DNA from: Myxococcales bacterium
GTDB lineage: Bacteria; Myxococcota_A; Bradymonadia; Bradymonadales; Bradymonadaceae
DNA: 64,000 bases
Direction of reading: 5' to 3'
NCBI GenBank assembly: GCA_007120035.1
Contig: SKON01000054.1
Coordinates: 1 to 64,000 of the forward strand
The first letter of the stretch is position 1, and the number at the start of each line of letters is the position of its first letter. A model generated the notes under the pieces. That model was not told the DNA's origin and did not search any database. It worked only from the letters and a program-made list of their open reading frames with translations. Shown one piece after another: positions 1 through 64,000 of this stretch. Made by a program: the position numbers and the translations under genes.

Positions 1-563
1 CGCGCCATATGCAACGCCGCGGAATCATAGGTCGACACCGTGATCTCCCTCGGCTCGTGGTACCCGCCGCCCAGAAGGCCCACCTCTACCCCGAAGCTCT
101 CTTCGAGCCGGCCTGCCCACTGGCTCATCAGATCCAAGGTGGGCACCACCACCAACGCCGACCGCCCCGCCGAAGCGATCGCCAACAACGCCACGTAGGT
201 CTTCCCCGCCCCCGTCGGCAACACCACCACACCCCGCTTCCCCCCCTGCTCCCAGGCCGCCACGGCTTCCGCCTGATGCTCATAAGGCTCCCGCCCGTCC
301 TCCAGCTCACAGGGCAGCTTCCCATACTCCCGGGCCCCATCGCCCACCGCGAACCCGGCCCGCAAGAGCTCGGCCAACCCCTTTCGATAAGTATGAGCGG
401 GCGCCCGAAACGCCCCGACCCGCTCATCCCACACCCACTCCCCACCCGGCCCATCGGCCTGCTCCAGCCCCTCCAACACCAGGGTCCCCTCCTCAAACCG
501 AAGCCCCACCTCCCCCTGAGGCTCCTCAAACCGGTCCTCCAAAAACAATCGCTCGCCGCTCAT
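1..563 (-). CDS. XPB/SSL2-like superfamily 2 DNA helicase, N-terminal part (cut by window edge)
   Basis: Translating the minus strand from the ATG at 561-563 gives an open frame running off the left edge. Roughly the first 110 residues are an acidic/aromatic N-terminal region, followed by YEHQAEAV (a Q-motif-like helicase entry), the Walker A segment LPTGAGKT, the motif Ia-like VVVPTLDLMSQW, and GLLGGGYHEPREITVSTYDSA, which is typical of XPB/RAD25-type DEAD/H helicases (ATP-dependent DNA unwinding in repair or restriction-like systems). GGGAGG just upstream supports this start. The DEAH box and the second RecA domain lie outside the window, so activity cannot be judged. It is transcribed away from the kinase at 1408, with an 844-bp repeat-rich gap between them. 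Confidence 0.82.
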   Translation of the reverse strand, partial: MSGERLFLEDRFEEPQGEVGLRFEEGTLVLEGLEQADGPGGEWVWDERVGAFRAPAHTYRKGLAELLRAGFAVGDGAREYGKLPCELEDGREPYEHQAEAVAAWEQGGKRGVVVLPTGAGKTYVALLAIASAGRSALVVVPTLDLMSQWAGRLEESFGVEVGLLGGGYHEPREITVSTYDSAALHMA

Positions 564-807
564 CGCCTCCCTCACCGTTCTTCGTCATCCCGCCCGGGAG
601 TGTGCGCCCCGACCCCACCTCGGTCAACCCCTTCCTCGGGGTGGGCGCGGTCCTGAGAGCCGCCACCTGCGACTCGAGCCTGCCTCCGGAGCCCTGCCGC
701 CTCCGGCGCAGGTGCCCTCCCCACGACATCCCCACTCCCCAGACCCCGCGCCAGCCTCCCCACACCGCACACCGCCGGTTCTTACGCCGAGAGCCGCCAC
801 CTTCATT

Positions 808-1040
808 GGAACGTCGGGGGTTCACGGCGAAGGTCATCGGAACGTCGGGGGTTCACGGCGAAGGTCATCGGATCGTCGGGGTTCGCGGCGAAGGACATCG
901 GAACGTCGGGGTTCGCGGCGAAGGACATCGGAACCTCGGGGTTCACGGCGAAGGTCACCGGATCGTCGGGGGTTCACGGCGAAGGTCATCGGATCGTCCG
1001 GGTTCGCGGCGAAGGTCATCGGATCGTCCGGGTTCACGGC
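808..1040. repeat. tandem array of eight ~30-bp units
   Basis: Eight head-to-tail copies of a 30-31 bp unit reading approximately GGAACGTCGGGGTTC + GCGGCGAAGGACATC. Units alternate between GGAACG and GGATCG starts and between TTCACGG and TTCGCGG. There are no unique spacers, so it is not a CRISPR. The array ends directly in a REP-like hairpin element (1045-1137). Shorter relatives of the same unit precede the same hairpin element at 54,358-54,460 and, in inverse orientation, at 54,770-54,848. Open frames through it are period-30 artefacts. Confidence 0.85.
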
Positions 1041-1044
1041 GGTT

Positions 1045-1137
1045 CATTTCCAAGCATAGTTCAGGGCTCCCACGGTCAACCCCCGGCTGAAGCCGGGGGC
1101 TGGAGTGGGCAGGGCTCCGCTGGGGTCATGACCCCGC
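1045..1137 (+). repeat. REP-like two-hairpin element, copy A
   Basis: After a conserved lead (TCATTTCC, AGTTCAGGGCTCCCACGGTC) comes a 9-bp stem CCCCCGGCT / AGCCGGGGG (1080-1099) with a tiny loop, then a perfect 14-bp palindrome GGGGTCATGACCCC (1122-1135). The same order of lead, first stem and second palindrome occurs at 54,440-54,540 and inverted at 54,665-54,765. That makes this a dispersed repeat family rather than a gene-specific terminator. The nearest gene on this strand starts 270 bp downstream. Confidence 0.75.
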
Positions 1138-1275
1138 TCCGCCTGAGATGTTCTCCACATAGTCGACCACTTGAGAATCAACCCCATACGGAGTCCAACG
1201 GTGCCGGAGTGAGTACGCGCGTGGTTCGGAACGACTCCGTTATCCAAAACATCTATGGCAGAGCGGGGCTCCTCC

Positions 1276-1324
1276 CTCTGCCCTCTGACCTCCGACCTCT
1301 GACCTCTGTCCTCTGTCCGTTGAC
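1276..1324. repeat. seven 7-bp tandem units
   Basis: Seven consecutive heptads of the form CTCTGAC / CTCTGTC / CTCTGCC / CTCCGAC, the last being CGTTGAC. They lie 84 bp upstream of the kinase start at 1408. Such short repeats can slip in copy number; whether this one influences kinase expression is unknown. I see no convincing promoter elsewhere in 564-1407. Confidence 0.7.
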
Positions 1325-1407
1325 CTCCTCCACCACCGTTGATAGCCTGAATCTCAACGGTTTTTGCCGCCCGTGGGTCGCCATCGCCCACCGCATCGCT
1401 CCCGTTC

Positions 1408-3624
1408 ATGGAGCCCACCTGCGTGGTCTCGTTCAACACCAAATACAGCCTTGATCCGGGGCACGTCTTCGAAGGCAAGTACCGGATCGTCGACGAGCTC
1501 GGCTCCGGGGGGTTCGGCGTCGTCTATCTCGCTCAGCAGCTCTCCATGGATCGCCCCGTGGCCCTGAAGATCCTCAAGCCCGGGGTCGGGGAGCACGCCC
1601 CCAGCGCTCGAGAGCGCTTCCTCCGGGAAGTCAAGATCATCAGCAAGCTCCGCCACCCCAACACGGTGACCATCCACGACTATGGTGAGACCATCCACGG
1701 GATCGTCTACATGGTCCTGGAGTACGTCGAGGGCGAGACGCTGAAAGACCTCCTCAACCGGGAGGGCGCCCAGGAGCCCATGCGAACCCTCTCCGTGGGC
1801 CGCCAGATCGCCAAGAGCCTCGCCGAAGCTCACAAGCACGGCATCGTCCACCGGGACCTGAAGCCCGCCAACATCATGCTCACCGAGCTCGAAGCCGACT
1901 CGGTCTTCGTGAAGGTCCTCGACTTCGGCGTCGCCCGCCTCCGGGACAGCGGCGTCGACGACCTCACCAGCGCCGGGGTCCCCGAGGGCGAGCGAGCCCT
2001 CATCGGCACACCACGGTACATGAGCCCCGAGCAGGTCCGCGGTGACGACCTCACCGGCGCCAGCGATGTCTACGGCCTGGGCCTGATCATGTACGAGATG
2101 CTCGTCGGAGAGCCCGCCGTGCAGGGCGACACCACCATGGGCCTGATCAGCCAACAGCTCAGCCCCGAGCCGCTCCGCCTGCCCAGCCTCCACGCCCTCA
2201 TCCCGCCGCTCCAGGCTCTGCTCCGCCGCGCCACCGAGAAGTCCTGCCAGCGCCGCTTCGCGTCGGCCGACGAGTTCGCTCGTGCCATCGACGAGACCGT
2301 CCTCCAGCTCGGCGAAGCCGTCAACGCCGGCGACCGCGCCGCCTACTTCGCCCTCAGCGGCCGGTTCCCCGCCGTCAGTCGCAACCCATCGCCAGCCACG
2401 CCCTCCGGCGGCCAGCGGCTCTCGACCTCTCCCGGGGACATTCCCCTCGCACAGCAAGCTCAGCAGAACCAACATCAGCCTCACCAACATCAGCCTCACC
2501 AACATCAGCCTCACCAACAGGCACAGCACCCGGCGGCTGTCGCCATGCCCGTGGGCGCCGGAGCCGCTGGGTCCGACGGCTCCATGGACTGGTACGAAGC
2601 CAACTTCGAGCCCAGCCAGCTCGACGCCGCCGCGGCCGCCACTCCCCGCGCCCCGATGGCCGCCGCCGCGGCCGCCGCCCCCCTGGCGGCCCAGCAATTC
2701 ACCGGCGGGTCCGCCCCGGCCCTCGGCGTCGACGACGATCCGCTGATGAACATCCTCGACGACGAACTCCCCCCACCTCCCGACGAAGGAGCCTCTCCCT
2801 TCGCCGAGCCCGAGCCCACCCCACCTCCCGTCGAAGACGGACCCAAGGAGCTTCAAGAAGAGGCTGACGAAAGCCTCTTCCTCTTCGCCTTCACGGTCCT
2901 CAAGATCTGCTTTCTCGCCACTCTGGCGGCCTTCTTCGTCTACTCCTCGTTCCTCCTGATGACCGCGCTGGTCGGCGAGTACATCGACGGATTCATGCGC
3001 ATGGGCGTGGGTGTCGCCGTCGCCCTGGCCCTCCCCCTCCTGACCGCCCTCGGAGAGTTCAGCCGCAAAGAGCGCTTCGACGTCGTCCAAAAACCCTCAC
3101 ACCGCATCACCAGGATCTTCATCGGCGTCTCGATCCTCTCCGCCATCGTCGGCGTCATGGTCAGCTTCGCTATGCCCGGTCTCGTGACCCACCACCTCCG
3201 CAACGACGCAAACTGGATGTTCCAACAATCGGCCGGGGTGGTCTACGACCCCACTCCCACGACGAACCTCAACATGCAGTACTCTCACTTCCTGGCCGAC
3301 ATGGTCGAGAAGTCCACCGCCGCCATCGGTCGCTACGACGGCGAACCCACCACCGCTCAAGATGACGACCAGCCCCCCGAAGATGTCCCGGTCGTCGCCC
3401 CGCCCCCGCCCGAGCCAACCCGGCCCACTACCAGGGGGTCCACAGCACCACCCCCGACTCGCCCCGGTACCCAACAGCGGACCGACGACCAAGAAGCTGA
3501 GCAAGAGGCTGACGAAGAAACTGAGCAAGGAGCCGACGAAGCCCCGGCACCTCGGCGCAGCCCCCCTCCGACCCGCCCTCGACAACCCTCCAACGACGAC
3601 GACAGCGACTACGTTCGCTGGTAA
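1408..3624 (+). CDS. membrane-anchored eukaryote-like Ser/Thr protein kinase
   Basis: 738 residues. The kinase domain (about residues 25-300) is complete: glycine loop GSGGFG, K54 in VALK, HRDLKPAN (H148-N154), DFG at 172-174, and GTPRYMSPEQ in the activation segment. After it comes a Pro/Ala/Gln-rich linker with a perfect HQP repeat run (about nt 2470-2515), then acidic residues and three hydrophobic segments near residues 490-600, so the kinase is probably tethered to the inner membrane with the catalytic domain in the cytoplasm. No PASTA repeats are present. An acidic Pro-rich tail closes the protein. It sits 18 bp upstream of the PilZ gene, likely the first gene of a kinase-PilZ-mpl operon. 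Substrates cannot be inferred. Confidence 0.9.
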   Translation: MEPTCVVSFNTKYSLDPGHVFEGKYRIVDELGSGGFGVVYLAQQLSMDRPVALKILKPGVGEHAPSARERFLREVKIISKLRHPNTVTIHDYGETIHGIVYMVLEYVEGETLKDLLNREGAQEPMRTLSVGRQIAKSLAEAHKHGIVHRDLKPANIMLTELEADSVFVKVLDFGVARLRDSGVDDLTSAGVPEGERALIGTPRYMSPEQVRGDDLTGASDVYGLGLIMYEMLVGEPAVQGDTTMGLISQQLSPEPLRLPSLHALIPPLQALLRRATEKSCQRRFASADEFARAIDETVLQLGEAVNAGDRAAYFALSGRFPAVSRNPSPATPSGGQRLSTSPGDIPLAQQAQQNQHQPHQHQPHQHQPHQQAQHPAAVAMPVGAGAAGSDGSMDWYEANFEPSQLDAAAAATPRAPMAAAAAAAPLAAQQFTGGSAPALGVDDDPLMNILDDELPPPPDEGASPFAEPEPTPPPVEDGPKELQEEADESLFLFAFTVLKICFLATLAAFFVYSSFLLMTALVGEYIDGFMRMGVGVAVALALPLLTALGEFSRKERFDVVQKPSHRITRIFIGVSILSAIVGVMVSFAMPGLVTHHLRNDANWMFQQSAGVVYDPTPTTNLNMQYSHFLADMVEKSTAAIGRYDGEPTTAQDDDQPPEDVPVVAPPPPEPTRPTTRGSTAPPPTRPGTQQRTDDQEAEQEADEETEQGADEAPAPRRSPPPTRPRQPSNDDDSDYVRW

Positions 3625-3642
3625 TCACCACCGGAAACTCCC

Positions 3643-4350
3643 ATGGCCAGTGCAAAAGATCGCCGCTCTCCTCGCGTCCGCGCCGCCCTCGACGTCTTCC
3701 TCCAGACCGTCGACGGCGACATCGCCTTCAAGACCAGCGACGCCTCCTACGAGGGGGTCTTCATCGTCTGCCCCGAACCCCTCCCACTCCGAAAGCTGAT
3801 CCGATTTCGGACCCGCCTCGGCGACTCCTCCGACGAGCTCCAGATGCTCGGCCTCGTCGCCCACACCGTCAACGCCGAGGACGCCGCCGAGACCGGCCAG
3901 CGCGCCGGCATGGGGATCCAACTCTTCTCCCTGGGCCACGCCACCAAGCAGACCTGGCGCACCTTCATCGACGACCTCTACCAGCAGAACCCAGAAGCCC
4001 GCCGCGCCGTGGAGTCCGCCCGCCGCCCCAAGGTCAAGATCCGGATCCCCAACGAAGAGCTCCTCCACCGGTTTCGCACCCTGGACCTCCCCGCCAAAAG
4101 ACTCTTCCTACGCACCCCCGAGCTCCACCCCTCAGGCACCAAGGTCACCTGCCTGGTCCTCCACCCCCTGACCAAGAAGACCTTCCCCATCCCCGGAGAG
4201 GTCCTGGAGACCATCGACGGCAGCGTCAAAGAGCGGGGCATGCAGCTCGCCTTCGACGTCGACCCCGAGGATCCCAACCTCCAGGCTTTCCTCGACGAGA
4301 CCCCCGACGAGACCCCCGACACCCCCGACGACGAGGAATCACGGCAATGA
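3643..4350 (+). CDS. PilZ-domain protein
   Basis: 235 residues. The N-terminal half shows the PilZ c-di-GMP binding signature: RRSPR at residues 7-11 (RxxxR), then DASYEG at 33-38 (DxSxxG), followed by beta-rich sequence ending in GMGIQLF. The second half (about 125-215) looks like a second, degenerate PilZ-like barrel. The tail is an acidic DETPDTPDDEE stretch with the unit DETPDETPD. The stop codon overlaps the mpl start by ATGA, so translation is probably coupled. PilZ proteins transmit c-di-GMP signals to motility or envelope functions; the target here is unknown. Both binding motifs are intact, so ligand binding is plausible. Confidence 0.85.
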   Translation: MASAKDRRSPRVRAALDVFLQTVDGDIAFKTSDASYEGVFIVCPEPLPLRKLIRFRTRLGDSSDELQMLGLVAHTVNAEDAAETGQRAGMGIQLFSLGHATKQTWRTFIDDLYQQNPEARRAVESARRPKVKIRIPNEELLHRFRTLDLPAKRLFLRTPELHPSGTKVTCLVLHPLTKKTFPIPGEVLETIDGSVKERGMQLAFDVDPEDPNLQAFLDETPDETPDTPDDEESRQ

Positions 4351-5801
4351 CCGCCCCCGCGCCTCGCCAGTTCCCCGACCTCCCTGACTCCATCGAAACC
4401 ATCCACATCATCGGCATCTGCGGCACCGCTATGGGCAGCCTCGCCGCCATGCTCGTCGAGAAGGGATACACCGTCCGCGGATCCGACGCTCACGCCTACC
4501 CTCCCATGAGCACCTGGCTGCGGGACCGGGGCATCGAGATCATGCTCGGCTACGATGAGGCCAACCTCGACTGGAACCCCGACCTCGTCATCGTCGGCAA
4601 CGTCTCCCGGTCGACCTACGCCGACGCCGTCGCCATGCGGGAGCGGGGCTTTCCCTACCTCAGCCTCCCCGAGGCCCTCCGACACTTCTTCTTCGCCCAC
4701 CGCAGGCCCCTGGTGATCACCGGCACCCACGGCAAGACCACCACCACCAGCATGCTCGCCTGGATCCTCACCGTCGCCGACCGCGACCCGGGGTTCATGG
4801 TCGGCGGCATCACGGGCAACTTCGGCACCAACTTCCGCCTCGGCGACGGCGACGTCTTCGTCATCGAAGGCGACGAGTACGACACGGCCTACTTCGACAA
4901 GGTCCCCAAGTTCTGGCACTACGCTCCCTTCCGGGCCACCATCAACAACGTCGAATACGACCACGCCGACATCTACCCCGACCTTCCGGCCGTGGAGCAC
5001 GTCTTTCGCCGGTTCGCCGCCATGGTCCCCGCCGACGGTACCCTCTGGGTCAACGGCGACGACCCCGGCGCACTCGCCATCTCCGCCGACACCCCGGCCA
5101 CCCGGCGAACCTTCGGCACCGGGGAGTCCAACGACCTCCGTGCCGTCTCGGTTCGCCTCGACGGACCCCACCTGCGGGCTTCCCTCACCCTCGACGGCCA
5201 GCCCTTAGGCGACCTGGAGCTCGCCATGATCGGGGAGTTCAACATCCGCAACGCCCTCGGCGCCACAGCCATCGCCCTCGACGAAGGCGTCCCCTTCGCG
5301 ACCATCCAGCAGGCCCTGGCTGAGTTTCGCTCCGTCAAACGCCGCCAGGAGCTCCGCGGCCAGGTCGACGGCGTCGCCGTCTACGACGACTTCGCCCACC
5401 ACCCCACGGCCGTCGCCGCTACCCTCCAGGCTTTTCGCGCCCACTACCCGGATCGCACCATCTGGGCCCTCTTCGAGGCCGCCAGCAACACCTCCCGCCG
5501 GAAGGTCTTCCAGGATCAATACCCCGGGGCCTTCGCCACCGCCGATCAGGTGATCCTCTCCAGCCCCCGGGAAAAGAAGGACAACCTCTCTGCCGACGAA
5601 CGGGTCGACGTGGCCGCCATGGCCGAGGCCATCGCCGCCCGCGGCCCTGATACCCGCCTGATCCCCGCCGTCGACGACATCGTCGACACCGTGGCCGCCG
5701 AGGCCCAACCCGGCGACATCGTCGTCGCCCTCTCCGGCGCCGCCTTCGGCGGCATCCAAGAAAAACTACTGAACGCCCTTCAGGCCCGCTCCAAGAGCTG
5801 A
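4347..5801 (+). CDS. mpl: UDP-N-acetylmuramate:L-alanyl-gamma-D-glutamyl-meso-diaminopimelate ligase
   Basis: 484 residues, the usual length for Mpl. It starts with the Rossmann-type UDP-binding segment IHIIGICGTAMGSLAAML, carries the ATP loop GTHGKTTTTSML, and has the Mur-ligase middle motifs EGDEYDTAYFDK and NNVEYDHADIY, and YDDFAHHPTAV in the C-terminal part. The IGICGTAMG start and EGDEYDTA separate Mpl from MurC. The enzyme re-attaches the recycled murein tripeptide to UDP-MurNAc in the cytoplasm. It overlaps the PilZ gene by 4 bp. An inverted repeat straddles its stop codon. Confidence 0.93.
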   Translation: MTAPAPRQFPDLPDSIETIHIIGICGTAMGSLAAMLVEKGYTVRGSDAHAYPPMSTWLRDRGIEIMLGYDEANLDWNPDLVIVGNVSRSTYADAVAMRERGFPYLSLPEALRHFFFAHRRPLVITGTHGKTTTTSMLAWILTVADRDPGFMVGGITGNFGTNFRLGDGDVFVIEGDEYDTAYFDKVPKFWHYAPFRATINNVEYDHADIYPDLPAVEHVFRRFAAMVPADGTLWVNGDDPGALAISADTPATRRTFGTGESNDLRAVSVRLDGPHLRASLTLDGQPLGDLELAMIGEFNIRNALGATAIALDEGVPFATIQQALAEFRSVKRRQELRGQVDGVAVYDDFAHHPTAVAATLQAFRAHYPDRTIWALFEAASNTSRRKVFQDQYPGAFATADQVILSSPREKKDNLSADERVDVAAMAEAIAARGPDTRLIPAVDDIVDTVAAEAQPGDIVVALSGAAFGGIQEKLLNALQARSKS

Positions 5802-5815
5802 CCCGAAGGGCGTTC
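5771..5815 (+). terminator. inverted repeat around the mpl stop codon
   Basis: GAACGCCCTT (5771-5780) pairs perfectly with AAGGGCGTTC (5806-5815), enclosing the TGA at 5799-5801. No T-run follows, so this may be an mRNA 3'-end stabiliser or a factor-dependent terminator rather than an intrinsic one. Confidence 0.45.
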
Positions 5816-5856
5816 AATCACGCTACGTAGCTATAGCTACTCTATGGTCTCTCGAC

Positions 5857-6189
5857 TCAGCGAGCTGCCTGGAAGGCCGCCGCTGCCTCGGGATCCTCGG
5901 AGATCTCGAAGATCGCCTCTTCCAGCTCGTCCTGCGTCATCTCGGCTTCCGCCAAGAGCTCCTCAGCTCGGGCCGGCTCGGCCTCGATCGCCGCCGCCAA
6001 CGCCGCCAACTGCTCGGCCTGCGACAGCTCCTCCTCTTCTTCCTCTTCCTGCTCCTCAGCCACCTCTTCCTCTTCCTGAGCCTCGACCTGCTCGGGCTCG
6101 GAAGGTTCTGCGGCCTCCTCGGAATCACAGGCGGCGGCGAACATCACCAGCGCCAGAGCGACCAATAATCCCATCCATCGGTTCTTCAT
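5857..6189 (-). CDS. small acidic lipoprotein
   Basis: 110 residues. Signal sequence MKNRWMGLLVALALVMFAAAC with lipobox AAAC, then a very acidic Glu-rich linker (about 30-60) and a helical acidic C-terminal part with repeated AEELLAEAEM-type sequence. GAGGAGAG lies 5 nt before the ATG. It follows the secreted protein gene at 6211-6891 by 21 bp. The DSEEA(T)EE start after the lipid cysteine resembles the parvulin lipoprotein at 57,788. Function unrecognised; probably envelope-attached. Confidence 0.75.
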   Translation of the reverse strand: MKNRWMGLLVALALVMFAAACDSEEAAEPSEPEQVEAQEEEEVAEEQEEEEEEELSQAEQLAALAAAIEAEPARAEELLAEAEMTQDELEEAIFEISEDPEAAAAFQAAR

Positions 6190-6210
6190 GAGTCTCTCCT
6201 CGTGCTGGAG

Positions 6211-6891
6211 TTATCGAGTTCGAGTGGGTCGGGCTCCGCCGCCACCGCTCTCTTCCTGTTGCTCTTCGGCTCCGCCCCCGCGGGTCCCGCGAGTGGGCCG
6301 GGCTCCACCACCGGCCGCGCCGTCATCGGCCTGACGGCCGGGGCGCTGCAACCGCGGCGCCGCCTCTTCTCGAGCCGGTCGTCCGCGCTCTTCCCGAGTA
6401 CCCCGGGGGCTCTCCGCAGGCGCCGCCGCAGGACGCCGCTCCTGAGCGGCTTCGGCGGCTTCGGCACCACCACCACGATGCTCTCGCTCCTCACGAATCC
6501 GCTCCGCCAGCGCACGACCACGCAGCCCATCGTCGTGGACTCGAGCTCGCACATACTGGCCGAAGTTCTCCACCGGCCCGTGCTCACGAGCCGCTTCTGC
6601 TTCGGCTCGGAACGTCTCGGCCGCTTCCCCGGCCCGGGTTCGTCGCTCTTCAGCGTCTTCCTGCGCCGGCGCCTCTCGGAACGCACGGAGGGCCTCTCGG
6701 ACCTGCTCCTCGTCCACTCCAGACTCCCGAAGCTCTTGCACCGCCGCCGGCAACTCGAACATCGCCAAGATCTCAGCGCCCCGATCCTCAGCCTCATCGG
6801 CCTGCGCCACAGCGGGCACCAACAACATCAGACATAGACCCGCGCACAACCCGTGCACCAGCCCCCGTCGTCCTCGATTCTCTCTCATCAT
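6211..6891 (-). CDS. secreted helical, Arg/Glu-rich protein of unknown function
   Basis: 226 residues with a clear signal peptide (basic MMRENRGRRG, hydrophobic GLCAGLCLMLLVP, cleavage near AVAQA). The mature part has one predicted helical region (EILAMFELPAAVQELRESGV, then EEQVREALRAF) followed by low-complexity Arg/Gly/Glu sequence with repeated GGGARPTRG/TR near the end. No known domain recognised. It precedes the 5857 lipoprotein on the same strand and is divergent from the 7026 operon with a 134-bp gap. Other frames over this stretch are open too because of the composition; the signal peptide favours this one. Confidence 0.65.
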   Translation of the reverse strand: MMRENRGRRGLVHGLCAGLCLMLLVPAVAQADEAEDRGAEILAMFELPAAVQELRESGVDEEQVREALRAFREAPAQEDAEERRTRAGEAAETFRAEAEAAREHGPVENFGQYVRARVHDDGLRGRALAERIREEREHRGGGAEAAEAAQERRPAAAPAESPRGTREERGRPAREEAAPRLQRPGRQADDGAAGGGARPTRGTRGGGAEEQQEESGGGGARPTRTR

Positions 6892-7025
6892 TCCTCCGTT
6901 TCTCTCCGGTAGCTAACTGCGGACCGAGCCACAGTACACCATTTTTCCGCAAAAGTAGTCCTCTGATTCTCGATAACCCTTCTGACATCGCCACTGGTCT
7001 TCCCAAGTCTTCCCAAGGAGCACCC

Positions 7026-7448
7026 ATGAACCTCCTCGTCTCGCCACTCCTCTTCGCGATCTCCCTTTGCTTTGCCGACTTTGTCACCCCAGAGACGCCT
7101 CCCTCCCCATGGCTCCACGCTATGATCCCCACCGTGGCCCTCGGCGCGGACATCCAGGATCTTCGCCACGCGACAGACGCCCGCGTTCACCCCCTCGTAG
7201 ATCTGGAGCACCGCACCCACCGTATGACCCGCTGGACCATCGGGCTGCGGTGGACCACCCCTGCTCCTCGCCAGTTCGAGTTTCCCCCATCCTCAGCCCC
7301 CCTGCCAACCCTCTGCGATCAGTGGGCCCATCTCCGCCAGCTCCGGCCCTCGACGCTCCCGGAAGCACTCGACCACTGGATCCTACACCAGACCCTCCTG
7401 TCCCTCGCCATGCGCCACCTCGAACTCCACCACGGAGCGACCCGATGA
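7026..7448 (+). CDS. secreted protein of unknown function, first gene of a three-gene operon
   Basis: 140 residues. AAGGAG sits 5 nt upstream of the ATG. The N-terminus MNLLVSPLLFAISLCFA is a plausible signal peptide. The mature part contains RWTIGLRW, which alternates like an outer-membrane strand, and a helical C-terminus (TLPEALDHWILHQTLLSLAM). The stop overlaps the next start by ATGA. The pair of direct repeats CTTCCCAAG at 6999-7016 lies directly before the Shine-Dalgarno. No family recognised; most likely an envelope component working with the next two products. Confidence 0.65.
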   Translation: MNLLVSPLLFAISLCFADFVTPETPPSPWLHAMIPTVALGADIQDLRHATDARVHPLVDLEHRTHRMTRWTIGLRWTTPAPRQFEFPPSSAPLPTLCDQWAHLRQLRPSTLPEALDHWILHQTLLSLAMRHLELHHGATR

Positions 7449-8110
7449 AGAGAGCCCTCCCACTCGTCCTCTGGAGCCTCTTGGTATTCTCCACCTCCCC
7501 GGCGTTCGCCCTCTCCCCCGAGGACAGCCTTGCCCTTCGCCGAGCTCTCTCCGCCTTCGACCACGAGCCCGACATCTACGCCGTCCAAGAGGCCGCCCTC
7601 GACCACCGAGAGCTCACCGGCGACTCCCTTGATCGCTACAGCCGCCGGGCCCGCCGCTCCTCCCTGATCCCCCAGCTACAGGCCCAGGCCAGCTGGCTGG
7701 ACCAGCGGGACGTCCGCCACCGGTTTCGCGAGAACATCCGGGCCGACGACGACGGCTTCTACGCCCCCAACACTGCCAACCACCACCTCGACGACGACTT
7801 CCGGTTTCGCGGTCTCTACTCCATACGCCTGACCTTCGACCTCTCACGGCTCGTCTTCCACCCCCAGGAGCTCCCCATCCAACGCGAGGTCTCTCGCCAA
7901 TGGACCGCCCGAGAGCTCCTCTTACAAGAGATCACCGAGCTTTACTTCGCCCGACGCCGGCACCAGGTGCTCCTCCTGCTCAACCTCGCCGAGTCCATGG
8001 AGGACACCCTGGATCGCCTCCTCGCCATCGACGCCCTCACGGCCCGCATCGACGCCCTCACGGGCGGCTGGTTTCGCGCCGCTCTCGAAGATCTGGAGGA
8101 CTCCCCATGA
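7445..8110 (+). CDS. periplasmic/outer-membrane-associated protein of unknown function
   Basis: 221 residues from the ATG that overlaps the upstream stop. Signal peptide MKRALPLVLWSLLVFSTSPAFA. The mature protein is helical at its start, then has strand-like segments (RGLYSIRLTFDLSRLVF), then a long helix (RELLLQEITELYFARRRHQVLLLLNLAESM) and a second one. This helix-strand-helix pattern is faintly TolC/OEP-like but far too short, so I do not assign it. It overlaps the next gene by 4 bp. Confidence 0.65.
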   Translation: MKRALPLVLWSLLVFSTSPAFALSPEDSLALRRALSAFDHEPDIYAVQEAALDHRELTGDSLDRYSRRARRSSLIPQLQAQASWLDQRDVRHRFRENIRADDDGFYAPNTANHHLDDDFRFRGLYSIRLTFDLSRLVFHPQELPIQREVSRQWTARELLLQEITELYFARRRHQVLLLLNLAESMEDTLDRLLAIDALTARIDALTGGWFRAALEDLEDSP

Positions 8111-8919
8111 CACCATCGCCCTCACCCCTGCCCATCGTCGTCGCCGTCATCGCCCTCGCCATCGTGCCCGCCTGCCGCCAGGAGTGGCAGTGGCAGTGTA
8201 CGACCTCCCAGGACTGCCCGCCCCGCCAGTTCTGTAAACTCGGGGCCTGCGATCCCCTCCACGACGGCCCCATCCCCTACGAGAGCACCCACCAGACACC
8301 CATCCACGCCGACTACCCTGATGCCTACGACTTCCCCGACACCGACGTCGACCTCTGGCTCGAACCCCAGGCCCCCCACCCCTGCCCCGACGCCCCGGCC
8401 GCCGACGCTGACACCCTTTTCCTCAACGAGATCTTCGCCTACGTCCCCACGGGCCCCGAAGGAGACGCCAACCAGGACGGCGTCCGCCACGCTCACGACG
8501 ACGAGTTCCTCGAGCTCGTAAACATCTCCGCCGACACCCTGGACCTCACCGGGGTGGTCCTCTTCAACGACACCACGCCCCGGTTCACCTTTCCCCCCTT
8601 CTGCCTGGAACCCCTCCACGCCGTGGTCGTCTTCGGCGGCATTGAACCGGGCGCCACCCTCCCCGAAGGAGACGGCTGGACCTCCCTGATCGCCGACTCC
8701 CGATTCGCCTACGCCAACGGGGGCGGCCGGGTCGTCGTCCAGGCCAAAAACCAAGAAACCATCGCCGACGTCACCTACGGCTCACACCCGGCGGTCGCCC
8801 TGACCCGGCAGACCGATCTCGAGCCCGGTCCCTTTCTTCCCCACACCGATGTCTTTGAAGAAAAGATCTTCAGCCCCGGCACCTGCGCCAACGGACAGCC
8901 CTTTCGGACCGGCTGCTGA
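8107..8919 (+). CDS. lamin-tail-domain-like lipoprotein
   Basis: 270 residues. Signal peptide ending in the lipobox IVPAC, then a small Cys-rich knot (CTTSQDCPPRQFCKLGAC) of the type common in myxobacterial lipoproteins, then a beta-sandwich reminiscent of lamin-tail domains: LFLNEIFAYVPTGPEGDANQ, DEFLELVNISADTLDLTGVVLFND, LEPLHAVVVFGG. Lamin-tail domains occur in secreted bacterial proteins, often with nucleases or adhesins; no nuclease is attached here. Last gene of the 7026-8919 operon, convergent with the FadL gene at 8941. Confidence 0.72.
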   Translation: MTPSPSPLPIVVAVIALAIVPACRQEWQWQCTTSQDCPPRQFCKLGACDPLHDGPIPYESTHQTPIHADYPDAYDFPDTDVDLWLEPQAPHPCPDAPAADADTLFLNEIFAYVPTGPEGDANQDGVRHAHDDEFLELVNISADTLDLTGVVLFNDTTPRFTFPPFCLEPLHAVVVFGGIEPGATLPEGDGWTSLIADSRFAYANGGGRVVVQAKNQETIADVTYGSHPAVALTRQTDLEPGPFLPHTDVFEEKIFSPGTCANGQPFRTGC

Positions 8920-8940
8920 CACAGGCGCCAGGGACGAAGC

Positions 8941-10185
8941 TTAGAACCCGTACCCGACGTTGATCCCCACCAGATGGGAGCTCAACTGGTAGTCCCCGGG
9001 GTAGGTCTCGTTACGGATCTCGCGCTGGTTCAGATACACGTAGTTGTATCCCAGGTCGGCCCGAATCCCCAACGTGGAGTACCCCACGCCCAGGGCGAAC
9101 ACGAACCGGTCGTTGTCCGGCAGCGACGGGCCCACGGTCTCATCAGGCACGGGGGTCCGATCGTAGGTGAACCCGAACCTCAGGTTCAGGTCGTTCATCA
9201 CGCTGTACTGACCACCGAACCGCACGGCGAACGCGTCTTCCCAGTCAGCGGGCACCACCAACGATGGATCCGTCGATCCCGAATCACCTTCAGGGCTCTG
9301 CTCGCTCCAACGCACCTCGATCTGGTCGTACACCGACCAGGTCATGTAGTTGAAGTCCAGCCCCAACCACAGCTCGTCGGTCACGGAGTAGCCCAGACCC
9401 AGGTTGATCGTGTGGGGAAGGTTGATGTCCGTGGAGATCTCCTGATCCACCAGCACCGACTCCAGCGGGGTCCCCTCCACGCCCTCAAAGACAGCGTGGC
9501 CGGAGTAGTTGATCGTCCCACCACTTCGGTAGTTCAGCCCCAGGGTGATCCCGTCGGTCACCCGATACATCGCACCGAAGGTCCCGCCGAGCCCGAAGCC
9601 CTGGCCTCCCAGGATCACCTCCGCTTCATCGCCCTGGGGCAGGATGATGTTTCTCCGTTGCTCCAACGTCGAGTAGAGCACCTGCAGGCCCGCCGCGAAG
9701 CTCAGGTTCAGTACAGGCACCTTGTACGCAAAGCTCGGGTTCACGTTGATCGTCTGCAGGCTCTGGCTTCGAAAGGTCTCCCGACCTTCCCAGTCACCCC
9801 AGTCGATCCCCAACCCCCAGGGCAGGGTCACACCCAGCCCGGCGGCGTAGTTATCCCCGAACGGAACGGCCACGTTGAAGTTCGGCGGCGGAAACACCTG
9901 CGAGACCGTATCGGCCTCCCGGCTCCCGTCGATGCTCTGGAAACTCACCGACGGCATGATCACCGTCGGCCCGGCGTAGATATTCCACTGGTCTCGAAAC
10001 ACCATCGACGCAGGGTTGTAGAAGTTGGAGTTCGGCTCATCCGGGTTCGCCGTCCCCACTCCTGCCATGCCCGTCGCCGTGGCGCTCTGAGCCGTGTTCG
10101 CGAACCCTGCCGCCCACACTGTGGACGGGGCGACCAAGAGCGCCGCCGCCAGGGTCCAGCCGAGGAAGTTCTTCGTTGTCTTCAT
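8941..10185 (-). CDS. FadL/OmpP1/TodX-family outer-membrane transport protein
   Basis: 414 residues. Signal peptide MKTTKNFLGWTLAAALLVAPSTVWA followed by AGFANTAQSATATGMAGVGTA and EPNSNFYNPASMVF, the characteristic FadL N-terminal hatch region with the NPA motif. The rest is beta-barrel with alternating aromatic strands, ending in the aromatic residue of VGINVGYGF. FadL proteins move long-chain fatty acids or other hydrophobic molecules across the outer membrane. It lies 50 bp downstream of a large lipase-like lipoprotein on the same strand, which suggests uptake of the released fatty acids. AGAGG precedes the ATG. Confidence 0.9.
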   Translation of the reverse strand: MKTTKNFLGWTLAAALLVAPSTVWAAGFANTAQSATATGMAGVGTANPDEPNSNFYNPASMVFRDQWNIYAGPTVIMPSVSFQSIDGSREADTVSQVFPPPNFNVAVPFGDNYAAGLGVTLPWGLGIDWGDWEGRETFRSQSLQTINVNPSFAYKVPVLNLSFAAGLQVLYSTLEQRRNIILPQGDEAEVILGGQGFGLGGTFGAMYRVTDGITLGLNYRSGGTINYSGHAVFEGVEGTPLESVLVDQEISTDINLPHTINLGLGYSVTDELWLGLDFNYMTWSVYDQIEVRWSEQSPEGDSGSTDPSLVVPADWEDAFAVRFGGQYSVMNDLNLRFGFTYDRTPVPDETVGPSLPDNDRFVFALGVGYSTLGIRADLGYNYVYLNQREIRNETYPGDYQLSSHLVGINVGYGF

Positions 10186-10235
10186 ATCATCCTCTCAATG
10201 TCATTCAGCAAACTTGCTGGAAATCCTGGTTGGGT

Positions 10236-13200
10236 TCAGTCCATGCACATCGCGGCGGTCAGTTCGGCCGGAAGCGTCGCGTCACCGGCCAGACCGCTGC
10301 TGATCCACGCCGAGGCCTGCTCGCGAGCGCACAGGCCCGCCTCATACCCGTCAGCCGACGGGTCCCGGATCAACTGGAAGGAGTGCGGCGCGTCGAAGGT
10401 CGTGTCGTCCAGACTCGCCCCCAGCGCTCGGGCCAACAGCTCCGTGGTGCGGTTGACGATCGTGCGATCCCCTTCGGCCATCTGCACCATCACCTGGACC
10501 GGCTGAAGGTATTGCACACACATATCGTCGGACTCGCCGGCGACCTCCTCACACATGAAGCCTCCAGGACAGTCCTCGGTGTCTCCACAGGTGCCAGCCA
10601 ACACAGGGCCAAAGTCACTCCCGTCGAACATCACGTTGCGACGCATGCCCTCGGCGGCCGTCGGCGCATAAGCCAGCGGGTCGATCCAGTCAGCCACCCA
10701 CTGCACCAGCGCCATGGCCTGGATGTAGTCGAAGGTGCCTTCCTCCAGCCCCATCGCTGCGAAGGCATCGAGGATCGGGCCGCCGATCGTCGACGGGCCG
10801 TCCTCATCTCCCTCCAGCACCCAGGTCAGCCGTCCACCAGCGGCGGCGATCACCGCCGTGCTCACGCCGGGCTCCATCGCCACGAAGGGCACGCCCAGGA
10901 TCCCGCCCAGGCTCTGGCCCACGTATCCAAGCCCTTCTCCGAAGAGCTGTTCACCGGGCTCCAGGTCTTGGAAGAGACCCTCCAGACCGCCCGCCTGAAT
11001 CAGCCAGCTCAGCACATGGAGATCCATGATTCCCTGCACGAAGTTGAGTTGGCTTGCCATCAGGTCCGCCGTCAGGAAGCCCGCGCCCGAGTCCGCCGGC
11101 CGCTGCTCCGGGTGGAGGTCTTCCCCGGGGGTCCGACCGCCGTGAAGCGGGAAGTCCATCACCACCGTCGCCAGACAGCTCGGATAGGCTGCCATCTGGT
11201 TCGCGTGGGCGAGCCCGGCCTGCATACGGTGTCCTCCCAGCCCGTGCTGGGCGATCACCACGTCAAAGGGCGCTTCGCAATCGCCTGCGGTCTGCTCTTC
11301 TACCGGCAAGAACACGGACACACCGACCAGATCGCCGTCGGCCGGTGGGTCGGCCTGCACGTCCACGGTCTGGAACTGTCCGCCTCGATGAAAGGCCCGA
11401 ACGTTGGACATATCCAACGTCAGATCAGAGTCCTCGGGATCGACGAGCTCTCCGTCCTCGATCTCCACCAGGTGATCATCGTCACCACAACCACCATCGG
11501 TCTCACAGGCTCGCTCCACCACCTGCTCGGCACGGCTGAACACCAGCGCCTGAGCCACCGCTCGCGCCCGCTGCAGGCCGATCACGGGGTCTTCCGTTGG
11601 AAATGCCCACGCCGTCGCCACGTTGCCCCGCGTGATCACTCCGGGAGCGATCACGGAACCCAACAAGAAGAGCTGCGAATAGGCCTGACGGGCCGACTCC
11701 AACTGCTGGGCCGTCGCGTCATCCAACGCATAGGCCTGGCTCTCGCCATTCTCCACCAGTTCGTGGGTCATCTTCAAAAACGTAAACGCCGGCGTCTGCT
11801 GCACGGGGCGTCCGTTCACTCCTAACGCATCCCGAGTCACCACTCCCACATACTGTCGACCCGCCAGCATCGGATCCTTCACATCGTAGATGATGTGTCC
11901 CCACTCCGGCTCGTACCACACCTCATAGGAGTCCGGATCCAGGAGCTCCGAGTTCAGCTGTGCCTCGATCGCCAGGAGCACCGAGTCGGTGTTCACCGTC
12001 TCCGGGTCCAGCTCTCCCCACACGGGAATCCAACCGGGGGCGATCGTCGAGAACCCGGGCCGCTGGTTCAGCTCCTCCAGCAACGCCTCCATCACCGGGT
12101 TGGTGCCCTCCGGGATCGGCAACGACGCCGTGCCATCTTCGATCAAGAAGGAGTTCGGGAACGGCACCTGACCGCCCGCCGGATCAAAGGCCACGAACGC
12201 GTCATTCCAGGTGAACCAGCTCCACACGCTCGCCAGATCCGTCTGGTCCAGGCCTTCCCCTTCCAGCACACCCATGGCTTCCGAAAGCACCGCCTGCACA
12301 CCGGCGATCCCCTGGGCCTGCTCGTCATCGAGCACGCTCACCAGCGAGTTCCCCGAGCCGTCCACCACCGGATGAGGCTGCATCGCCAGATACACCGGGA
12401 TCTCCGGCAAGAGGTCTCGACCCAGGGCGGTCTGGATCTCTCGGGTGGCAAACGCGAAGTACTCGTGGTGTGTTCTCATCCCTTCCGTCGGCGTCACCAC
12501 CAGATGATGCCGCTCAAAGACCTCACCGGTGCAATTGTCCGTCGCCTCCGTCAAGTACGCCACGGTCGCGTCGATCCGAGCCCACTCTCCGTGAGTCGGC
12601 CGCTCCCAGAGCTGCACGGCGTCGTCGGTGATCGAGTCTTCCTCAATCGCCCCCGACACGGGCAGCGTGATCGGCGCCGTGTCCGGCCATCCCATCAGGC
12701 TCGCCAGGTAGTCGTCGAACTCCCCGTTCACCGAAAACTCTCCGGCGAAGCACGTCGCCGCCTCCGGGAACGTCCCGTCCGGATCGAGCGCCAGGGTGTT
12801 CGGGATCGGAATCGTCGCCGTGTCCGGGTCAAAGGTCGCTACCGTATCCCCTCCCACGGTCCAGTGGAACGCCATGGCCACGTCCTCGCGGTCCACCCCG
12901 TCCCCTTCCAGGCCCTCATAGAGAGGGGCCAAGAACTGACGGACCCCTTCCAGGGCCGCCGCCTGATCCGGATCGGACAAGAGCCCCAACGTCGGCTCTC
13001 CTTCCTCGTCCACCAGCGGCGTCCGGCTCCCGGCGAAGAAGATCGCCAGCGGCTCCGAGATCGCGTGGCCGTTGGCCCCCAACACTTCTTTCGTCACCGC
13101 CACGGCGTACCGGGCGCCGAACTCCAGAGGCTCCGACGGGACCACCTGGACCACCGAGCCTTCGGCCGAACCGTTGTACACCAGCTCGGCGTCCAACCCC

Positions 13201-13574
13201 GTCAGGCTCGCCCCATCCATCCGATAGAGCCGGACCGAATCTCCCGTCAGCGTGGACTCGTCCAGCTCTCCCGAGAAGGGGATCTCCACCGGCGTATCCG
13301 CCAGCCACCCCGACAGAAACGACAGGTACGTGAAGAACTGCCCCTCCGCCGACTCCTCGGCCGCCTGCGGCAAGAGCGGCAGCCGCCCGTCGGACAACGC
13401 CACGTCGTTGGGCAACGGGATCTGACCCGTATCGGGATTAAAGAGCGCCTCCACCCGATCCGGCGCCTCTCCCCGAAGCTCGGGCGCCTCGTAACATCCG
13501 GTCGCCGCCATGGCTACCGTGGCCACCAGCGCCGCTCCTACCGGGACAAACCTCGACATCTTATGCCTCTTCAT
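10236..13574 (-). CDS. large lipase-like alpha/beta-hydrolase lipoprotein
   Basis: 1112 residues. Lipoprotein signal with cysteine in AATGCYE. The N-terminal 650 residues contain three copies of an Ig-like module, each opening with FNPDTGQIPLPNDVAL or a variant (FDPDTATIPIPNTLAL; FDPAGGQVPFPNSFLI), as in the N-terminal domain of bacterial virulence-factor lipases. The C-terminal third is an alpha/beta hydrolase: oxyanion-type QHGLGGHR, nucleophile elbow GQSLGG (Ser about 888), acid candidate EGDRTIV (Asp about 1036), and histidine in DAPHSF (about 1064). An EGF-like Cys cluster (CGDTEDCPGGFMC) interrupts the hydrolase part. It probably sits on the outer membrane and hydrolyses lipids or esters, with the next gene (FadL) importing products. 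Confidence 0.82.
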   Translation of the reverse strand: MKRHKMSRFVPVGAALVATVAMAATGCYEAPELRGEAPDRVEALFNPDTGQIPLPNDVALSDGRLPLLPQAAEESAEGQFFTYLSFLSGWLADTPVEIPFSGELDESTLTGDSVRLYRMDGASLTGLDAELVYNGSAEGSVVQVVPSEPLEFGARYAVAVTKEVLGANGHAISEPLAIFFAGSRTPLVDEEGEPTLGLLSDPDQAAALEGVRQFLAPLYEGLEGDGVDREDVAMAFHWTVGGDTVATFDPDTATIPIPNTLALDPDGTFPEAATCFAGEFSVNGEFDDYLASLMGWPDTAPITLPVSGAIEEDSITDDAVQLWERPTHGEWARIDATVAYLTEATDNCTGEVFERHHLVVTPTEGMRTHHEYFAFATREIQTALGRDLLPEIPVYLAMQPHPVVDGSGNSLVSVLDDEQAQGIAGVQAVLSEAMGVLEGEGLDQTDLASVWSWFTWNDAFVAFDPAGGQVPFPNSFLIEDGTASLPIPEGTNPVMEALLEELNQRPGFSTIAPGWIPVWGELDPETVNTDSVLLAIEAQLNSELLDPDSYEVWYEPEWGHIIYDVKDPMLAGRQYVGVVTRDALGVNGRPVQQTPAFTFLKMTHELVENGESQAYALDDATAQQLESARQAYSQLFLLGSVIAPGVITRGNVATAWAFPTEDPVIGLQRARAVAQALVFSRAEQVVERACETDGGCGDDDHLVEIEDGELVDPEDSDLTLDMSNVRAFHRGGQFQTVDVQADPPADGDLVGVSVFLPVEEQTAGDCEAPFDVVIAQHGLGGHRMQAGLAHANQMAAYPSCLATVVMDFPLHGGRTPGEDLHPEQRPADSGAGFLTADLMASQLNFVQGIMDLHVLSWLIQAGGLEGLFQDLEPGEQLFGEGLGYVGQSLGGILGVPFVAMEPGVSTAVIAAAGGRLTWVLEGDEDGPSTIGGPILDAFAAMGLEEGTFDYIQAMALVQWVADWIDPLAYAPTAAEGMRRNVMFDGSDFGPVLAGTCGDTEDCPGGFMCEEVAGESDDMCVQYLQPVQVMVQMAEGDRTIVNRTTELLARALGASLDDTTFDAPHSFQLIRDPSADGYEAGLCAREQASAWISSGLAGDATLPAELTAAMCMD

Positions 13575-13680
13575 ACGACCCCTCGACAGAAAGGTTCACC
13601 TCGCCACCGCGAGGCACCAAAGGTTCCAATATTCGACTCAAGCCGCCGCATCATAACTCAGGAAGATCCCGATGCAAAGT

Positions 13681-13702
13681 CGCGTATCACTGCGTATCAC
13701 TC
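13681..13702. repeat. 10-bp direct repeat in the lipase/bactofilin divergent gap
   Basis: GCGTATCACT occurs twice in direct succession (from 13682) in the 250-bp gap between the divergent lipase and bactofilin genes. It could be a regulator site; there is no independent support. Confidence 0.35.
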
Positions 13703-13724
13703 TTCTTTGTCGCCCACTACGAAC

Positions 13725-13753
13725 TTGATGCCCCCGCCCTTCAGTGTTAGATC
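13725..13753 (+). promoter_or_regulatory. candidate sigma70 promoter for the bactofilin operon
   Basis: TTGATG, a 17-bp spacer, then TAGATC, about 70 bp before the first bactofilin start. The match to the -35 consensus is fair and to the -10 weak; spacing and position are the main support. Confidence 0.35.
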
Positions 13754-13824
13754 CTTGGCCCGTCGCGTCGATCGTCCCTCGACGCCATGCAGATTCAAAT
13801 GGTTGCTTTTCCAAAGGGAGTTTC

Positions 13825-14145
13825 ATGGCCACATCCACCATTGGACCGGGCATCTCCGTCAACGGGCGCCTCTCCGGCGCCGACGATGTCGTCCTCTTCG
13901 GCGCTGTCGAAGGGACCATCACCCTCGAAAACTCCCTCACCGTCGAGGAGGGAGGCCGAGTCGTCGCCGACGTTGACGTCTCCTCCATCGTGATCGTCGG
14001 GGAGGTCAACGGCGAAGTCGTCGCCCGCGACGCCATCGAGTTGAAGGCCGGCTGCCTGGTCACGGGCAACCTCCGAGCCCCCCGAGTCATCATCGAAGAA
14101 GGCGCCCGCTTCAAGGGCAACATCGACATGGACGTCCAGCTCTAA
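13825..14145 (+). CDS. bactofilin 1
   Basis: 106 residues, a nearly bare bactofilin (DUF583) core. The short head MATSTIGPGISVNGRLSG is followed by right-handed beta-helix repeats rich in G/V/I/E (VVLFGAVEGTITLENSLTV, EEGGRVVADVDVSSIVIVGEVNGEV), ending in GARFKGNIDMDV. Bactofilins polymerise without nucleotide into cytoskeletal filaments that place enzymes or ParABS partners. The start at 13825 is supported by AAAGGGAG upstream; in-frame codons further 5' lack this. Three consecutive bactofilin genes lie here with gaps of 36 and 3 bp, suggesting co-polymerisation like BacNOP of Myxococcus. Confidence 0.92.
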   Translation: MATSTIGPGISVNGRLSGADDVVLFGAVEGTITLENSLTVEEGGRVVADVDVSSIVIVGEVNGEVVARDAIELKAGCLVTGNLRAPRVIIEEGARFKGNIDMDVQL

Positions 14146-14181
14146 GGCCGGCCTCCTCCCTCTCTTCTCAAGGAGTACAGC

Positions 14182-14499
14182 ATGTCTGACACTGTCATCG
14201 GACCGAACCTCACCATCGACGGCGAGATCACCGGCAGCGACCCCGTTGTCGTCGAGGGCACCGTCAAAGGCCGTATCGCCACCGACGCTCTCGTCACGGT
14301 CGCCCAGAACGGCCACGTCGAGGCCGACGTCGAGACCCCTCAGGTCGCCATCAGCGGACAGGTCACGGGCAACATCGTGGCCTCCGAACGCGTCGAGATC
14401 ACCGCCGAAGGCAAAATGGTCGGCGACATCAAGTCCCCCCGCATCCTGATCGCCGACGGCGCGGGCTTCAAAGGCCACATCGACATGGACGTGGACTAA
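14182..14499 (+). CDS. bactofilin 2
   Basis: 105 residues, collinear with bactofilin 1 (TVIGPNLTIDGEITGSDPVVVEGTVKGRI, ending GAGFKGHIDMDVD). It has the same short N- and C-termini and no membrane segment. AAGGAG precedes the ATG. The ends of bactofilins 1 and 2 (FKGNIDMDV / FKGHIDMDV) point to a recent duplication. Same operon as its neighbours. Confidence 0.92.
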   Translation: MSDTVIGPNLTIDGEITGSDPVVVEGTVKGRIATDALVTVAQNGHVEADVETPQVAISGQVTGNIVASERVEITAEGKMVGDIKSPRILIADGAGFKGHIDMDVD

Positions 14500-14502
14500 A
14501 CT

Positions 14503-15174
14503 ATGGCAGACGCGACCATCATTCAGGCTCATACGGTCATCGCGGGCCGCCTCTCCGGGGATACCTCCCTGGTCGTCCACGGCCGTATCGAGGGATCCGT
14601 GGAGGTCACCCAGGCCATCACCATCGCCCCCGGCGGCTACATCGAGGGCGACCTGATCGCCGACGAGATCATCGTCGAGGGCGCCGTCCAGGGAGATCTC
14701 ACGGCCCACAGCCGGGTCCTCCTCACCGCCTCCGGCCGTGCCTTGGCCAATATCTCCTCGCCAGTGCTGGAGATGGCCGACGGCGCTCAGGTCAGCGGTG
14801 AGCTCTCCGTGGGTGTCGACGGCGCCGCTCCCGCTCGAACCGAGCGCATCCCCGTGGCCTCTCGGACCCGGACCACCTCGACCGCTGCCACGGCGACCGC
14901 CCCGCCTCGATCGACCGCCCCGGCCGCGCCCACCGCGCCCGCGGCGGAAGCCACGGCACAGGCCGCCACCACGGTCACCGTCGTCGAGGAGGTCGAGGAC
15001 GTCGAAGAATCCTCCGAAGACCCACTCCTGACCGAGGACGTCGACGAGCTCCGCGAGGACTTCACCGTCAAAGAGCTCCGTGACGAGCTCCGGCGCCGTG
15101 ACCTGATGGTCAGCGGCACCAAGGACGAGCTCATCGAGCGACTCCTCCAAGCCCAGGCCGAGGAGAGCGGCTGA
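14503..15174 (+). CDS. bactofilin 3 with C-terminal SAP DNA-binding motif
   Basis: 223 residues in three parts. Residues 8-105 are a bactofilin beta-helix core (TVIAGRLSGDTSLVVHGRIEG onward). Residues 106-180 are an Ala/Thr/Pro linker becoming acidic (VVEEVEDVEESSEDP). Residues 187-215 read FTVKELRDELRRRDLMVSG then TKDELIERLL, a textbook SAP helix-extension-helix. SAP motifs bind AT-rich DNA or nucleic acid in nuclear matrix, repair and some bacterial proteins. The combination would tie a bactofilin filament directly to the nucleoid. It starts 3 bp after bactofilin 2 and is followed by pyrE. I do not know a described bactofilin with this domain. Confidence 0.88.
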   Translation: MADATIIQAHTVIAGRLSGDTSLVVHGRIEGSVEVTQAITIAPGGYIEGDLIADEIIVEGAVQGDLTAHSRVLLTASGRALANISSPVLEMADGAQVSGELSVGVDGAAPARTERIPVASRTRTTSTAATATAPPRSTAPAAPTAPAAEATAQAATTVTVVEEVEDVEESSEDPLLTEDVDELREDFTVKELRDELRRRDLMVSGTKDELIERLLQAQAEESG

Positions 15175-15190
15175 ACCGCTCCGATTGCCT

Positions 15191-15745
15191 ATGACCGACC
15201 GCCGACGGCGACTGGCCGAGCTCCTCCGCACCCACTCCCTTCGGGATGGCGACTTCACCCTCGCCAGCGGCCAACGCTCCTCCGTCTACGTGGACGTCAA
15301 GTCCACGAGCCTCACCGGCGAGGGCGCCTCCTTGATCGGCTCCCTCCTCTTCGACCTCTTTCTTCAGGCCGATCCCGAGGCCCAGGGCATCGGTGGCCTC
15401 ACCCTCGGCGCCGACCCCCTGGTCACTGCGATCTCCCTGGCCGCGCACCACAAGGGCCATGACATCGCTGCGCTGATCGTCCGCAAGGAGCCCAAGGGCC
15501 ACGGCACGGAGCGCTTCGTCGAAGCCCCTCCGACGATCCCAGAAGGCGCCACCGTCATCGTCGTCGACGACGTGATCACCACCGCCGGCTCCACCTGCAC
15601 AGCCCTTCAACGCCTTCGCGCCGAGGGATTTGTCGTCGAACACGCCCTCTGCGTGGTTGACCGAGAAGCCGGCGGGCGCCAAGCTCTGGAGAACGAAGGC
15701 GTCCAACTCCACGCCCTCTTCTCCCTCTCCGAGCTCCGGAAGTAG
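15191..15745 (+). CDS. pyrE: orotate phosphoribosyltransferase
   Basis: 184 residues. The PRPP-binding motif VIVVDDVITTAGST is intact, as are the substrate-side segments FTLASGQRSSVYVDVK and RKEPKGHGTERFVE (mobile loop), all typical of PyrE. It converts orotate and PRPP to OMP in pyrimidine synthesis in the cytoplasm. The ATG at 15191 is chosen over an in-frame TTG two codons earlier. It lies 16 bp after bactofilin 3 and 2 bp before the hydrolase gene, so it is probably in the same transcript, though functionally unrelated. Confidence 0.93.
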   Translation: MTDRRRRLAELLRTHSLRDGDFTLASGQRSSVYVDVKSTSLTGEGASLIGSLLFDLFLQADPEAQGIGGLTLGADPLVTAISLAAHHKGHDIAALIVRKEPKGHGTERFVEAPPTIPEGATVIVVDDVITTAGSTCTALQRLRAEGFVVEHALCVVDREAGGRQALENEGVQLHALFSLSELRK

Positions 15746-15747
15746 CC

Positions 15748-16680
15748 GTGGACACCAGCCAGCACATCACCACCGCCGACGGCACCCGCATCTGGTACGG
15801 CACCGTCGGCTCCGGACCCACCCTGGTCCTCTGCGACGGCCTGGCCTGCGACGGCTTCATCTGGCCCTACGTGATCGACCACTTCCTCGAGGACTTCCAG
15901 ATCCTCCGGTGGCACTACCGCGGCCACGGCGCCAGCGACGTCCCGGAAGACCTTCATACGGTCACTCTCGACCGGTTCTGCCGGGACCTCCGCGAGGTCC
16001 TCGACCACGCCGGCGTCGACCAGGCCATCTTCGCCGGCCACTCCATGGGCGTTCAGGTGATCCTCAACTTCTTCAGCCTCTTCCCTCGCCGAGTACGAGC
16101 GCTGGTCCCCATGTGTGGCAGCTACAAACGACCATTGGACACCTTCCACGGCAGCGATCTCCTCCGGCGAGCCCTCCCCCTGATGGAGAGGACCCTCGAC
16201 GCCGCCCCCGACGCCATTCAAGCCGCCTGGCGGACCCTCTTGCCTCGACAATTCTGGTACAACTTCGCCGTCCAGGCCGCCGAGGTCAACGGCAAGCTCC
16301 TACGCCAGAAAGACTTCCTCCCCTATCTGGAACACGCCGCCGAGATGGACCTGAACTACTTCCTCCGGCTCCTCTCCGACCTCTCCCAGCATGACATGCA
16401 GTTCATCCTCCCCCGAGTCGACGTCCCCACCTTGATCATCGCCGGGGAGCGCGACACCTTCACCCCCCTCTTTCGCTCCGTGGAGATGGCCGAAGCCATC
16501 GACAACAGCGAGCTAATCATCGTCCCCGGCGGCACTCACGTCGCCCCCCTGGAACTCCCCGATCTGGTCACCGCGGCCCTGGACCGATTCTTCGACCGCC
16601 ACCACCTGCGAGCGTCGACGGTCAGTGAAGTCCCACCCGAAAGAGCTGCTGCCCCATCAGGATCAGATCCCCCTTTGTGA
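15748..16680 (+). CDS. alpha/beta-fold hydrolase
   Basis: 310 residues from a GTG start two bases after the pyrE stop. Shows YRGHGASD, the nucleophile elbow GHSMG (Ser about 108), a lid-like helical insertion (residues 125-215), LIIAGERDTFTP (acid) and PGGTHVAPLE (His about 268). This is the lipase/esterase/peroxidase-like class of alpha/beta hydrolases; substrate unknown. Its last 59 bp overlap the convergent FHA gene; the tail after FFDRHH is not conserved-looking. Confidence 0.82.
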   Translation: MDTSQHITTADGTRIWYGTVGSGPTLVLCDGLACDGFIWPYVIDHFLEDFQILRWHYRGHGASDVPEDLHTVTLDRFCRDLREVLDHAGVDQAIFAGHSMGVQVILNFFSLFPRRVRALVPMCGSYKRPLDTFHGSDLLRRALPLMERTLDAAPDAIQAAWRTLLPRQFWYNFAVQAAEVNGKLLRQKDFLPYLEHAAEMDLNYFLRLLSDLSQHDMQFILPRVDVPTLIIAGERDTFTPLFRSVEMAEAIDNSELIIVPGGTHVAPLELPDLVTAALDRFFDRHHLRASTVSEVPPERAAAPSGSDPPL

Positions 16681-17557
16681 CCCGCCGCTCCTTCCGGATC
16701 CGCACGTAGCTGCCGTTGCTGCTCCCCAGGTCCCGCAGATAGGCCCGGCCGTTCTCCTTGTAGATCCGGGCGTGCTTGCCCGACACGAACCCGTCGTCTC
16801 GGAACAAGATCGTCCCGATCTCTCGTCCCAGGGTCGCGTCGGCCGCCGCCACACAGAACGCCCGGCTCTCCAGCTCCGGACCAGCCACCACCGAGAGCCT
16901 CGCCCACACCCCTGGATCGGGGCTCCCCTGAAGGAGGGTGCCTTCATCTTTCTTCGCCACGTCCACGGGTTCCACCTCTTCCAGCACCTGGAAGACCAAC
17001 AACTGTTGTCCCACCCGGATCTGGTCGCCGTGCTGTAGCTCCACATCATCACTGAGCCTCCAGAATACACCGTTGACGCTGTCCAGATCCCGCAGCTTCA
17101 GCACCCCATCTTCGTACCGAATCTCGGCGTGGCTCGGGGACAAGAACGGATCGTTGGCCAACACCTCGAAATCGCTGTCCCGCCCCAACACCACCCCGTC
17201 CGTCGTCAACGGGATCCGAGCCCCCTCGCTACCATCAGGCTGGATCACAGTCAGCTCTCCCAGGGGCCTCGACGTCTCTTTGGCCTCCTCCACGTGGCGG
17301 GGACCACCGGCCTGCACCGTCCGCGCTACCTCCGGGGACGATGTCTCTGACGTCGGCTTCAGGCCCTCCAGCGACCCCCCACAGGCCCCGCAGAACTTAA
17401 ACCCTGCCGGCACCTTGGTCCCGCAATGGGGACAGTCCAAGAGCTCCGGCGTGGCCTTCACCTCGGGCTTCGGCGCTTCGAGCGGCGAGCCACAGCCCAG
17501 GCAGAAGTTGAACTCGTCTTCGTTCTCGCGCCCACAATTCTTGCAGATGATGATCAC
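16622..17557 (-). CDS. zinc-ribbon protein with two FHA domains
   Basis: 311 residues from the GTG at 17557, chosen because AGGGAG precedes it and the protein then begins directly with the ribbon. Two zinc ribbons (CKNCGRENEDEFNFCLGCG and CPHCGTKVPAGFKFCGACGG) are followed by two FHA domains (about residues 95-185 and 215-305), each with GRD/GRE, SPSHAEI or SGKHARI, and DSVNGVF or SSNGSYV. FHA domains read phosphothreonine, so this is a likely effector of the Ser/Thr kinases encoded nearby. Convergent overlap of 59 bp with the hydrolase gene; divergent from the lipoprotein at 17761. Confidence 0.87.
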   Translation of the reverse strand: MIIICKNCGRENEDEFNFCLGCGSPLEAPKPEVKATPELLDCPHCGTKVPAGFKFCGACGGSLEGLKPTSETSSPEVARTVQAGGPRHVEEAKETSRPLGELTVIQPDGSEGARIPLTTDGVVLGRDSDFEVLANDPFLSPSHAEIRYEDGVLKLRDLDSVNGVFWRLSDDVELQHGDQIRVGQQLLVFQVLEEVEPVDVAKKDEGTLLQGSPDPGVWARLSVVAGPELESRAFCVAAADATLGREIGTILFRDDGFVSGKHARIYKENGRAYLRDLGSSNGSYVRIRKERRVTKGDLILMGQQLFRVGLH

Positions 17558-17683
17558 TGCGAGGCTCCCTGATCTGGCCCGTTGCACACCTTCCTTTCCG
17601 TGGTCTTGGATGTAGCAAGGAATCGCACCCCACGCAACGCTCTCACCACCTCTTGTGGCCTCCTTGTGGTCGACGCAACGGTG

Positions 17684-17712
17684 TTCACCTTTTTCTCTGT
17701 CCCCGCTATTGT
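17684..17712 (+). promoter_or_regulatory. candidate sigma70 promoter for the 17761 lipoprotein
   Basis: TTCACC, 17-bp T/C-rich spacer, TATTGT, about 50 bp before the GTG start. Four of six matches in each hexamer. Confidence 0.35.
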
Positions 17713-17760
17713 TGAGTCTGGCCCTTCGGGCCTCCAGTCTTTCCCTTGCTGGAGTACTGC

Positions 17761-18522
17761 GTGCGATTTTTCGTCCTCGTCCTGCTCTCGTTGCTGCTCA
17801 CCGCTTGCGCCACCTCCCCGGGGACGGGGGTCCGAAAGGACTTCTCCGACCGTCCCGTGGAGACCATCGCGGTGGTCCCCTTCTACGCACGCGGCACCTT
17901 TGGCATCGATCCCACCGAGTTCGCCGAGCTCCGGGAGCTCTATGAGGCGATCACCGTCGCCGCCCTCCGCGACGAAGGCTTCGAGGTGATCGCCCCCCGC
18001 TCCACCCGCCAGTATCTGGAGAACGCCGACCTCTGGGAGCAATTCGTCGACGGCATCCACCTCACCGCCCCCCTGACGACCTACTTCGAGCCCGATCCGG
18101 AGCGGCCAGCCATCGAGATCGCCACCTTGCGCCAACTGGCCGCCTCCGACGACTTCCCCTTTGACGTGCTCCTCTTCGGACAGATCGTCTACCACTCCGA
18201 GGGCTCCTGCCGGATCCAGGCCGACCACTACAACTCCTACGCCAAGGTCCGGTTCGCCGAACGGGTCCCCCGCGTCGGCGCTCGCCCCTGCGTGAGCAGC
18301 CACTTCCAAGCCAAGCTCGTCGACGTCGCCACAGGCCACACCATGTGGTTCAACCGCATGTTCGTCGAGACCCACACCCGACAGATCGACGACCACCTCC
18401 GGCGGGAGAACATCGCCCTGACCATCCGCGGCACCGTCGCCGAGCGCGATGGCCTGCGGGCCCTGGCTCCTCGCCGCCCCGCCGCACCACAGACCGCCGA
18501 TCGGGCCGACCAGCCAGACTAG
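17761..18522 (+). CDS. lipoprotein of unknown function (GNA1162/CsgG-like beginning)
   Basis: 253 residues from the GTG at 17761 (GGAG 6 nt upstream; a TTG 15 bp earlier is the alternative). Signal peptide VRFFVLVLLSLLLTAC with a strong lipobox. The mature protein begins with ETIAVVPFYARGTFG, then a helix and VIAPRSTRQYLE, DVLLFGQIVYH, and FQAKLVDVATGHTMWFNRMFV, the strand-helix pattern of periplasmic lipoproteins related to CsgG/GNA1162/TolB-N. The Pro/Ala-rich tail converges with sctV (4-bp overlap). Probably anchored in the outer membrane; a role with SctV is possible but unsupported. Confidence 0.72.
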   Translation: MRFFVLVLLSLLLTACATSPGTGVRKDFSDRPVETIAVVPFYARGTFGIDPTEFAELRELYEAITVAALRDEGFEVIAPRSTRQYLENADLWEQFVDGIHLTAPLTTYFEPDPERPAIEIATLRQLAASDDFPFDVLLFGQIVYHSEGSCRIQADHYNSYAKVRFAERVPRVGARPCVSSHFQAKLVDVATGHTMWFNRMFVETHTRQIDDHLRRENIALTIRGTVAERDGLRALAPRRPAAPQTADRADQPD

Positions 18523-20600
18523 CCGACCCGGATCCGCCCCAGGGGCTGAATCTTCAACGCCGGATCGAGCTCCTGATAGGCCACCACGGCGACCTCATCG
18601 AACTCCAACTCCACCAACCGCTTCAGGTATCGCCGGACCCCCTGATCTGCCAGTACGATCGGCGTCCGTCCGGCCTTCAGGTCGCCCTCTACTTCCTTTC
18701 GAACCGCTGCCAGGATCTCCGTGGTCACCTCCGGAGACAGCGACAAAAAGCTCCCACGATCGGTCACCCGCACCGCCGATCGAATCGTCTCCTCCACCTC
18801 CTGATCCAGCAGGTACACCAGGACGCTCCCGTCTTCCCCGGCGTATCGGTGGGTAATGTACGCGCTCAACCCGGCTCGGACCTCCTCGGTGAGCACCACG
18901 GGGTTCTTCTCCTTGCGAGCCCGATCGGCAAGAATCCCCAGGATCATCGGCAGGTTCCGCAGGGAGATCTCCTCCTCGGCCAGCCTCCTCAAGATCTCCG
19001 TGATCTCCTGCAGCCCCAACAACTTCGGCACCACCTCCTGCACCACCGCCGGGTAGGGCCCCTCCAGTTGATCCAGCATCCCCCGGACAGCCTGCAACGA
19101 CACGAACTGACTGGCGTTCTCCTTCAGCGCCGCCGTCAGGATCAACAACACCACCGCCGCGGTGTCCCAGACCAAAAACCCCGCCTCTTCCAGCTCCGCC
19201 CTGGCCTCCACCGGCACCCAGGCCGCCGGCTTCTTCGTGATCGGATGGGACGCCTCCCGCCCCTCCACCTCGAACACCTTTAGCCCCTCGGGCGCCTCAT
19301 TCACCATCACCTCCCCGACAGGGACCTTCGCGCGCCTCACGGGCACCTCATCGAGGAGCACCAGGATCTCTTCCCCCCCGCAGGCCCCCGAGGAGCTCCG
19401 CACCCGTACTCCGGGAATCTTCACCCCCAGCTCAAAGAAGATCCCCTCTCTCATCGTCGGGATCGCCCCTCGGAACCACTCCTCTCGATCCCCCTCGATC
19501 ATCGCCGACACCCCCTCTCCCAGCTCCAGGCTCAGGGGCGTCACCGCCGGGATCAGGGCTCGCCCCTGTCGAGCCCCCTCCTCGGCTTGACGCTCGAGCT
19601 CCTCCATCTCCTCTTCCTCTTCCTTGCCCAGCCCTTCTCGCCTCCCCTGCATCGCGCTGTACGCGACGGCCCCCACCACGCCGGCGAGCGCCAGGAAGGG
19701 CACCACGGGGAGCCCGGGTATCGCCGCCAGGATCACCAACAGGCTGGCCGCGATCATCAGCGCCTTCGGCTGGGCCAGGATCTGGCTGAAGATATCTCCT
19801 CCCAGGTGGCTCCCCTCATCGTCGGAGGCCACACGCGTCACGATGATCCCCGCCGTCACCGCGATCAGGAGCGCCGGAATCTGGCTCACCAGCCCGTCGC
19901 CGATGGTCAGCAACGTGTAGGTCTGCGCCGCCTCCCCTCCGGACATCCCCAGCTGCCCCACGCCGATCAAGATCCCCGCCACCACGTTGATCCCCGTGAT
20001 GATGATCCCCGCGATGGCGTCGCCCTTTACGAACTTCATCGCCCCGTCCATCGCCCCGTAGAGCTGGCTCTCCTTCTGCACCAGCGCTCGCCGCCTCCGG
20101 GCCTCCTCCAGGTCGAAGGCCCCGGCCCGCAGATCGGCGTCGATCGACATCTGTTTGCCCGGCATCGCGTCCAACGTAAACCGCGCCGCCACCTCGGACA
20201 CCCGCTCCGAGCCCTTGGCGATCACCACGAACTGCACCAGCGTCAGGATCAGGAAGATCACCGCCCCCACGATGTAGTTTCCCTTCACCACGAAGTTGCC
20301 GAAGGAGTCGATCACCGCTCCGGCGTCGGCCTGCAACAGGATCAACCTCGTCGACGAGATGTTCAACGCCAGCCGAAAGAGGGTGGTGATCAACAGGATC
20401 GACGGAAAGGCCGCGATCTTCAGCGCGCTCGGGATATACAGGCTCACCAGGAGCAGAGTCACCGCCAGGGTGATGTTCAACGTGAGCAGCATATCCAAGA
20501 GCCACGTCGGCAACGGCACGATCATCATCCCGATGATCCCCACCACCAACGCCGCCAAAAGCACGTCACTATATCGCTTCAGTCCCCTTCCCAGATCCAT
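18519..20600 (-). CDS. sctV: type III secretion export-gate protein SctV (FlhA/LcrD/YscV family)
   Basis: 693 residues, normal for SctV. The start at 20600 is fixed by GAGGAGG 7 nt upstream; a GTG 27 bp earlier lacks this. Residues 1-320 hold about eight membrane helices and the family blocks FRLALNISSTRLIL, FVVIAKGSERVSEVAARF + TLDAMPGKQMSIDADLRAG, ESQLYGAMDGAMKFVKGDAIAG and LTIGDGLVSQIPAL. The cytoplasmic nonamer-ring domain follows, with an unusual acidic EEEEEMEELERQ linker. It resembles injectisome LcrD/YscV more than flagellar FlhA. No other secretion gene is visible here, so this is an orphan or part of a scattered system. Confidence 0.88.
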   Translation of the reverse strand: MDLGRGLKRYSDVLLAALVVGIIGMMIVPLPTWLLDMLLTLNITLAVTLLLVSLYIPSALKIAAFPSILLITTLFRLALNISSTRLILLQADAGAVIDSFGNFVVKGNYIVGAVIFLILTLVQFVVIAKGSERVSEVAARFTLDAMPGKQMSIDADLRAGAFDLEEARRRRALVQKESQLYGAMDGAMKFVKGDAIAGIIITGINVVAGILIGVGQLGMSGGEAAQTYTLLTIGDGLVSQIPALLIAVTAGIIVTRVASDDEGSHLGGDIFSQILAQPKALMIAASLLVILAAIPGLPVVPFLALAGVVGAVAYSAMQGRREGLGKEEEEEMEELERQAEEGARQGRALIPAVTPLSLELGEGVSAMIEGDREEWFRGAIPTMREGIFFELGVKIPGVRVRSSSGACGGEEILVLLDEVPVRRAKVPVGEVMVNEAPEGLKVFEVEGREASHPITKKPAAWVPVEARAELEEAGFLVWDTAAVVLLILTAALKENASQFVSLQAVRGMLDQLEGPYPAVVQEVVPKLLGLQEITEILRRLAEEEISLRNLPMILGILADRARKEKNPVVLTEEVRAGLSAYITHRYAGEDGSVLVYLLDQEVEETIRSAVRVTDRGSFLSLSPEVTTEILAAVRKEVEGDLKAGRTPIVLADQGVRRYLKRLVELEFDEVAVVAYQELDPALKIQPLGRIRVG

Positions 20601-20670
20601 CCACCGGCCTCCTCGAGAAGTACCCACACCTCTCTATTGTCGCCGGTTCCCCCAGATCTGTGCGTCCTTC

Positions 20671-20708
20671 AAGAAAAAAAGAGAGGCCCCGGATAGCCGG
20701 GGCCTCTC
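20671..20708 (-). terminator. intrinsic terminator of the Asn-Gln lipoprotein gene
   Basis: Perfect 12-bp stem GAGAGGCCCCGG / CCGGGGCCTCTC with loop ATAG (20681-20708). On the minus strand it is followed by a T-tract (AAGAAAAAAA on the plus strand at 20671-20680). It lies 22 bp after the stop of the gene at 20731 and insulates sctV downstream. Confidence 0.92.
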
Positions 20709-20730
20709 TCTACTTACGTGTCAGACCAGA

Positions 20731-21972
<1,242 letters not shown>

Positions 21973-22195
21973 TTTCAGACTCTCCTTCTCTTTTCTCATC
22001 ACGAGATCTCTCAAGGTCGCCGCTGTGTCTGTCAGTCGATGACGACGGACAACACAGACGAGCTGACCGGCAATGCAGTTACTGCCGGACGAGCTCTCCA
22101 ACGTTCGGCACCATCGCCGGGGATGTGGATCATCCGGTATCACTCGAGAATCGCCGTGGCGTCCTCTCAAGCCGAACCGCTAACACGAGGACGAT

Positions 22196-22223
22196 ACATT
22201 ACGGATCTGCCTTCCCCTGTCAA
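22196..22223 (-). promoter_or_regulatory. candidate promoter for the 20731-21972 gene
   Basis: On the minus strand a perfect TTGACA (22218-22223) and TAATGT (22196-22201) are separated by 16 bp. A leader of about 215 nt would precede the ATG. The gap 21973-22349 holds this, a kinase terminator and a small tandem repeat; I see no gene in it. Confidence 0.42.
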
Positions 22224-22278
22224 GAAGCCCCGAATTCCCCGATAGTTCCGCCCATTGCCCCCGTTTGCTTTGCGACGA

Positions 22279-22300
22279 GAAAAGGCCGTTTTCGGCCCTT
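22279..22300 (-). terminator. probable terminator of the 22350 kinase
   Basis: AAAGGCCG TTTT CGGCCCTTT with one bulged base; on the minus strand it ends in TTTTC. It lies about 50 bp beyond the kinase stop. Confidence 0.5.
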
Positions 22301-22303
22301 TCG

Positions 22304-22347
22304 CGTCACCGCCCCGTCACTGTCCCGTCACTGTTCTGTCACCGCGT
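22304..22347. repeat. four 11-bp tandem units after the kinase stop
   Basis: CGTCACCGCCC, CGTCACTGTCC, CGTCACTGTTC, TGTCACCGCGT in direct succession, followed by a decayed CGTTACCG that overlaps the kinase 3' end. Confidence 0.6.
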
Positions 22348-22349
22348 CG

Positions 22350-23462
22350 TTACCGAAACGGCAGGCTCGCGTCCCCGGCTCGGTTCAGATAGTGGACGTC
22401 GCTCTTCTCGTTCACCCCCGGTGAGGCGACCAGGAGAAACGCCGCGTCCAGGCACCGACGGAAGAACCGCCCCAGCGACGCCTTTCGTCTCGTCTCCTCG
22501 ACCCGCTCCACGGCTCGACTCCACTCCAGCGTCGCCTCCAGGAGCTCCGGCTCGATCTCGTCGTTGGCCATCGGCTCAAAGAGAGCCTTCTCCAACGCCC
22601 CGATCATCTCCGGCGCCGATCCGAACCGATGGCTCGGATTCTTCTGAAGCGTCCGAAGGATCACCTGCTCCATCCCCGACGACAGCTCGGGGTTGAGCTG
22701 ACGAGGCCGGTCGGGATCTTCCTTCACGTGAGCCTCCAAGAGGCTTCGCACGTCCACGTCCTCGAACGGTCGGCGTCCGCAGGCCGCCTCGTAGAGCATC
22801 ACCCCGATGCTGTAGAGATCGCTGGACCGCCCTACCTGTTCCGGGTCGCCCACCTCTTCCGGCGAGATATAGGCCGCCGTCCCGGTGATCTTCTTGCGCT
22901 CTCGCTCCGTCAGTGGTTCCCCCACGAACCGGGCCACTCCGAAGTCGATCATCTTCGCCACCGCCCGGCCTCCCTCCTCGGTGATCAAGATATTGGCGGG
23001 CTTCAGATCCCGGTGCACCACCCCCTCTCGATGAGCGGCCGTCACCCCGCGCAACACATCGACGAACACGCAGGCCAGCGTCATCTCATCGATCCCCTCG
23101 GTCTGGCTGGTCCGCCATTGCGACAGCGTCATCCCATCGACGTACTCCATCACGAACGCCAGGGTGTCCCCGTCCTCGATGATCTCTTCAAACCGGACCA
23201 CGTTCGGGTGCTGGATCCGCATCATGATCCGGGCCTCCCGATAGAAGGTCAGCCGTCGCGACGGATCCGCCACCAGGTGGGGGTGCAAGACCTTGATCGC
23301 CACCGGCTCGAACCGATCCTTGCGTCGGGCCCGGTAGACGTAGCTCGTGGCTCCGCTGCCGGCGAATCCGGTGATGATATAAGGGCCGAATTGATCCCCG
23401 TACTTCAACGTGGGTTCCGGGGCTCCCCCCATCTTCGGGGCGCGGCGAATCTGCGACGTCAT
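22350..23462 (-). CDS. soluble Ser/Thr protein kinase
   Basis: 370 residues. Complete kinase domain (about 27-290): GSGATSYVY glycine loop, VAIKVL lysine, HRDLKPANIL, IDFGVAR, TGTAAYISPEE, SSDLYSIGVMLYEA. The C-terminal 80 residues are helical (ELLEATLEWSRAVERVEETRRK) with a short hydrophobic patch (CLDAAFLLVAS) too short to call a membrane anchor. GGAGGG lies before the ATG. It follows rpoD by 95 bp on the same strand and may be co-transcribed with it. The FHA protein at 16,622 is a possible reader of its phosphorylations. Confidence 0.88.
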   Translation of the reverse strand: MTSQIRRAPKMGGAPEPTLKYGDQFGPYIITGFAGSGATSYVYRARRKDRFEPVAIKVLHPHLVADPSRRLTFYREARIMMRIQHPNVVRFEEIIEDGDTLAFVMEYVDGMTLSQWRTSQTEGIDEMTLACVFVDVLRGVTAAHREGVVHRDLKPANILITEEGGRAVAKMIDFGVARFVGEPLTERERKKITGTAAYISPEEVGDPEQVGRSSDLYSIGVMLYEAACGRRPFEDVDVRSLLEAHVKEDPDRPRQLNPELSSGMEQVILRTLQKNPSHRFGSAPEMIGALEKALFEPMANDEIEPELLEATLEWSRAVERVEETRRKASLGRFFRRCLDAAFLLVASPGVNEKSDVHYLNRAGDASLPFR

Positions 23463-23557
23463 GGCACCCTCCGTGGTGCGCAGAAGTTCTCTCGTCCAAG
23501 GTCACCGTCCGTGGTGACCGGACCGATTGTCCCTCCCCCTGAGGTGGTGTCAAAAAA

Positions 23558-25168
<1,611 letters not shown>

Positions 25169-25390
25169 ATCCTTCGCCCTTCCTTCGTCCATTGAACGCA
25201 GCCCATCGTCGGCAGCCCTCAGTATGAATGCACAAACCGTACCACCCGAACTGTTTGACTTGGGATCTCCATTTCGCTATCCAATCACACTGAAGAGAAC
25301 CTTTTCTGTGTCACCCGAAGACCGATCCTCATCGGCCTGATCGGTGGCTCTTACTCCACCGATCGGGGGAGAAGTACTCCACTCTCCCTG

Positions 25391-25416
25391 AAGGTGGGGA
25401 CTTTACACCCCACCTT
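25391..25416 (-). other. 9-bp perfect hairpin between merR-like gene and rpoD
   Basis: AAGGTGGGG / CCCCACCTT with an 8-nt loop, in the 354-bp gap between the merR-like stop and the rpoD start. No T-run follows on the minus strand. It could be a weak terminator or a leader structure of rpoD mRNA. The rest of the gap is more AT-rich than the genes and probably holds the rpoD promoter, but I could not pick hexamers with confidence. Confidence 0.45.
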
Positions 25417-25522
25417 GAACACTTTTCACAGCGCTTCCCGGTGGAGGTGAGATCCTCCTTCACAGAGCCAACGGCTCACTCCTCCCTAAACTTCCCGACT
25501 CAAAAATTTGAGGCCTTCGCCC

Positions 25523-26116
25523 CTACCACCGTCCGTCGGCCACGGCCGCGACGACCTGCACGTTGGTCTCGAGCGCATCAAAGATCTCCGCCCGCTTCTG
25601 GGCCTCAAGCCGCGACCGCTCCTCCCGGCGAGTCAGCTCCTCCTGAAGCTCCCCGATCTCCCGCTGCAACTCCGCCACCAGCCCATGATCTCCTCCCCCA
25701 CGGTGGGCCCGGTTCAGTTCTTGATGCGCTGACTCCAGCTCTTGATGAACCTCCACCAGCTCACGACGAGCCGCCTCCAGCTCCGCCAGCAGCTCCTCAT
25801 CGGTAGCCACCGCTGTTCCAGCCCCGGTGGCCCCCTGGTTCAGGTCGAAATAGCTGCTCTTCCCCTCTCGGCTCCGCTCCAACTGTCGCCGCGCCCCGGC
25901 GATGGTGAACATCTCTTCGTAGAGGAGTGCCCGGATCTGCAGCAAGAGCTCAATATCGTCTCGCTGATAGACCCGCTGCCCGCTCTTGGTCTTCTCCGGC
26001 TCCAGGACATCGAACTCGGTCTCCCAATACCGGAGCACGTAGGGCTCAACTTCCAAGAGCTTGGCCACCTCGCCGATCTTGAAATAGGTCTTTTCCGGTA
26101 GCTCGATCATCGCCAT
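25523..26116 (-). CDS. MerR-family transcriptional regulator
   Basis: 197 residues. N-terminal winged HTH of MerR type (YFKIGEVAKLLEVEPYVLRYWE, TKSGQRVYQRDDIELLLQIRALLYEEMFTIAGARRQL), followed by a linker and a long coiled coil (about 100-170: EELLAELEAARRELVEVHQEL onward). No Cys/His metal site or ligand domain is visible. This HTH-plus-coiled-coil type sits after ihfA in many Deltaproteobacteria. It follows ihfA by 58 bp here. Targets unknown. Confidence 0.85.
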   Translation of the reverse strand: MAMIELPEKTYFKIGEVAKLLEVEPYVLRYWETEFDVLEPEKTKSGQRVYQRDDIELLLQIRALLYEEMFTIAGARRQLERSREGKSSYFDLNQGATGAGTAVATDEELLAELEAARRELVEVHQELESAHQELNRAHRGGGDHGLVAELQREIGELQEELTRREERSRLEAQKRAEIFDALETNVQVVAAVADGRW

Positions 26117-26174
26117 CCTTGACTCGAAAGAAGGGGGTTGACTTGCCGCTCACCAAGCGCCTCGCACCACGGGT

Positions 26175-26459
26175 TCAGTTCCCGTTGAGCTCGTCCTTGA
26201 GCACCTGACTGACCTTGAATCGAAGCACCTTTCGCTCGGGGATCACGATCTCATCACCGGTTCTGGGGTTGCGCCCCACTCGCTCCCCCTTTCTGCGCAC
26301 CTCAAACTTGCCGAACCCGCTGACCTTGATCTCTTCCCCGTCCTCGAGGGCCTCCTTCATCAACTCGAAGAGCTCGTTCACGTACTCTGACGCCTCTTTC
26401 TTGGTCACCTGCGTCCGATCGTACACTACATCCACGATATTCGCTTTCGTCAGAGTCAC
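26175..26459 (-). CDS. ihfA: integration host factor subunit alpha
   Basis: 94 residues from the GTG at 26459 (AAGGAGAG 5 nt upstream; the longer upstream frame lacks homology). VTLTKANIVDVVY, the dimerisation helices, GFGKFEVRRKGERVGRNPRTG with the beta-arm NPRTG/IP motif (DEIVIPERKVLRFKVS) are all present. IHF bends DNA in replication, recombination and sigma54 promoters. The pheT-ihfA order matches E. coli, with a 129-bp gap that contains a CCACCTT/AAGGTGG inverted repeat (from about 26,529 to 26,571). Confidence 0.93.
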   Translation of the reverse strand: MTLTKANIVDVVYDRTQVTKKEASEYVNELFELMKEALEDGEEIKVSGFGKFEVRRKGERVGRNPRTGDEIVIPERKVLRFKVSQVLKDELNGN

Positions 26460-26588
26460 TGCACTCTCCTTACTGCAAATTGATCCACACACCTGAAACG
26501 CTGTCCCAGCGAGGAATTTTCCACCTTTAATCGCGATCCCACCGTAGTCTAGTCCAAGGTGGCCTTCGGAGAAAACCGAAATTCCCAA

Positions 26589-29057
26589 TCATCGGAGCTT
26601 CGCCCCCAGGCGATCCTCCAACCGGTCAAGCAGGGCGCGGTCCGCACGCTCTACCTCTTCTTCTGTGAGCGTGCGATCACCACTCCGGTAGGTGACCTTG
26701 ATCGCCAGGCTCCGGTACCCCTCGGGGACCTGCTCCCCGGCGTACACATCGAAGAGCTCCAGGGTCTCGAAAATCGCCCCGAACGCCTCCTCTTCCTGGG
26801 CCGCCGCAACGGCCTCCTCCAGCTCTCCGTAGGACCGATCTTCCTCGCAAAGGACCGCAAAATCTCGGACTACCGCCGGATACTTTCCGATCTCCTGAAA
26901 CTCCCGGGTCGGGCTCCCCAATGCCAGAAGCTCGTCGAGATCCACCTCCGCCAGGAGCACCGCTCCGTCGATCCCCTCGGCCTGCGCCACCGCCGGGTGA
27001 AGCTGACCCACCGTCGCCAGGACCTGAGAGTCCAGAAGCCACTGGGCCTGCACCCCGGGATGCAGATAGGGCTCCCCGGCGACGGGCTTCTCCCACCGGG
27101 CGCCGTCCACAGCGAACCGAGTCGACAAGGACTCCACAAGCCCCTTGAGGTCGAAGAAGTCCCACACTGGCTGACCGCTCCAGTGACTCTGGCGGCGACC
27201 GAGCAGCGCGATCCCCAGCGTAGATCGTTCCTCGTCGCGGAAATACCGACGGCCCACCTCGAAGATCGCGATGTCCTGCCGGCGATGGGCTCGGTTCGTC
27301 GCCAGATTGTCCAGAAGAGAGGGGATCAAGGTGGTCCGCATCATCGCCTGGGCCTTCACCAGAGGGTTTGCGACCTCCGGCGCCGCCCGCCGGGGATCCT
27401 CGTCCCCGAGCCGCAGCCGGTCCAAGTCCTCGGCTCCCATGAAGCTGTAGTTGATCGCCTCCGACAACCCGGCGTTCAACAAGAAACTCCGCACCCAGGC
27501 TCGCCCGTCGGCCTCCTCACCGGTCACGATCGTCTTCGGCGCCGGACCCTTCGGCCCTTCTGACCGCCGACCGTGGGGCGTCCCCATCGTCGCCGCCGGC
27601 ATCACCGCCGGGATCCGATCGTACCCATAGAGCCGGGCGACCTCTTCGATCAGGTCCACAGGACGCACCAGATCCGGTCGGCATCCGGGCACCCGATACC
27701 GCTGGGCGTCCGCCTCGTCGGCGAGGCACACTAACCCGATGGACTCCAACATCTCTCGTATCTCATCGCCGGCCAGAGCCACCCCCAGGAGCCTCTCGGC
27801 GGCCCCTTCCTTCAGCTCGATCTCTACCGGCGCCGGCGCCGCGCCGAACCGGGGACCTACCCCGTGAATCTCAGACGGGCTCCCCATGGCCTCCTCCTGC
27901 ACCGCGACGAGAAGATCCGCCGCCCGCAGCAGATTTGTCCCCACCGCCTCAGGGTCGATCCCCCGCTCAAATCGGTGGCTCGACTCGGTGTGTAACCCGT
28001 GGCGCCGGGCCGACTTCCTCACCGTGGTCGGATCGAAGTAGGCACACTCCAGCAAAATCCGGGTCGTCTCCTCGGTCACCTCCGTTTCGGCCCCGCCCAT
28101 GACACCCGCAAGAGCCACCGGCCGGGAACCGTCGGCGATCACCAGATCCTCCTCGGTAAGCTCGTAGGTGTTGTGATCGATGCCCACCAGCTTCTCGCCG
28201 GCTCGGGCCCGCCGGACCACGATCTTCCCACCCTCCAGCTTGTCCAGATCGAAGGCGTGGAAGGGCTGCCCCAGGTCCATCAGAAGGTAGTTCGTCACGT
28301 CCACCACGAAGTTGATCGACCGCTGCCCCACGCTCTCCAGCCGGCGCCGCAACCACTCCGGGCTCGGCCCTACCTTCACGCCCTCCAACACCGCCATATG
28401 GTATTGAGGACACCCCTGGGCGTCGATGACCTCGAGCCCCACCGAGGACTCGCCGGCCTCCACAGCGGGCACTTCACCCCGCTCCGCTCGGAGCGTGCGG
28501 TCATAGAGCGCACCGATCTCCCGGGCGACCCCCAGGTGACTCAGGCAGTCGGGCCGATTCGGCGTCAAGTCGATCTCAACCACCACGTCCTTGCGCTTCA
28601 GGACCTCGTAGATCGGCTCGCCCAGCGGCGCGTCGCCGCCGAGGATCATCAACCCTTCGGACTCCTCCTCCAGGTTCAGCTCCTCGCCACTGCAGAGCAT
28701 CCCCCCGGACATCACGCCCATCACCTTTCGCTCTCCAATCGCGAAGTCCAGCCCCGGGGGCTCCGAGCCCGGCAACGCCACGGGCACTCGATCGCCGGCC
28801 TTCATATTCTTCGCCCCGCAGACGATGGTCCGCGCCGGTCCGTCACCGGTGGTGACCTGACACACCACCAACCGATCCGCCTTGGGGTGGTCTTCGATGG
28901 CCTCGATCTGCCCCACCACGATATCGTCGTGACCGGCGCCGGGATACTCCACCCCGTCGACCTCCAGCCCGGCCATCGTCAACCGGGCCGCCAGCTCTTC
29001 GGGATCCAGATCGGCGACCTCAATCCACTCGTTCAGCCAACTGATGCTGACCTTCAT
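26589..29057 (-). CDS. pheT: phenylalanyl-tRNA synthetase beta subunit
   Basis: 822 residues, slightly longer than the usual ~795. It starts MKVSISWLNEWIEV; the EMAP-like tRNA-binding domain (about 40-150) includes VGQIEAIEDHPKADRLVVCQV. The B3/B4 editing region includes FVVDVTNYLLMDLGQPFHAFD, the B5 domain LLECAYFDPTTVRKSARRHGLHTESSHRFERG, and a C-terminal ferredoxin-like anticodon domain ends in YRSGDRTLTEEEVERADRALL. It forms alpha2beta2 with PheS and edits mischarged Tyr. It starts 18 bp after pheS. Confidence 0.96.
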   Translation of the reverse strand: MKVSISWLNEWIEVADLDPEELAARLTMAGLEVDGVEYPGAGHDDIVVGQIEAIEDHPKADRLVVCQVTTGDGPARTIVCGAKNMKAGDRVPVALPGSEPPGLDFAIGERKVMGVMSGGMLCSGEELNLEEESEGLMILGGDAPLGEPIYEVLKRKDVVVEIDLTPNRPDCLSHLGVAREIGALYDRTLRAERGEVPAVEAGESSVGLEVIDAQGCPQYHMAVLEGVKVGPSPEWLRRRLESVGQRSINFVVDVTNYLLMDLGQPFHAFDLDKLEGGKIVVRRARAGEKLVGIDHNTYELTEEDLVIADGSRPVALAGVMGGAETEVTEETTRILLECAYFDPTTVRKSARRHGLHTESSHRFERGIDPEAVGTNLLRAADLLVAVQEEAMGSPSEIHGVGPRFGAAPAPVEIELKEGAAERLLGVALAGDEIREMLESIGLVCLADEADAQRYRVPGCRPDLVRPVDLIEEVARLYGYDRIPAVMPAATMGTPHGRRSEGPKGPAPKTIVTGEEADGRAWVRSFLLNAGLSEAINYSFMGAEDLDRLRLGDEDPRRAAPEVANPLVKAQAMMRTTLIPSLLDNLATNRAHRRQDIAIFEVGRRYFRDEERSTLGIALLGRRQSHWSGQPVWDFFDLKGLVESLSTRFAVDGARWEKPVAGEPYLHPGVQAQWLLDSQVLATVGQLHPAVAQAEGIDGAVLLAEVDLDELLALGSPTREFQEIGKYPAVVRDFAVLCEEDRSYGELEEAVAAAQEEEAFGAIFETLELFDVYAGEQVPEGYRSLAIKVTYRSGDRTLTEEEVERADRALLDRLEDRLGAKLR

Positions 29058-29075
29058 CGTCTCACCTGCCCGTGC

Positions 29076-30107
29076 TTAGAATTGATCCAAAAACCGCAGA
29101 TCGTTCTCGAAGAACCGCCGAATGTCGTTGATGCCCTGCTTCAGCATGGCGATCCGCTCCACCCCCAGACCGAAGGCGAACCCGGAGTACACGTCGGGAT
29201 CGATCCCGGCGGCCTCGAACACGTTGGGATCCACCATGCCCGCACCCAGGATCTCCAACCATCCGGTCTGGCTGCACACCCGACATCCGTCACCACCGCA
29301 GAAGAAGCACTCCACGTCCACCTCAGCGCTGGGCTCGGTGAACGGGAAGTAGCTCGGCCGAAGCCGAATCGCCGTGCCGGCCCCGAAGAACCGCTCCGCG
29401 AAGGTCGTCAGCGTCCCCTTCAGGTGGGCCAGGGTGATCCCCCGATCCACCAGGAGCCCCTCGATCTGGTGGAACACCGGGCTGTGGGTCAGATCGCTAT
29501 CGCAACGATACACCCGCCCCGGGGAGATGATTCGAATCGGTGGCTCGTAGGCGTGCATCGTCCGGACCTGCACCGGTGAGGTGTGGGTCCGGAGCAACCG
29601 CCCGTCGGTGAGCAGGAATGTGTCCTGCATATCTCGGGCAGGGTGATCGGGAGGGAAGTTCAGAGCCTCGAAGTTGTAGTAGTCCTCTTCGATCTCCGGC
29701 CCTTCGGCCACCTCGTATCCCATCTCGGCGAAGATCCCGATCAGATCCCGCTCCACCTGCCGAAGGGGATGACCCAGGGAGAGCGTCGATCGCCGCCCCG
29801 GCAGCGTGACGTCCAGGGCCTCGGCCACCATCCGCTCTTCCAACTCCTGGCGAGCCAGATCGTCGAGGCGTTCCCGAAAGGCTTCCTCGATCGCCTCCTT
29901 GCACCGGTTGGACGCCTGCCCGGCCCGTCGCCGATCCTCATGGGGCAGCTCCCGCAGCACGGCCATCAGCTCTTGCACTGACCCCTTGCGGCCCAGATAC
30001 CGGTTCTTCACCTGAATGGCGTTCTCCCGATCCGCCACTTCGGCCAGGTGAGCGACGGCCTCACTGGCCAGCTCCGTCAGCCGTCCTTCCAGCTCCTCGA
30101 CGTTCAT
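29076..30107 (-). CDS. pheS: phenylalanyl-tRNA synthetase alpha subunit
   Basis: 343 residues from the ATG at 30107 (GAGGAGAAGAG upstream). N-terminal coiled coil (about 1-85), then class II motifs: HPLRQVERDLIGIFAEMGYE, FPPDHPARDMQDTFLL (motif 2 entry), LRTHTSPVQVRTM, RVYRCDSDLTHSPVFHQIEG, and the C-terminal GLGVERIAMLKQGINDIR. A CFFCGGDGCRVC insertion near residue 270 could bind zinc and is found in a subset of bacterial PheS. The gap of 97 bp from rplT leaves room for an internal promoter. Confidence 0.96.
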   Translation of the reverse strand: MNVEELEGRLTELASEAVAHLAEVADRENAIQVKNRYLGRKGSVQELMAVLRELPHEDRRRAGQASNRCKEAIEEAFRERLDDLARQELEERMVAEALDVTLPGRRSTLSLGHPLRQVERDLIGIFAEMGYEVAEGPEIEEDYYNFEALNFPPDHPARDMQDTFLLTDGRLLRTHTSPVQVRTMHAYEPPIRIISPGRVYRCDSDLTHSPVFHQIEGLLVDRGITLAHLKGTLTTFAERFFGAGTAIRLRPSYFPFTEPSAEVDVECFFCGGDGCRVCSQTGWLEILGAGMVDPNVFEAAGIDPDVYSGFAFGLGVERIAMLKQGINDIRRFFENDLRFLDQF

Positions 30108-30204
30108 CTCTTCTCCTCGGGGTGCCCAAGAAAAACCAACGCCCCACATCGCCTCTCCATCACTGGGAGGTCGAGGGGGCGTCGCGTGTGGACCTTCTGA
30201 AGCG

Positions 30205-30561
30205 TCAGTTCAGGGCTTGCTTCGCCGTCTCGACCACCTTGGTAAAACCAGGGGCGTCAAACACGGCCATGTCGGCCAACACTTTGCGGTCCAGCTGCAC
30301 GCCGGCGGCGTTCAAGCCTCCGATCAGGCGGCTGTAGCTCAGGCCGTTGAGCCGAGCCGCCGCGTTGATCCGAGTGATCCAGAGCCGGCGAAACTGCCGC
30401 TTTCGCTGCTTCCGATCCCGGTAGGCATAGACCCAAGCCCGGTGAACCGTCTCTTTGGCGTTCTTGTACAGTCGTCGTCGTCCGCCGACGTAGCCCTTGG
30501 CGGCCCGCAAGATCTTCTTGCGGCGTTTCCGCGATTGGGGGCCTCCTTTTACGCGTGGCAT
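30205..30561 (-). CDS. rplT: 50S ribosomal protein L20
   Basis: 118 residues, normal size. [20 protein letters not shown], then [24 protein letters not shown], then [18 protein letters not shown] and the C-terminal [12 protein letters not shown] are standard L20. It binds 23S rRNA early in assembly and often represses its own operon. Follows rpmI by 24 bp. GAGG lies before the ATG. Confidence 0.97.
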
Positions 30562-30585
30562 AACCGTCCTCGTTGGTGTGGTGAC

Positions 30586-30795
30586 TTACTTCGTACCCTT
30601 GCCGATCAACTTCTTGACCCGCGGGGCATCCGCATCGTCCAGGTAGGCTGGCCCACGAAGCTGCCGCTTTCGCTTGCTGCTCTTGTGGGTCAGGATGTGA
30701 TTGCGAAAGCCACGGCGATACTTCACCTTGCCTTTCTTGGTGACCTTGAAGCGCTTGGCAGCGCCTCGGTGGGTCTTCATCTTATTCTTGCCCAT
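30586..30795 (-). CDS. rpmI: 50S ribosomal protein L35
   Basis: 69 residues: MGKNKMKTHRGAAKRFKVTK, KGKVKYRRGFRNHILTHKSSKRKRQLRG, ending VKKLIGKGTK. Strong AGGAG upstream. The usual upstream gene infC (IF3) is not here; instead tRNA-Val lies 90 bp upstream on the same strand, with an imperfect GCGGC(A)CCTG / CAGG(G)GCCGC hairpin between them (30,846-30,870) that could act in leader control. Confidence 0.96.
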   Translation of the reverse strand: MGKNKMKTHRGAAKRFKVTKKGKVKYRRGFRNHILTHKSSKRKRQLRGPAYLDDADAPRVKKLIGKGTK

Positions 30796-30885
30796 CTCTC
30801 TTCTCCTCTCAGTACCCGGAGCTTCCTCCGTGGTGAACGCACAGAAGCGGCCCCTGTATTCAGGTGCCGCTCCTCATCGGTGCAG

Positions 30886-30957
30886 TAGGCACGGGCGGGA
30901 TTGAACCGCCGACCTCTTCCGTGTCAGGGAAGCGCTCTCCCACTGAGCTACGTGCCT
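30886..30957 (-). tRNA. tRNA-Val (anticodon GAC)
   Basis: Cloverleaf read on the minus strand: acceptor AGGCACG/CGTGCCT, D-arm GCTCAGTGGGAGAGC, anticodon stem CTTCC/GGAAG with loop CTGACAC (anticodon GAC), variable AGGTC, T-arm GGCGG-TTCAATC-CCGCC, discriminator A. The CCA end is not encoded (CTG follows). It is in the same direction as rpmI and may be co-transcribed and processed from that transcript. Confidence 0.95.
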
Positions 30958-31096
30958 GCAGTCTGCTCGTCATTGAGGCTCCGCGACGAACGGAGTGGGG
31001 TTATAGGGATCGCCCCGACCACTGTCAACTGTTTTTTCCCCGCCCCGAACCCTGTATGGTGGCCTCGTGAACAGATCCTTCGGCCCATGAGACCCT

Positions 31097-31531
31097 ATGT
31101 TTCACGAACTCCTCAAGGACCTTGCGGCCCGCGCCGCTCGCCAGGGAACCCTCCCACGACCCACACCGGAGTTGTTGCGCCGGATCTGGCCCACCCTGGT
31201 TGGCGAGGACCTGGCAGCCCGATCCCGACCGCTTCGGCTGGAGGACTCCACCCTTCATCTGGCCGTGGACCACCCCTCCCTCGCCGATGAGTGGCGTCGC
31301 TCCCCCCTGCCCCTCCTGCGACAGATCCGCCGGTTCTCCCCCTGGACCGTGGACACCCTGAAGATCGACGTCGACACCACCCTGGCCCCCGCGCCCGCGC
31401 CCACGCCCCCTCAGGCAGCTCCCCGGGATCCCGGGCCCCTGGCGACCCCGGAGGAGATCGACGACGATCTCGCCGACACCCTTCGCCGCATCCATATTCT
31501 CCGGGCCCGACGAAGAGGCCAGGACTCGTGA
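31097..31531 (+). CDS. DUF721/DciA-like protein
   Basis: 144 residues. The core (about 25-80) LLRRIWPTLVGEDLAARSRPLRLEDSTLHLAVDHPSLADEWRR + SPLPLLRQI matches the DUF721/DciA fold, the ancestral loader of the replicative helicase DnaB. A Pro/Ala linker and a short helical tail (IDDDLADTLRRIHILRARRRG) follow. It is divergent from the tRNA-Val and upstream of the DEAD-box gene. DciA function is inferred from family only. Confidence 0.78.
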   Translation: MFHELLKDLAARAARQGTLPRPTPELLRRIWPTLVGEDLAARSRPLRLEDSTLHLAVDHPSLADEWRRSPLPLLRQIRRFSPWTVDTLKIDVDTTLAPAPAPTPPQAAPRDPGPLATPEEIDDDLADTLRRIHILRARRRGQDS

Positions 31532-31624
31532 CCGACGCGGTTCGCCTTGCGCACCACGGGGACTTCCGATAAGCATCTCATTGAATCACCCCGCCTTCTA
31601 CCGTTTCGAACCACATCGAGAGCT

Positions 31625-33511
31625 ATGTTGAACACCGAACAAGCCACTTTTGACGACTTCTATCTCAGCGATGAGATGCGACGGGCCCTCTCGTCTGTCT
31701 CCTACCATCACCCCACCAAGGTCCAGGCCGAGTCCATCCCGTTGATCCTGGCCGGAATCGATCTCACGCTGGAGTCCCATACGGGCTCCGGGAAGACTGC
31801 GGCCTTCGCGATCCCGGTCATCGAGATGCTCGAGCCCCGGCCGGGACGCATCGACGTCCTGGTCCTCACCCCAACCAGGGAGCTCGCCCAGCAGGTCTGC
31901 GATGAGTTCGAGCGCCTCGGCCAGTTCAAGGAGCTCCGGGCCATGGCCATCTACGGCGGGACCTCCTATGAGCGCCAGTACGAGGAGCTGGAGACCGCCT
32001 CCATCGTCGTCGCGACCCCGGGACGCCTTCTAGATCTCTGTGAGCGCGGCAAGATCGACCTCGGGGAGCTGCGAATCCTGATCCTCGACGAGGCCGATGA
32101 GATGCTCTCCATGGGGTTCCGGGAGGACATCATCGCCATCATGAAGTACCTGCCCGAGGAGCGTCAGAGCATCCTCTGCTCGGCCACCATCACCGAAGAG
32201 ATCAAGAGCCTGGCCAACCAGATCCTCTTCTACCCCGAGTTCATCAGCCTCTCCAAAGAACACGTCGGCGCCTCCGGCGTGGAGCATCACTACTACTCGG
32301 TCCGCGGCGTGGGGCGCACCCGGGATCTGCTCCGAGTCCTGGAGTACGAGCAGCCCGAGAGCGCGATCATCTTCGCCAACACCAAAGCCGACACCTTCAC
32401 GGTGACGAACTTCCTAAAGCGTCATGGCTACCGAGCCGACGTCCTCAACGGCGATCTCCCCCAGAAAGAACGGGAGAAGACCCTGGCCGCTCTCAAGGCC
32501 TCCAAGATCGACTTCATCGTCGCCACCGACGTCGCCGCCCGTGGCATCGACATCTCCGAACTCTCCCACGTGTTCAATTACCTCCTGCCGGAGTCCGCCG
32601 AGGTCTACATCCACCGCACGGGCCGTACGGGCCGCGCCGGCAAGAAGGGCCGGGCTATCAGCCTGGTGGCCCCCACCGAGGTGGGCTCCTTCTTCCAGAT
32701 CCGGAAGATGTACGACATCCGCCTCATCGAGCAGACCCTCCCCACGACCCGAGAGATCATGTTGGCACGACAGCGCGCTTCCCTCGTCGACCTCGACGCT
32801 CGCCTCGAAGACTTTGAGACCCTGCCCTACGGCGCCCATCTGCGCCTGGCCGAGGACCTCCTCTCCGGTGAGGGGCTCGACGAGAGCCTGGATTCCCAGA
32901 AGCTGGTGGCCCGACTCCTGGCGCTGGCCGAGCAAGTGCTCGAAGGTGAGCTTCAGCGCCCGACCAACGGACGGGGGCCCCGGGCTTCCAAAGCCGAAGC
33001 CGCGCCGGTCAAAACACCGGCAGAGCCGGCTGAGCCTGCCAAGCCCACCCAAGAGCCGGCCGACACACAGGAGCCCGTCGAGGCCGAGGCCCCCCGCAAT
33101 GGGCGCGGTCGAAAGCGTGGTTCCTCCTCCTCACGCCGCCGTCGGCGCCGTGGGGCTGACTCAGCTCCCGAGCAGTCCTCTCCGAAGCAGGCCGCCGCCC
33201 CCGAGCCGTCTCCCCAGCCGGCACCGGCATCGAAGCCAACGCCAGAACCGACCCCTTCTCGGACCGGGCCGGAGTCCACCCGAAAGATGTATCTCAACGT
33301 GGGCCAGAACGCCTTTGACACTGACTCCGATCTCCTCGATATGATATGTTATCACTCTGGAATGGATCTTGAGGACTTCGGTGACGTGGACTTGCAGAGC
33401 TCCTATTCCTTTGTCTGGGTCGACGAGACCTACTTCACCGATGTGCTGGCCGCCCTGAAAGGCGTGGAGATCAACGGCAACACTCTCACCGCTGAGCCCG
33501 CGCGGAAGTAG
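31625..33511 (+). CDS. DEAD-box RNA helicase with DbpA-type RNA-binding domain
   Basis: 628 residues from the ATG at 31625. Helicase core (1-370): FDDFYLSDEMRRAL Q-motif, SHTGSGKT (motif I, His replacing the usual Gln), PTRELAQQV, LDEADEML, SAT, and the second RecA domain with ATDVAARGIDI and HRTGRTGRAG. A basic, Pro/Ala-rich linker (about 450-550, with RGRKRGSSSSRRRRRRG) precedes a C-terminal DbpA/CsdA-like RNA-binding domain (about 554-626: MYLNVGQNAFDTDSDLLDMI, then EINGNTLTAEPARK). Such enzymes (DeaD/CsdA, DbpA) act in ribosome assembly and cold adaptation; the exact substrate is not visible. deaD/csdA-like is the best guess. Confidence 0.9.
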   Translation: MLNTEQATFDDFYLSDEMRRALSSVSYHHPTKVQAESIPLILAGIDLTLESHTGSGKTAAFAIPVIEMLEPRPGRIDVLVLTPTRELAQQVCDEFERLGQFKELRAMAIYGGTSYERQYEELETASIVVATPGRLLDLCERGKIDLGELRILILDEADEMLSMGFREDIIAIMKYLPEERQSILCSATITEEIKSLANQILFYPEFISLSKEHVGASGVEHHYYSVRGVGRTRDLLRVLEYEQPESAIIFANTKADTFTVTNFLKRHGYRADVLNGDLPQKEREKTLAALKASKIDFIVATDVAARGIDISELSHVFNYLLPESAEVYIHRTGRTGRAGKKGRAISLVAPTEVGSFFQIRKMYDIRLIEQTLPTTREIMLARQRASLVDLDARLEDFETLPYGAHLRLAEDLLSGEGLDESLDSQKLVARLLALAEQVLEGELQRPTNGRGPRASKAEAAPVKTPAEPAEPAKPTQEPADTQEPVEAEAPRNGRGRKRGSSSSRRRRRRGADSAPEQSSPKQAAAPEPSPQPAPASKPTPEPTPSRTGPESTRKMYLNVGQNAFDTDSDLLDMICYHSGMDLEDFGDVDLQSSYSFVWVDETYFTDVLAALKGVEINGNTLTAEPARK

Positions 33512-33530
33512 TTCAACAGCGAGTTTCCCT

Positions 33531-34073
33531 ATGAACCTGACCTCACCTCTTCGGCTCCTGACCGCTCTGGCCCTCTCGGCTTCCCTGGTCGCCTGCGACA
33601 ACACCCCGCCGGAGATCCCCCTGGACGAGTTCCCCGCGGACCCCGATCTTCCCCCGGCCGTGGTGGAGCTCCCCACCCCCCCGCCGGCCTCAGCCTTTGA
33701 GATTCGGGAGTATAACGACGACGGAACTCTTCGCATCGAAGGCCTGATCAGCAACCGGGACCGGTTCCTCGAAGAGGAAGTCGCGGTCAAGGGCGTGATC
33801 ACCGAGATCCAGGGCGACTGCGATCCCCGTCGTGCCCGCCAGCGTGGCGAGACCTGCCCGGAGCCGCACCTCTTCATTCGGGACGACGCCGACGACGACC
33901 GTCGACTCTTGGTCGTCGGGTACACCAACGACCAGCGCCGTCAGTTTCGCCTGAACGAGGGTAGTGAGTTCCTCTTCGGCGGCACCTACACTCGGATGGC
34001 TGAGGGCTTCGTCTCTACCGAAGACGGCCTCCTGGTGCTCTCTTCCCTCGATGGCGAAGAGCTCCCCGAGTAA
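33531..34073 (+). CDS. lipoprotein with OB-fold-like domain
   Basis: 180 residues. Signal peptide ending in SLVAC; Pro-rich linker (DEFPADPDLPPAVVELPTPPP); then a beta-rich domain LEEEVAVKGVITEIQGDC, CPEPHLFIRDDADDDRRLLVVGY, SEFLFGGTYTRM, resembling the short OB folds (tRNA_anti-like) found in bacterial lipoproteins. Two cysteines may pair. It starts 19 bp after the helicase gene; the Shine-Dalgarno is weak. Convergent with the methyltransferase at 34101. Confidence 0.72.
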   Translation: MNLTSPLRLLTALALSASLVACDNTPPEIPLDEFPADPDLPPAVVELPTPPPASAFEIREYNDDGTLRIEGLISNRDRFLEEEVAVKGVITEIQGDCDPRRARQRGETCPEPHLFIRDDADDDRRLLVVGYTNDQRRQFRLNEGSEFLFGGTYTRMAEGFVSTEDGLLVLSSLDGEELPE

Positions 34074-34100
34074 TCTCGCTGCCCCGAGTGACCGGCCTTC

Positions 34101-35795
34101 TTATTTCTGCGGGGGCTTCTTCTTGGCCCTCTTCTCGGCGAGGACAATCACTCGCCGAGACGTGGCGCCCAGGAAGTATCCCTTGTGATGTCGCTCGCCG
34201 CTGATCTCCAACACCTTGAACCCCGCCACGTGGAGCATCTGACGCAGCTCGTGGGCGTTATAAAGACGCACGTAGCTGTTCTGCTCCAACGGCGGTGTCC
34301 CATCGTGGTAGATGAACGACCGCTTGGCGTGCAGGGTGCTGGTCGAGAAATCGAACTCACTCTCCTCCAGGAAGGTGCAGTCCGCCGCTTCCCACCACAG
34401 CCTCGTCGGGGTCTGTTGCACCACATAGTCGCGGTTGACCACGTCCACCAGGATGCGGCCTCCCGTCTTCAACGCCCGGTTGACGCCCTGGAGCACCCGT
34501 AGGTTCGTCCGATCGTCGAAGTACCCCAGCGACGTGTCCCAGATAAAGCACCCATCAAAGACCTCGGAGAAGTTCAGCTCTCGCATGTCCCCATGGATGA
34601 ACTTCACCGACAGCGACCGCTCCTGAGCGGCCTCCAGCGCGTGCTGCAAGAGCTGCATCGAGAGATCGAGACCGACCATCTCGTATCCCCGATCGGCGAG
34701 GATCAGGGAGTGCCGACCAAACCCACAGGCGAGGTCCAGGATTCGAGACCCTTTCTTCAACTTCAATCCGGACTCGATGAAGTCGGCGTCCTTGACGGTG
34801 AGCTCTCCAATATTGGTGGGAACGGTCCGCAGGTACTCCTCAGAAAACACCTCCTGGAACCATATGTCCCGAGGGCGCAACCGCTTTCGTGCTTCCTTTT
34901 TCTCGTCCAGGAGTTCTTGGACCAACCCCCTCATCTCCTGGTCGTCCCCGGTGGGAGGAGGGGTGGGGCGCCGATCCTTCGCCGGGGCTGACGGCTTCTC
35001 CTCCGGCGGTTGCACCGGCGGAGCCACCACAGCTTCCTCGGTCAGCTCGATCGCCGGCTCGTCATCGGCCTCATCAAGGTCGTCGGCGTCCAGGAGAATC
35101 GCCTCAGAGTCGTCGAGCCCGTCGGGGAGCACCTCCTCAGGTACGACGGCGGTGTCGATCTCATCCTCTTCAACCGAGTGCTGGGCGTCCTGGGGGATCG
35201 CGGGCATCGTCGCCGGAGCCTCCGGGACCGGCGTCTCTTGGGTGTCGGGACCGGAGGGACCGACGATGGAGACGACTTTTCCGGGTAACCCTTCTCGCCA
35301 CCGCTTCACCAAGACCGAGGGCGGCCGAGCAATGATCTCCGGCGCGAATCGCGGGTCTTGAAGGACCTCCACGGACTCCTCGGCCCGAGCCGCCATCAGC
35401 CCTTCCAGAGACGCCCGATCCACAGCGTCCATCTGCATGGTCTTGACCAGAGCCTGTCGATCGTACTCCGGCTCGCCGTCGTCCTCGACCTCCAGCTCAT
35501 CGGCGTCGAGCTCTTCGATCTCCGACGGCTCTCCCGATTCTCTGAAGTCGGCCAGGTTGGCTCGCTGCAACGCCTCCGCAGACAGACGCTGCGTCGTGGC
35601 GTCGTCTGCGTCGTCTTCCACCTCGGAAGGCATCTTAAACGCCGGGATATCCAACCCCAAAGCATCCAGCTCATCGACCTGCGCCTGAGGCAGCCGAGCC
35701 GTCGAAGCGACCTCTTCGGTCAAGTCGATGACGTCGCTTTCCTCTTCGAGCATACTCGCCCCCGGCGGGGGATTTTCATCAGCGGACTTGGCCAC
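34101..35795 (-). CDS. class I SAM methyltransferase with long acidic N-terminal region
   Basis: 564 residues from the GTG at 35795 (AGGAG upstream; an ATG 42 bp downstream is the alternative). Residues 1-310 are acidic, low-complexity and probably disordered (many DDADD, EEPSEIEELDADELEVEDD-type runs). The C-terminal 250 residues hold a Rossmann methyltransferase: ILDLACGFGRHSLILADRG (motif I), EMVGLDLS, FIHGDMREL, FDGCFIWDTSLGYFDD, and late YNAHELRQMLHVAGFKVLEISG. It ends in a Lys-rich AEKRAKKKPP tail. A small-molecule methyltransferase is most likely; the substrate is not predictable. The other methyltransferase at 40,330 shares the idea of an acidic extension but on the other end. Confidence 0.8.
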   Translation of the reverse strand: MAKSADENPPPGASMLEEESDVIDLTEEVASTARLPQAQVDELDALGLDIPAFKMPSEVEDDADDATTQRLSAEALQRANLADFRESGEPSEIEELDADELEVEDDGEPEYDRQALVKTMQMDAVDRASLEGLMAARAEESVEVLQDPRFAPEIIARPPSVLVKRWREGLPGKVVSIVGPSGPDTQETPVPEAPATMPAIPQDAQHSVEEDEIDTAVVPEEVLPDGLDDSEAILLDADDLDEADDEPAIELTEEAVVAPPVQPPEEKPSAPAKDRRPTPPPTGDDQEMRGLVQELLDEKKEARKRLRPRDIWFQEVFSEEYLRTVPTNIGELTVKDADFIESGLKLKKGSRILDLACGFGRHSLILADRGYEMVGLDLSMQLLQHALEAAQERSLSVKFIHGDMRELNFSEVFDGCFIWDTSLGYFDDRTNLRVLQGVNRALKTGGRILVDVVNRDYVVQQTPTRLWWEAADCTFLEESEFDFSTSTLHAKRSFIYHDGTPPLEQNSYVRLYNAHELRQMLHVAGFKVLEISGERHHKGYFLGATSRRVIVLAEKRAKKKPPQK

Positions 35796-35928
35796 GAAGC
35801 AAACACTCCTGTCGGAACAGCTCTTCCGAGCGCAGGCCACCTTCCCTGGTGCCCTGTCTTCCTTTCAGCACCCGAATGACTCACTCACGGAGTGTACCCC
35901 AGCCCTCGAAAGGCGACAAGGGACTCCA

Positions 35929-36852
35929 TCAATCCAGTGGTGAGGCGTCCAGCCGTCGGGCCAACTCTCGGAGCGCTTCCCCCCGGGCACCCTCCTCTCG
36001 CTCGGCGACCCCTCGGGCGGCCTCAGCCGACAGACCGGCGCCGTTGAGCTGGAGCGACTTCAGGATCTCGACCTGAAGCACCCGAGGGCTGTCGAGATAC
36101 ATCCCGACCAGGACCTCAATGATCTGCAGCCGACCCTTCTCCCACTCGCCACGGATCCCGTCGTACTCCGTGGTCCGCCAGGTCCACTGGTTTCCCCAGT
36201 CCCCAAGAGCCCGGACCGCCAGGCGCACCGTCTCGTCCTCTTCCCCCGGACGGGTCGCGACCTCCAGCAGGTACTCAGCGGTCTGGGACCGCCGAGCATC
36301 ACCCAACCCGGTCACGATCTGAGGCCGGATCCAGGCTTCCTCTTCGGCGATCTCCACCAGGGCCTGAATCCACTCCGGTTCTCCCAGCGCACCCACGGCC
36401 GCCGCCGCCCTCTCCCGGGCCATCCCGTGGGGGTCGCCGGCGGCGATGCGCAACAATACTGGAGCGGCACGCTCGTCACCGTAGGTCCTGATCCCCTGGA
36501 TCAGACCCACTCGCCAGGCCCGAAAGGCCTGCAGGTCCATCCCGAACATCTGCGGTCCGTCGGAAGCCAGGGCCCAGAGCATCGGCAAAAAGAGTTCGTC
36601 GTCGAGGTTCACGATCTGCCGCAAATCCGCATAGCGCCCTCGCGTTTGAGAGAGCACCTGCGGGAACCTCTCGCGGAGCAGGCTCACCCTCTCAAAGGCC
36701 TCGTGGTTCTCTCGCCACTGGTCGGCCAGATCATCGGCCACCCTCTCCAGACCGGCGTAGGCCTCGAAGTCCGGGGTTCTATCCTGGGCCATCGCCGACC
36801 CTCCCACGAGCATCATCACTACGACTATTACCAGGGACGAAAGCACTCTCAT
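35929..36852 (-). CDS. periplasmic HEAT-repeat protein
   Basis: 307 residues from the ATG at 36852, preceded by the near-perfect AGGAGGTG and overlapping the upstream stop by ATGA. Signal peptide MRVLSSLVIVVVMMLVGGSAMA. Four or five HEAT/PBS-lyase-type helical repeats follow (ERAAPVLLRIAAGDPHGMARERAAAAVGAL, QALVEIAEEEAWIRPQIVTGL, EYLLEVATRPGEEDETVRLAV), a protein-binding scaffold. Translationally coupled to the arginine-deiminase-like lipoprotein, so it may bind that enzyme or its substrate in the periplasm. Confidence 0.78.
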   Translation of the reverse strand: MRVLSSLVIVVVMMLVGGSAMAQDRTPDFEAYAGLERVADDLADQWRENHEAFERVSLLRERFPQVLSQTRGRYADLRQIVNLDDELFLPMLWALASDGPQMFGMDLQAFRAWRVGLIQGIRTYGDERAAPVLLRIAAGDPHGMARERAAAAVGALGEPEWIQALVEIAEEEAWIRPQIVTGLGDARRSQTAEYLLEVATRPGEEDETVRLAVRALGDWGNQWTWRTTEYDGIRGEWEKGRLQIIEVLVGMYLDSPRVLQVEILKSLQLNGAGLSAEAARGVAEREEGARGEALRELARRLDASPLD

Positions 36853-38900
36853 TGCGACACCTCCTTGCTCCACCACGGGGTCTCCGGCACTTCGCGCTCC
36901 ACGTTCGAGGCGCAGTGCACCTCCCCAATCCCCACGTGATAGACGTCCCAGTTTTCGATCCAATACACTTCGATTCCCAACTCTCCCAAGATGTGGTTCA
37001 CCGTTGCCTCGAAGACATCCTCCCCGTCTACCACCGGCCCGTGGGGCTTCGGGGCCCCGAAGAAATCCGGCCGCAGGCTGATTCCGTTGACGATCCCAGG
37101 CTGATAGGCCGCCAGGCCCGCTCCCAGATCGTCCATCAAAAACGGGATGTCCACCAGGTCATCGTCATCGATCCCCACTTCCTCTCTCAACACATCGATC
37201 TGGGCAGCCACCTCGACGATCGCCCGCGCCGAAGCGCCCATGACATTGCTGTCGTTAAGGGTCTCGCTGACCGTCGTTCGGGCCGGAATATCGGGGCAAT
37301 TCCAGCAGCTCCAGTCGGGGTAGAACTTTCCTTCAAAGAGGACCGCGTCTCCGCGCCCTTCGGCCTCCAAGTCCTCGAAGATCTCCACCGCTCCGGCTGG
37401 ATCGGCAACCAACACCGACCAGCCCCGCTCCGTAGGGGTCTCCAAAAAGCTGATCGTCTCGTCGACGTGGGCCACCAGCAACCAACTGGTGTCCACCCAC
37501 ACGATCTCTTGCTGCCCCTGGGCGTTAAACAACCTACTGAGTTGCGTGTCCGGCCGAATGAACGCCCCTGGTCCGTCACCGCGAATGATTCGTCCATTCG
37601 GATAGGCCTCACCGCTGGGGGAGACGTGAGGCGGGATCGTCTCGGTGTTCCCCATGGAGTCCAGGGTATCCCACTCCATCACCCGGTCGTAGTGGGTCGA
37701 GACCGCCGGGTAGGTCTGGTTTGACGGCGCACCAACCAGGTATCTGGCCATATCGTCCACGTCCAACCCATCCAGGTTCGGAGGTTCAAACCCTCGATCC
37801 CGACTGAAGGCCACCACCCCCGTGGAACCAGGTCCCCGAAGTTCGGTGTGGACCACCGCGCCGGCCTCTCGCAGCGCCGGCGGCACGTTCCGCCCCTGCA
37901 ACTGGTAGGCCCTGCGAACCACGTCTTCCAGCCCTCCCGGATAGGTCAAATTCCCGCTCCGAAAGTAGACCTGAATCACCCGCTGCCCATCGGGCCCGGG
38001 CACCGACATATATCCATTCTCGAAATGATCTTGCGTCCAAGGATCCCAGGTGTTGAACCACTGGTATCCATCGGGGACTTCTGCCTCCTCAATGGCACTC
38101 ACCAGGTCCTGACGAAACTCCAGGTTCTCCGAGCCCAGCGTGGCGGCGAACACGATCCGTGCCGGATCCAGGTGATGACGCAAGAGGACCGGCGCCTGTT
38201 GCAGGTGAGCCCGGTCCTCAAACATCTCTTCTTGTCCCTCGACCTCCACCTGCCAGGTCAGTTCCACCCGGCCATCCCAGACCTCTCGATCTTCGATCAG
38301 ACCCAGGCCTTCCATCGCGAAGTCCAACCCTTCAGCGATCAGCTCTCCGCTGATCTTGTCGCCCGACTCATAGTGCTCAAAGTCCTGGTAGCGATCACCG
38401 CTTCCCGTGCGCAGATAGAGCCGAACCCGGTCCAGGGAGCCCTCGTCGACGACGAGCCGGCCCACGACCTCCAGGCCATCAACTGCCAGCGGCGCCGTGC
38501 GGATGCGGGCCATATCCAGGAGATCTTCCTCGTTGACGATCTCCTCCAGATCGGCGTCGCTACAATCCCAGAGGCTCTCGTCGTCGGGCAGGTCGATACA
38601 CCTCCCGGCGTCATCGTCAATATTCGCCAGGAAGAGCGCCCCAAACCCCTCGGCGGGATCAAACCGATGCTCCAAGTCGAGCGGGTCCTCGAGATCGACC
38701 ACCCCGGTCCGGGCACCATCGACCACCACCAGGGGCTCGACACCGATCTCCGGTGGATCGCCGGTGTATCCCACAAATCGAATGGTCCTCTCGCCAGCAC
38801 CGTCCTCAGACAAGTACACCGTGTCGTCTTCGCCACAACCAACCCCTATCACCACAAGGAACAGGGAAGTCAGGGCAACATACGCGAAACGTTGGTCCAC
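36849..38900 (-). CDS. peptidylarginine deiminase (PAD)-family lipoprotein
   Basis: 683 residues from a GTG with GGAG 5 nt upstream. Lipoprotein signal with Cys22 (VIGVGC). The N-terminal 240 residues are beta-rich, like the Ig-like domains of vertebrate PADs. The C-terminal domain aligns by eye with PAD4 over blocks WTQDHFENGY, WVDTSWLLVAHVDETISF, GDAVLFEG, VDIPFLM, FGAPKPHGPVVDG and YHVGIGEVHCASNVERE. The four catalytic residues of PAD4 (D350, H471, D473, C645) are all kept as D291, H478, D480 and C663. Family chemistry is hydrolysis of peptidyl-arginine to citrulline, usually calcium-dependent. Location implies extracytoplasmic substrates. Coupled to a HEAT-repeat protein gene; 63 bp after psd. 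Confidence 0.9.
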   Translation of the reverse strand: MDQRFAYVALTSLFLVVIGVGCGEDDTVYLSEDGAGERTIRFVGYTGDPPEIGVEPLVVVDGARTGVVDLEDPLDLEHRFDPAEGFGALFLANIDDDAGRCIDLPDDESLWDCSDADLEEIVNEEDLLDMARIRTAPLAVDGLEVVGRLVVDEGSLDRVRLYLRTGSGDRYQDFEHYESGDKISGELIAEGLDFAMEGLGLIEDREVWDGRVELTWQVEVEGQEEMFEDRAHLQQAPVLLRHHLDPARIVFAATLGSENLEFRQDLVSAIEEAEVPDGYQWFNTWDPWTQDHFENGYMSVPGPDGQRVIQVYFRSGNLTYPGGLEDVVRRAYQLQGRNVPPALREAGAVVHTELRGPGSTGVVAFSRDRGFEPPNLDGLDVDDMARYLVGAPSNQTYPAVSTHYDRVMEWDTLDSMGNTETIPPHVSPSGEAYPNGRIIRGDGPGAFIRPDTQLSRLFNAQGQQEIVWVDTSWLLVAHVDETISFLETPTERGWSVLVADPAGAVEIFEDLEAEGRGDAVLFEGKFYPDWSCWNCPDIPARTTVSETLNDSNVMGASARAIVEVAAQIDVLREEVGIDDDDLVDIPFLMDDLGAGLAAYQPGIVNGISLRPDFFGAPKPHGPVVDGEDVFEATVNHILGELGIEVYWIENWDVYHVGIGEVHCASNVEREVPETPWWSKEVSQ

Positions 38901-38963
38901 GTTTTCTCCATGGAAAGGGCTTATTTCAATGCCCTCGGAACGTAGAGAAATTCTCGGACGTCG

Positions 38964-39827
38964 TCAAACTCGGCCCACTTCCCCCAACACTTCACCCACC
39001 CGCATCATGGCTCCACCGACGACGGAGTCGGCAAACCGAAACCCCTCCTCCTCGATCAAGAGGATCACCGTCGAACCCAGATTAAACGCCGCCAACTCCT
39101 GGCCGGCCGCCATGGGGATCTCCTCTAGGACGTCGATCTCCTGGCGCCGCGCGAACCGCTGGTTCGTCTGGAACCCTTGAAAGCTCAGCGTGATCCTCCC
39201 CACGCAGGTCGCCCCGACCTTGATCACCGCCACGTCCCCGAAGGTCTCGGTGGCGAGATAGGTGATCAGCCGCTCATTCACCGCGAAGAGCTCGTCCACG
39301 TTCTCCACTGCGAAGGGGTTCACCGGAAAGAGATGGCCCGGGATATAGCTGATCCTGTCCACCCGTCCCGCCGCCGGAGCGTGGATCCGGTGGTAATCCC
39401 GGGGCGACAGATAGAGGGTGATGTAATGCCCTCCCTGAAAACGATCGGCCTTCTCGGCGCTGTCCACCAGATCGAGGAGCGAATACTCCCGCCCTTTGGC
39501 CTGAAGGAGTGTCCCCGACTCTACCGCCCCAAAGGCTCCCACCCGTCCATCCACGGGGCTGATCAACGCCCCGGGCGACTCGGGCTGCAGACTCCGAGCC
39601 CCCTCCTTGAGCCGACGAGTGAAGTAGGCGTTGAGACTCCGGTACTCCTTCGGCGGCCCCTGGGCCTCGTCCATGTCGATCCCGGCCAACCGGGCAAACG
39701 CCTGGTTGACCACTCCCTGCACAGGCCGGGGAAGCTCCAGATCACTGACCACACCAAACGCCCGGCTCACGGCGCTCTTCGGTACTCTCTCCAACACCTT
39801 CACCGCTACCTTGGATGCTCCCATCAT
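38964..39827 (-). CDS. psd: phosphatidylserine decarboxylase proenzyme
   Basis: 287 residues, typical for the short bacterial form. Blocks [83 protein letters not shown], and the self-cleavage site LGST (cleaved before Ser to make the pyruvoyl group) followed by VILLIEEEGF. It forms phosphatidylethanolamine at the inner membrane. Two ATGs in a row at the start; either fits GAGG upstream. May share a transcript with the PAD and HEAT genes. Confidence 0.94.
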   Translation of the reverse strand: MMGASKVAVKVLERVPKSAVSRAFGVVSDLELPRPVQGVVNQAFARLAGIDMDEAQGPPKEYRSLNAYFTRRLKEGARSLQPESPGALISPVDGRVGAFGAVESGTLLQAKGREYSLLDLVDSAEKADRFQGGHYITLYLSPRDYHRIHAPAAGRVDRISYIPGHLFPVNPFAVENVDELFAVNERLITYLATETFGDVAVIKVGATCVGRITLSFQGFQTNQRFARRQEIDVLEEIPMAAGQELAAFNLGSTVILLIEEEGFRFADSVVGGAMMRVGEVLGEVGRV

Positions 39828-40025
39828 GTACCTCGTGGTTACTCCGTCGCACTCGGAAGTCTCTGCTCACCGCGGCGGCCACCCTACGTTCTTCTCCGCC
39901 GGACTTTCAACACCCCGCCAGTTTGCCGTAGGATGCTATCTCAAGGGACCCGGAATCTCCCTGTCGTGACTGGTGTTTCATCAGTACCTCGGGTCACCTC
40001 CTTCATTCTTTCTCAGGAAGCCGGT

Positions 40026-40214
40026 ATGCGCCGTACAGAGCTCACCAAACAGACCGCCCAAAAGAAAGGCTACTCTGCGCTCGGCGCCGCCGCCACCACC
40101 GCGGTGCTGGCGGCCCTTATCAGCCCAGCTGTCCTCGTCGCCGGGGCGCCGATCACCGCCTGGCTCACCTATCGATGGCTGAGGTACCGCGCCGAGTGGG
40201 GCCTTCGATTCTAG
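40026..40214 (+). CDS. small membrane protein
   Basis: 62 residues. Basic N-terminus MRRTELTKQTAQKKG, then an Ala-rich hydrophobic stretch (ALGAAATTAVLAALISPAVLVAGAPITAWL, enough for one long or two short helices), then a basic YRWLRYRAEWG tail. CAGGAAG lies before the ATG. Unknown function; plausible because of its start signal and membrane character. Confidence 0.6.
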   Translation: MRRTELTKQTAQKKGYSALGAAATTAVLAALISPAVLVAGAPITAWLTYRWLRYRAEWGLRF

Positions 40215-40329
40215 TCTCGATCCGAGCCACCCCTGCCCTTCCAGACCTCTGCCCGACTCCTTCTTGGCGGGGGGCCGGTCGTCCCGTATAATCGCGCCGC
40301 ACTGTCGGCGTTTTCTCTTGATCCCCTGG

Positions 40330-41817
40330 ATGTACCTGATGACTCGTTACTTTGGTGTCCACACTCTGGAGGGCGAATGGCACGCCCTACTCCCCCGCTA
40401 CGTCCTGCTCGCTGATCGGGTCCAGGACAAGAGAATCCTGGACATCGGCTGTGGCACCGGGATCGGCTCGTCCCTGCTCCTGGAGCTCGGCGCCGAACAG
40501 GTCAACGCCGTGGACCACCGACCGGCCGTACTGGAGTTGGCCCGGGTCAAGCACGCCAAAGAGGGCCTCGACTTCCACGTCATGTTCTGGGAAGAGCTCG
40601 ATTTCCCCGACGACTCCTTCGACATGGTCCTCTGCCTCGACCCGACCTCACCGGTCACCGACCCAAGCCTCCTCCTGGAGATCAAGCGTGTCCTGAAGTC
40701 CGGCGGCGAGTACGTCTGTGCCATCGAAAAACGCAACGTCGATGGCATGGAGGCACTCCTCCCCCGGTACGGGTATGCCGACGTTGGCGAGAACATCGAG
40801 ATGACCCGGACCACCGATCGGGTCCCGCAGATCGGTGAGCTCTCCCAGTTCTTCGAGACCATCGTCCCCGTCGTTCAACGCCCCCAGTACAGCTTCCTCT
40901 TCGATGTCGCCGACGGCCCCGACGACTCCGAGGTCCAGGCCATGCGAAAGATCTCGGCCGGCACCGACGAGAGCGGGATCTGGGTCGGTGACGACCCCCA
41001 AGAACCCCACAAAGAACAGACCGATCAACGCCCGGGGCGATGGATCGGCCTCGACGACCGCCTCTGCGATCGCGATGGCGATCCCGCCGCCGTGGAGGTC
41101 CTCTTCTGTGGAGACGCTCACCTACCGCCACCGGCCCTTCGAGAGGTCCGGATGCCCTACCTCAGCGTCGTCTCTCGCCTCCACCAACTCTTCAGCGAGC
41201 TCCAGGTCCGACAGCACCCGGCCCACGACTTCGACGACGTCGTCGACCACCTCGACGAGCCCACCCACGACTTCTCCGTTCGGGAGAAGACCTCCGAGTT
41301 TCAAGCCCCTCTTCGCGCCCAGAGCGAAGAGAACTCCCCCGGCCTACGCCAGATTCGAGAACAGCTCGATCAGATGACCCACCTTTACCAGCAGGTCCGC
41401 ACGGAGATGGAGAACCTCTTCGTCCAGACCCGAAATGAGCTGATGGAGCGGGACCGATACATCGAGAGGCTCGTCGACACCGTTCATCGCTGGCAGCATA
41501 AGGTCTACCTCGAAGAGGGCAGCGAAGCCCTGGAAGAGAACGCCCCCACCCCCGGCGAGAACGAGAGCTTTGGTGATGAACCGACCCAGATCTTCAGTCG
41601 GACCGCCGTCGAAGACCCTGCAACGGTCTCCGCTGAAGACCAGGAGAGCTCCGAACCGGAGGCCACCGCCGCCGATCATCACGGCGACGACGACGCCTCC
41701 TTGGACAGCGACTCTGAAGACCTCCAAGAGTCTTCCGACGCTCCGCCGGAGGATCCCGTCAACCAGGATCCCGTTGACCAGGACCAGGGATCCCAAGAGA
41801 GCTCCCAAGACTCCTAA
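40330..41817 (+). CDS. SAM methyltransferase with coiled coil and acidic tail
   Basis: 495 residues from the ATG at 40330 (a second ATG three codons on). Residues 1-200 form a class I methyltransferase: YVLLADRVQDKRILDIGCGTGIGSSLLLELGA (motif I), VNAVDHRP, DFPDDSFDMVLCLDP, LLLEIKRVLKSGGEYVCAIE. The middle holds a beta-rich region, then a coiled coil (about 315-390: LRQIREQLDQMTHLYQQVRTEMENLFVQ), then a very acidic, Ser/Glu/Gln/Asp-rich tail. The coiled coil suggests oligomers or a partner. Its stop is 13 bp before the FadL-like gene. Substrate unknown. Confidence 0.8.
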   Translation: MYLMTRYFGVHTLEGEWHALLPRYVLLADRVQDKRILDIGCGTGIGSSLLLELGAEQVNAVDHRPAVLELARVKHAKEGLDFHVMFWEELDFPDDSFDMVLCLDPTSPVTDPSLLLEIKRVLKSGGEYVCAIEKRNVDGMEALLPRYGYADVGENIEMTRTTDRVPQIGELSQFFETIVPVVQRPQYSFLFDVADGPDDSEVQAMRKISAGTDESGIWVGDDPQEPHKEQTDQRPGRWIGLDDRLCDRDGDPAAVEVLFCGDAHLPPPALREVRMPYLSVVSRLHQLFSELQVRQHPAHDFDDVVDHLDEPTHDFSVREKTSEFQAPLRAQSEENSPGLRQIREQLDQMTHLYQQVRTEMENLFVQTRNELMERDRYIERLVDTVHRWQHKVYLEEGSEALEENAPTPGENESFGDEPTQIFSRTAVEDPATVSAEDQESSEPEATAADHHGDDDASLDSDSEDLQESSDAPPEDPVNQDPVDQDQGSQESSQDS

Positions 41818-41830
41818 CTGTGGTGGTGTG

Positions 41831-43339
41831 ATGATTCGACGAACCCCAGTGTTCTGGGCCGTGAACGCTCTCCTTCTCCTCGCCACCGCCCCTCTCTCTT
41901 CGGCCCTGGCCGGTGGCTTTGAAGTCGGCGAGAACACCGCTCGCTCCCTGGCCCGAGGCGGCACCGGCGTCGTTCAACAAGACGACCCATCGGCGGTCTA
42001 CTTCAACCCCGCGCTCCTGCCCTGGACCTCGGACCGGCAGCTCTTGTTGAGCAGCAACTTCCTCCAGCTTCACCTGGACTTTCAGCGCGCCGATCTGGTC
42101 ACCTCCAGCGAAGACCGATCCTTTGACCCCGTAGAAAACCAGACCGGTATCTTTCCGGCGCCCTTTCTGGCGGCCAGCATCGATCTCGGGATCGAGAACC
42201 TGGCCATCGGCGCCGCCGTGTACGGCCCCCCGGCCTTCGGCAACCCCTGCTACGGCACCCTGGAATCTGGCGACTGTTCGCCGATCCGCGACGGCGGCGC
42301 CCGGGGCATGATCGTGGAGACCGATCTCCTCGTCGCCAAAGCAGCCGTCGGCGCCGGATACCGGTTCTCCCTCGGAGAGGACCGGTGGCTCGGCGTGGGC
42401 CTCACCGGCGCCATGGCCCGCATGGACACGGACTTCTCGGTCTTCGTCAACTCCATTCCCGGCACCTCCACGGGCCGAGAGAACCCCAACGACGAAGCCT
42501 TCGTGCAGGCATCCAACCTCACGGACCTCAAGCCCACGGGGATCGCCGGCCTCTCTTATGTCGACGGACCTCTTCGCCTGGGGATCTCCTACCGGCCCCC
42601 GATCCGATGGACCGCTACGGGAACCGTGGACGTAGACTTCCCGGCCGCCCTCGAAGGGGTCGACCCCACCCTCACGGACGACGCCATCTTCCTGGAGACC
42701 TGGCACGCCGGTTCCCTCCGGTTCGGGTGGGGCATCCAGGTCGGCGCTCATCCAGCCGACCCCGAACGTCCCCGGTTCGACCTCGAGGTCAACGCCGTCT
42801 GGGAGAACTGGTCTATGGTCGAACACTTCCGTGCTGAGATCCCCGGCGACGTGGAGTTCCGAGGCATTCCTCCACACCCCGAAACCGGGGAGTACGAGCG
42901 GCAGGTCTTGGAGCCCATGTACCTCGCCAAGGGCTACCAGGACACCTGGAGCCTCCGGATGGGGATGAGCTACGGCATCAATTCCTTTCTCACCGCCCAC
43001 GCCGGCGGTCTCCTCGAGACCCCCGCCCAACCCCGGACCTACACCAAGGTCGACTTCGTAAGCTGGGAGCGCTACTCCCCATCGGTGGGCGCCTCTCTCC
43101 ACCTGCCCATGGATTTGAACCTCGACCTGGCCTACGCCGCGGTCTTTTCTCCCGATCGCGTCGTAGCTGAGGGCACCGGTCGTGTGTACAATCCCGTCCC
43201 CATGAGCACCTGTCGTGGGCCCGACTTTGATGGTGCCTCCTGCTCCTCCCCGGGCACGCCTCCGGGGAATCCGCAGAACGAGGGCTCTTGGCAATCCCGA
43301 TTCCAGATCTTCAGCGCCGCCCTCTCCTGGCAATTCTGA
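41831..43339 (+). CDS. FadL/OmpP1-like outer-membrane protein
   Basis: 502 residues. Signal peptide MIRRTPVFWAVNALLLLATAPLSSALA, then GGFEVGENTARSLARGGTGVVQQDDPSAVYFNPALLPW, matching the FadL-family start with the NPA motif, then a beta-barrel ending in an aromatic residue (FSAALSWQF). An extra loop has three cysteines (CRGPDFDGASCSS). Predicted outer-membrane transporter for hydrophobic compounds. Starts 13 bp after the methyltransferase and ends 17 bp before the histidine kinase. Only weakly similar by eye to the other FadL gene at 8,941. Confidence 0.85.
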   Translation: MIRRTPVFWAVNALLLLATAPLSSALAGGFEVGENTARSLARGGTGVVQQDDPSAVYFNPALLPWTSDRQLLLSSNFLQLHLDFQRADLVTSSEDRSFDPVENQTGIFPAPFLAASIDLGIENLAIGAAVYGPPAFGNPCYGTLESGDCSPIRDGGARGMIVETDLLVAKAAVGAGYRFSLGEDRWLGVGLTGAMARMDTDFSVFVNSIPGTSTGRENPNDEAFVQASNLTDLKPTGIAGLSYVDGPLRLGISYRPPIRWTATGTVDVDFPAALEGVDPTLTDDAIFLETWHAGSLRFGWGIQVGAHPADPERPRFDLEVNAVWENWSMVEHFRAEIPGDVEFRGIPPHPETGEYERQVLEPMYLAKGYQDTWSLRMGMSYGINSFLTAHAGGLLETPAQPRTYTKVDFVSWERYSPSVGASLHLPMDLNLDLAYAAVFSPDRVVAEGTGRVYNPVPMSTCRGPDFDGASCSSPGTPPGNPQNEGSWQSRFQIFSAALSWQF

Positions 43340-43356
43340 TTCCCCACGAAGGCCTC

Positions 43357-44385
43357 ATGACGGACGCCCCATCCAGCCAGACCGGTCCTCCTCCCGGAGG
43401 ACTACTAATCCTCACCAAAGCCGACGGCGCCATCGCGGAGGCTCCGGCGTTCTTCCGACAGGGGCTCTTCCTCGACCAACGGCAGGTCCCCTCGGTCTTC
43501 CATCTCTTCGATACCCAGAACCCACCCTTCTTGAGCCTTACTCGAGTGTACCGCCATCCCTACGGGTCTCTGGAGTATCACCTGCAGGTCAACGGCCTCC
43601 TCGGAAAGGCCCAGGGATACCGATACTGGCACGTTGGCGACGGCCCCAAAGAGCTGGCCTACTACATCGTCGATGACTCCTCACTCCTCCAGACCCAGGA
43701 CTGGGCCTTTCGACGATTTCGCCGCGAGATCCTTCAGGACGTACAGGACTCGCTGTCCAGCCACTTCAAGAACCGGATGACCACGGTGCAGCTCCTCACC
43801 GAGACGCTACGGGACGCACCCCACCTGGCCTCCGAGACCTGCCCTCGACTCGTTCAGGCCGTCGACGAGCTCCGGGGTGCTCTGAACCGGGTCCTCACGG
43901 GACTCGAGGACATCGAGTCCTCCCGAGACTACCAGGACTCCCCGGTCCGCCTGACCGACCTCCCCACGGTGATCCCTTCCTGGGGACATCGGGGAGTTCG
44001 TGTCTACTGCTCCCTGGAGGACGTCCACTCCTCGACCTTGATCTCAGCGGCGGCCATCGAGAGGATCCTCTTGCCCGTGGTGGAGAACGCTATCGACGCC
44101 TCTCCCTCCGGAGCCGAAGTCCACGTCGCGGTCTCCGAAGCCGATGAGGGATTCGCCCATATCGAGATCCTCGATACTGGCGAGGGGATGTCTCCTCGGG
44201 TCCTCTCCCGCTCCGAAGATCCCTTCTTCTCCACTCGCTCCGGCCACCTCGGGTTGGGCCTGGCCCATGCACGGGAAGCCCTGCGAGATGCCGGCGGTCA
44301 GTGGCGGTTTGAGTCCCACCCCAGGAGAGGCACGAAGGTCACCATCGTCCTCCCCGTGCGGACTGCCGCCCAGCTCTTCCGTTAG
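43357..44385 (+). CDS. cytoplasmic histidine kinase
   Basis: 342 residues from the ATG at 43357. No membrane segment. Residues 1-115 form an unassigned sensor-like region. H136 in DSLSSHFKNRMTTVQLL is the likely phospho-acceptor in an atypical H-box. The ATPase domain is complete: N-box VVENAIDA, G1 ILDTGEGM, F/G2 DPFFSTRSGHLGLGLAHA, G3 RGTKVTIVLP. No response regulator is adjacent on this strand, but the convergent neighbour cluster encodes a REC-domain protein (44,797), a candidate partner. Confidence 0.85.
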   Translation: MTDAPSSQTGPPPGGLLILTKADGAIAEAPAFFRQGLFLDQRQVPSVFHLFDTQNPPFLSLTRVYRHPYGSLEYHLQVNGLLGKAQGYRYWHVGDGPKELAYYIVDDSSLLQTQDWAFRRFRREILQDVQDSLSSHFKNRMTTVQLLTETLRDAPHLASETCPRLVQAVDELRGALNRVLTGLEDIESSRDYQDSPVRLTDLPTVIPSWGHRGVRVYCSLEDVHSSTLISAAAIERILLPVVENAIDASPSGAEVHVAVSEADEGFAHIEILDTGEGMSPRVLSRSEDPFFSTRSGHLGLGLAHAREALRDAGGQWRFESHPRRGTKVTIVLPVRTAAQLFR

Positions 44386-44401
44386 TTCCTAAAAATAGCT
44401 T

Positions 44402-44785
44402 TCAGTGCAGCAGGGCTTTGAGGCTCTCTGTCACCCGAGGGCCATGCTTGCGCATGATCGCCTGCGTGAACCCCACCGTGGTCTCTCGACGGGTGACCAG
44501 GAGCCACAAGAAGTTCGTCCCCTCCAGGGGGATCGACACGTACCGAGCCTCAGCGCTGGTCAACACCATGCCCTCAGGACCTCCCAACTCTCCCCCTGAG
44601 AGAGCCACCTCGGTGAGGCGATAGAGATCGTTGTGGTAGGCGTCGGCCCCGGCCCCATCCAGAGGATCTCCCGACGAGATCGTCGTCAGGGACAACCCCG
44701 TCTCTCGATCGATTACGCTGCTATGGAGGCACCCGGGGAGGCTCCCGGAGAGCTCCATCAGGATCTCGTGAAGCGATGCGTCCAT
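44402..44785 (-). CDS. roadblock/LC7-domain protein
   Basis: 127 residues from the ATG at 44785. Single domain with roadblock pattern: MDASLHEILMELSGSLPGCLHSSVIDRETGLSLTT at the start, ARYVSIPLEGTNFLWLLVTRRETTVGFTQAIMRKH at the end. Roadblock proteins such as MglB regulate small Ras-like GTPases by forming dimers. It follows the REC-PATAN-roadblock gene by 11 bp on the same strand. No GTPase gene is in the window. Confidence 0.78.
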   Translation of the reverse strand: MDASLHEILMELSGSLPGCLHSSVIDRETGLSLTTISSGDPLDGAGADAYHNDLYRLTEVALSGGELGGPEGMVLTSAEARYVSIPLEGTNFLWLLVTRRETTVGFTQAIMRKHGPRVTESLKALLH

Positions 44786-44796
44786 GGTCTGCTCCT

Positions 44797-46314
44797 CTAG
44801 GTGGGCTGCGCCGCTGCCGTCTCCCCGGCGGTGGCCTGCAGTCGTCGTTCCAATTGCCGCATCAACACCAGCGCGATCCCCAGGCTGACCTGCCGCTCCA
44901 CTACCACCACGTGCAAGAGAGCTCCCTGATTCAGGGATCTCATCAACAGGTAGTGGTCGCCCACGGCGATCTGGATCTCTTCCAGGGTGTCCTTGCGATG
45001 CAGAGCTCCCACGCACCGCTGGCCCCGTTGAAAGACCTCAACCATCCGAGCCGACGACGCCTGCACCACCAGCTCCTTCGCCTCGGCGTCGCGGGCGTGG
45101 CCAAAGATCGGCTCCATCTCTTGGAGCACCGCGGTGGCGACCATTCCCGGGCACTCTTCCAAGAACTCTTCGAGGGCCTGGACGGCTTCGTCGGAGAGCG
45201 CCGACTCGGCGCCATGCCGCCCGTTCAACGCCGGCGCGGCGAAGAGCTCGATCTCACGGCTCTCCTCGGAGGTCTCGGGCGCCACCGACGCCATCCCCGG
45301 TGAGGTCCCGCGGCGTCGCCGCTCTTCCTTGGCTTGTATCTCTTCGACTTCCTTGGCGGTGACCACTTCGTCGCCGGTCCCCACCGCCGCCTCGCTGGCC
45401 GCGACCATCTCCTCCAGCTCCGCCTCGGAAAAGAGCATCGTCGAGCCGCTGGCCTCTCCCAACCCTTCGGAGGCCGCCGACGTCTCTCCGAGCTCGAAAT
45501 CCCCCATCGTCGCCAGCCCCATGGGGGTCATCGTCCTTTGCTTTTCGCCACGTCCCTCTCCTCCTTCGAAGGCCTCGGACTCCTCGACCATCGACGCCTG
45601 AGACAGCTCTCGACTCTTCTGCTGCGCCTGCTCCAGGCGCCGCTCATCGGTCCGCCTCACCCCTTCCAGGAGGAGATCCTGCCACCCCATCTCGATGGTC
45701 CGATCCGTGGGCTCGAAGTCAGACTGCATGAAGATATCGCCCTGACGCAGGTCCAACATCTCGTACACCGCCTCGGCCCCCTGGATCCCGTCGAACTCGG
45801 CGTGGGTCACCTCGCCGGCGTCGAAAACGATCCGCCCCCGATGATCGCGGTGCTTCAGGTGCAAAAGAGCAGTCCGCTTGGCCAGGCAGAGCATCTGGAT
45901 GATATCCGTGAGCTCCAGATCGGAGAGCACCCCCTGAAATCCCTCCTTCTCATCGAGGATCTCCAGGATCGCCTCCCTCAATTCCTCGACGGTGAACGGT
46001 TTCTCGATATAGTGGGAGATGCCGATCCGCTCGGCGAAGTTCTGGATCCGCTGCGTCCCGAAGGCCGTTATGATCATTACCCGCGCGTCGGGAACCATCT
46101 CCTTGGCCCGCAGAATCAACTGGAAGCCGTCGACCTCTCCGGGCATCTTGATGTCCGAGATCAAAAGATCGATGGACTCTTTGCTCAGGATCTCCAACCC
46201 TTTCTCCCCCGAGGCCGCCGTATGCACCTGCACATCGGTCCGCTGTGGAAAGAGGTTGCGCTCTAGCGCCCAGAGGAGGTGCTCCTCCTCGTCTACGATC
46301 AATATCTGGTACAT
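44797..46314 (-). CDS. response regulator: REC + PATAN (DUF4388) + roadblock-like domain
   Basis: 505 residues from the ATG at 46314 (a GTG 9 bp earlier has GGAG very close; either is possible). REC domain 1-120 with acidic pocket VDEEE, phospho-acceptor D54 (LISDIKMPG), T83 and K105 (EKPF). PATAN/DUF4388 domain about 127-210 (GVLSDLELTDIIQMLCLAKRTALLHLK, GRIVFDAGEVTHAEFDGIQGAEAVYEM). A long charged linker follows, then a roadblock-like C-terminus (about 385-495) similar in outline to the next gene's product. No DNA-binding domain, so signalling is by protein contact, as in the Frz/Mgl polarity and PATAN systems. Confidence 0.85.
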   Translation of the reverse strand: MYQILIVDEEEHLLWALERNLFPQRTDVQVHTAASGEKGLEILSKESIDLLISDIKMPGEVDGFQLILRAKEMVPDARVMIITAFGTQRIQNFAERIGISHYIEKPFTVEELREAILEILDEKEGFQGVLSDLELTDIIQMLCLAKRTALLHLKHRDHRGRIVFDAGEVTHAEFDGIQGAEAVYEMLDLRQGDIFMQSDFEPTDRTIEMGWQDLLLEGVRRTDERRLEQAQQKSRELSQASMVEESEAFEGGEGRGEKQRTMTPMGLATMGDFELGETSAASEGLGEASGSTMLFSEAELEEMVAASEAAVGTGDEVVTAKEVEEIQAKEERRRRGTSPGMASVAPETSEESREIELFAAPALNGRHGAESALSDEAVQALEEFLEECPGMVATAVLQEMEPIFGHARDAEAKELVVQASSARMVEVFQRGQRCVGALHRKDTLEEIQIAVGDHYLLMRSLNQGALLHVVVVERQVSLGIALVLMRQLERRLQATAGETAAAQPT

Positions 46315-46347
46315 CGTCCCCACAAGCTCCGGTCACGATTGAATGCG

Positions 46348-47982
46348 ATGACGTTCTGCTCACTCCCGCTTCGGGGTACTATAAACACGGTTGGCGCGGG
46401 GCCACAAGGTCACAGAGGGCCTCTCTGGGCACTCTCCCTGTTGATTTTCGTAACGGGATGCGCCCTGACCGGCTCCCCGTCTCAGAAGGCTTCCCCCTCC
46501 GCCGATCCCGATGAGCTCGTCGGGCGTCCGTCGGCGACGGCGACGTCGTCTCCCCCGACCCGTTCGGGAGCTCTCTGGTATCGGATCGAACCGGCCGCCG
46601 ATCACCTCACGGTCCACCTCCGGCTTTTGCAGCCGCCGTCGCGAGCGACCTTCTTCCTGCCCGGTCCCTGGGCGGGGAGGGAAGACTTCGACACCCGGAT
46701 CGCCCTGGGCCAGGCCACCGGCCCCGACGGCCCGCTCCCGGTCGCCGTCGATCGCGGTCAGGGGCGCATCGACGTCAGCGCCTCCCAGGCTCCGTGGATC
46801 GAGCTCGCCTACAGGGTGGAGACCACCTCCAGCCGCACGGAGGCTACCCGGCTGGACCCCTTCGCCACGGAGGAGCAGTTCTTCGCCTACGCCCCTACGT
46901 TTCTGGTCCTCCCCAGCGCCGGCGTGGCCGATCAGCTCCGAGAGATCCCTGTCGAGGTTCACCTCCCCCCCGATTGGGAGGTCTCGGCCACCTGGCCCCG
47001 AAGCCAGGTTCAACGCGATCCCGACGGCCAGGTCGTGGGGTTCGTCGCCGACGACATCGGATCCTTGCGGGACGCCTTCCTCGGAGCCGGAGCCCACTGG
47101 GCGGCCGCCGGAATGGACGACCCCTACTCGCCATTGGGCTTGACCACGGCCGGCGAGTTCGAGCTCCCCCTGAGGGAGCTCCACGACGCCGCCCTCGAAG
47201 TCGTCTCCGCCTACCTCGACACCTTCGGCACCTACGATCGGCTGGAGGCCATCGTCCTCCCCGCCGCCCCGGACGCTCCCAACCACCTCCGGGGGATGGG
47301 CCGCCGCGGCGGCTTTGTGCTCGAGATTCGCCCCGACCAGCCCCTCGACGAAGAGCTCCTCCTCCTCCTCGCACACGAGGCGCTCCACTGTTGGAACGGC
47401 CACCAACTGGTCCCCGAGGCCGCCGCCGAGGCATCCACGGTGTGGTTCAAGGAAGGAGTCACCCACTACATCGCCCTGAAGACACTGACCCAGCAGGGAC
47501 TGATCTCGGGGCGATTCGCTCGCCGCGAGTTGGCCATGGCCGGACAATTCTACCTCGCCAACCCCCTGGTCACAGGAGAGACGGTCCGCCCCGTGGATCG
47601 GGCTCGCCTGCCCTACGATCGGGGCGTCCTGATCGCCATGGCTCTCGACGCATATCTGGCCCATCACTCCGATGACACTGTCCACATCGAGGACTGGCTA
47701 AAACGCCTCCTCCACGGGCACGCTCAGGAGGGGATCCGGACCTTCGACCCCTCGGATCTGCGCCTGGCCCTCGGCGACATCACGGAGCACCTGGGTCCGG
47801 GGTCCGCCGACGAGGCCATAGAGTACTATGACGGGCTGATTCGCACGGCGTCCCTGCCGGTGCCGGAGATCTTCTCCTCCCTTGGCCTCCACCTACTGCC
47901 CGCCGCAGACGACGAACCCGCCCGGGCGCTTCCCCGGGACAGCGCCCTCTTTCATCGCCTCTTCTCTCGAGCATCCCCATGA
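46348..47982 (+). CDS. M61-like metallopeptidase lipoprotein
   Basis: 544 residues from the ATG at 46348; the start is uncertain because the signal is unusually long before the lipobox FVTGC (Cys38). The beta-rich N-domain (65-300) is followed by LLLLLAHEALHCWNGHQLVPE, with the zinc motif H343-E-A-L-H347, and VWFKEGVTHYIAL giving the third ligand E369, matching M61 glycyl-aminopeptidase layout (HExxHxWN ... WxxEGxTxY). No PDZ domain follows. It is divergent from the REC protein (33 bp) and overlaps the MBL gene by ATGA. Likely an envelope-anchored aminopeptidase. Confidence 0.8.
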   Translation: MTFCSLPLRGTINTVGAGPQGHRGPLWALSLLIFVTGCALTGSPSQKASPSADPDELVGRPSATATSSPPTRSGALWYRIEPAADHLTVHLRLLQPPSRATFFLPGPWAGREDFDTRIALGQATGPDGPLPVAVDRGQGRIDVSASQAPWIELAYRVETTSSRTEATRLDPFATEEQFFAYAPTFLVLPSAGVADQLREIPVEVHLPPDWEVSATWPRSQVQRDPDGQVVGFVADDIGSLRDAFLGAGAHWAAAGMDDPYSPLGLTTAGEFELPLRELHDAALEVVSAYLDTFGTYDRLEAIVLPAAPDAPNHLRGMGRRGGFVLEIRPDQPLDEELLLLLAHEALHCWNGHQLVPEAAAEASTVWFKEGVTHYIALKTLTQQGLISGRFARRELAMAGQFYLANPLVTGETVRPVDRARLPYDRGVLIAMALDAYLAHHSDDTVHIEDWLKRLLHGHAQEGIRTFDPSDLRLALGDITEHLGPGSADEAIEYYDGLIRTASLPVPEIFSSLGLHLLPAADDEPARALPRDSALFHRLFSRASP

Positions 47983-48854
47983 CCGATCTCTCCCGCCGAC
48001 GGGTCACCCTCCTCACCGAAGCCCACTTCGCCCTCGACGGCGGCGCCATGTTCGGGATCATCCCCCGGCCGCTGTGGTCCCGAACCAACCCACCGGACGA
48101 CCAGAACCGCATCCCCATGACCGCCCGGTGCGTCCTCATCGAGGACGGTGATCGGCGGATCCTCATCGATGTGGGCATCGGCACCCTCTGGTCCGAAAAG
48201 GAGCGCTCCATCTACGCCATCGAGGATCAAGACACCGGCCTTCGGGGAGCCCTGGCCACCTGCGGCACCTCTCCGGAAGAGATCGACGAGGTGATCCTCA
48301 CCCACCTCCACTTCGACCACGCCGGCGGGCTCCTTCACGACGATGGCCACGGCCCGACACCGGCCTTCCCTCGGGCTCGCCACTGGCTCCAGCACCAAAA
48401 CTGGGGGTGGGCCAACGCCCCGAGCCAACGAGACGCCGGCAGCTACCGCAAGGAGACCTTCTCCTTCTTCGACGACGCCGACGCTCCCGAGCTTCGCCTC
48501 ATCGACGGCGTCGCCGAGATCCTCCCCGGCGTTCAGGTGCTCCCCGCCCAGGGCCACACCTTCGGCATGCAAGTGGTCCTCATCGAGTGCGCCGACGCCA
48601 CCTACGCCTTCCTGGCCGACCTGATCCCTACCTCGTCCCATCTGCGAGCCCCCTACGTGATGGGCTACGATCTCCAACCCCTGGTCACGGTCCGTGAGAA
48701 GCAAGCCCTACTCTTCGACGCCGCTCGCCATGGTTGGATCCTCCTCTTCGAGCACGATCGGGACACACCGGCCTGTCGCGTAGAGTTCGACGCCCGCGAC
48801 CAACCCCGCCCGGTCCCCCTGACCCCGGCGCCGGGCTCCTTGCGCATTTTGTGA
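47979..48854 (+). CDS. metallo-beta-lactamase-fold hydrolase
   Basis: 291 residues. Metal motif HLHFDHAGG (H109, H111, D113, H114), preceded by ILIDVGIGTLW and followed by PARHWLQHQNWGWA-like and QVLPAQGHTFGMQVVLIE (third histidine), FLADLIPTSSHL (bridging Asp) and late FEHDRDTPA. The arrangement resembles lactonase/quinolone-signal hydrolase-type MBL enzymes that act in the cytoplasm; substrate unknown. It overlaps the M61-like gene by 4 bp. Confidence 0.85.
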   Translation: MTDLSRRRVTLLTEAHFALDGGAMFGIIPRPLWSRTNPPDDQNRIPMTARCVLIEDGDRRILIDVGIGTLWSEKERSIYAIEDQDTGLRGALATCGTSPEEIDEVILTHLHFDHAGGLLHDDGHGPTPAFPRARHWLQHQNWGWANAPSQRDAGSYRKETFSFFDDADAPELRLIDGVAEILPGVQVLPAQGHTFGMQVVLIECADATYAFLADLIPTSSHLRAPYVMGYDLQPLVTVREKQALLFDAARHGWILLFEHDRDTPACRVEFDARDQPRPVPLTPAPGSLRIL

Positions 48855-48931
48855 AATTTTGCGACCTCCTTGCGTCGTTGCTACCGTGCCGACCTATCCC
48901 TCGGCGAAGCCTCCCGACTGAAAGGACGACG

Positions 48932-51058
48932 ATGCGACTCACCGCTCTGCTCCCTACCCTGGCCGCGTGCCTCTTCTTCGCCGCCCCGGCCCTGGCCGAC
49001 ACCGATCCCGGACAGCCCGAGACGGCGCCGGCCCTGGACCGCAGTGCCGCCGATGCCCTGACCGCCATAGCCGGCGAGCTCCGGGCCGAGGTCCACCGAC
49101 AGCGCCCGGCCGCTCAGAGCGACCATCCCCTGACCGTCGACGAAGCGTTCCGCCAGATCCCGGCCCCGCGACAACCGGGAGACGTGTTCAACTGGGTCCG
49201 AGACCACATCGACTTCGAGCCCTACGAGGCGACCCTACGAGGCCCTCAAGGGACCCTCATCGCCGGCTCGGGCAATGCCATCGATCAAGCCCTCCTCGCC
49301 AGAGCTCTGTTGAGCCGGGCCGGGTTCGACTCCCGCTTCGTCACGGGCCGACTCCACCGGGCCGACGCCGAGACGGTCCTCCGAAACACCCTGGGCTCGG
49401 CCTCCCTCTTCCTCGACGGAGACCGGGTCGCCACGGACACCGCCGCCGATCCCCGGCGAGACTCTCTCGTGGCTTCCCTCCAGGATCACATCTGGCTCGA
49501 GGTGCGCCAGGGAGACGAGCACCGGCCCTTCGACGTCGTCGCCGCCCCGCTCTTCGGCATCACCCCGGCCACCCCGTCGGAGCGCCACACCTCGATCCCC
49601 CGATCCATGCAGTCCACCCTCCGCGTGCAGCTCGTCAGCCACCTCACCGACGATCAATCCGAGAACAACATCACCCTCGAGGGACCGCTGCACCAATTCG
49701 CCTACCGGACCATCTCCTTGTCCTTCGAGGACGACCTGGCCCGCCGCGGCGGCCACCGCCCGGTGGTCACCATCGACGACGAGCGCAGCGCCGGGATCTC
49801 CCTCCCCGTCGCTGACCTCCAACACCTGGAGCTGCGGTTTCAGATGCGCATCGGCACCAGCGAGCACCGATGGCGTCAGACCCTCTTCCGTGAGGACCAG
49901 GGCACCCACATCTTCGACATGGATCACCAGCACTTCAGCATCGCCGTGATCCCCGGGTGGACCTCCCCCCACCACACCTCGGGCCTGACCGCCGACGCTA
50001 CCGAGGAGGCCCTCTCCGCCGTCGACGCCTGGATCTCCGCCGCCCAACAGGGCCCCACGGGCGTGCGAGAACAGGAGAACGCCGTGATGAACCGCCTCGG
50101 CGCCTCTCTTCCCTTCGCCTTCGCCCAGAACCTCGATCGGGCCACCGTCGCTCTGGCCTCTCGACACGGGGTCTTTCCCGTGATGACTCGCCCTCGGGTG
50201 GTCACCACCGGAATCCTTCGCCGCGGCGACCAGCTCCACGTCGACTTCCAGGTCGCCGGCGACCGCCTGGAGACCTACCCCCGAGAGGGCATCCCGACCC
50301 TGGCGGCCCAAGCCTTCATGGGCCTCTACGGCCAGACCCGTCACGAGCTCGTCGGCGAGATGATTCGCCAGTACTACGGGCGGCAAGGCTCCGCCACCGT
50401 GGGCCGGGTCTTTCGAGAAGCCTCCCGGGCCCGAGTACCCTTCACCACCATTCACGGCGGCGCCATGGATCGCCTGGAGTCCCTCACTCTCGGCTCCATC
50501 GCTCGGGAGGCCATCGCCCGATCCATCCGACAGCAGAGCCGGATCGTCCTCGCACCCACTCGACACGTCGAGATCGAGGGCATCGATCGGGCCGGCTGGT
50601 GGGCCCTGGACACCGCCTCGGGGCTGATCGACGGGGGCACCGCCGACCCGCTGCTGACCATCGTCGCCGATACCGAAGACAGGACCCTGCCCGTGGACAC
50701 CCTGATCCGAACCCACCTCCACCTGATGGTCCAACACTACTCGGCGGCCGCCCAGGCCGCCGACGTCACAGACCGCTTCGCCGGCGTGACCTGCTCGGCG
50801 GCCCGACAGTTCCTCAACCTCGGCCGGGCGTACTGCGCCACCTCGAGCCCCATCGCCCTGCCGTCCCTCTCCTCCTGTCTCGACGATCCCCCCAGCCCCG
50901 GCGCCGGGCTCCTCAACATGCAGCGAGTCTCCTGCGAGGACCAACTCGCCCCCACTCGCTGCGCCGCCCTGATGGCCACAGCCTTCCTCGACGGCCGCCT
51001 GGCCGTCGCCGACTCCAGCGCCTCCTCCCCACCTATGCTCTCCGGTCTCTGCTCCTAA
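48932..51058 (+). CDS. secreted transglutaminase-like protein lacking the nucleophile Cys
   Basis: 708 residues with signal peptide MRLTALLPTLAACLFFAAPALA. Residues 85-210 match the transglutaminase-like core in outline: VFNWVRDHIDFEPY, GSGNAIDQALLARALLSRAGFDSRFVTGRLH, HIWLEVRQGDEHRPFD. The position normally held by Cys at the start of the core helix is Asn115; His186 and Asp201 are kept. The remaining 500 residues are beta-rich, then helical, with a Cys-containing C-terminus (CSAARQFLNLGRAYC, CLDD, CEDQ). A non-catalytic binding protein is possible. It begins 77 bp after the MBL gene and converges with the JAMM gene (4-bp overlap). Confidence 0.72.
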   Translation: MRLTALLPTLAACLFFAAPALADTDPGQPETAPALDRSAADALTAIAGELRAEVHRQRPAAQSDHPLTVDEAFRQIPAPRQPGDVFNWVRDHIDFEPYEATLRGPQGTLIAGSGNAIDQALLARALLSRAGFDSRFVTGRLHRADAETVLRNTLGSASLFLDGDRVATDTAADPRRDSLVASLQDHIWLEVRQGDEHRPFDVVAAPLFGITPATPSERHTSIPRSMQSTLRVQLVSHLTDDQSENNITLEGPLHQFAYRTISLSFEDDLARRGGHRPVVTIDDERSAGISLPVADLQHLELRFQMRIGTSEHRWRQTLFREDQGTHIFDMDHQHFSIAVIPGWTSPHHTSGLTADATEEALSAVDAWISAAQQGPTGVREQENAVMNRLGASLPFAFAQNLDRATVALASRHGVFPVMTRPRVVTTGILRRGDQLHVDFQVAGDRLETYPREGIPTLAAQAFMGLYGQTRHELVGEMIRQYYGRQGSATVGRVFREASRARVPFTTIHGGAMDRLESLTLGSIAREAIARSIRQQSRIVLAPTRHVEIEGIDRAGWWALDTASGLIDGGTADPLLTIVADTEDRTLPVDTLIRTHLHLMVQHYSAAAQAADVTDRFAGVTCSAARQFLNLGRAYCATSSPIALPSLSSCLDDPPSPGAGLLNMQRVSCEDQLAPTRCAALMATAFLDGRLAVADSSASSPPMLSGLCS

Positions 51059-51588
51059 CCCGCCGGAGCTGGCTCCCGCGCCGCCGCGAGCCCCAGGTCC
51101 GCCGCCGTCCACCGACGGACCGCCGCGAACCCCCGGACCTCCTCATCGAACCGAAAGAGGCTCGCCCCGTCCGTTCGGCCCCCTCGCACGGACACCACCA
51201 GGTAGTCCGTCCCGGGGTACACCGGCTCCAAGGGCTCCTCCTTGGACATCCGGGGCATCGTCGCCGCCGCCACGTCCTCGTCGCTGAAGTAGTCCCCCAC
51301 GTCCGGATGGCTGTGCACGATCACGGCCACCCGCTCACCGCGCTCGTCGGCCTTCATGAACTCCCGAGGGTCGATCAGGTAGAAGTCCCTCGACGTCCGC
51401 GGATAGGTCTCGGGATCCACGGCGTGGTACTTATCGGCCAGGTTCTCGCACTCCACGAACCGCAGATCACCGTCGGCCTCTAACACCAGCCCGCACCCCT
51501 CGCAGGGATATGCCTTCTCCACCCAGGTCACGGCCTGGCGCAAGAGCTCTTCACCAGCGGTTCCATCAAACTCTGTGGGTCCTACCAT
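51055..51588 (-). CDS. JAMM/MPN+ metalloprotease, Mec/QbsD/HcyD-like
   Basis: 177 residues from the ATG at 51588 (GGAG upstream; the frame also opens at TTG 51600). Complete JAMM signature: E30 (CEGCGL), then H92-S-H94-P with S102 and D105 in DYFSDED (HxHx7Sx2D). Single-domain JAMM enzymes of this kind process sulfur-carrier proteins: Mec removes cysteine from CysO, and QbsD or HcyD trim residues beyond the carrier's Gly-Gly. The start is 1 bp beyond the cysM stop, and the carrier gene is two genes upstream, so this operon makes the same role likely. Confidence 0.88.
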   Translation of the reverse strand: MVGPTEFDGTAGEELLRQAVTWVEKAYPCEGCGLVLEADGDLRFVECENLADKYHAVDPETYPRTSRDFYLIDPREFMKADERGERVAVIVHSHPDVGDYFSDEDVAAATMPRMSKEEPLEPVYPGTDYLVVSVRGGRTDGASLFRFDEEVRGFAAVRRWTAADLGLAAAREPAPAG

Positions 51589-51589
51589 C

Positions 51590-52537
51590 TCATTCTCCAA
51601 AGTATCGGTCGGCGTGATCGCAGATCACAGTCACCACCACCCCTTCGGTCAACTCACGAGCTACCTCGAGCGCCGCGACCACGTTCGCCCCGGCGGAGTT
51701 CCCGCAGGCGATCCCCTCCTCCTTGGCCAGGGTCTCGGCCATATCCCACCCGTCCTCGGTCTCGATCCACCGGATCTCGTCGAGCTCGTCTTCCTTGTAG
51801 ATCCCCGGCTTCAGGCTGCTCGGCATATGCTTCAATCCCTCCAGCCCATGGAACGCGTCCGCCGGCTGGGACCCGACGATCCGCACCGTCGAGCTTCGCT
51901 CTCGCAAGCCTCGCCCGGTCCCCATCACGGTCCCCGAGGTCCCCGTGGACGCCACGAAATGGGTCACTCGCCCGCCGGTCTGGGCCCAGATCTCCGGCGC
52001 CGTCGTCAACTGGTGAGCCCGGGGGTTCGACGGGTTGTGATACTGGTCGGCGTAGTAGTAGAGCCCCTCTTCGTCCTCTTCCACCAGCTTCCGAGCCAGG
52101 CGGATCGCACCGTCGCTCCCCTCCATGGGGTCGGAGTAGACGATCTTGGCCCCGTAGACCTCGACGATCTCCTTTCGCTGTGGGGAGACGTTCTCAGGCA
52201 TCACCAGGTGGACCGGGATCCCCAGGGAGGCTCCAATCATCGCGTAGGCGATCCCCGTGTTTCCGCTGGTCGCGTCCAGAAGAATCTTCCCATTTCCCAG
52301 ATCGCCCCGGTCCAGGGCGTCCTTGATGATCTGCCGGGCCGGCCGGTCCTTCACGGACCCGCCGGGGTTCATGCTCTCCATCTTCACCCAGACCTCGACC
52401 CCGTCGGCCAGGTCCCGGGTCACCGACCGGAGCCGCACCAGCGGCGTGGCTCCGATCACCTCCAACAACCCCTCGTGGCGCCGAGGGGGGCGCACCCCCT
52501 CGAGCCGCTCCGTCCAGGCCGGATGAGACGAACTCAC
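51590..52537 (-). CDS. cysM: CysM-like O-(phospho/acetyl)serine sulfhydrylase
   Basis: 315 residues from a GTG overlapping the carrier-gene stop. All PLP elements of the cysteine-synthase family are intact: K63 in GGSVKDR (Schiff base), TSGNTGIAYA, STGTSGT phosphate loop and CGNSAGANV (Ser near the pyridine nitrogen). It begins with LLEVIGATPLVRL. It makes cysteine from an activated serine; next to a CysO-like carrier, the sulfur is probably delivered as a protein thiocarboxylate, as in Mycobacterium CysM. Catalytic partner of the next-upstream genes. Confidence 0.9.
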   Translation of the reverse strand: MSSSHPAWTERLEGVRPPRRHEGLLEVIGATPLVRLRSVTRDLADGVEVWVKMESMNPGGSVKDRPARQIIKDALDRGDLGNGKILLDATSGNTGIAYAMIGASLGIPVHLVMPENVSPQRKEIVEVYGAKIVYSDPMEGSDGAIRLARKLVEEDEEGLYYYADQYHNPSNPRAHQLTTAPEIWAQTGGRVTHFVASTGTSGTVMGTGRGLRERSSTVRIVGSQPADAFHGLEGLKHMPSSLKPGIYKEDELDEIRWIETEDGWDMAETLAKEEGIACGNSAGANVVAALEVARELTEGVVVTVICDHADRYFGE

Positions 52538-52815
52538 GACCGCCCTCCTGCGATGGCCGGGACGATGGACACCAGATCCCCTTCGCTCAACGGCGTCTCG
52601 AGCTTCTCCTGAAACCGGATGTCCTCATCGTTGGCAAAGATGTTCACGAACCGCCGCACAGCACCGTCGTCGGAGAAGATCTTCGACTTCAGCTCCGGGT
52701 GGCTCTCCGTGAGATTCATCAGAGCCTCGCCAACGGTGGCGCCTTCTACGGCCACCTCTTCCTGGCCGGCCGTGAACTTTCGCAGGGGGGTTGGGATTCG
52801 TACTTGAACGGTCAT
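52534..52815 (-). CDS. CysO/ThiS/MoaD-like sulfur-carrier protein with C-terminal Gly-Gly-Arg-Ser
   Basis: 93 residues from the ATG at 52815 (GGAG 8 nt upstream). Ubiquitin-like fold: MTVQVRIPTPLRKFTAGQEEV, ATVGEALMNLTESHP, RFVNIFANDEDIRFQEKLET, GDLVSIVPAIAGGRS. MoaD, ThiS and CysO normally end exactly in Gly-Gly, which is adenylated and thiocarboxylated. Here Arg-Ser follow the Gly-Gly, so the carrier must be trimmed before use; the JAMM protease of the same operon is the candidate. No ThiF/MoeB-type activating enzyme is in the window. Confidence 0.9.
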   Translation of the reverse strand: MTVQVRIPTPLRKFTAGQEEVAVEGATVGEALMNLTESHPELKSKIFSDDGAVRRFVNIFANDEDIRFQEKLETPLSEGDLVSIVPAIAGGRS

Positions 52816-52868
52816 GCTCGTACTCCGTTTGGTGAAATGACTGCTCTTACCTGAGCCATGGTTAAGCC

Positions 52869-53759
52869 TCAATGTAGGTGCTTCTCCCATCCCAGATAGC
52901 GCTGCCCCGAATCGGGATTCAGGGCCACGATCACCTCGTCGGGAGACACCTTTTCCTGCAACTCCATCGCCAGCCCGACGCAGGCCGCGCCTTTGGGACC
53001 CAAGAGCAGCCCCTCCTTGCCGGCGATCTGATCTCGGAGCTCGAAGGCTTCCTTCATGGAAAACCGCTCCAGAGAGTTGAACTTATGCTCCTTGAAGTCG
53101 GGCAAATTGACCTCTCCGAGGATCGCGCCGCCCATATTCAGTGCTGGCCGGGTCTCCCGGAGCTCCCGGGCCACGTGCCGGAAGGTGCCCCCGGTAGTCA
53201 CGGAGGTGATGAACGCCCCCAGCCGCTGTCCCTGCAAGGACTGCAGGATCTCCGCGGCCATCCCCCCGTAGGCATCCCGCACCGCCTCCCGGCGAATCCC
53301 GTCCACGTACATCCGATCCGACGCCTTTCGGCTCCAGGCCGCCGCTTCGGTCACCGCCCCGGGGAGTCCCCTGTCACCATCGGTCCAGATCAGCTCCGCG
53401 CCGTAGCGCCGACTCAGTTCCCACAAGCGCTCATCGCTGCCCTCCGGGACATACACCCGGGTGTGGATCCCCAGCACGGACCCGATCATCGCCGCCGCCG
53501 GGGCCGAGTCGTCGAGCCCGGCCAGGGCCACGGTATCACCGGCCACCAACATCCCTGCCGCCACGGCGCGCTCCAGAATCTCGGCGATATACCGGTCCCG
53601 GATACTCCCGCTGGGGTTCATATTCTCCATCTTCACGTAAATCGGTGCCCCGCCATCTCTGCCGATCCGCTTCAGCCGCACCATCGGCGTGTTGCCCACC
53701 AGCTCGTCGATCCGCTCCACCACAGGAGCCTGCTCCGGAGACAGCCCTTCAAATGACAT
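52869..53759 (-). CDS. cysteine-synthase-family pseudoenzyme
   Basis: 296 residues from the ATG at 53759 (GAGGGG 7 nt upstream, inside rrf2). It is collinear with CysM (VVERIDELVGNTPMVRLKRI, YVKMENMNPSGSIRDRYIAEIL, AAAMIGSVLGI, LNPDSGQRYLGW), but every PLP-contact motif is changed. The Schiff-base Lys is Arg54 (codon CGG at 53,598-53,600), TSGNTG has become GLDDSA, the phosphate loop GTSGT reads TTGGT, and the pyridine-contact GNSAGA reads GPKGAA. The frame is open and fold residues are kept, so it is a maintained non-catalytic protein, not a decaying gene. It overlaps the Rrf2 gene by 11 bp, pointing to a regulatory partner role. Confidence 0.88.
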   Translation of the reverse strand: MSFEGLSPEQAPVVERIDELVGNTPMVRLKRIGRDGGAPIYVKMENMNPSGSIRDRYIAEILERAVAAGMLVAGDTVALAGLDDSAPAAAMIGSVLGIHTRVYVPEGSDERLWELSRRYGAELIWTDGDRGLPGAVTEAAAWSRKASDRMYVDGIRREAVRDAYGGMAAEILQSLQGQRLGAFITSVTTGGTFRHVARELRETRPALNMGGAILGEVNLPDFKEHKFNSLERFSMKEAFELRDQIAGKEGLLLGPKGAACVGLAMELQEKVSPDEVIVALNPDSGQRYLGWEKHLH

Positions 53760-54207
53760 ACACAAACCCCTCGTAGCCTTGCCTGGGGACCCCCAGCGCT
53801 TCTCCTCTCTCCACCAGATCGGCGATGGTCACCTCCTCCCAGAGGCCCACCATCCGCTCCACGACTTCCCCGCACATCTCATCGGCCACAGCGGCCACCC
53901 CCCCGGACTCCCCACAAGATCTCTCCCGAGCCACCTCGGGGACCTCGGGCAGATCCTCGAGGGCCTCCAAAATCCTCGCCAGGGTCAGCTCTTCCGCGGG
54001 AGCCACCAGAAAATACCCCCCCCCGGGCCCTCGCTTGCTCGCCACGATCTCCGCCCGCTTCAACTCCTGGAAGATCTGCCCCAGAAACTGACCCGGGATC
54101 TGCGCTCTCTCCGCGATCTTCTGGGCCTGCACCGGCTCATCACCCCCGTGATAAGCCAGGTCAACGACGGCTCGCAGGCCGTATATGGTTCGGTGAGAGA
54201 GGCGCAT
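53749..54207 (-). CDS. Rrf2-family transcriptional regulator (CymR/IscR-like)
   Basis: 152 residues. Rrf2 winged HTH: MRLSHRTIYGLRAVVDLAYH, VQAQKIAERAQIPGQFLGQIFQELKRAEIVASKRGPGGGYFL, then the signalling helix. Two cysteines (C97, C111) lie where IscR has its three cluster ligands; with only two, Fe-S binding is uncertain and a CymR-like mode is as likely. First gene of the cysteine operon; a palindrome over its own promoter (54,225-54,248) suggests autoregulation of the whole operon. The Shine-Dalgarno is weak. Confidence 0.88.
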   Translation of the reverse strand: MRLSHRTIYGLRAVVDLAYHGGDEPVQAQKIAERAQIPGQFLGQIFQELKRAEIVASKRGPGGGYFLVAPAEELTLARILEALEDLPEVPEVARERSCGESGGVAAVADEMCGEVVERMVGLWEEVTIADLVERGEALGVPRQGYEGFVYVI

Positions 54208-54224
54208 CGTCGATTGTTGACCTT

Positions 54225-54248
54225 TTTACTCGGAAACTTCGGAATAAA
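54225..54248. promoter_or_regulatory. 24-bp imperfect palindrome, likely Rrf2 operator
   Basis: Half-sites TTTACTCGGAAA and CTTCGGAATAAA (plus strand) match their own reverse complement at 18 of 24 positions by my count. It lies 18 bp before the rrf2 start codon and covers the predicted -10. Length and form fit Rrf2-family operators. Confidence 0.6.
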
Positions 54249-54269
54249 CCCAACCAATCAACTCGACAA
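54241..54269 (-). promoter_or_regulatory. candidate promoter of the rrf2-cys operon
   Basis: On the minus strand TTGTCG (54,264-54,269), 17-bp spacer, TATTCC (54,241-54,246). The leader would be about 27 nt. The -10 is inside the palindrome, so a bound regulator would block polymerase. Confidence 0.42.
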
Positions 54270-54357
54270 TATCTACGTTCATTCCCATCACGAGTCAACC
54301 GCTTTGCAACACCCCCTCTTGACCCACTCGATCCGGTTCGTGGGGGTACACAGTGAT

Positions 54358-54848
54358 GGCGTCGAGTTTTGGGCGTTGCGAAGGACCTCGGAACGTCGGG
54401 GTTGGCGACGAAGGGTTCCGATGCGTTGGGGTTGGCGACGGATCATTTCCCCACCGAGTTCAGGGTCCCCACGGTCTCCCCCCGGAAAATCCCGGGGGCT
54501 AGACAGTAGTGGGGCTCCACAGGGGCCAAGGCCCCGTTCCGCCGTGGGCACTGGAACGGCTCGACAGACCGTTGACGGGTCGCCGGTTCAACACACCCCC
54601 GTGGCTCCGAACTCACCACGAAGGCCCTTTCCCAGTACGCTGAGAATCTTCGAAACATCTCGGTGGAGCGGCCCCTTGGGGCCTGCGTAGCCCCACTACA
54701 TTATAGCCCCCGGGATTTTCCGGGGGTAGACCGTGGGAGCCCTGTACTATGCTCGGAAATGACCCGCCGCAAACCCGGACGCCACGAACGATGCCGACGC
54801 CAACCCCGACGTTCCGAGGTCTTTCGCAACGCCCAAAATTCGACGCCA
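54358..54848. repeat. inverted pair of REP-like composite elements (copies B and C)
   Basis: Left arm 54,358-54,545 and right arm about 54,660-54,848 are inverted copies around a ~115-bp spacer. Each arm, read inward, has the conserved edge TTTTGGGCGTTGCGAA, one to three 30-bp units (ACCTCGGAACGTCGGGGTTGGCG), TCATTTCC, a CCCCCGG/CCGGGGG stem (54,479-54,498; 54,707-54,726), and a second palindrome, GGGGCCAAGGCCCC (54,522-54,535) in B and GGCCCC-TT-GGGGCC (54,670-54,683) in C. Copy A at 808-1137 has the same order. I see no gene in the whole gap 54,270-54,978. Confidence 0.8.
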
Positions 54849-54978
54849 GCACCACGGCGACCCGGAACGCCCCCCGAACCTCCATCGATCTCTTGGGCAC
54901 AGCCGTCGGGCCCTGTACTCTCCAACGGGTAGTCTCCAACGGGACCGTTTCCCCACCTCCGAGCCCTCAAAGCCCTCC

Positions 54979-57894
54979 ATGCACCGCGTCGTCTTCCTCT
55001 TCTTTCTCTCCTCCGGGTTCACCAGCCTCGTCTTCGAGGTGATCTGGGCGCGGATGCTTCAGCAGGTCTTCGGCACCACCAGCTTCGCCATCAGCACCCT
55101 CCTGACAGCCTTCATGGCCGGGCTGGCGCTGGGGAGCTTCCTGGGCGGCAAGATCGCCCACCGGGTCCGCGACCCCCTGCGGGCCTACGGGATCATCGAG
55201 GCCGCCATCGGGGCCTACGCCCTGGTCGTCCCGCTCTTCCTCGCCCTCTTGCCCGGCCTCTACGGCCTGCTCTTCGATCGCTTCCTGGACCAATTCTACC
55301 TCTTCAGCCTCCTGCGCTTCGTGGCGGTCTTTGCGATCCTCCTGGTCCCCACCACCCTGATGGGCGCCACCCTCCCCCTGGTCAGCCAGTGGATCGCCGC
55401 TCGCCAGCACCACTTCCAGATCGACGTTGGGCTGCTCTACGGCGCCAACACCCTGGGGGCATGCCTGGGCTGCCTGCTGGCAGGATTCCTCCTCCTGCCC
55501 AACCTGGGCCTGAGCGCCACGAACCTCACCTTCGCTATGGCAAACTTCGCCCTCGCCGCGGTGGTGCTCATCGTGGCCCCCCGACTCCCGGCGCCGGCGC
55601 CCACCGAAGATGCAGACCTCGACGAATCCGACCTCGACGACAACCTGACCCGGGTCCTGGGCTCCTCGCCGCGGCCGGCCCCCCACCCCCGATGGGCCTT
55701 GCAGGCGGCCCTCTTCCTCTTCGGGCTCACCGGGCTCGTCGCCATGGGCTACCAGGTCCTCTGGACCCGAGCCTACGTGATCACCCTCGGCAGCTCCACC
55801 TACTCCTTCACCCTGGTGTTGACGGCGGTGCTCATCGGGATCGCCCTGGGCGCCGCCGCCATCTCCCCCTTCCTGGGGCGCATCCACCGCCCCTTAAAGG
55901 CACTCGCCATGGCTCAGGTGGGCGTGGCCGCCGGCGCCTCCCTGAGCTTCTTCGTCCTCGACCGGGTCCCCCTGTGGCTCCTGGAGCGGATCCGCGGCGA
56001 TCTCACCGGCGTGGCGGAACTCTACTTCTTTCAGTTCGGCCTCGTCGCCCTGGCCGTGCTCCTGCCATCGCTCCTGCAGGGCATGAGCTTCCCCCTGATG
56101 ATCCGCGCCGTGGCCAGCCGGCGAGCCCGCTCCGGCACCGACGTGGGCCACACCTACGCGTTCAACACGGCCGGCGCCATCCTGGGCGCCTTCCTTTCGG
56201 GCTTCCTCCTGCTCCCCTGGCTCGGACTCCAGGGCGCCATCGCCGCCCTGATCGGCCTGAACCTCCTGATCGCGCTGGTCTTCACCGCCATCGAGCTGCG
56301 GCTCCACTTCCGCCCCATCACAGCCATCGCGCTCGGCGCCTCCCTGATCGCCACCTCGGCCCTCCTGGTGATGGCCCCGCCCATCGACCCCCTGCGGCTG
56401 ACCTCGGGGATCTTTCGGATCCACATGGCTCGCCAGGCCATCACCCCGGGCAGCCTCCAGGATCCCTCTGCAGAGCTCCTCTTCTACGCCGACGGCATCA
56501 CGGCCACGACCACCGTCGAGCGCCGTGGCGGCGCCGTGGTCCTGCGGGCCAACGGCAAGGCCGAGGCCTCCGACGGCGCCGACATGGCCACCCAGATCCT
56601 CGTCGGGCTCCTGCCGCTACTCGTCCACGCCGAGCTCCACGACGGCGAGCTCGGCGACGAGTCCGTCGCCATGATCGGGTATGGCAGCGGCGTCACCGCC
56701 GGGGCCAGCCTCCAGTGGCCCCTACGAGAGCTCGACGTCGTCGAGATCGAGGCCACCATGAAAGAGGCATCTCGATTCTTCGACCACGTCAACCACCGCC
56801 CCCTCGAAGACCCCCGGCACCGCTTCATCGAGAGCGACGGGCGAAACTACCTCGAGTATGTCGACAAGACCTACGACGTGATCATCTCCGAGCCCTCCAA
56901 CCCCTGGATCGCCGGCGTCTCATCGCTCTTCACCGTGGAGTACTTTCAACGGGCCCAAGCTCGCCTGAGCCCCGGCGGCGTCTACGGCCAGTGGGTCCAG
57001 CTCTACGAGCTTCGTCCCGAGAACGTGCGCCGCATCTTCGCCACCTTCCTGGACACCTTCCCCTATGTCCACGCCTTCTCATCCAAAGCCCGGAGCACAG
57101 ACCTGATCCTCGTGGGCAGCGACCAGCCCCTGCGCTTCTCCCCGGACTCCTTCCACGGCGCCTTTGAGATCCCCGAGGTCCGCCGCGAGCTACAACGGGC
57201 CGGTGTGCAGACCCCAGAGGAGCTCCCGGGCCTCCTCTTCATGACCGACCGGGAGCTCCGAGACTTCGCCGCCAGCGCCGACCTGAACACCGACGACAAC
57301 GGCCTCCTGGAGTTCTCCGCCCCCTTCGATCTGGTCCACGCCGCCGACGGGGAAGAGTTCTTCGCTCGCCTCTACTACTCCTCGGACTTTGGCGATCTCC
57401 GCCCGTACCTGCAGCACTGGCCACAGGGCTGGGACGACAGCACCCGGGCCGCCCTGATCCGAGGGGCCTGGGTCGGCGGCAACCAGGACATCGCCCGAGA
57501 CCTCCTTACCAGCCTCCCTGCCGGCCCCGACGACACCGCGACCTTCCAGGTCGCCCGGACTCTGGAGGCCACCGACCTCCCCCTGAACCAGTTCTCCGTC
57601 TATGACCCGGCCTTGGCCGACGTGGTGACGAAGATCCGAGACCGGCGATGGCGCCAGGCCCTCGAAGACCTCGAGAGCCTCCACCACCTGGACAGAGATC
57701 CCGCGTACCTGCGACTCCTCGCCGAAGCCCAACGGCGGCGCCGGCGCTACGCCGATGCCTTCGAGACCTTCGACCGCCTGGCCCTCCTCACTGCTGAGGC
57801 ACCAGGTTCGGGTCCAGCCGAAGCTGCATCTCCCCCTCAGAGCCACCGGGACGGCTCCCGCCAGCTCCCTGAGAACCTCCCATCGGCGGAGTGA
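54979..57894 (+). CDS. membrane protein with spermidine-synthase-like domain and TPR-like tail
   Basis: 971 residues. About twelve to fourteen hydrophobic helices in residues 1-470 in two halves, each with the family block FAISTLLTAFMAGLALGSFLGG / STYSFTLVLTAVLIGIALGAAAI and LGATLPL-like motifs. A spermidine-synthase-like Rossmann domain follows (about 500-780): MIGYGSGVTAGASL, LDVVEIE, DGRNYLEYVDKTYDVIISEPSNPWIAGVSSLFTVEYF, LSPGGVYGQWVQLY. The last 120 residues are helical and TPR-like. Such fusions are common in Myxococcota and relatives; the reaction is not established. Its last 107 bp lie opposite the end of the parvulin gene. Confidence 0.85.
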   Translation: MHRVVFLFFLSSGFTSLVFEVIWARMLQQVFGTTSFAISTLLTAFMAGLALGSFLGGKIAHRVRDPLRAYGIIEAAIGAYALVVPLFLALLPGLYGLLFDRFLDQFYLFSLLRFVAVFAILLVPTTLMGATLPLVSQWIAARQHHFQIDVGLLYGANTLGACLGCLLAGFLLLPNLGLSATNLTFAMANFALAAVVLIVAPRLPAPAPTEDADLDESDLDDNLTRVLGSSPRPAPHPRWALQAALFLFGLTGLVAMGYQVLWTRAYVITLGSSTYSFTLVLTAVLIGIALGAAAISPFLGRIHRPLKALAMAQVGVAAGASLSFFVLDRVPLWLLERIRGDLTGVAELYFFQFGLVALAVLLPSLLQGMSFPLMIRAVASRRARSGTDVGHTYAFNTAGAILGAFLSGFLLLPWLGLQGAIAALIGLNLLIALVFTAIELRLHFRPITAIALGASLIATSALLVMAPPIDPLRLTSGIFRIHMARQAITPGSLQDPSAELLFYADGITATTTVERRGGAVVLRANGKAEASDGADMATQILVGLLPLLVHAELHDGELGDESVAMIGYGSGVTAGASLQWPLRELDVVEIEATMKEASRFFDHVNHRPLEDPRHRFIESDGRNYLEYVDKTYDVIISEPSNPWIAGVSSLFTVEYFQRAQARLSPGGVYGQWVQLYELRPENVRRIFATFLDTFPYVHAFSSKARSTDLILVGSDQPLRFSPDSFHGAFEIPEVRRELQRAGVQTPEELPGLLFMTDRELRDFAASADLNTDDNGLLEFSAPFDLVHAADGEEFFARLYYSSDFGDLRPYLQHWPQGWDDSTRAALIRGAWVGGNQDIARDLLTSLPAGPDDTATFQVARTLEATDLPLNQFSVYDPALADVVTKIRDRRWRQALEDLESLHHLDRDPAYLRLLAEAQRRRRRYADAFETFDRLALLTAEAPGSGPAEAASPPQSHRDGSRQLPENLPSAE

Positions 57895-59008
57895 GTTCCA
57901 GTCGCGGCATCGCCGGCGGCTCCGGCGTCGCTGCCTGCGCCTGGACCTGAATATTATCCCGGATCTTTTCGATCTCCACCTCGGCTTTCATCTCGTCCAT
58001 GAACCGCTGGAATACCTCGGCGGTCTGCCGGTGCCGCACCCGCATCGCCACCTCGTCGCGCACTTCGGCAAGGGTCACCTCTTGGCCCTCGGTCCGGGAG
58101 GAGATCTGCAGGATATGGTATCCGAAGGGAGACCGAATCGGCTCTGAGAGCTCCCCGATGGGGAGCGAGAACGCCGCCTCGTCCAACGCATCGGGTAGCA
58201 CTCCCTGGGGAACCGGACCCAGCTCCCCCCCTCGGGCCGCCGTGGGACCTTCGGAGTACTCCGTCGCCACCTGGGCGAACTCCGCCCCTTCAGAGAGCTC
58301 TCGGTGGGCGGCCTCGATCTTCGAACGGGCCTCCTCTTCCCCCGATCCGTCTCGCTCCACGCGGATCACGATCTGCTTGACGTCAGCCATCGGCGGCTCC
58401 CCGAACTGCTCTCGGTTCTCTTCGAAGTAGGTCGTCAGCTCCTCATCGGTCACCTCCAGCTCGTACCGGTCTCGCAGGTACTTCTCCAGGGTCACGTCGG
58501 GACGCATCGCGTCTCGGATCACCTCTTCGGTCATCCCCAACTGGGCCTGGTACATCGCGAAGGTCTGGTCATCGGGGAACCGGGACCGAAACTCGGCAAA
58601 CGCCGCTTCTAGCTCCTCGTCGCTGACCTCGATGTCGGCCTCCTCCAGCACGGCGTCCACCAGGGCCCGGTCGATCAAGAAATCCAGCACCTGGTTCACG
58701 AAGGCCTGCGTGACCTGCCGGGAGAACTGCGGCGGCATCCGCGAGACGTGCTCGAACACGGCCTGGTTGAACTCGTCAGCCGTGATCTCTCGTCCATCCA
58801 CGCGGGCCACCGGGCCCGTCGCCCGGAAGGGCAGCTCGTCGAGATCCACCTCGGGCTGCGCCACCTCGGGAACCTCCTCGACGGTCTCCTCCTGCTCCAC
58901 CGACGCCTCCTCGGTGGCCTCCTCGTCATCGGAGTCACAGGCGATCACCACCACCGCCAGAGACAGGGCCAATAGAATCTTCACTACGTTGGGCACGGGT
59001 ACTCCCAT
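57788..59008 (-). CDS. parvulin-type peptidyl-prolyl isomerase lipoprotein (PrsA/SurA-like)
   Basis: 406 residues. GAGGAG lies 9 nt before the ATG. Lipoprotein signal with cysteine in VVVIACDSDDE, an acidic linker, a SurA-N-like helical chaperone part (about 75-200: ITADEFNQAVFEHVSRMPPQ, LDFLIDRALVDAVLEEADIEVSDEEL), then a parvulin domain (about 205-310: ADVKQIVIRV, FAQVATEYSEGPTAARGGELG, EAAFSLPIGELSEPIRSPFGYHILQI) and a Pro/Gly-rich tail. It helps fold secreted or outer-membrane proteins in the periplasm. Its 3' end overlaps the convergent 54,979 gene by 107 bp. Confidence 0.9.
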   Translation of the reverse strand: MGVPVPNVVKILLALSLAVVVIACDSDDEEATEEASVEQEETVEEVPEVAQPEVDLDELPFRATGPVARVDGREITADEFNQAVFEHVSRMPPQFSRQVTQAFVNQVLDFLIDRALVDAVLEEADIEVSDEELEAAFAEFRSRFPDDQTFAMYQAQLGMTEEVIRDAMRPDVTLEKYLRDRYELEVTDEELTTYFEENREQFGEPPMADVKQIVIRVERDGSGEEEARSKIEAAHRELSEGAEFAQVATEYSEGPTAARGGELGPVPQGVLPDALDEAAFSLPIGELSEPIRSPFGYHILQISSRTEGQEVTLAEVRDEVAMRVRHRQTAEVFQRFMDEMKAEVEIEKIRDNIQVQAQAATPEPPAMPRLELTPPMGGSQGAGGSRPGGSEGEMQLRLDPNLVPQQ

Positions 59009-59078
59009 GGGGTTCTTCTCCTCGCTGGTAATTCACAGGCCGGCTCGACGGCCGCTGAAGCGCCATGACTCTTACAGG

Positions 59079-60590
59079 TTAGATGAGGTACTGCAAGAGA
59101 TCCGCCCAGAACCGCGCGAACCTCGTAACCATCGTGGTCACAGGGCCCATTCCTGGGACCTCCGAGAGAGGCGCCAGAAACCACGCCGGATTCTGCACCA
59201 ACCCCAGGGCCATCGACTCCAGTCCCAAGAGGTGAGAGAGCACCACCGCCGCCCCACACCACATCCAACAATGGCGCACGAACCCGTGCGACCAGGACCG
59301 AGACGTCCGAAGGGTCGCCCAGAAAAACGCTCCCAGGGGTGCCAGCGAAGAGGCCAAAAACCGGGGAAAGAAATCCAGGGCCGACATCTGGGCCCCAACG
59401 AAGAGGAAGGTCAGCGGAACCATGACCATCGCCAGAACCACCTCTCCCCACTGACCGGCCGTCTCCGGCACTCGTAGCGTATCTTCCCGGATCTGCTCCC
59501 GAGGAACCACGGGGCGTGGGGCCTCCTTCTTCTTCGGCTTCGCGGACTCGATCTTCTCGTAGTCCAACTCGAGCCCTCCGCCGGCGCTCCCTTGCGTGGG
59601 AGCCGGCCGCCGCCGATCGGTTCGAGCCGTCACGACGGGCCGCAGGGCCCCCTCGGACTCCTCATCACTCATCAGGCCCCGGCTCAACGGGACCTGGGGA
59701 CCGAAGCCGGCCCCTCGTAGTCGCCGCACCTCCCGGATCACCTCCTGGGCTCCCTGTATTCGCTGGCGGTCATCCTTCTCCACCAGACTCCACAGCAAAG
59801 GCCGGACCTCCCGGGGTACCTTCTGGATCTCCGCCAACTCCAGAGGCGCCCGTGAGACGTGGGCCGCGATGGCGTCTCCCAGGGTCTTCGCCGGGACCGC
59901 CTGGACCCCGGTGAACATCTCATAGATCAAAAGCCCCACGGCGTAGAGATCCGTGGCCGGGCTGACCTCCCGACCCCGGGCTTGCTCCGGCGCGATGTAC
60001 CGGGGCGTCCCCACGGCCATCCCCTCCCGAGTCAGATCCACCAAAGACTCCCCCTCCAGGGGCTTGACTACCTTGGCCATCCCGAAGTCCAACACCTTGA
60101 CCCGGTACCCCCCCTCCCGCCGGGGGGTGAGCATCACGTTGGCGGGCTTCAGGTCTCGGTGAATCACCCCGTTCTCGTGGGCCCGTTGCAGAGCGCTGAG
60201 GAGCTGCTCCGTCACGTCCAGGGCGGTCTCCATGTCCATGGGCCGCCCCGTCACGACGTCATCTAACGTTCGGCCCTCGATGTACTCGAGCACCATGAAG
60301 ACCAGCCCCTCGTCGGTCCGCCCCCAGTCGTAGAGGGTGATGATATTTGGGTGCATCAGCGCCCGGATCACCTTCATCTCTCGCTGGAACCGAGCCGCCG
60401 CCGTGGTGCTGACCTCTCTTACCTCGGACGGGATCGCCTTGACGGCCACCACCTCGCCAGTGGTCTCGTCGATGGCCCGAAAGATCATCCCATACGCACC
60501 GGCTCCGATCTGATCGCCGAGCGCATAGCGGTTGACCAGGCGTCTGTCCGCCGGCAACTGCTCCTCTATTCGGCGATGCGGTGATGACAC
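59079..60590 (-). CDS. membrane Ser/Thr protein kinase
   Basis: 503 residues from a GTG with GGAG upstream. Kinase domain 20-290: IGAGAYGMIF, VAVKAI, HRDLKPANVML, LDFGMAK, GTPRYIAPEQ, SPATDLYAVGLLIYEMFTG. After a charged linker (290-375) come three hydrophobic helices (about 380-475), so the kinase faces the cytoplasm on the inner membrane. It follows the second kinase gene by 23 bp and is probably co-transcribed. Similar membrane tail plan to the kinase at 60,614, suggesting duplication or hetero-complexes. Confidence 0.9.
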   Translation of the reverse strand: MSSPHRRIEEQLPADRRLVNRYALGDQIGAGAYGMIFRAIDETTGEVVAVKAIPSEVREVSTTAAARFQREMKVIRALMHPNIITLYDWGRTDEGLVFMVLEYIEGRTLDDVVTGRPMDMETALDVTEQLLSALQRAHENGVIHRDLKPANVMLTPRREGGYRVKVLDFGMAKVVKPLEGESLVDLTREGMAVGTPRYIAPEQARGREVSPATDLYAVGLLIYEMFTGVQAVPAKTLGDAIAAHVSRAPLELAEIQKVPREVRPLLWSLVEKDDRQRIQGAQEVIREVRRLRGAGFGPQVPLSRGLMSDEESEGALRPVVTARTDRRRPAPTQGSAGGGLELDYEKIESAKPKKKEAPRPVVPREQIREDTLRVPETAGQWGEVVLAMVMVPLTFLFVGAQMSALDFFPRFLASSLAPLGAFFWATLRTSRSWSHGFVRHCWMWCGAAVVLSHLLGLESMALGLVQNPAWFLAPLSEVPGMGPVTTMVTRFARFWADLLQYLI

Positions 60591-60613
60591 GTCCGCTCCT
60601 CAGCGAAGACTCG

Positions 60614-62332
60614 TCAGGTCCACGGTAAGATCCGATCCAGGTGTCCCAGTACCTGGGCCAACCCTTGTGACAACATCTTGCTGACTCCTTCCACGGCCGC
60701 CACTGGCCCCAGGTCCTCGGGCACCAGCTCCAGAAACCACAGAGTCTCCGCTTTCAACGACGCCTCCGCTGCCCCGGGCATCACCAGACCGATAAAGACC
60801 ACGGAGATCAGGATCATCATCGCCGACCTCTTCGCCCAGGGTGCGATTCGCCGACGCAGGAGATCGGGATAGGCGTTCTGGGAGAACACGGCCCATAGCA
60901 ATCCGAAGAGCAGAGGGAGCAGCGCCGCGCCCACCCGCATCGGGGTCGCCAGCATTCCAAACGCTCCGCCTATCCACACGACCCCAAGGTACCCGGAGAT
61001 CAATAACCCCACAACACTCCCCAACCACAGGGGCCATCGGACCTTCCGTACCTCCTGCTTCTCCGCTCGCTGACGCTCCTGCAGATCTTGTCGGACCGCC
61101 TGCCGACGCTTGGCGTCCACCGACCGGGCCAACTCCATGTCCAGGGTCAACCGCTTCGGCCGTCGAGGCCGCGCCGAGGGCTCCTCTTCCTCCCCCAACC
61201 CCGCCGAGATCGTCCGCTGAGGCCCCGACGACAGGGTCCGCTGGGGCCCCGACGACAGCGTCTTCTGTGGCCCCGACGCCGCCGACGACGGCGTCCGCAC
61301 CACCCCGGCCTCGCTGTCCTCCGGCAGGGCGACATAGCCCTTTCCGCTGAACACGTCGCTCTTACTCGGCGTAAACCGCTTCGGCCTCTTCGGAGCGCTC
61401 GGCTTCCTCGTGGCCTGCTGACTGCGGCTTTTCCCCTCCTCGATCACCCTCTCCAGGGCCTCCCGGAACCTCGCCGCGTCGGGATACCTGTCCTCGGGAT
61501 GCCGCGACGTGGCCCGCAGGATCACCTCCTGCAACGGCGTGGGCAGTTCGTCCAGGCTTCGCAGCGGCAGGGGCCCGTCCTCCAGGTGAATCCGGGCCAC
61601 ATCTCCCACGCTCTCCTCGGCGATGCAGTCCTCCCCGGTGGCCATCTCGTAGAGGATCAACCCCAGGCTGTAGAGGTCGCTGGCGGCGCTGACCTTCTGC
61701 CCCAGGATCTGCTCCGGGCTCATGTACCGCGGTGTGCCGATGAATTGGGTCGACTGCCTCCCCGACTTGGTATGGGCTTCTCCTTCCGCCTTCTCCACCA
61801 GCTTGGCCACCCCGAAGTCCAGCACCTTCGCCGTCACCTTCCCCGTCGTCGGCGCTCGCCCCACGATGATATTCGCCGGCTTCAGGTCCCGGTGAATGAT
61901 ATGAAGAGCGTGGGCCTCCTCCAGGCTGTCCAGGATCTGCATCGCGATCCGCAGCGACCGCTTCAACCCAAGGGCCCCGTACTTCTCGATGGCATGATCC
62001 AGGGTCTTGCCCTTCACGTACTCCAACACCATGAAGGGGATCTCTTCGTCGGTCTCCCCGAAGTCGAAGATCGTCACCGTGTTCGGGCTGGTCAGCCGGC
62101 TCGCCAGCTTCACTTCCAGCAGAAACCGCTTGCTCACCTCGGGATGGGCCTTCACCACGTCGGGCCGCAAGAACTTCAACGCCACGTCTCGACCCATGGC
62201 CTCATGCTTGGCCTGGATCACGAACGCGAAGCTCCCCTCTCCCAGACGACGCTTCAGGCGGTACTTGTCTTGAAAGAGCCCCTGGGCGGCCAGGATCTCC
62301 GCCAGCTTGGGGGGCAAGTCGGTTTGACTCAT
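60614..62332 (-). CDS. membrane Ser/Thr protein kinase with TLSSGPQ repeats
   Basis: 572 residues. Kinase domain 24-290: LGEGSFAFV, VALKFL, HRDLKPANIIV, LDFGVAKL, GTPRYMSPEQ. The linker contains three near-identical units (SGPQKTLS, SGPQRTLS, SGPQRTIS; about residues 360-385) followed by an acidic patch, an attractive autophosphorylation/FHA docking tract. Three or four hydrophobic helices in 440-540 anchor it in the membrane. First gene of the two-kinase unit; a 497-bp gap with a large inverted repeat separates it from groEL. Confidence 0.9.
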   Translation of the reverse strand: MSQTDLPPKLAEILAAQGLFQDKYRLKRRLGEGSFAFVIQAKHEAMGRDVALKFLRPDVVKAHPEVSKRFLLEVKLASRLTSPNTVTIFDFGETDEEIPFMVLEYVKGKTLDHAIEKYGALGLKRSLRIAMQILDSLEEAHALHIIHRDLKPANIIVGRAPTTGKVTAKVLDFGVAKLVEKAEGEAHTKSGRQSTQFIGTPRYMSPEQILGQKVSAASDLYSLGLILYEMATGEDCIAEESVGDVARIHLEDGPLPLRSLDELPTPLQEVILRATSRHPEDRYPDAARFREALERVIEEGKSRSQQATRKPSAPKRPKRFTPSKSDVFSGKGYVALPEDSEAGVVRTPSSAASGPQKTLSSGPQRTLSSGPQRTISAGLGEEEEPSARPRRPKRLTLDMELARSVDAKRRQAVRQDLQERQRAEKQEVRKVRWPLWLGSVVGLLISGYLGVVWIGGAFGMLATPMRVGAALLPLLFGLLWAVFSQNAYPDLLRRRIAPWAKRSAMMILISVVFIGLVMPGAAEASLKAETLWFLELVPEDLGPVAAVEGVSKMLSQGLAQVLGHLDRILPWT

Positions 62333-62415
62333 CGATGATTCCGTTGCGGGAGGCGCTCTGCACAGCGCAGGTTACAAGTTATCACCGCCCCACCACACCT
62401 ATCAACCACACCGTG

Positions 62416-62750
62416 ACCCACGGGTGTGATCCACGTTGATCGGTTGGCCCGCAGCCCGCAGCGGGCCTTGGCCCGCGAGGACCCTCGGGCGTAGCCCGAC
62501 TCGCTTTAGCCTCGTGGCCTTGGCCCGAGGGGAGGTTCCGCGTCGCCCACTAACTCCGTCACAAAATCGGTCCTCCTTGGGGATTCATCCACCAGCGACC
62601 CCAGGAGGCGAAACTGGCACCTCCCCTCGGGCCAAGGCCACGAGGCTGGAAGAGTCGGGCCTGAAACAGCGGCCCGAACGTCCTCGCGGGCCAAGGCCCG
62701 CTGCGGAATGGAGACAACCCACCGACGGAAACCGATCGCACCCGTGACCC
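62416..62750. repeat. long inverted repeat between groEL and the kinase operon
   Basis: Core arms 62,456-62,536 and 62,619-62,705 are inverted copies (CCGCAGCGGGCCTTGGCCCG ... GGCCCGAGGGGAGGT). They differ by a few substitutions and short indels. Weaker matches extend outward to CACGGGTGTGAT / ATCGCACCCGTG. Each arm contains its own small palindromes (CGGGCCTTGGCCCG). The ~80-bp spacer carries CCTCCTTGGGG / CCCCAGGAGG, another hairpin. No gene is visible in 62,333-62,829. The sequence differs from the 1-kb and 54-kb elements, so it is a separate family. Confidence 0.78.
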
Positions 62751-62778
62751 ACTCTCCAGGGCTCAAGCGCCCACAAAC

Positions 62779-62807
62779 AAAAAGCCCCCGCATCGCGGGG
62801 GCTTTTT
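62779..62807 (-). terminator. intrinsic terminator of groEL
   Basis: GCCCCCGC / GCGGGGGC stem with ATC loop, flanked by AAAAA and TTTTT, so it can work in both directions. It lies 22 bp after the groEL stop. Confidence 0.93.
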
Positions 62808-62829
62808 GCTACTCACTGATCGACAGAGC

Positions 62830-64000
<1,171 letters not shown>

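Follow-up and report, generated by a model that had tools for sequence, protein, structure and literature searches.

A conserved cysteine synthase-like pseudoenzyme adjoining an Rrf2-family regulator in CysO-CysM operons of the Bradymonadales

In Bacillus subtilis and Staphylococcus aureus, cysteine metabolism is the target of CymR, an Rrf2-family repressor with a flexible Tyr-x-Ile end that uses the active cysteine synthase CysK as its co-repressor, and formation of the CymR-CysK complex has been published (PMC2869319; also PMC4961446). CysE, a CdiA toxin and EGL-9 each bind through a C-terminal Ile to the cleft of CysK or of its homologue CYSL-1 (PMC12895370, PMC5562914, PMC4961446). CYSL-1 of Caenorhabditis elegans, whose biosynthetic activity is said to be lost, acts as a sulfide sensor by binding the EGL-9 terminal Ile (PMC5562914). 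It provides a precedent for a CysK homologue without biosynthetic activity, although it is an animal protein that keeps a bisulfide site and is partnered by a prolyl hydroxylase instead of a transcription factor. In the mycobacterial CysO-CysM-Mec pathway, a CysO-type carrier, CysM and a JAMM protease are encoded in one operon, and to our knowledge that cluster is not headed by an rrf2-cysK pair.

The operon described here lies in a 64,000-nucleotide stretch of contig SKON01000054.1 (the window) from a member of the Bradymonadales, an order of predatory bacteria. Its genes, all on the minus strand, run in the order rrf2, pseudo-cysK, cysO, cysM and the JAMM protease gene (mec):

53749..54207, minus strand: Rrf2-family regulator of 152 aa with C-terminus -EGFVYVI (Pfam Rrf2, 98.8 bits)
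52869..53759, minus strand: pseudo-cysteine synthase of 296 aa with the PLP lysine replaced by Arg54 (open reading frame and alignments)
52534..52815, minus strand: CysO/MoaD-type sulfur carrier with C-terminus AIAGGRS (ThiS, 59 bits; start and end orthologous)
51590..52537, minus strand: CysM with catalytic lysine and active-site motifs intact (TIGR01138, 367 bits; alignment with CysM orthologues)
51055..51600, minus strand: JAB/JAMM protease, Mec-like, with an HSHP..S..D motif (Prok-JAB, 55 bits; motif read in the sequence)

As a preliminary description of this DNA had stated, rrf2 and pseudo-cysK overlap by exactly 11 bp (53749-53759, counted to the pseudo-cysK ATG) and the CysM of the same operon is intact. 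With a carrier bearing GG near its C-terminus, an intact CysM and a JAMM protease, the operon holds the components of the CysO-CysM-Mec pathway; unlike the mycobacterial cluster, it adds a regulator and a pseudoenzyme. Like the CymR-CysK system, it pairs an Rrf2-family protein with a Tyr-x-Ile tail and a link to cysteine metabolism with a candidate partner of the CysK fold. Unlike in that system, the neighbour is catalytically dead, has no O-acetylserine loop and does not keep the Thr, Ser, Thr and Gln that bind Ile, and the target is apparently the local CysO-CysM operon. For cysO, a longer open reading frame starting at 52890 is unconserved, and the start at 52815 was used. In the window (52534-52560) CysO ends in AIAGG followed by RS; relatives have LR, KP or RA, and others end exactly at AIAGG. 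Judging from these sequences, carriers with residues beyond AIAGG may have to be trimmed, and the JAMM protease is a possible candidate for this step.

The pseudo-cysK product scores 129 bits against Pfam PALP and 120-129 bits against CysK/CysM models, far under their cut-offs of 344-394. Its AlphaFold2 model is confident (pLDDT 85) and has CysKs as its top Foldseek matches (TM ~0.75), and these results together assign it to the beta-family (fold type II) PLP fold. The NPGGSVKDR of active enzymes is NPSGSIRDR in the pseudoenzyme, with Arg54 (codon CGG) at the Schiff-base lysine position, and GLDDSA, TTGGT and GPKGAA stand in place of TSGNTG, GTGGT and the GNSAGA/GISAGA loop, all of which bears out the preliminary description. 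Further losses, absent from that description, affect the Q142 equivalent and the entire KIQGIGAG loop, of which the pseudoenzymes as a group retain little or nothing. Relative to 18 Rrf2-linked CysKs, and in approximate E. coli-type numbering assigned by alignment, the pseudoenzymes show K41 changed to R, T68 to G, S69 to L, I, V or A, N71 to D or N, T72 to S (C in one), Q142 to G, S or A, G176 to S or T and S272 to K; G70 is also changed, and the phosphate-loop T-G is retained.

These replacements are conserved across the order. Arginine occupies the lysine position in 20/20 full-length orthologues, which come from two families of the order, f1 (that of the window) and f2, and whose carriers include cultured members such as Lujinxingia vulgaris, as well as in 18/18 sequences of the active-site alignment; R156, R157 and P255-K256-G257 are likewise invariant in the 20. 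The preliminary description had named conservation of Arg54 in relatives as a test of its reading, and within the Bradymonadales no lysine-keeping homologue of the pseudoenzyme adjoins Rrf2. Among three congeners, dN/dS is 0.036-0.051 for the pseudoenzyme, 0.018-0.047 for CysM and 0.059-0.085 for Rrf2; together with the invariant Arg54, this indicates a conserved pseudoenzyme and not decay. A decaying, functionless remnant could account for the short, very divergent relatives in family f4 and for a long stem branch that marks a burst of change, but every full-length relative of the order keeps an open frame and 33 columns are invariant over 20 species. We consider such a remnant highly improbable, and for the Bradymonadales dN/dS refutes it and rules out a pseudogene. 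An assembly artefact is also ruled out, since the same replacement recurs in independent genomes, single-contig ones included. Arg54, Arg156, Arg157 and Lys256 are predicted from the alignment with CysK to form one basic pocket.

Gene order and phylogeny agree on the origin of this protein. Most of the other Myxococcota fetched, which were picked by their tailed Rrf2, carry rrf2-cysK-cysO-cysM-mec, sometimes with intervening sequence. These operons share with the window the order, the tailed Rrf2, CysO, CysM and the JAMM protease, whereas their CysK is intact (NPGGSVKDR, TSGNTG, GTGGT), 18/18 keeping all 14 active-site positions examined, and their operator-like site is TTGACANNNCCGATGNGG. In the inferred tree all pseudoenzymes form one clade (100/99), which falls with the Rrf2-linked CysKs and apart from CysM, whose own branch has support of 100/100, although the long pseudoenzyme stem makes the exact sister uncertain. 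We therefore regard it as nearly certain that this is a conserved pseudoenzyme descended from an Rrf2-linked CysK. Tree and operon slot rule out a duplicate of CysM, and the earlier proposal of a duplicated synthase that left CysM free for catalysis is wrong, the protein being derived from the CysK whose lysine-bearing form still occupies this slot in other Myxococcota. The claim that no system with this layout had been described is borne out where the synthase is dead, since the freely accessible papers searched contained no pseudo-OASS with Rrf2. With a live CysK the same layout is widespread in the phylum, although we found no paper on those operons, and CYSL-1/EGL-9 is a precedent.

The distribution of the pseudoenzyme is narrow. 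Its family profile gives 372-491 bits in full-length f1 and f2 members and at most 176 bits in any other genome among 379 of the phylum, and a pattern-limited scan of 84,980 species matched only records consistent with Bradymonadales plus one weak unrelated match. Family f4, of the same class, has a very divergent, short relative between rrf2 and cysO, with His or Trp at the lysine position and the phosphate loop lost. Adjacency with Rrf2 is seen in f1, f2 and f4. In G033, a class-level relative, a tailed Rrf2 is present and the pseudoenzyme is lost. Bradymonabacteria have been described as polyauxotrophs without phosphoserine aminotransferase, almost all of whose genomes lack de novo vitamin B6 synthesis (PMC7460792); one may speculate that this deficiency made a PLP enzyme easier to lose.

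The genome also carries, on contig C276, a normal cysK with cysE behind it and, on C184, a cystathionine beta-synthase-like gene, so that the organism does not depend on pseudo-cysK for the chemistry of the fold. The C-terminal Ile of CysE anchors cysteine synthase complexes; the CysE of this genome (G000:C276:3502-3981, L272) ends in ...PSKKTG and, as with other CysEs of the family, has no C-terminal Ile, and canonical competition by the CysE tail was rejected on this basis. Some CysMs of the order have diverged as well. The CysM at L121 (G022, same order; 6884-7966) also lacks the PLP lysine (NPGGSVSDR) and lies on a long branch; judging by its sequence, this operon may contain two dead synthases. 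Beside the pseudoenzyme at L105 and L115 (G001, G012), CysM keeps the lysine, reads STGSIG for TSGNTG, has V for the pyridine-N serine and lies on a very long branch; CysO was not found in these two genomes.

The loss of catalytic machinery under strong selection suggests an enzyme turned into a regulatory or sensing protein, and we hold a regulatory rather than catalytic role to be very likely. Residual enzymatic function, through new PLP-free or Arg-based chemistry or through non-covalent PLP binding, could explain the retained fold, the partly kept phosphate loop (T-G-[GAS]-[TA]) and the new invariant charged residues. We judge it improbable, since the lysine, the Asn loop, the Gln and the pyridine-N Ser (now Lys) are all replaced and the f4 protein in the same slot has His or Trp for the lysine and not even a phosphate loop.

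The Rrf2 protein carries a tail of the CymR type, a feature absent from the preliminary description. Its C-terminus, -GFVYVI, has the Tyr-x-Ile ending seen in S. aureus CymR (YMFYI), although it scores only 57.1 bits against the CymR model NF047409 (cut-off 195). Among the Rrf2 proteins compared from these loci, the terminal Ile is present in 52/52 and Tyr at -3 in 51/52, and F148, Y150 and I152 are invariant in 12 orthologues from f1 and f2. The last eight residues (145-152) have pLDDT below 50 in the model, and a tail that is disordered yet invariant bears the signature of a short docking motif. Gene overlap as the only source of this conservation was rejected, since the tail is kept in f3 and f6 Rrf2 proteins with neither a pseudoenzyme nor a CysK adjoining. 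Fe-S sensing of the type of IscR, which has three cysteine ligands, was also rejected: the protein reaches 85 of 207 bits against the IscR model, and the f1 and f2 orthologues have no conserved cysteine set. In f1 genomes we also observed a second Rrf2 protein, Rrf2b (L284 6110-6559 and relatives), with an invariant C-terminal -YQI; its neighbour is presumably a DUF368-type membrane protein, recognised by its ADIIPGVSGGT motif.

Upstream of rrf2 we identified the following candidate elements:

54269..54298, minus strand: candidate promoter TTGACT - 17 nt - TAGATA, with similar elements in the same place upstream of rrf2 orthologues of the family
54246..54266, minus strand: operator-like box 1, TCGAGTTGATTGGTTGGGTTT, at -59 from the rrf2 ATG, matching 11/16 here (weak)
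54213..54233, minus strand: operator-like box 2, CCGAGTAAAAAGGTCAACAAT, at -26 from the rrf2 ATG, matching 14/16 here

An automatic sigma-70 promoter and terminator scan found no element above threshold. Both boxes follow the consensus TTGASYNNNNNRGTCRASAAT, with 16/16 reached for box 2 in the best relatives, and the -59 spacing of box 1 is common to most family members. For the window, and likewise for six relatives, 0/300 shuffles reached the score of the better box. The site proposed in the preliminary description, 54,225-54,248, partly overlaps both boxes, which actually lie at 54,213-54,233 and 54,246-54,266. The two boxes recur across f1 genomes, although the better one is weak in L118 and could not be located in most f2 genomes. 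A single palindrome of this kind is present in the majority of f4 genomes, and CysK-bearing members of the phylum have the different site TTGACANNNCCGATGNGG. A wider regulon was rejected, as perfect or one-mismatch sites beyond the operon are few and scattered in the genomes. Just upstream of the promoter (54353-54852) lies an imperfect long inverted repeat with 192-nt arms (80%); searching the genome with one arm yielded 74 matches, often arranged as facing pairs with about 100 nt between them, and the repeat is one of a large family of non-coding hairpin-type repeats.

The Tyr-x-Ile tail and the two boxes make a CymR-CysK-like partnership plausible, and to that extent the Rrf2-partner role proposed for this real and unusual Rrf2-linked dead synthase may hold. 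That the pair is dedicated is not supported, given the nine Rrf2-less genomes described below, G033, and the replacement of the residues that hold Ile and O-acetylserine. Nine f1 genomes have the pseudoenzyme without a tailed operon-type Rrf2 (G001, G003, G004, G005, G007, G008, G010, G011 and G012), G005, G008 and G011 being single contigs and G001, G007 and G010 fragmented drafts. On the tree this absence corresponds to two losses, or to one if a weak branch (72/95) is wrong. No good box match was found ahead of the operon in the Rrf2-less genomes, and the basic pocket residues are identical with and without Rrf2. Rrf2b, with its conserved tail, is present in all nine except G001 and G012, so one regulator may have replaced the other.

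The same evidence bears on which protein receives the tail. The Ile-binding residues T, S, T and Q (PMC12895370) are G, L/I/V/A, S and G/S/A in the pseudoenzyme, whereas the operon CysM and the CysK of C276 keep the canonical residues reported to bind a C-terminal Ile, and the tail may thus bind CysM or CysK instead. On this account, which we take as a serious possibility without expecting it to hold, Rrf2 would dock in intact CysM or in the CysK of the cysK-cysE locus, and the pseudoenzyme would have a separate non-catalytic task in the CysO-CysM pathway, such as forming mixed dimers with CysM or holding CysO. It fits a tail consensus hardly altered despite the rebuilt cleft next door, the f3 and f6 tailed Rrf2 proteins, which with no CysK-type gene adjoining could dock only in trans, and the persistence of the pseudoenzyme, pocket unchanged, beside CysO-CysM in the Rrf2-less G003, G008 and G011. 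Against it, the pseudoenzyme is by descent the original neighbour, and likely partner, of Rrf2, and a pure CysM or CysO subunit role does not cover G005, where the pseudoenzyme lacks CysO and CysM orthologues and only the JAMM gene lies alongside.

On whether the pseudoenzyme is the direct partner of the operon Rrf2 we are evenly divided, and the full account that we find best, a regulatory protein that serves as Rrf2 co-regulator through tail docking and answers to a new ligand, has in our view about even prospects. Its first part follows from the data: in the ancestor of these Myxococcota a catalytic, Rrf2-linked CysK was stripped of the PLP lysine, the substrate loop and the entrance loop while its fold was kept, and strong purifying selection has since maintained it within the rrf2 - pseudo-cysK - cysO - cysM - mec operon. 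Its present role is most likely to regulate, without catalysis, the cysteine pathway that depends on CysO. Where Rrf2 is retained it would act as co-regulator of that repressor: much as CymR is taken to engage CysK, the flexible Tyr-x-Ile-COOH terminus would dock on the CysK-like cleft and so stabilise or release Rrf2 at the two boxes ahead of the operon. With the binding loop gone, the signal would no longer be O-acetylserine, and would instead be a ligand of the conserved Arg54, Arg156, Arg157 and Lys256, possibly the CysO tail or a pathway metabolite bearing a carboxylate or phosphate group. A more specific version, in which the dead synthase arose as the dedicated ligand-sensing subunit of the transcription factor, its site rebuilt as a basic pocket reading the state of the CysO pathway, and acquired other partners later, seems to us rather unlikely.

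The Myxococcota thus offer a before-and-after series of an enzyme becoming a regulator within one operon, with CysK live in most Myxococcota examined, dead and conserved in the Bradymonadales, heavily eroded in a sister family and lost in G033. With this series one can test whether CysK, as a partner in CymR-type regulation, has to be catalytic or to bind O-acetylserine at all, and in what way cells sense sulfur status where cysteine is made via a protein-bound sulfur carrier.
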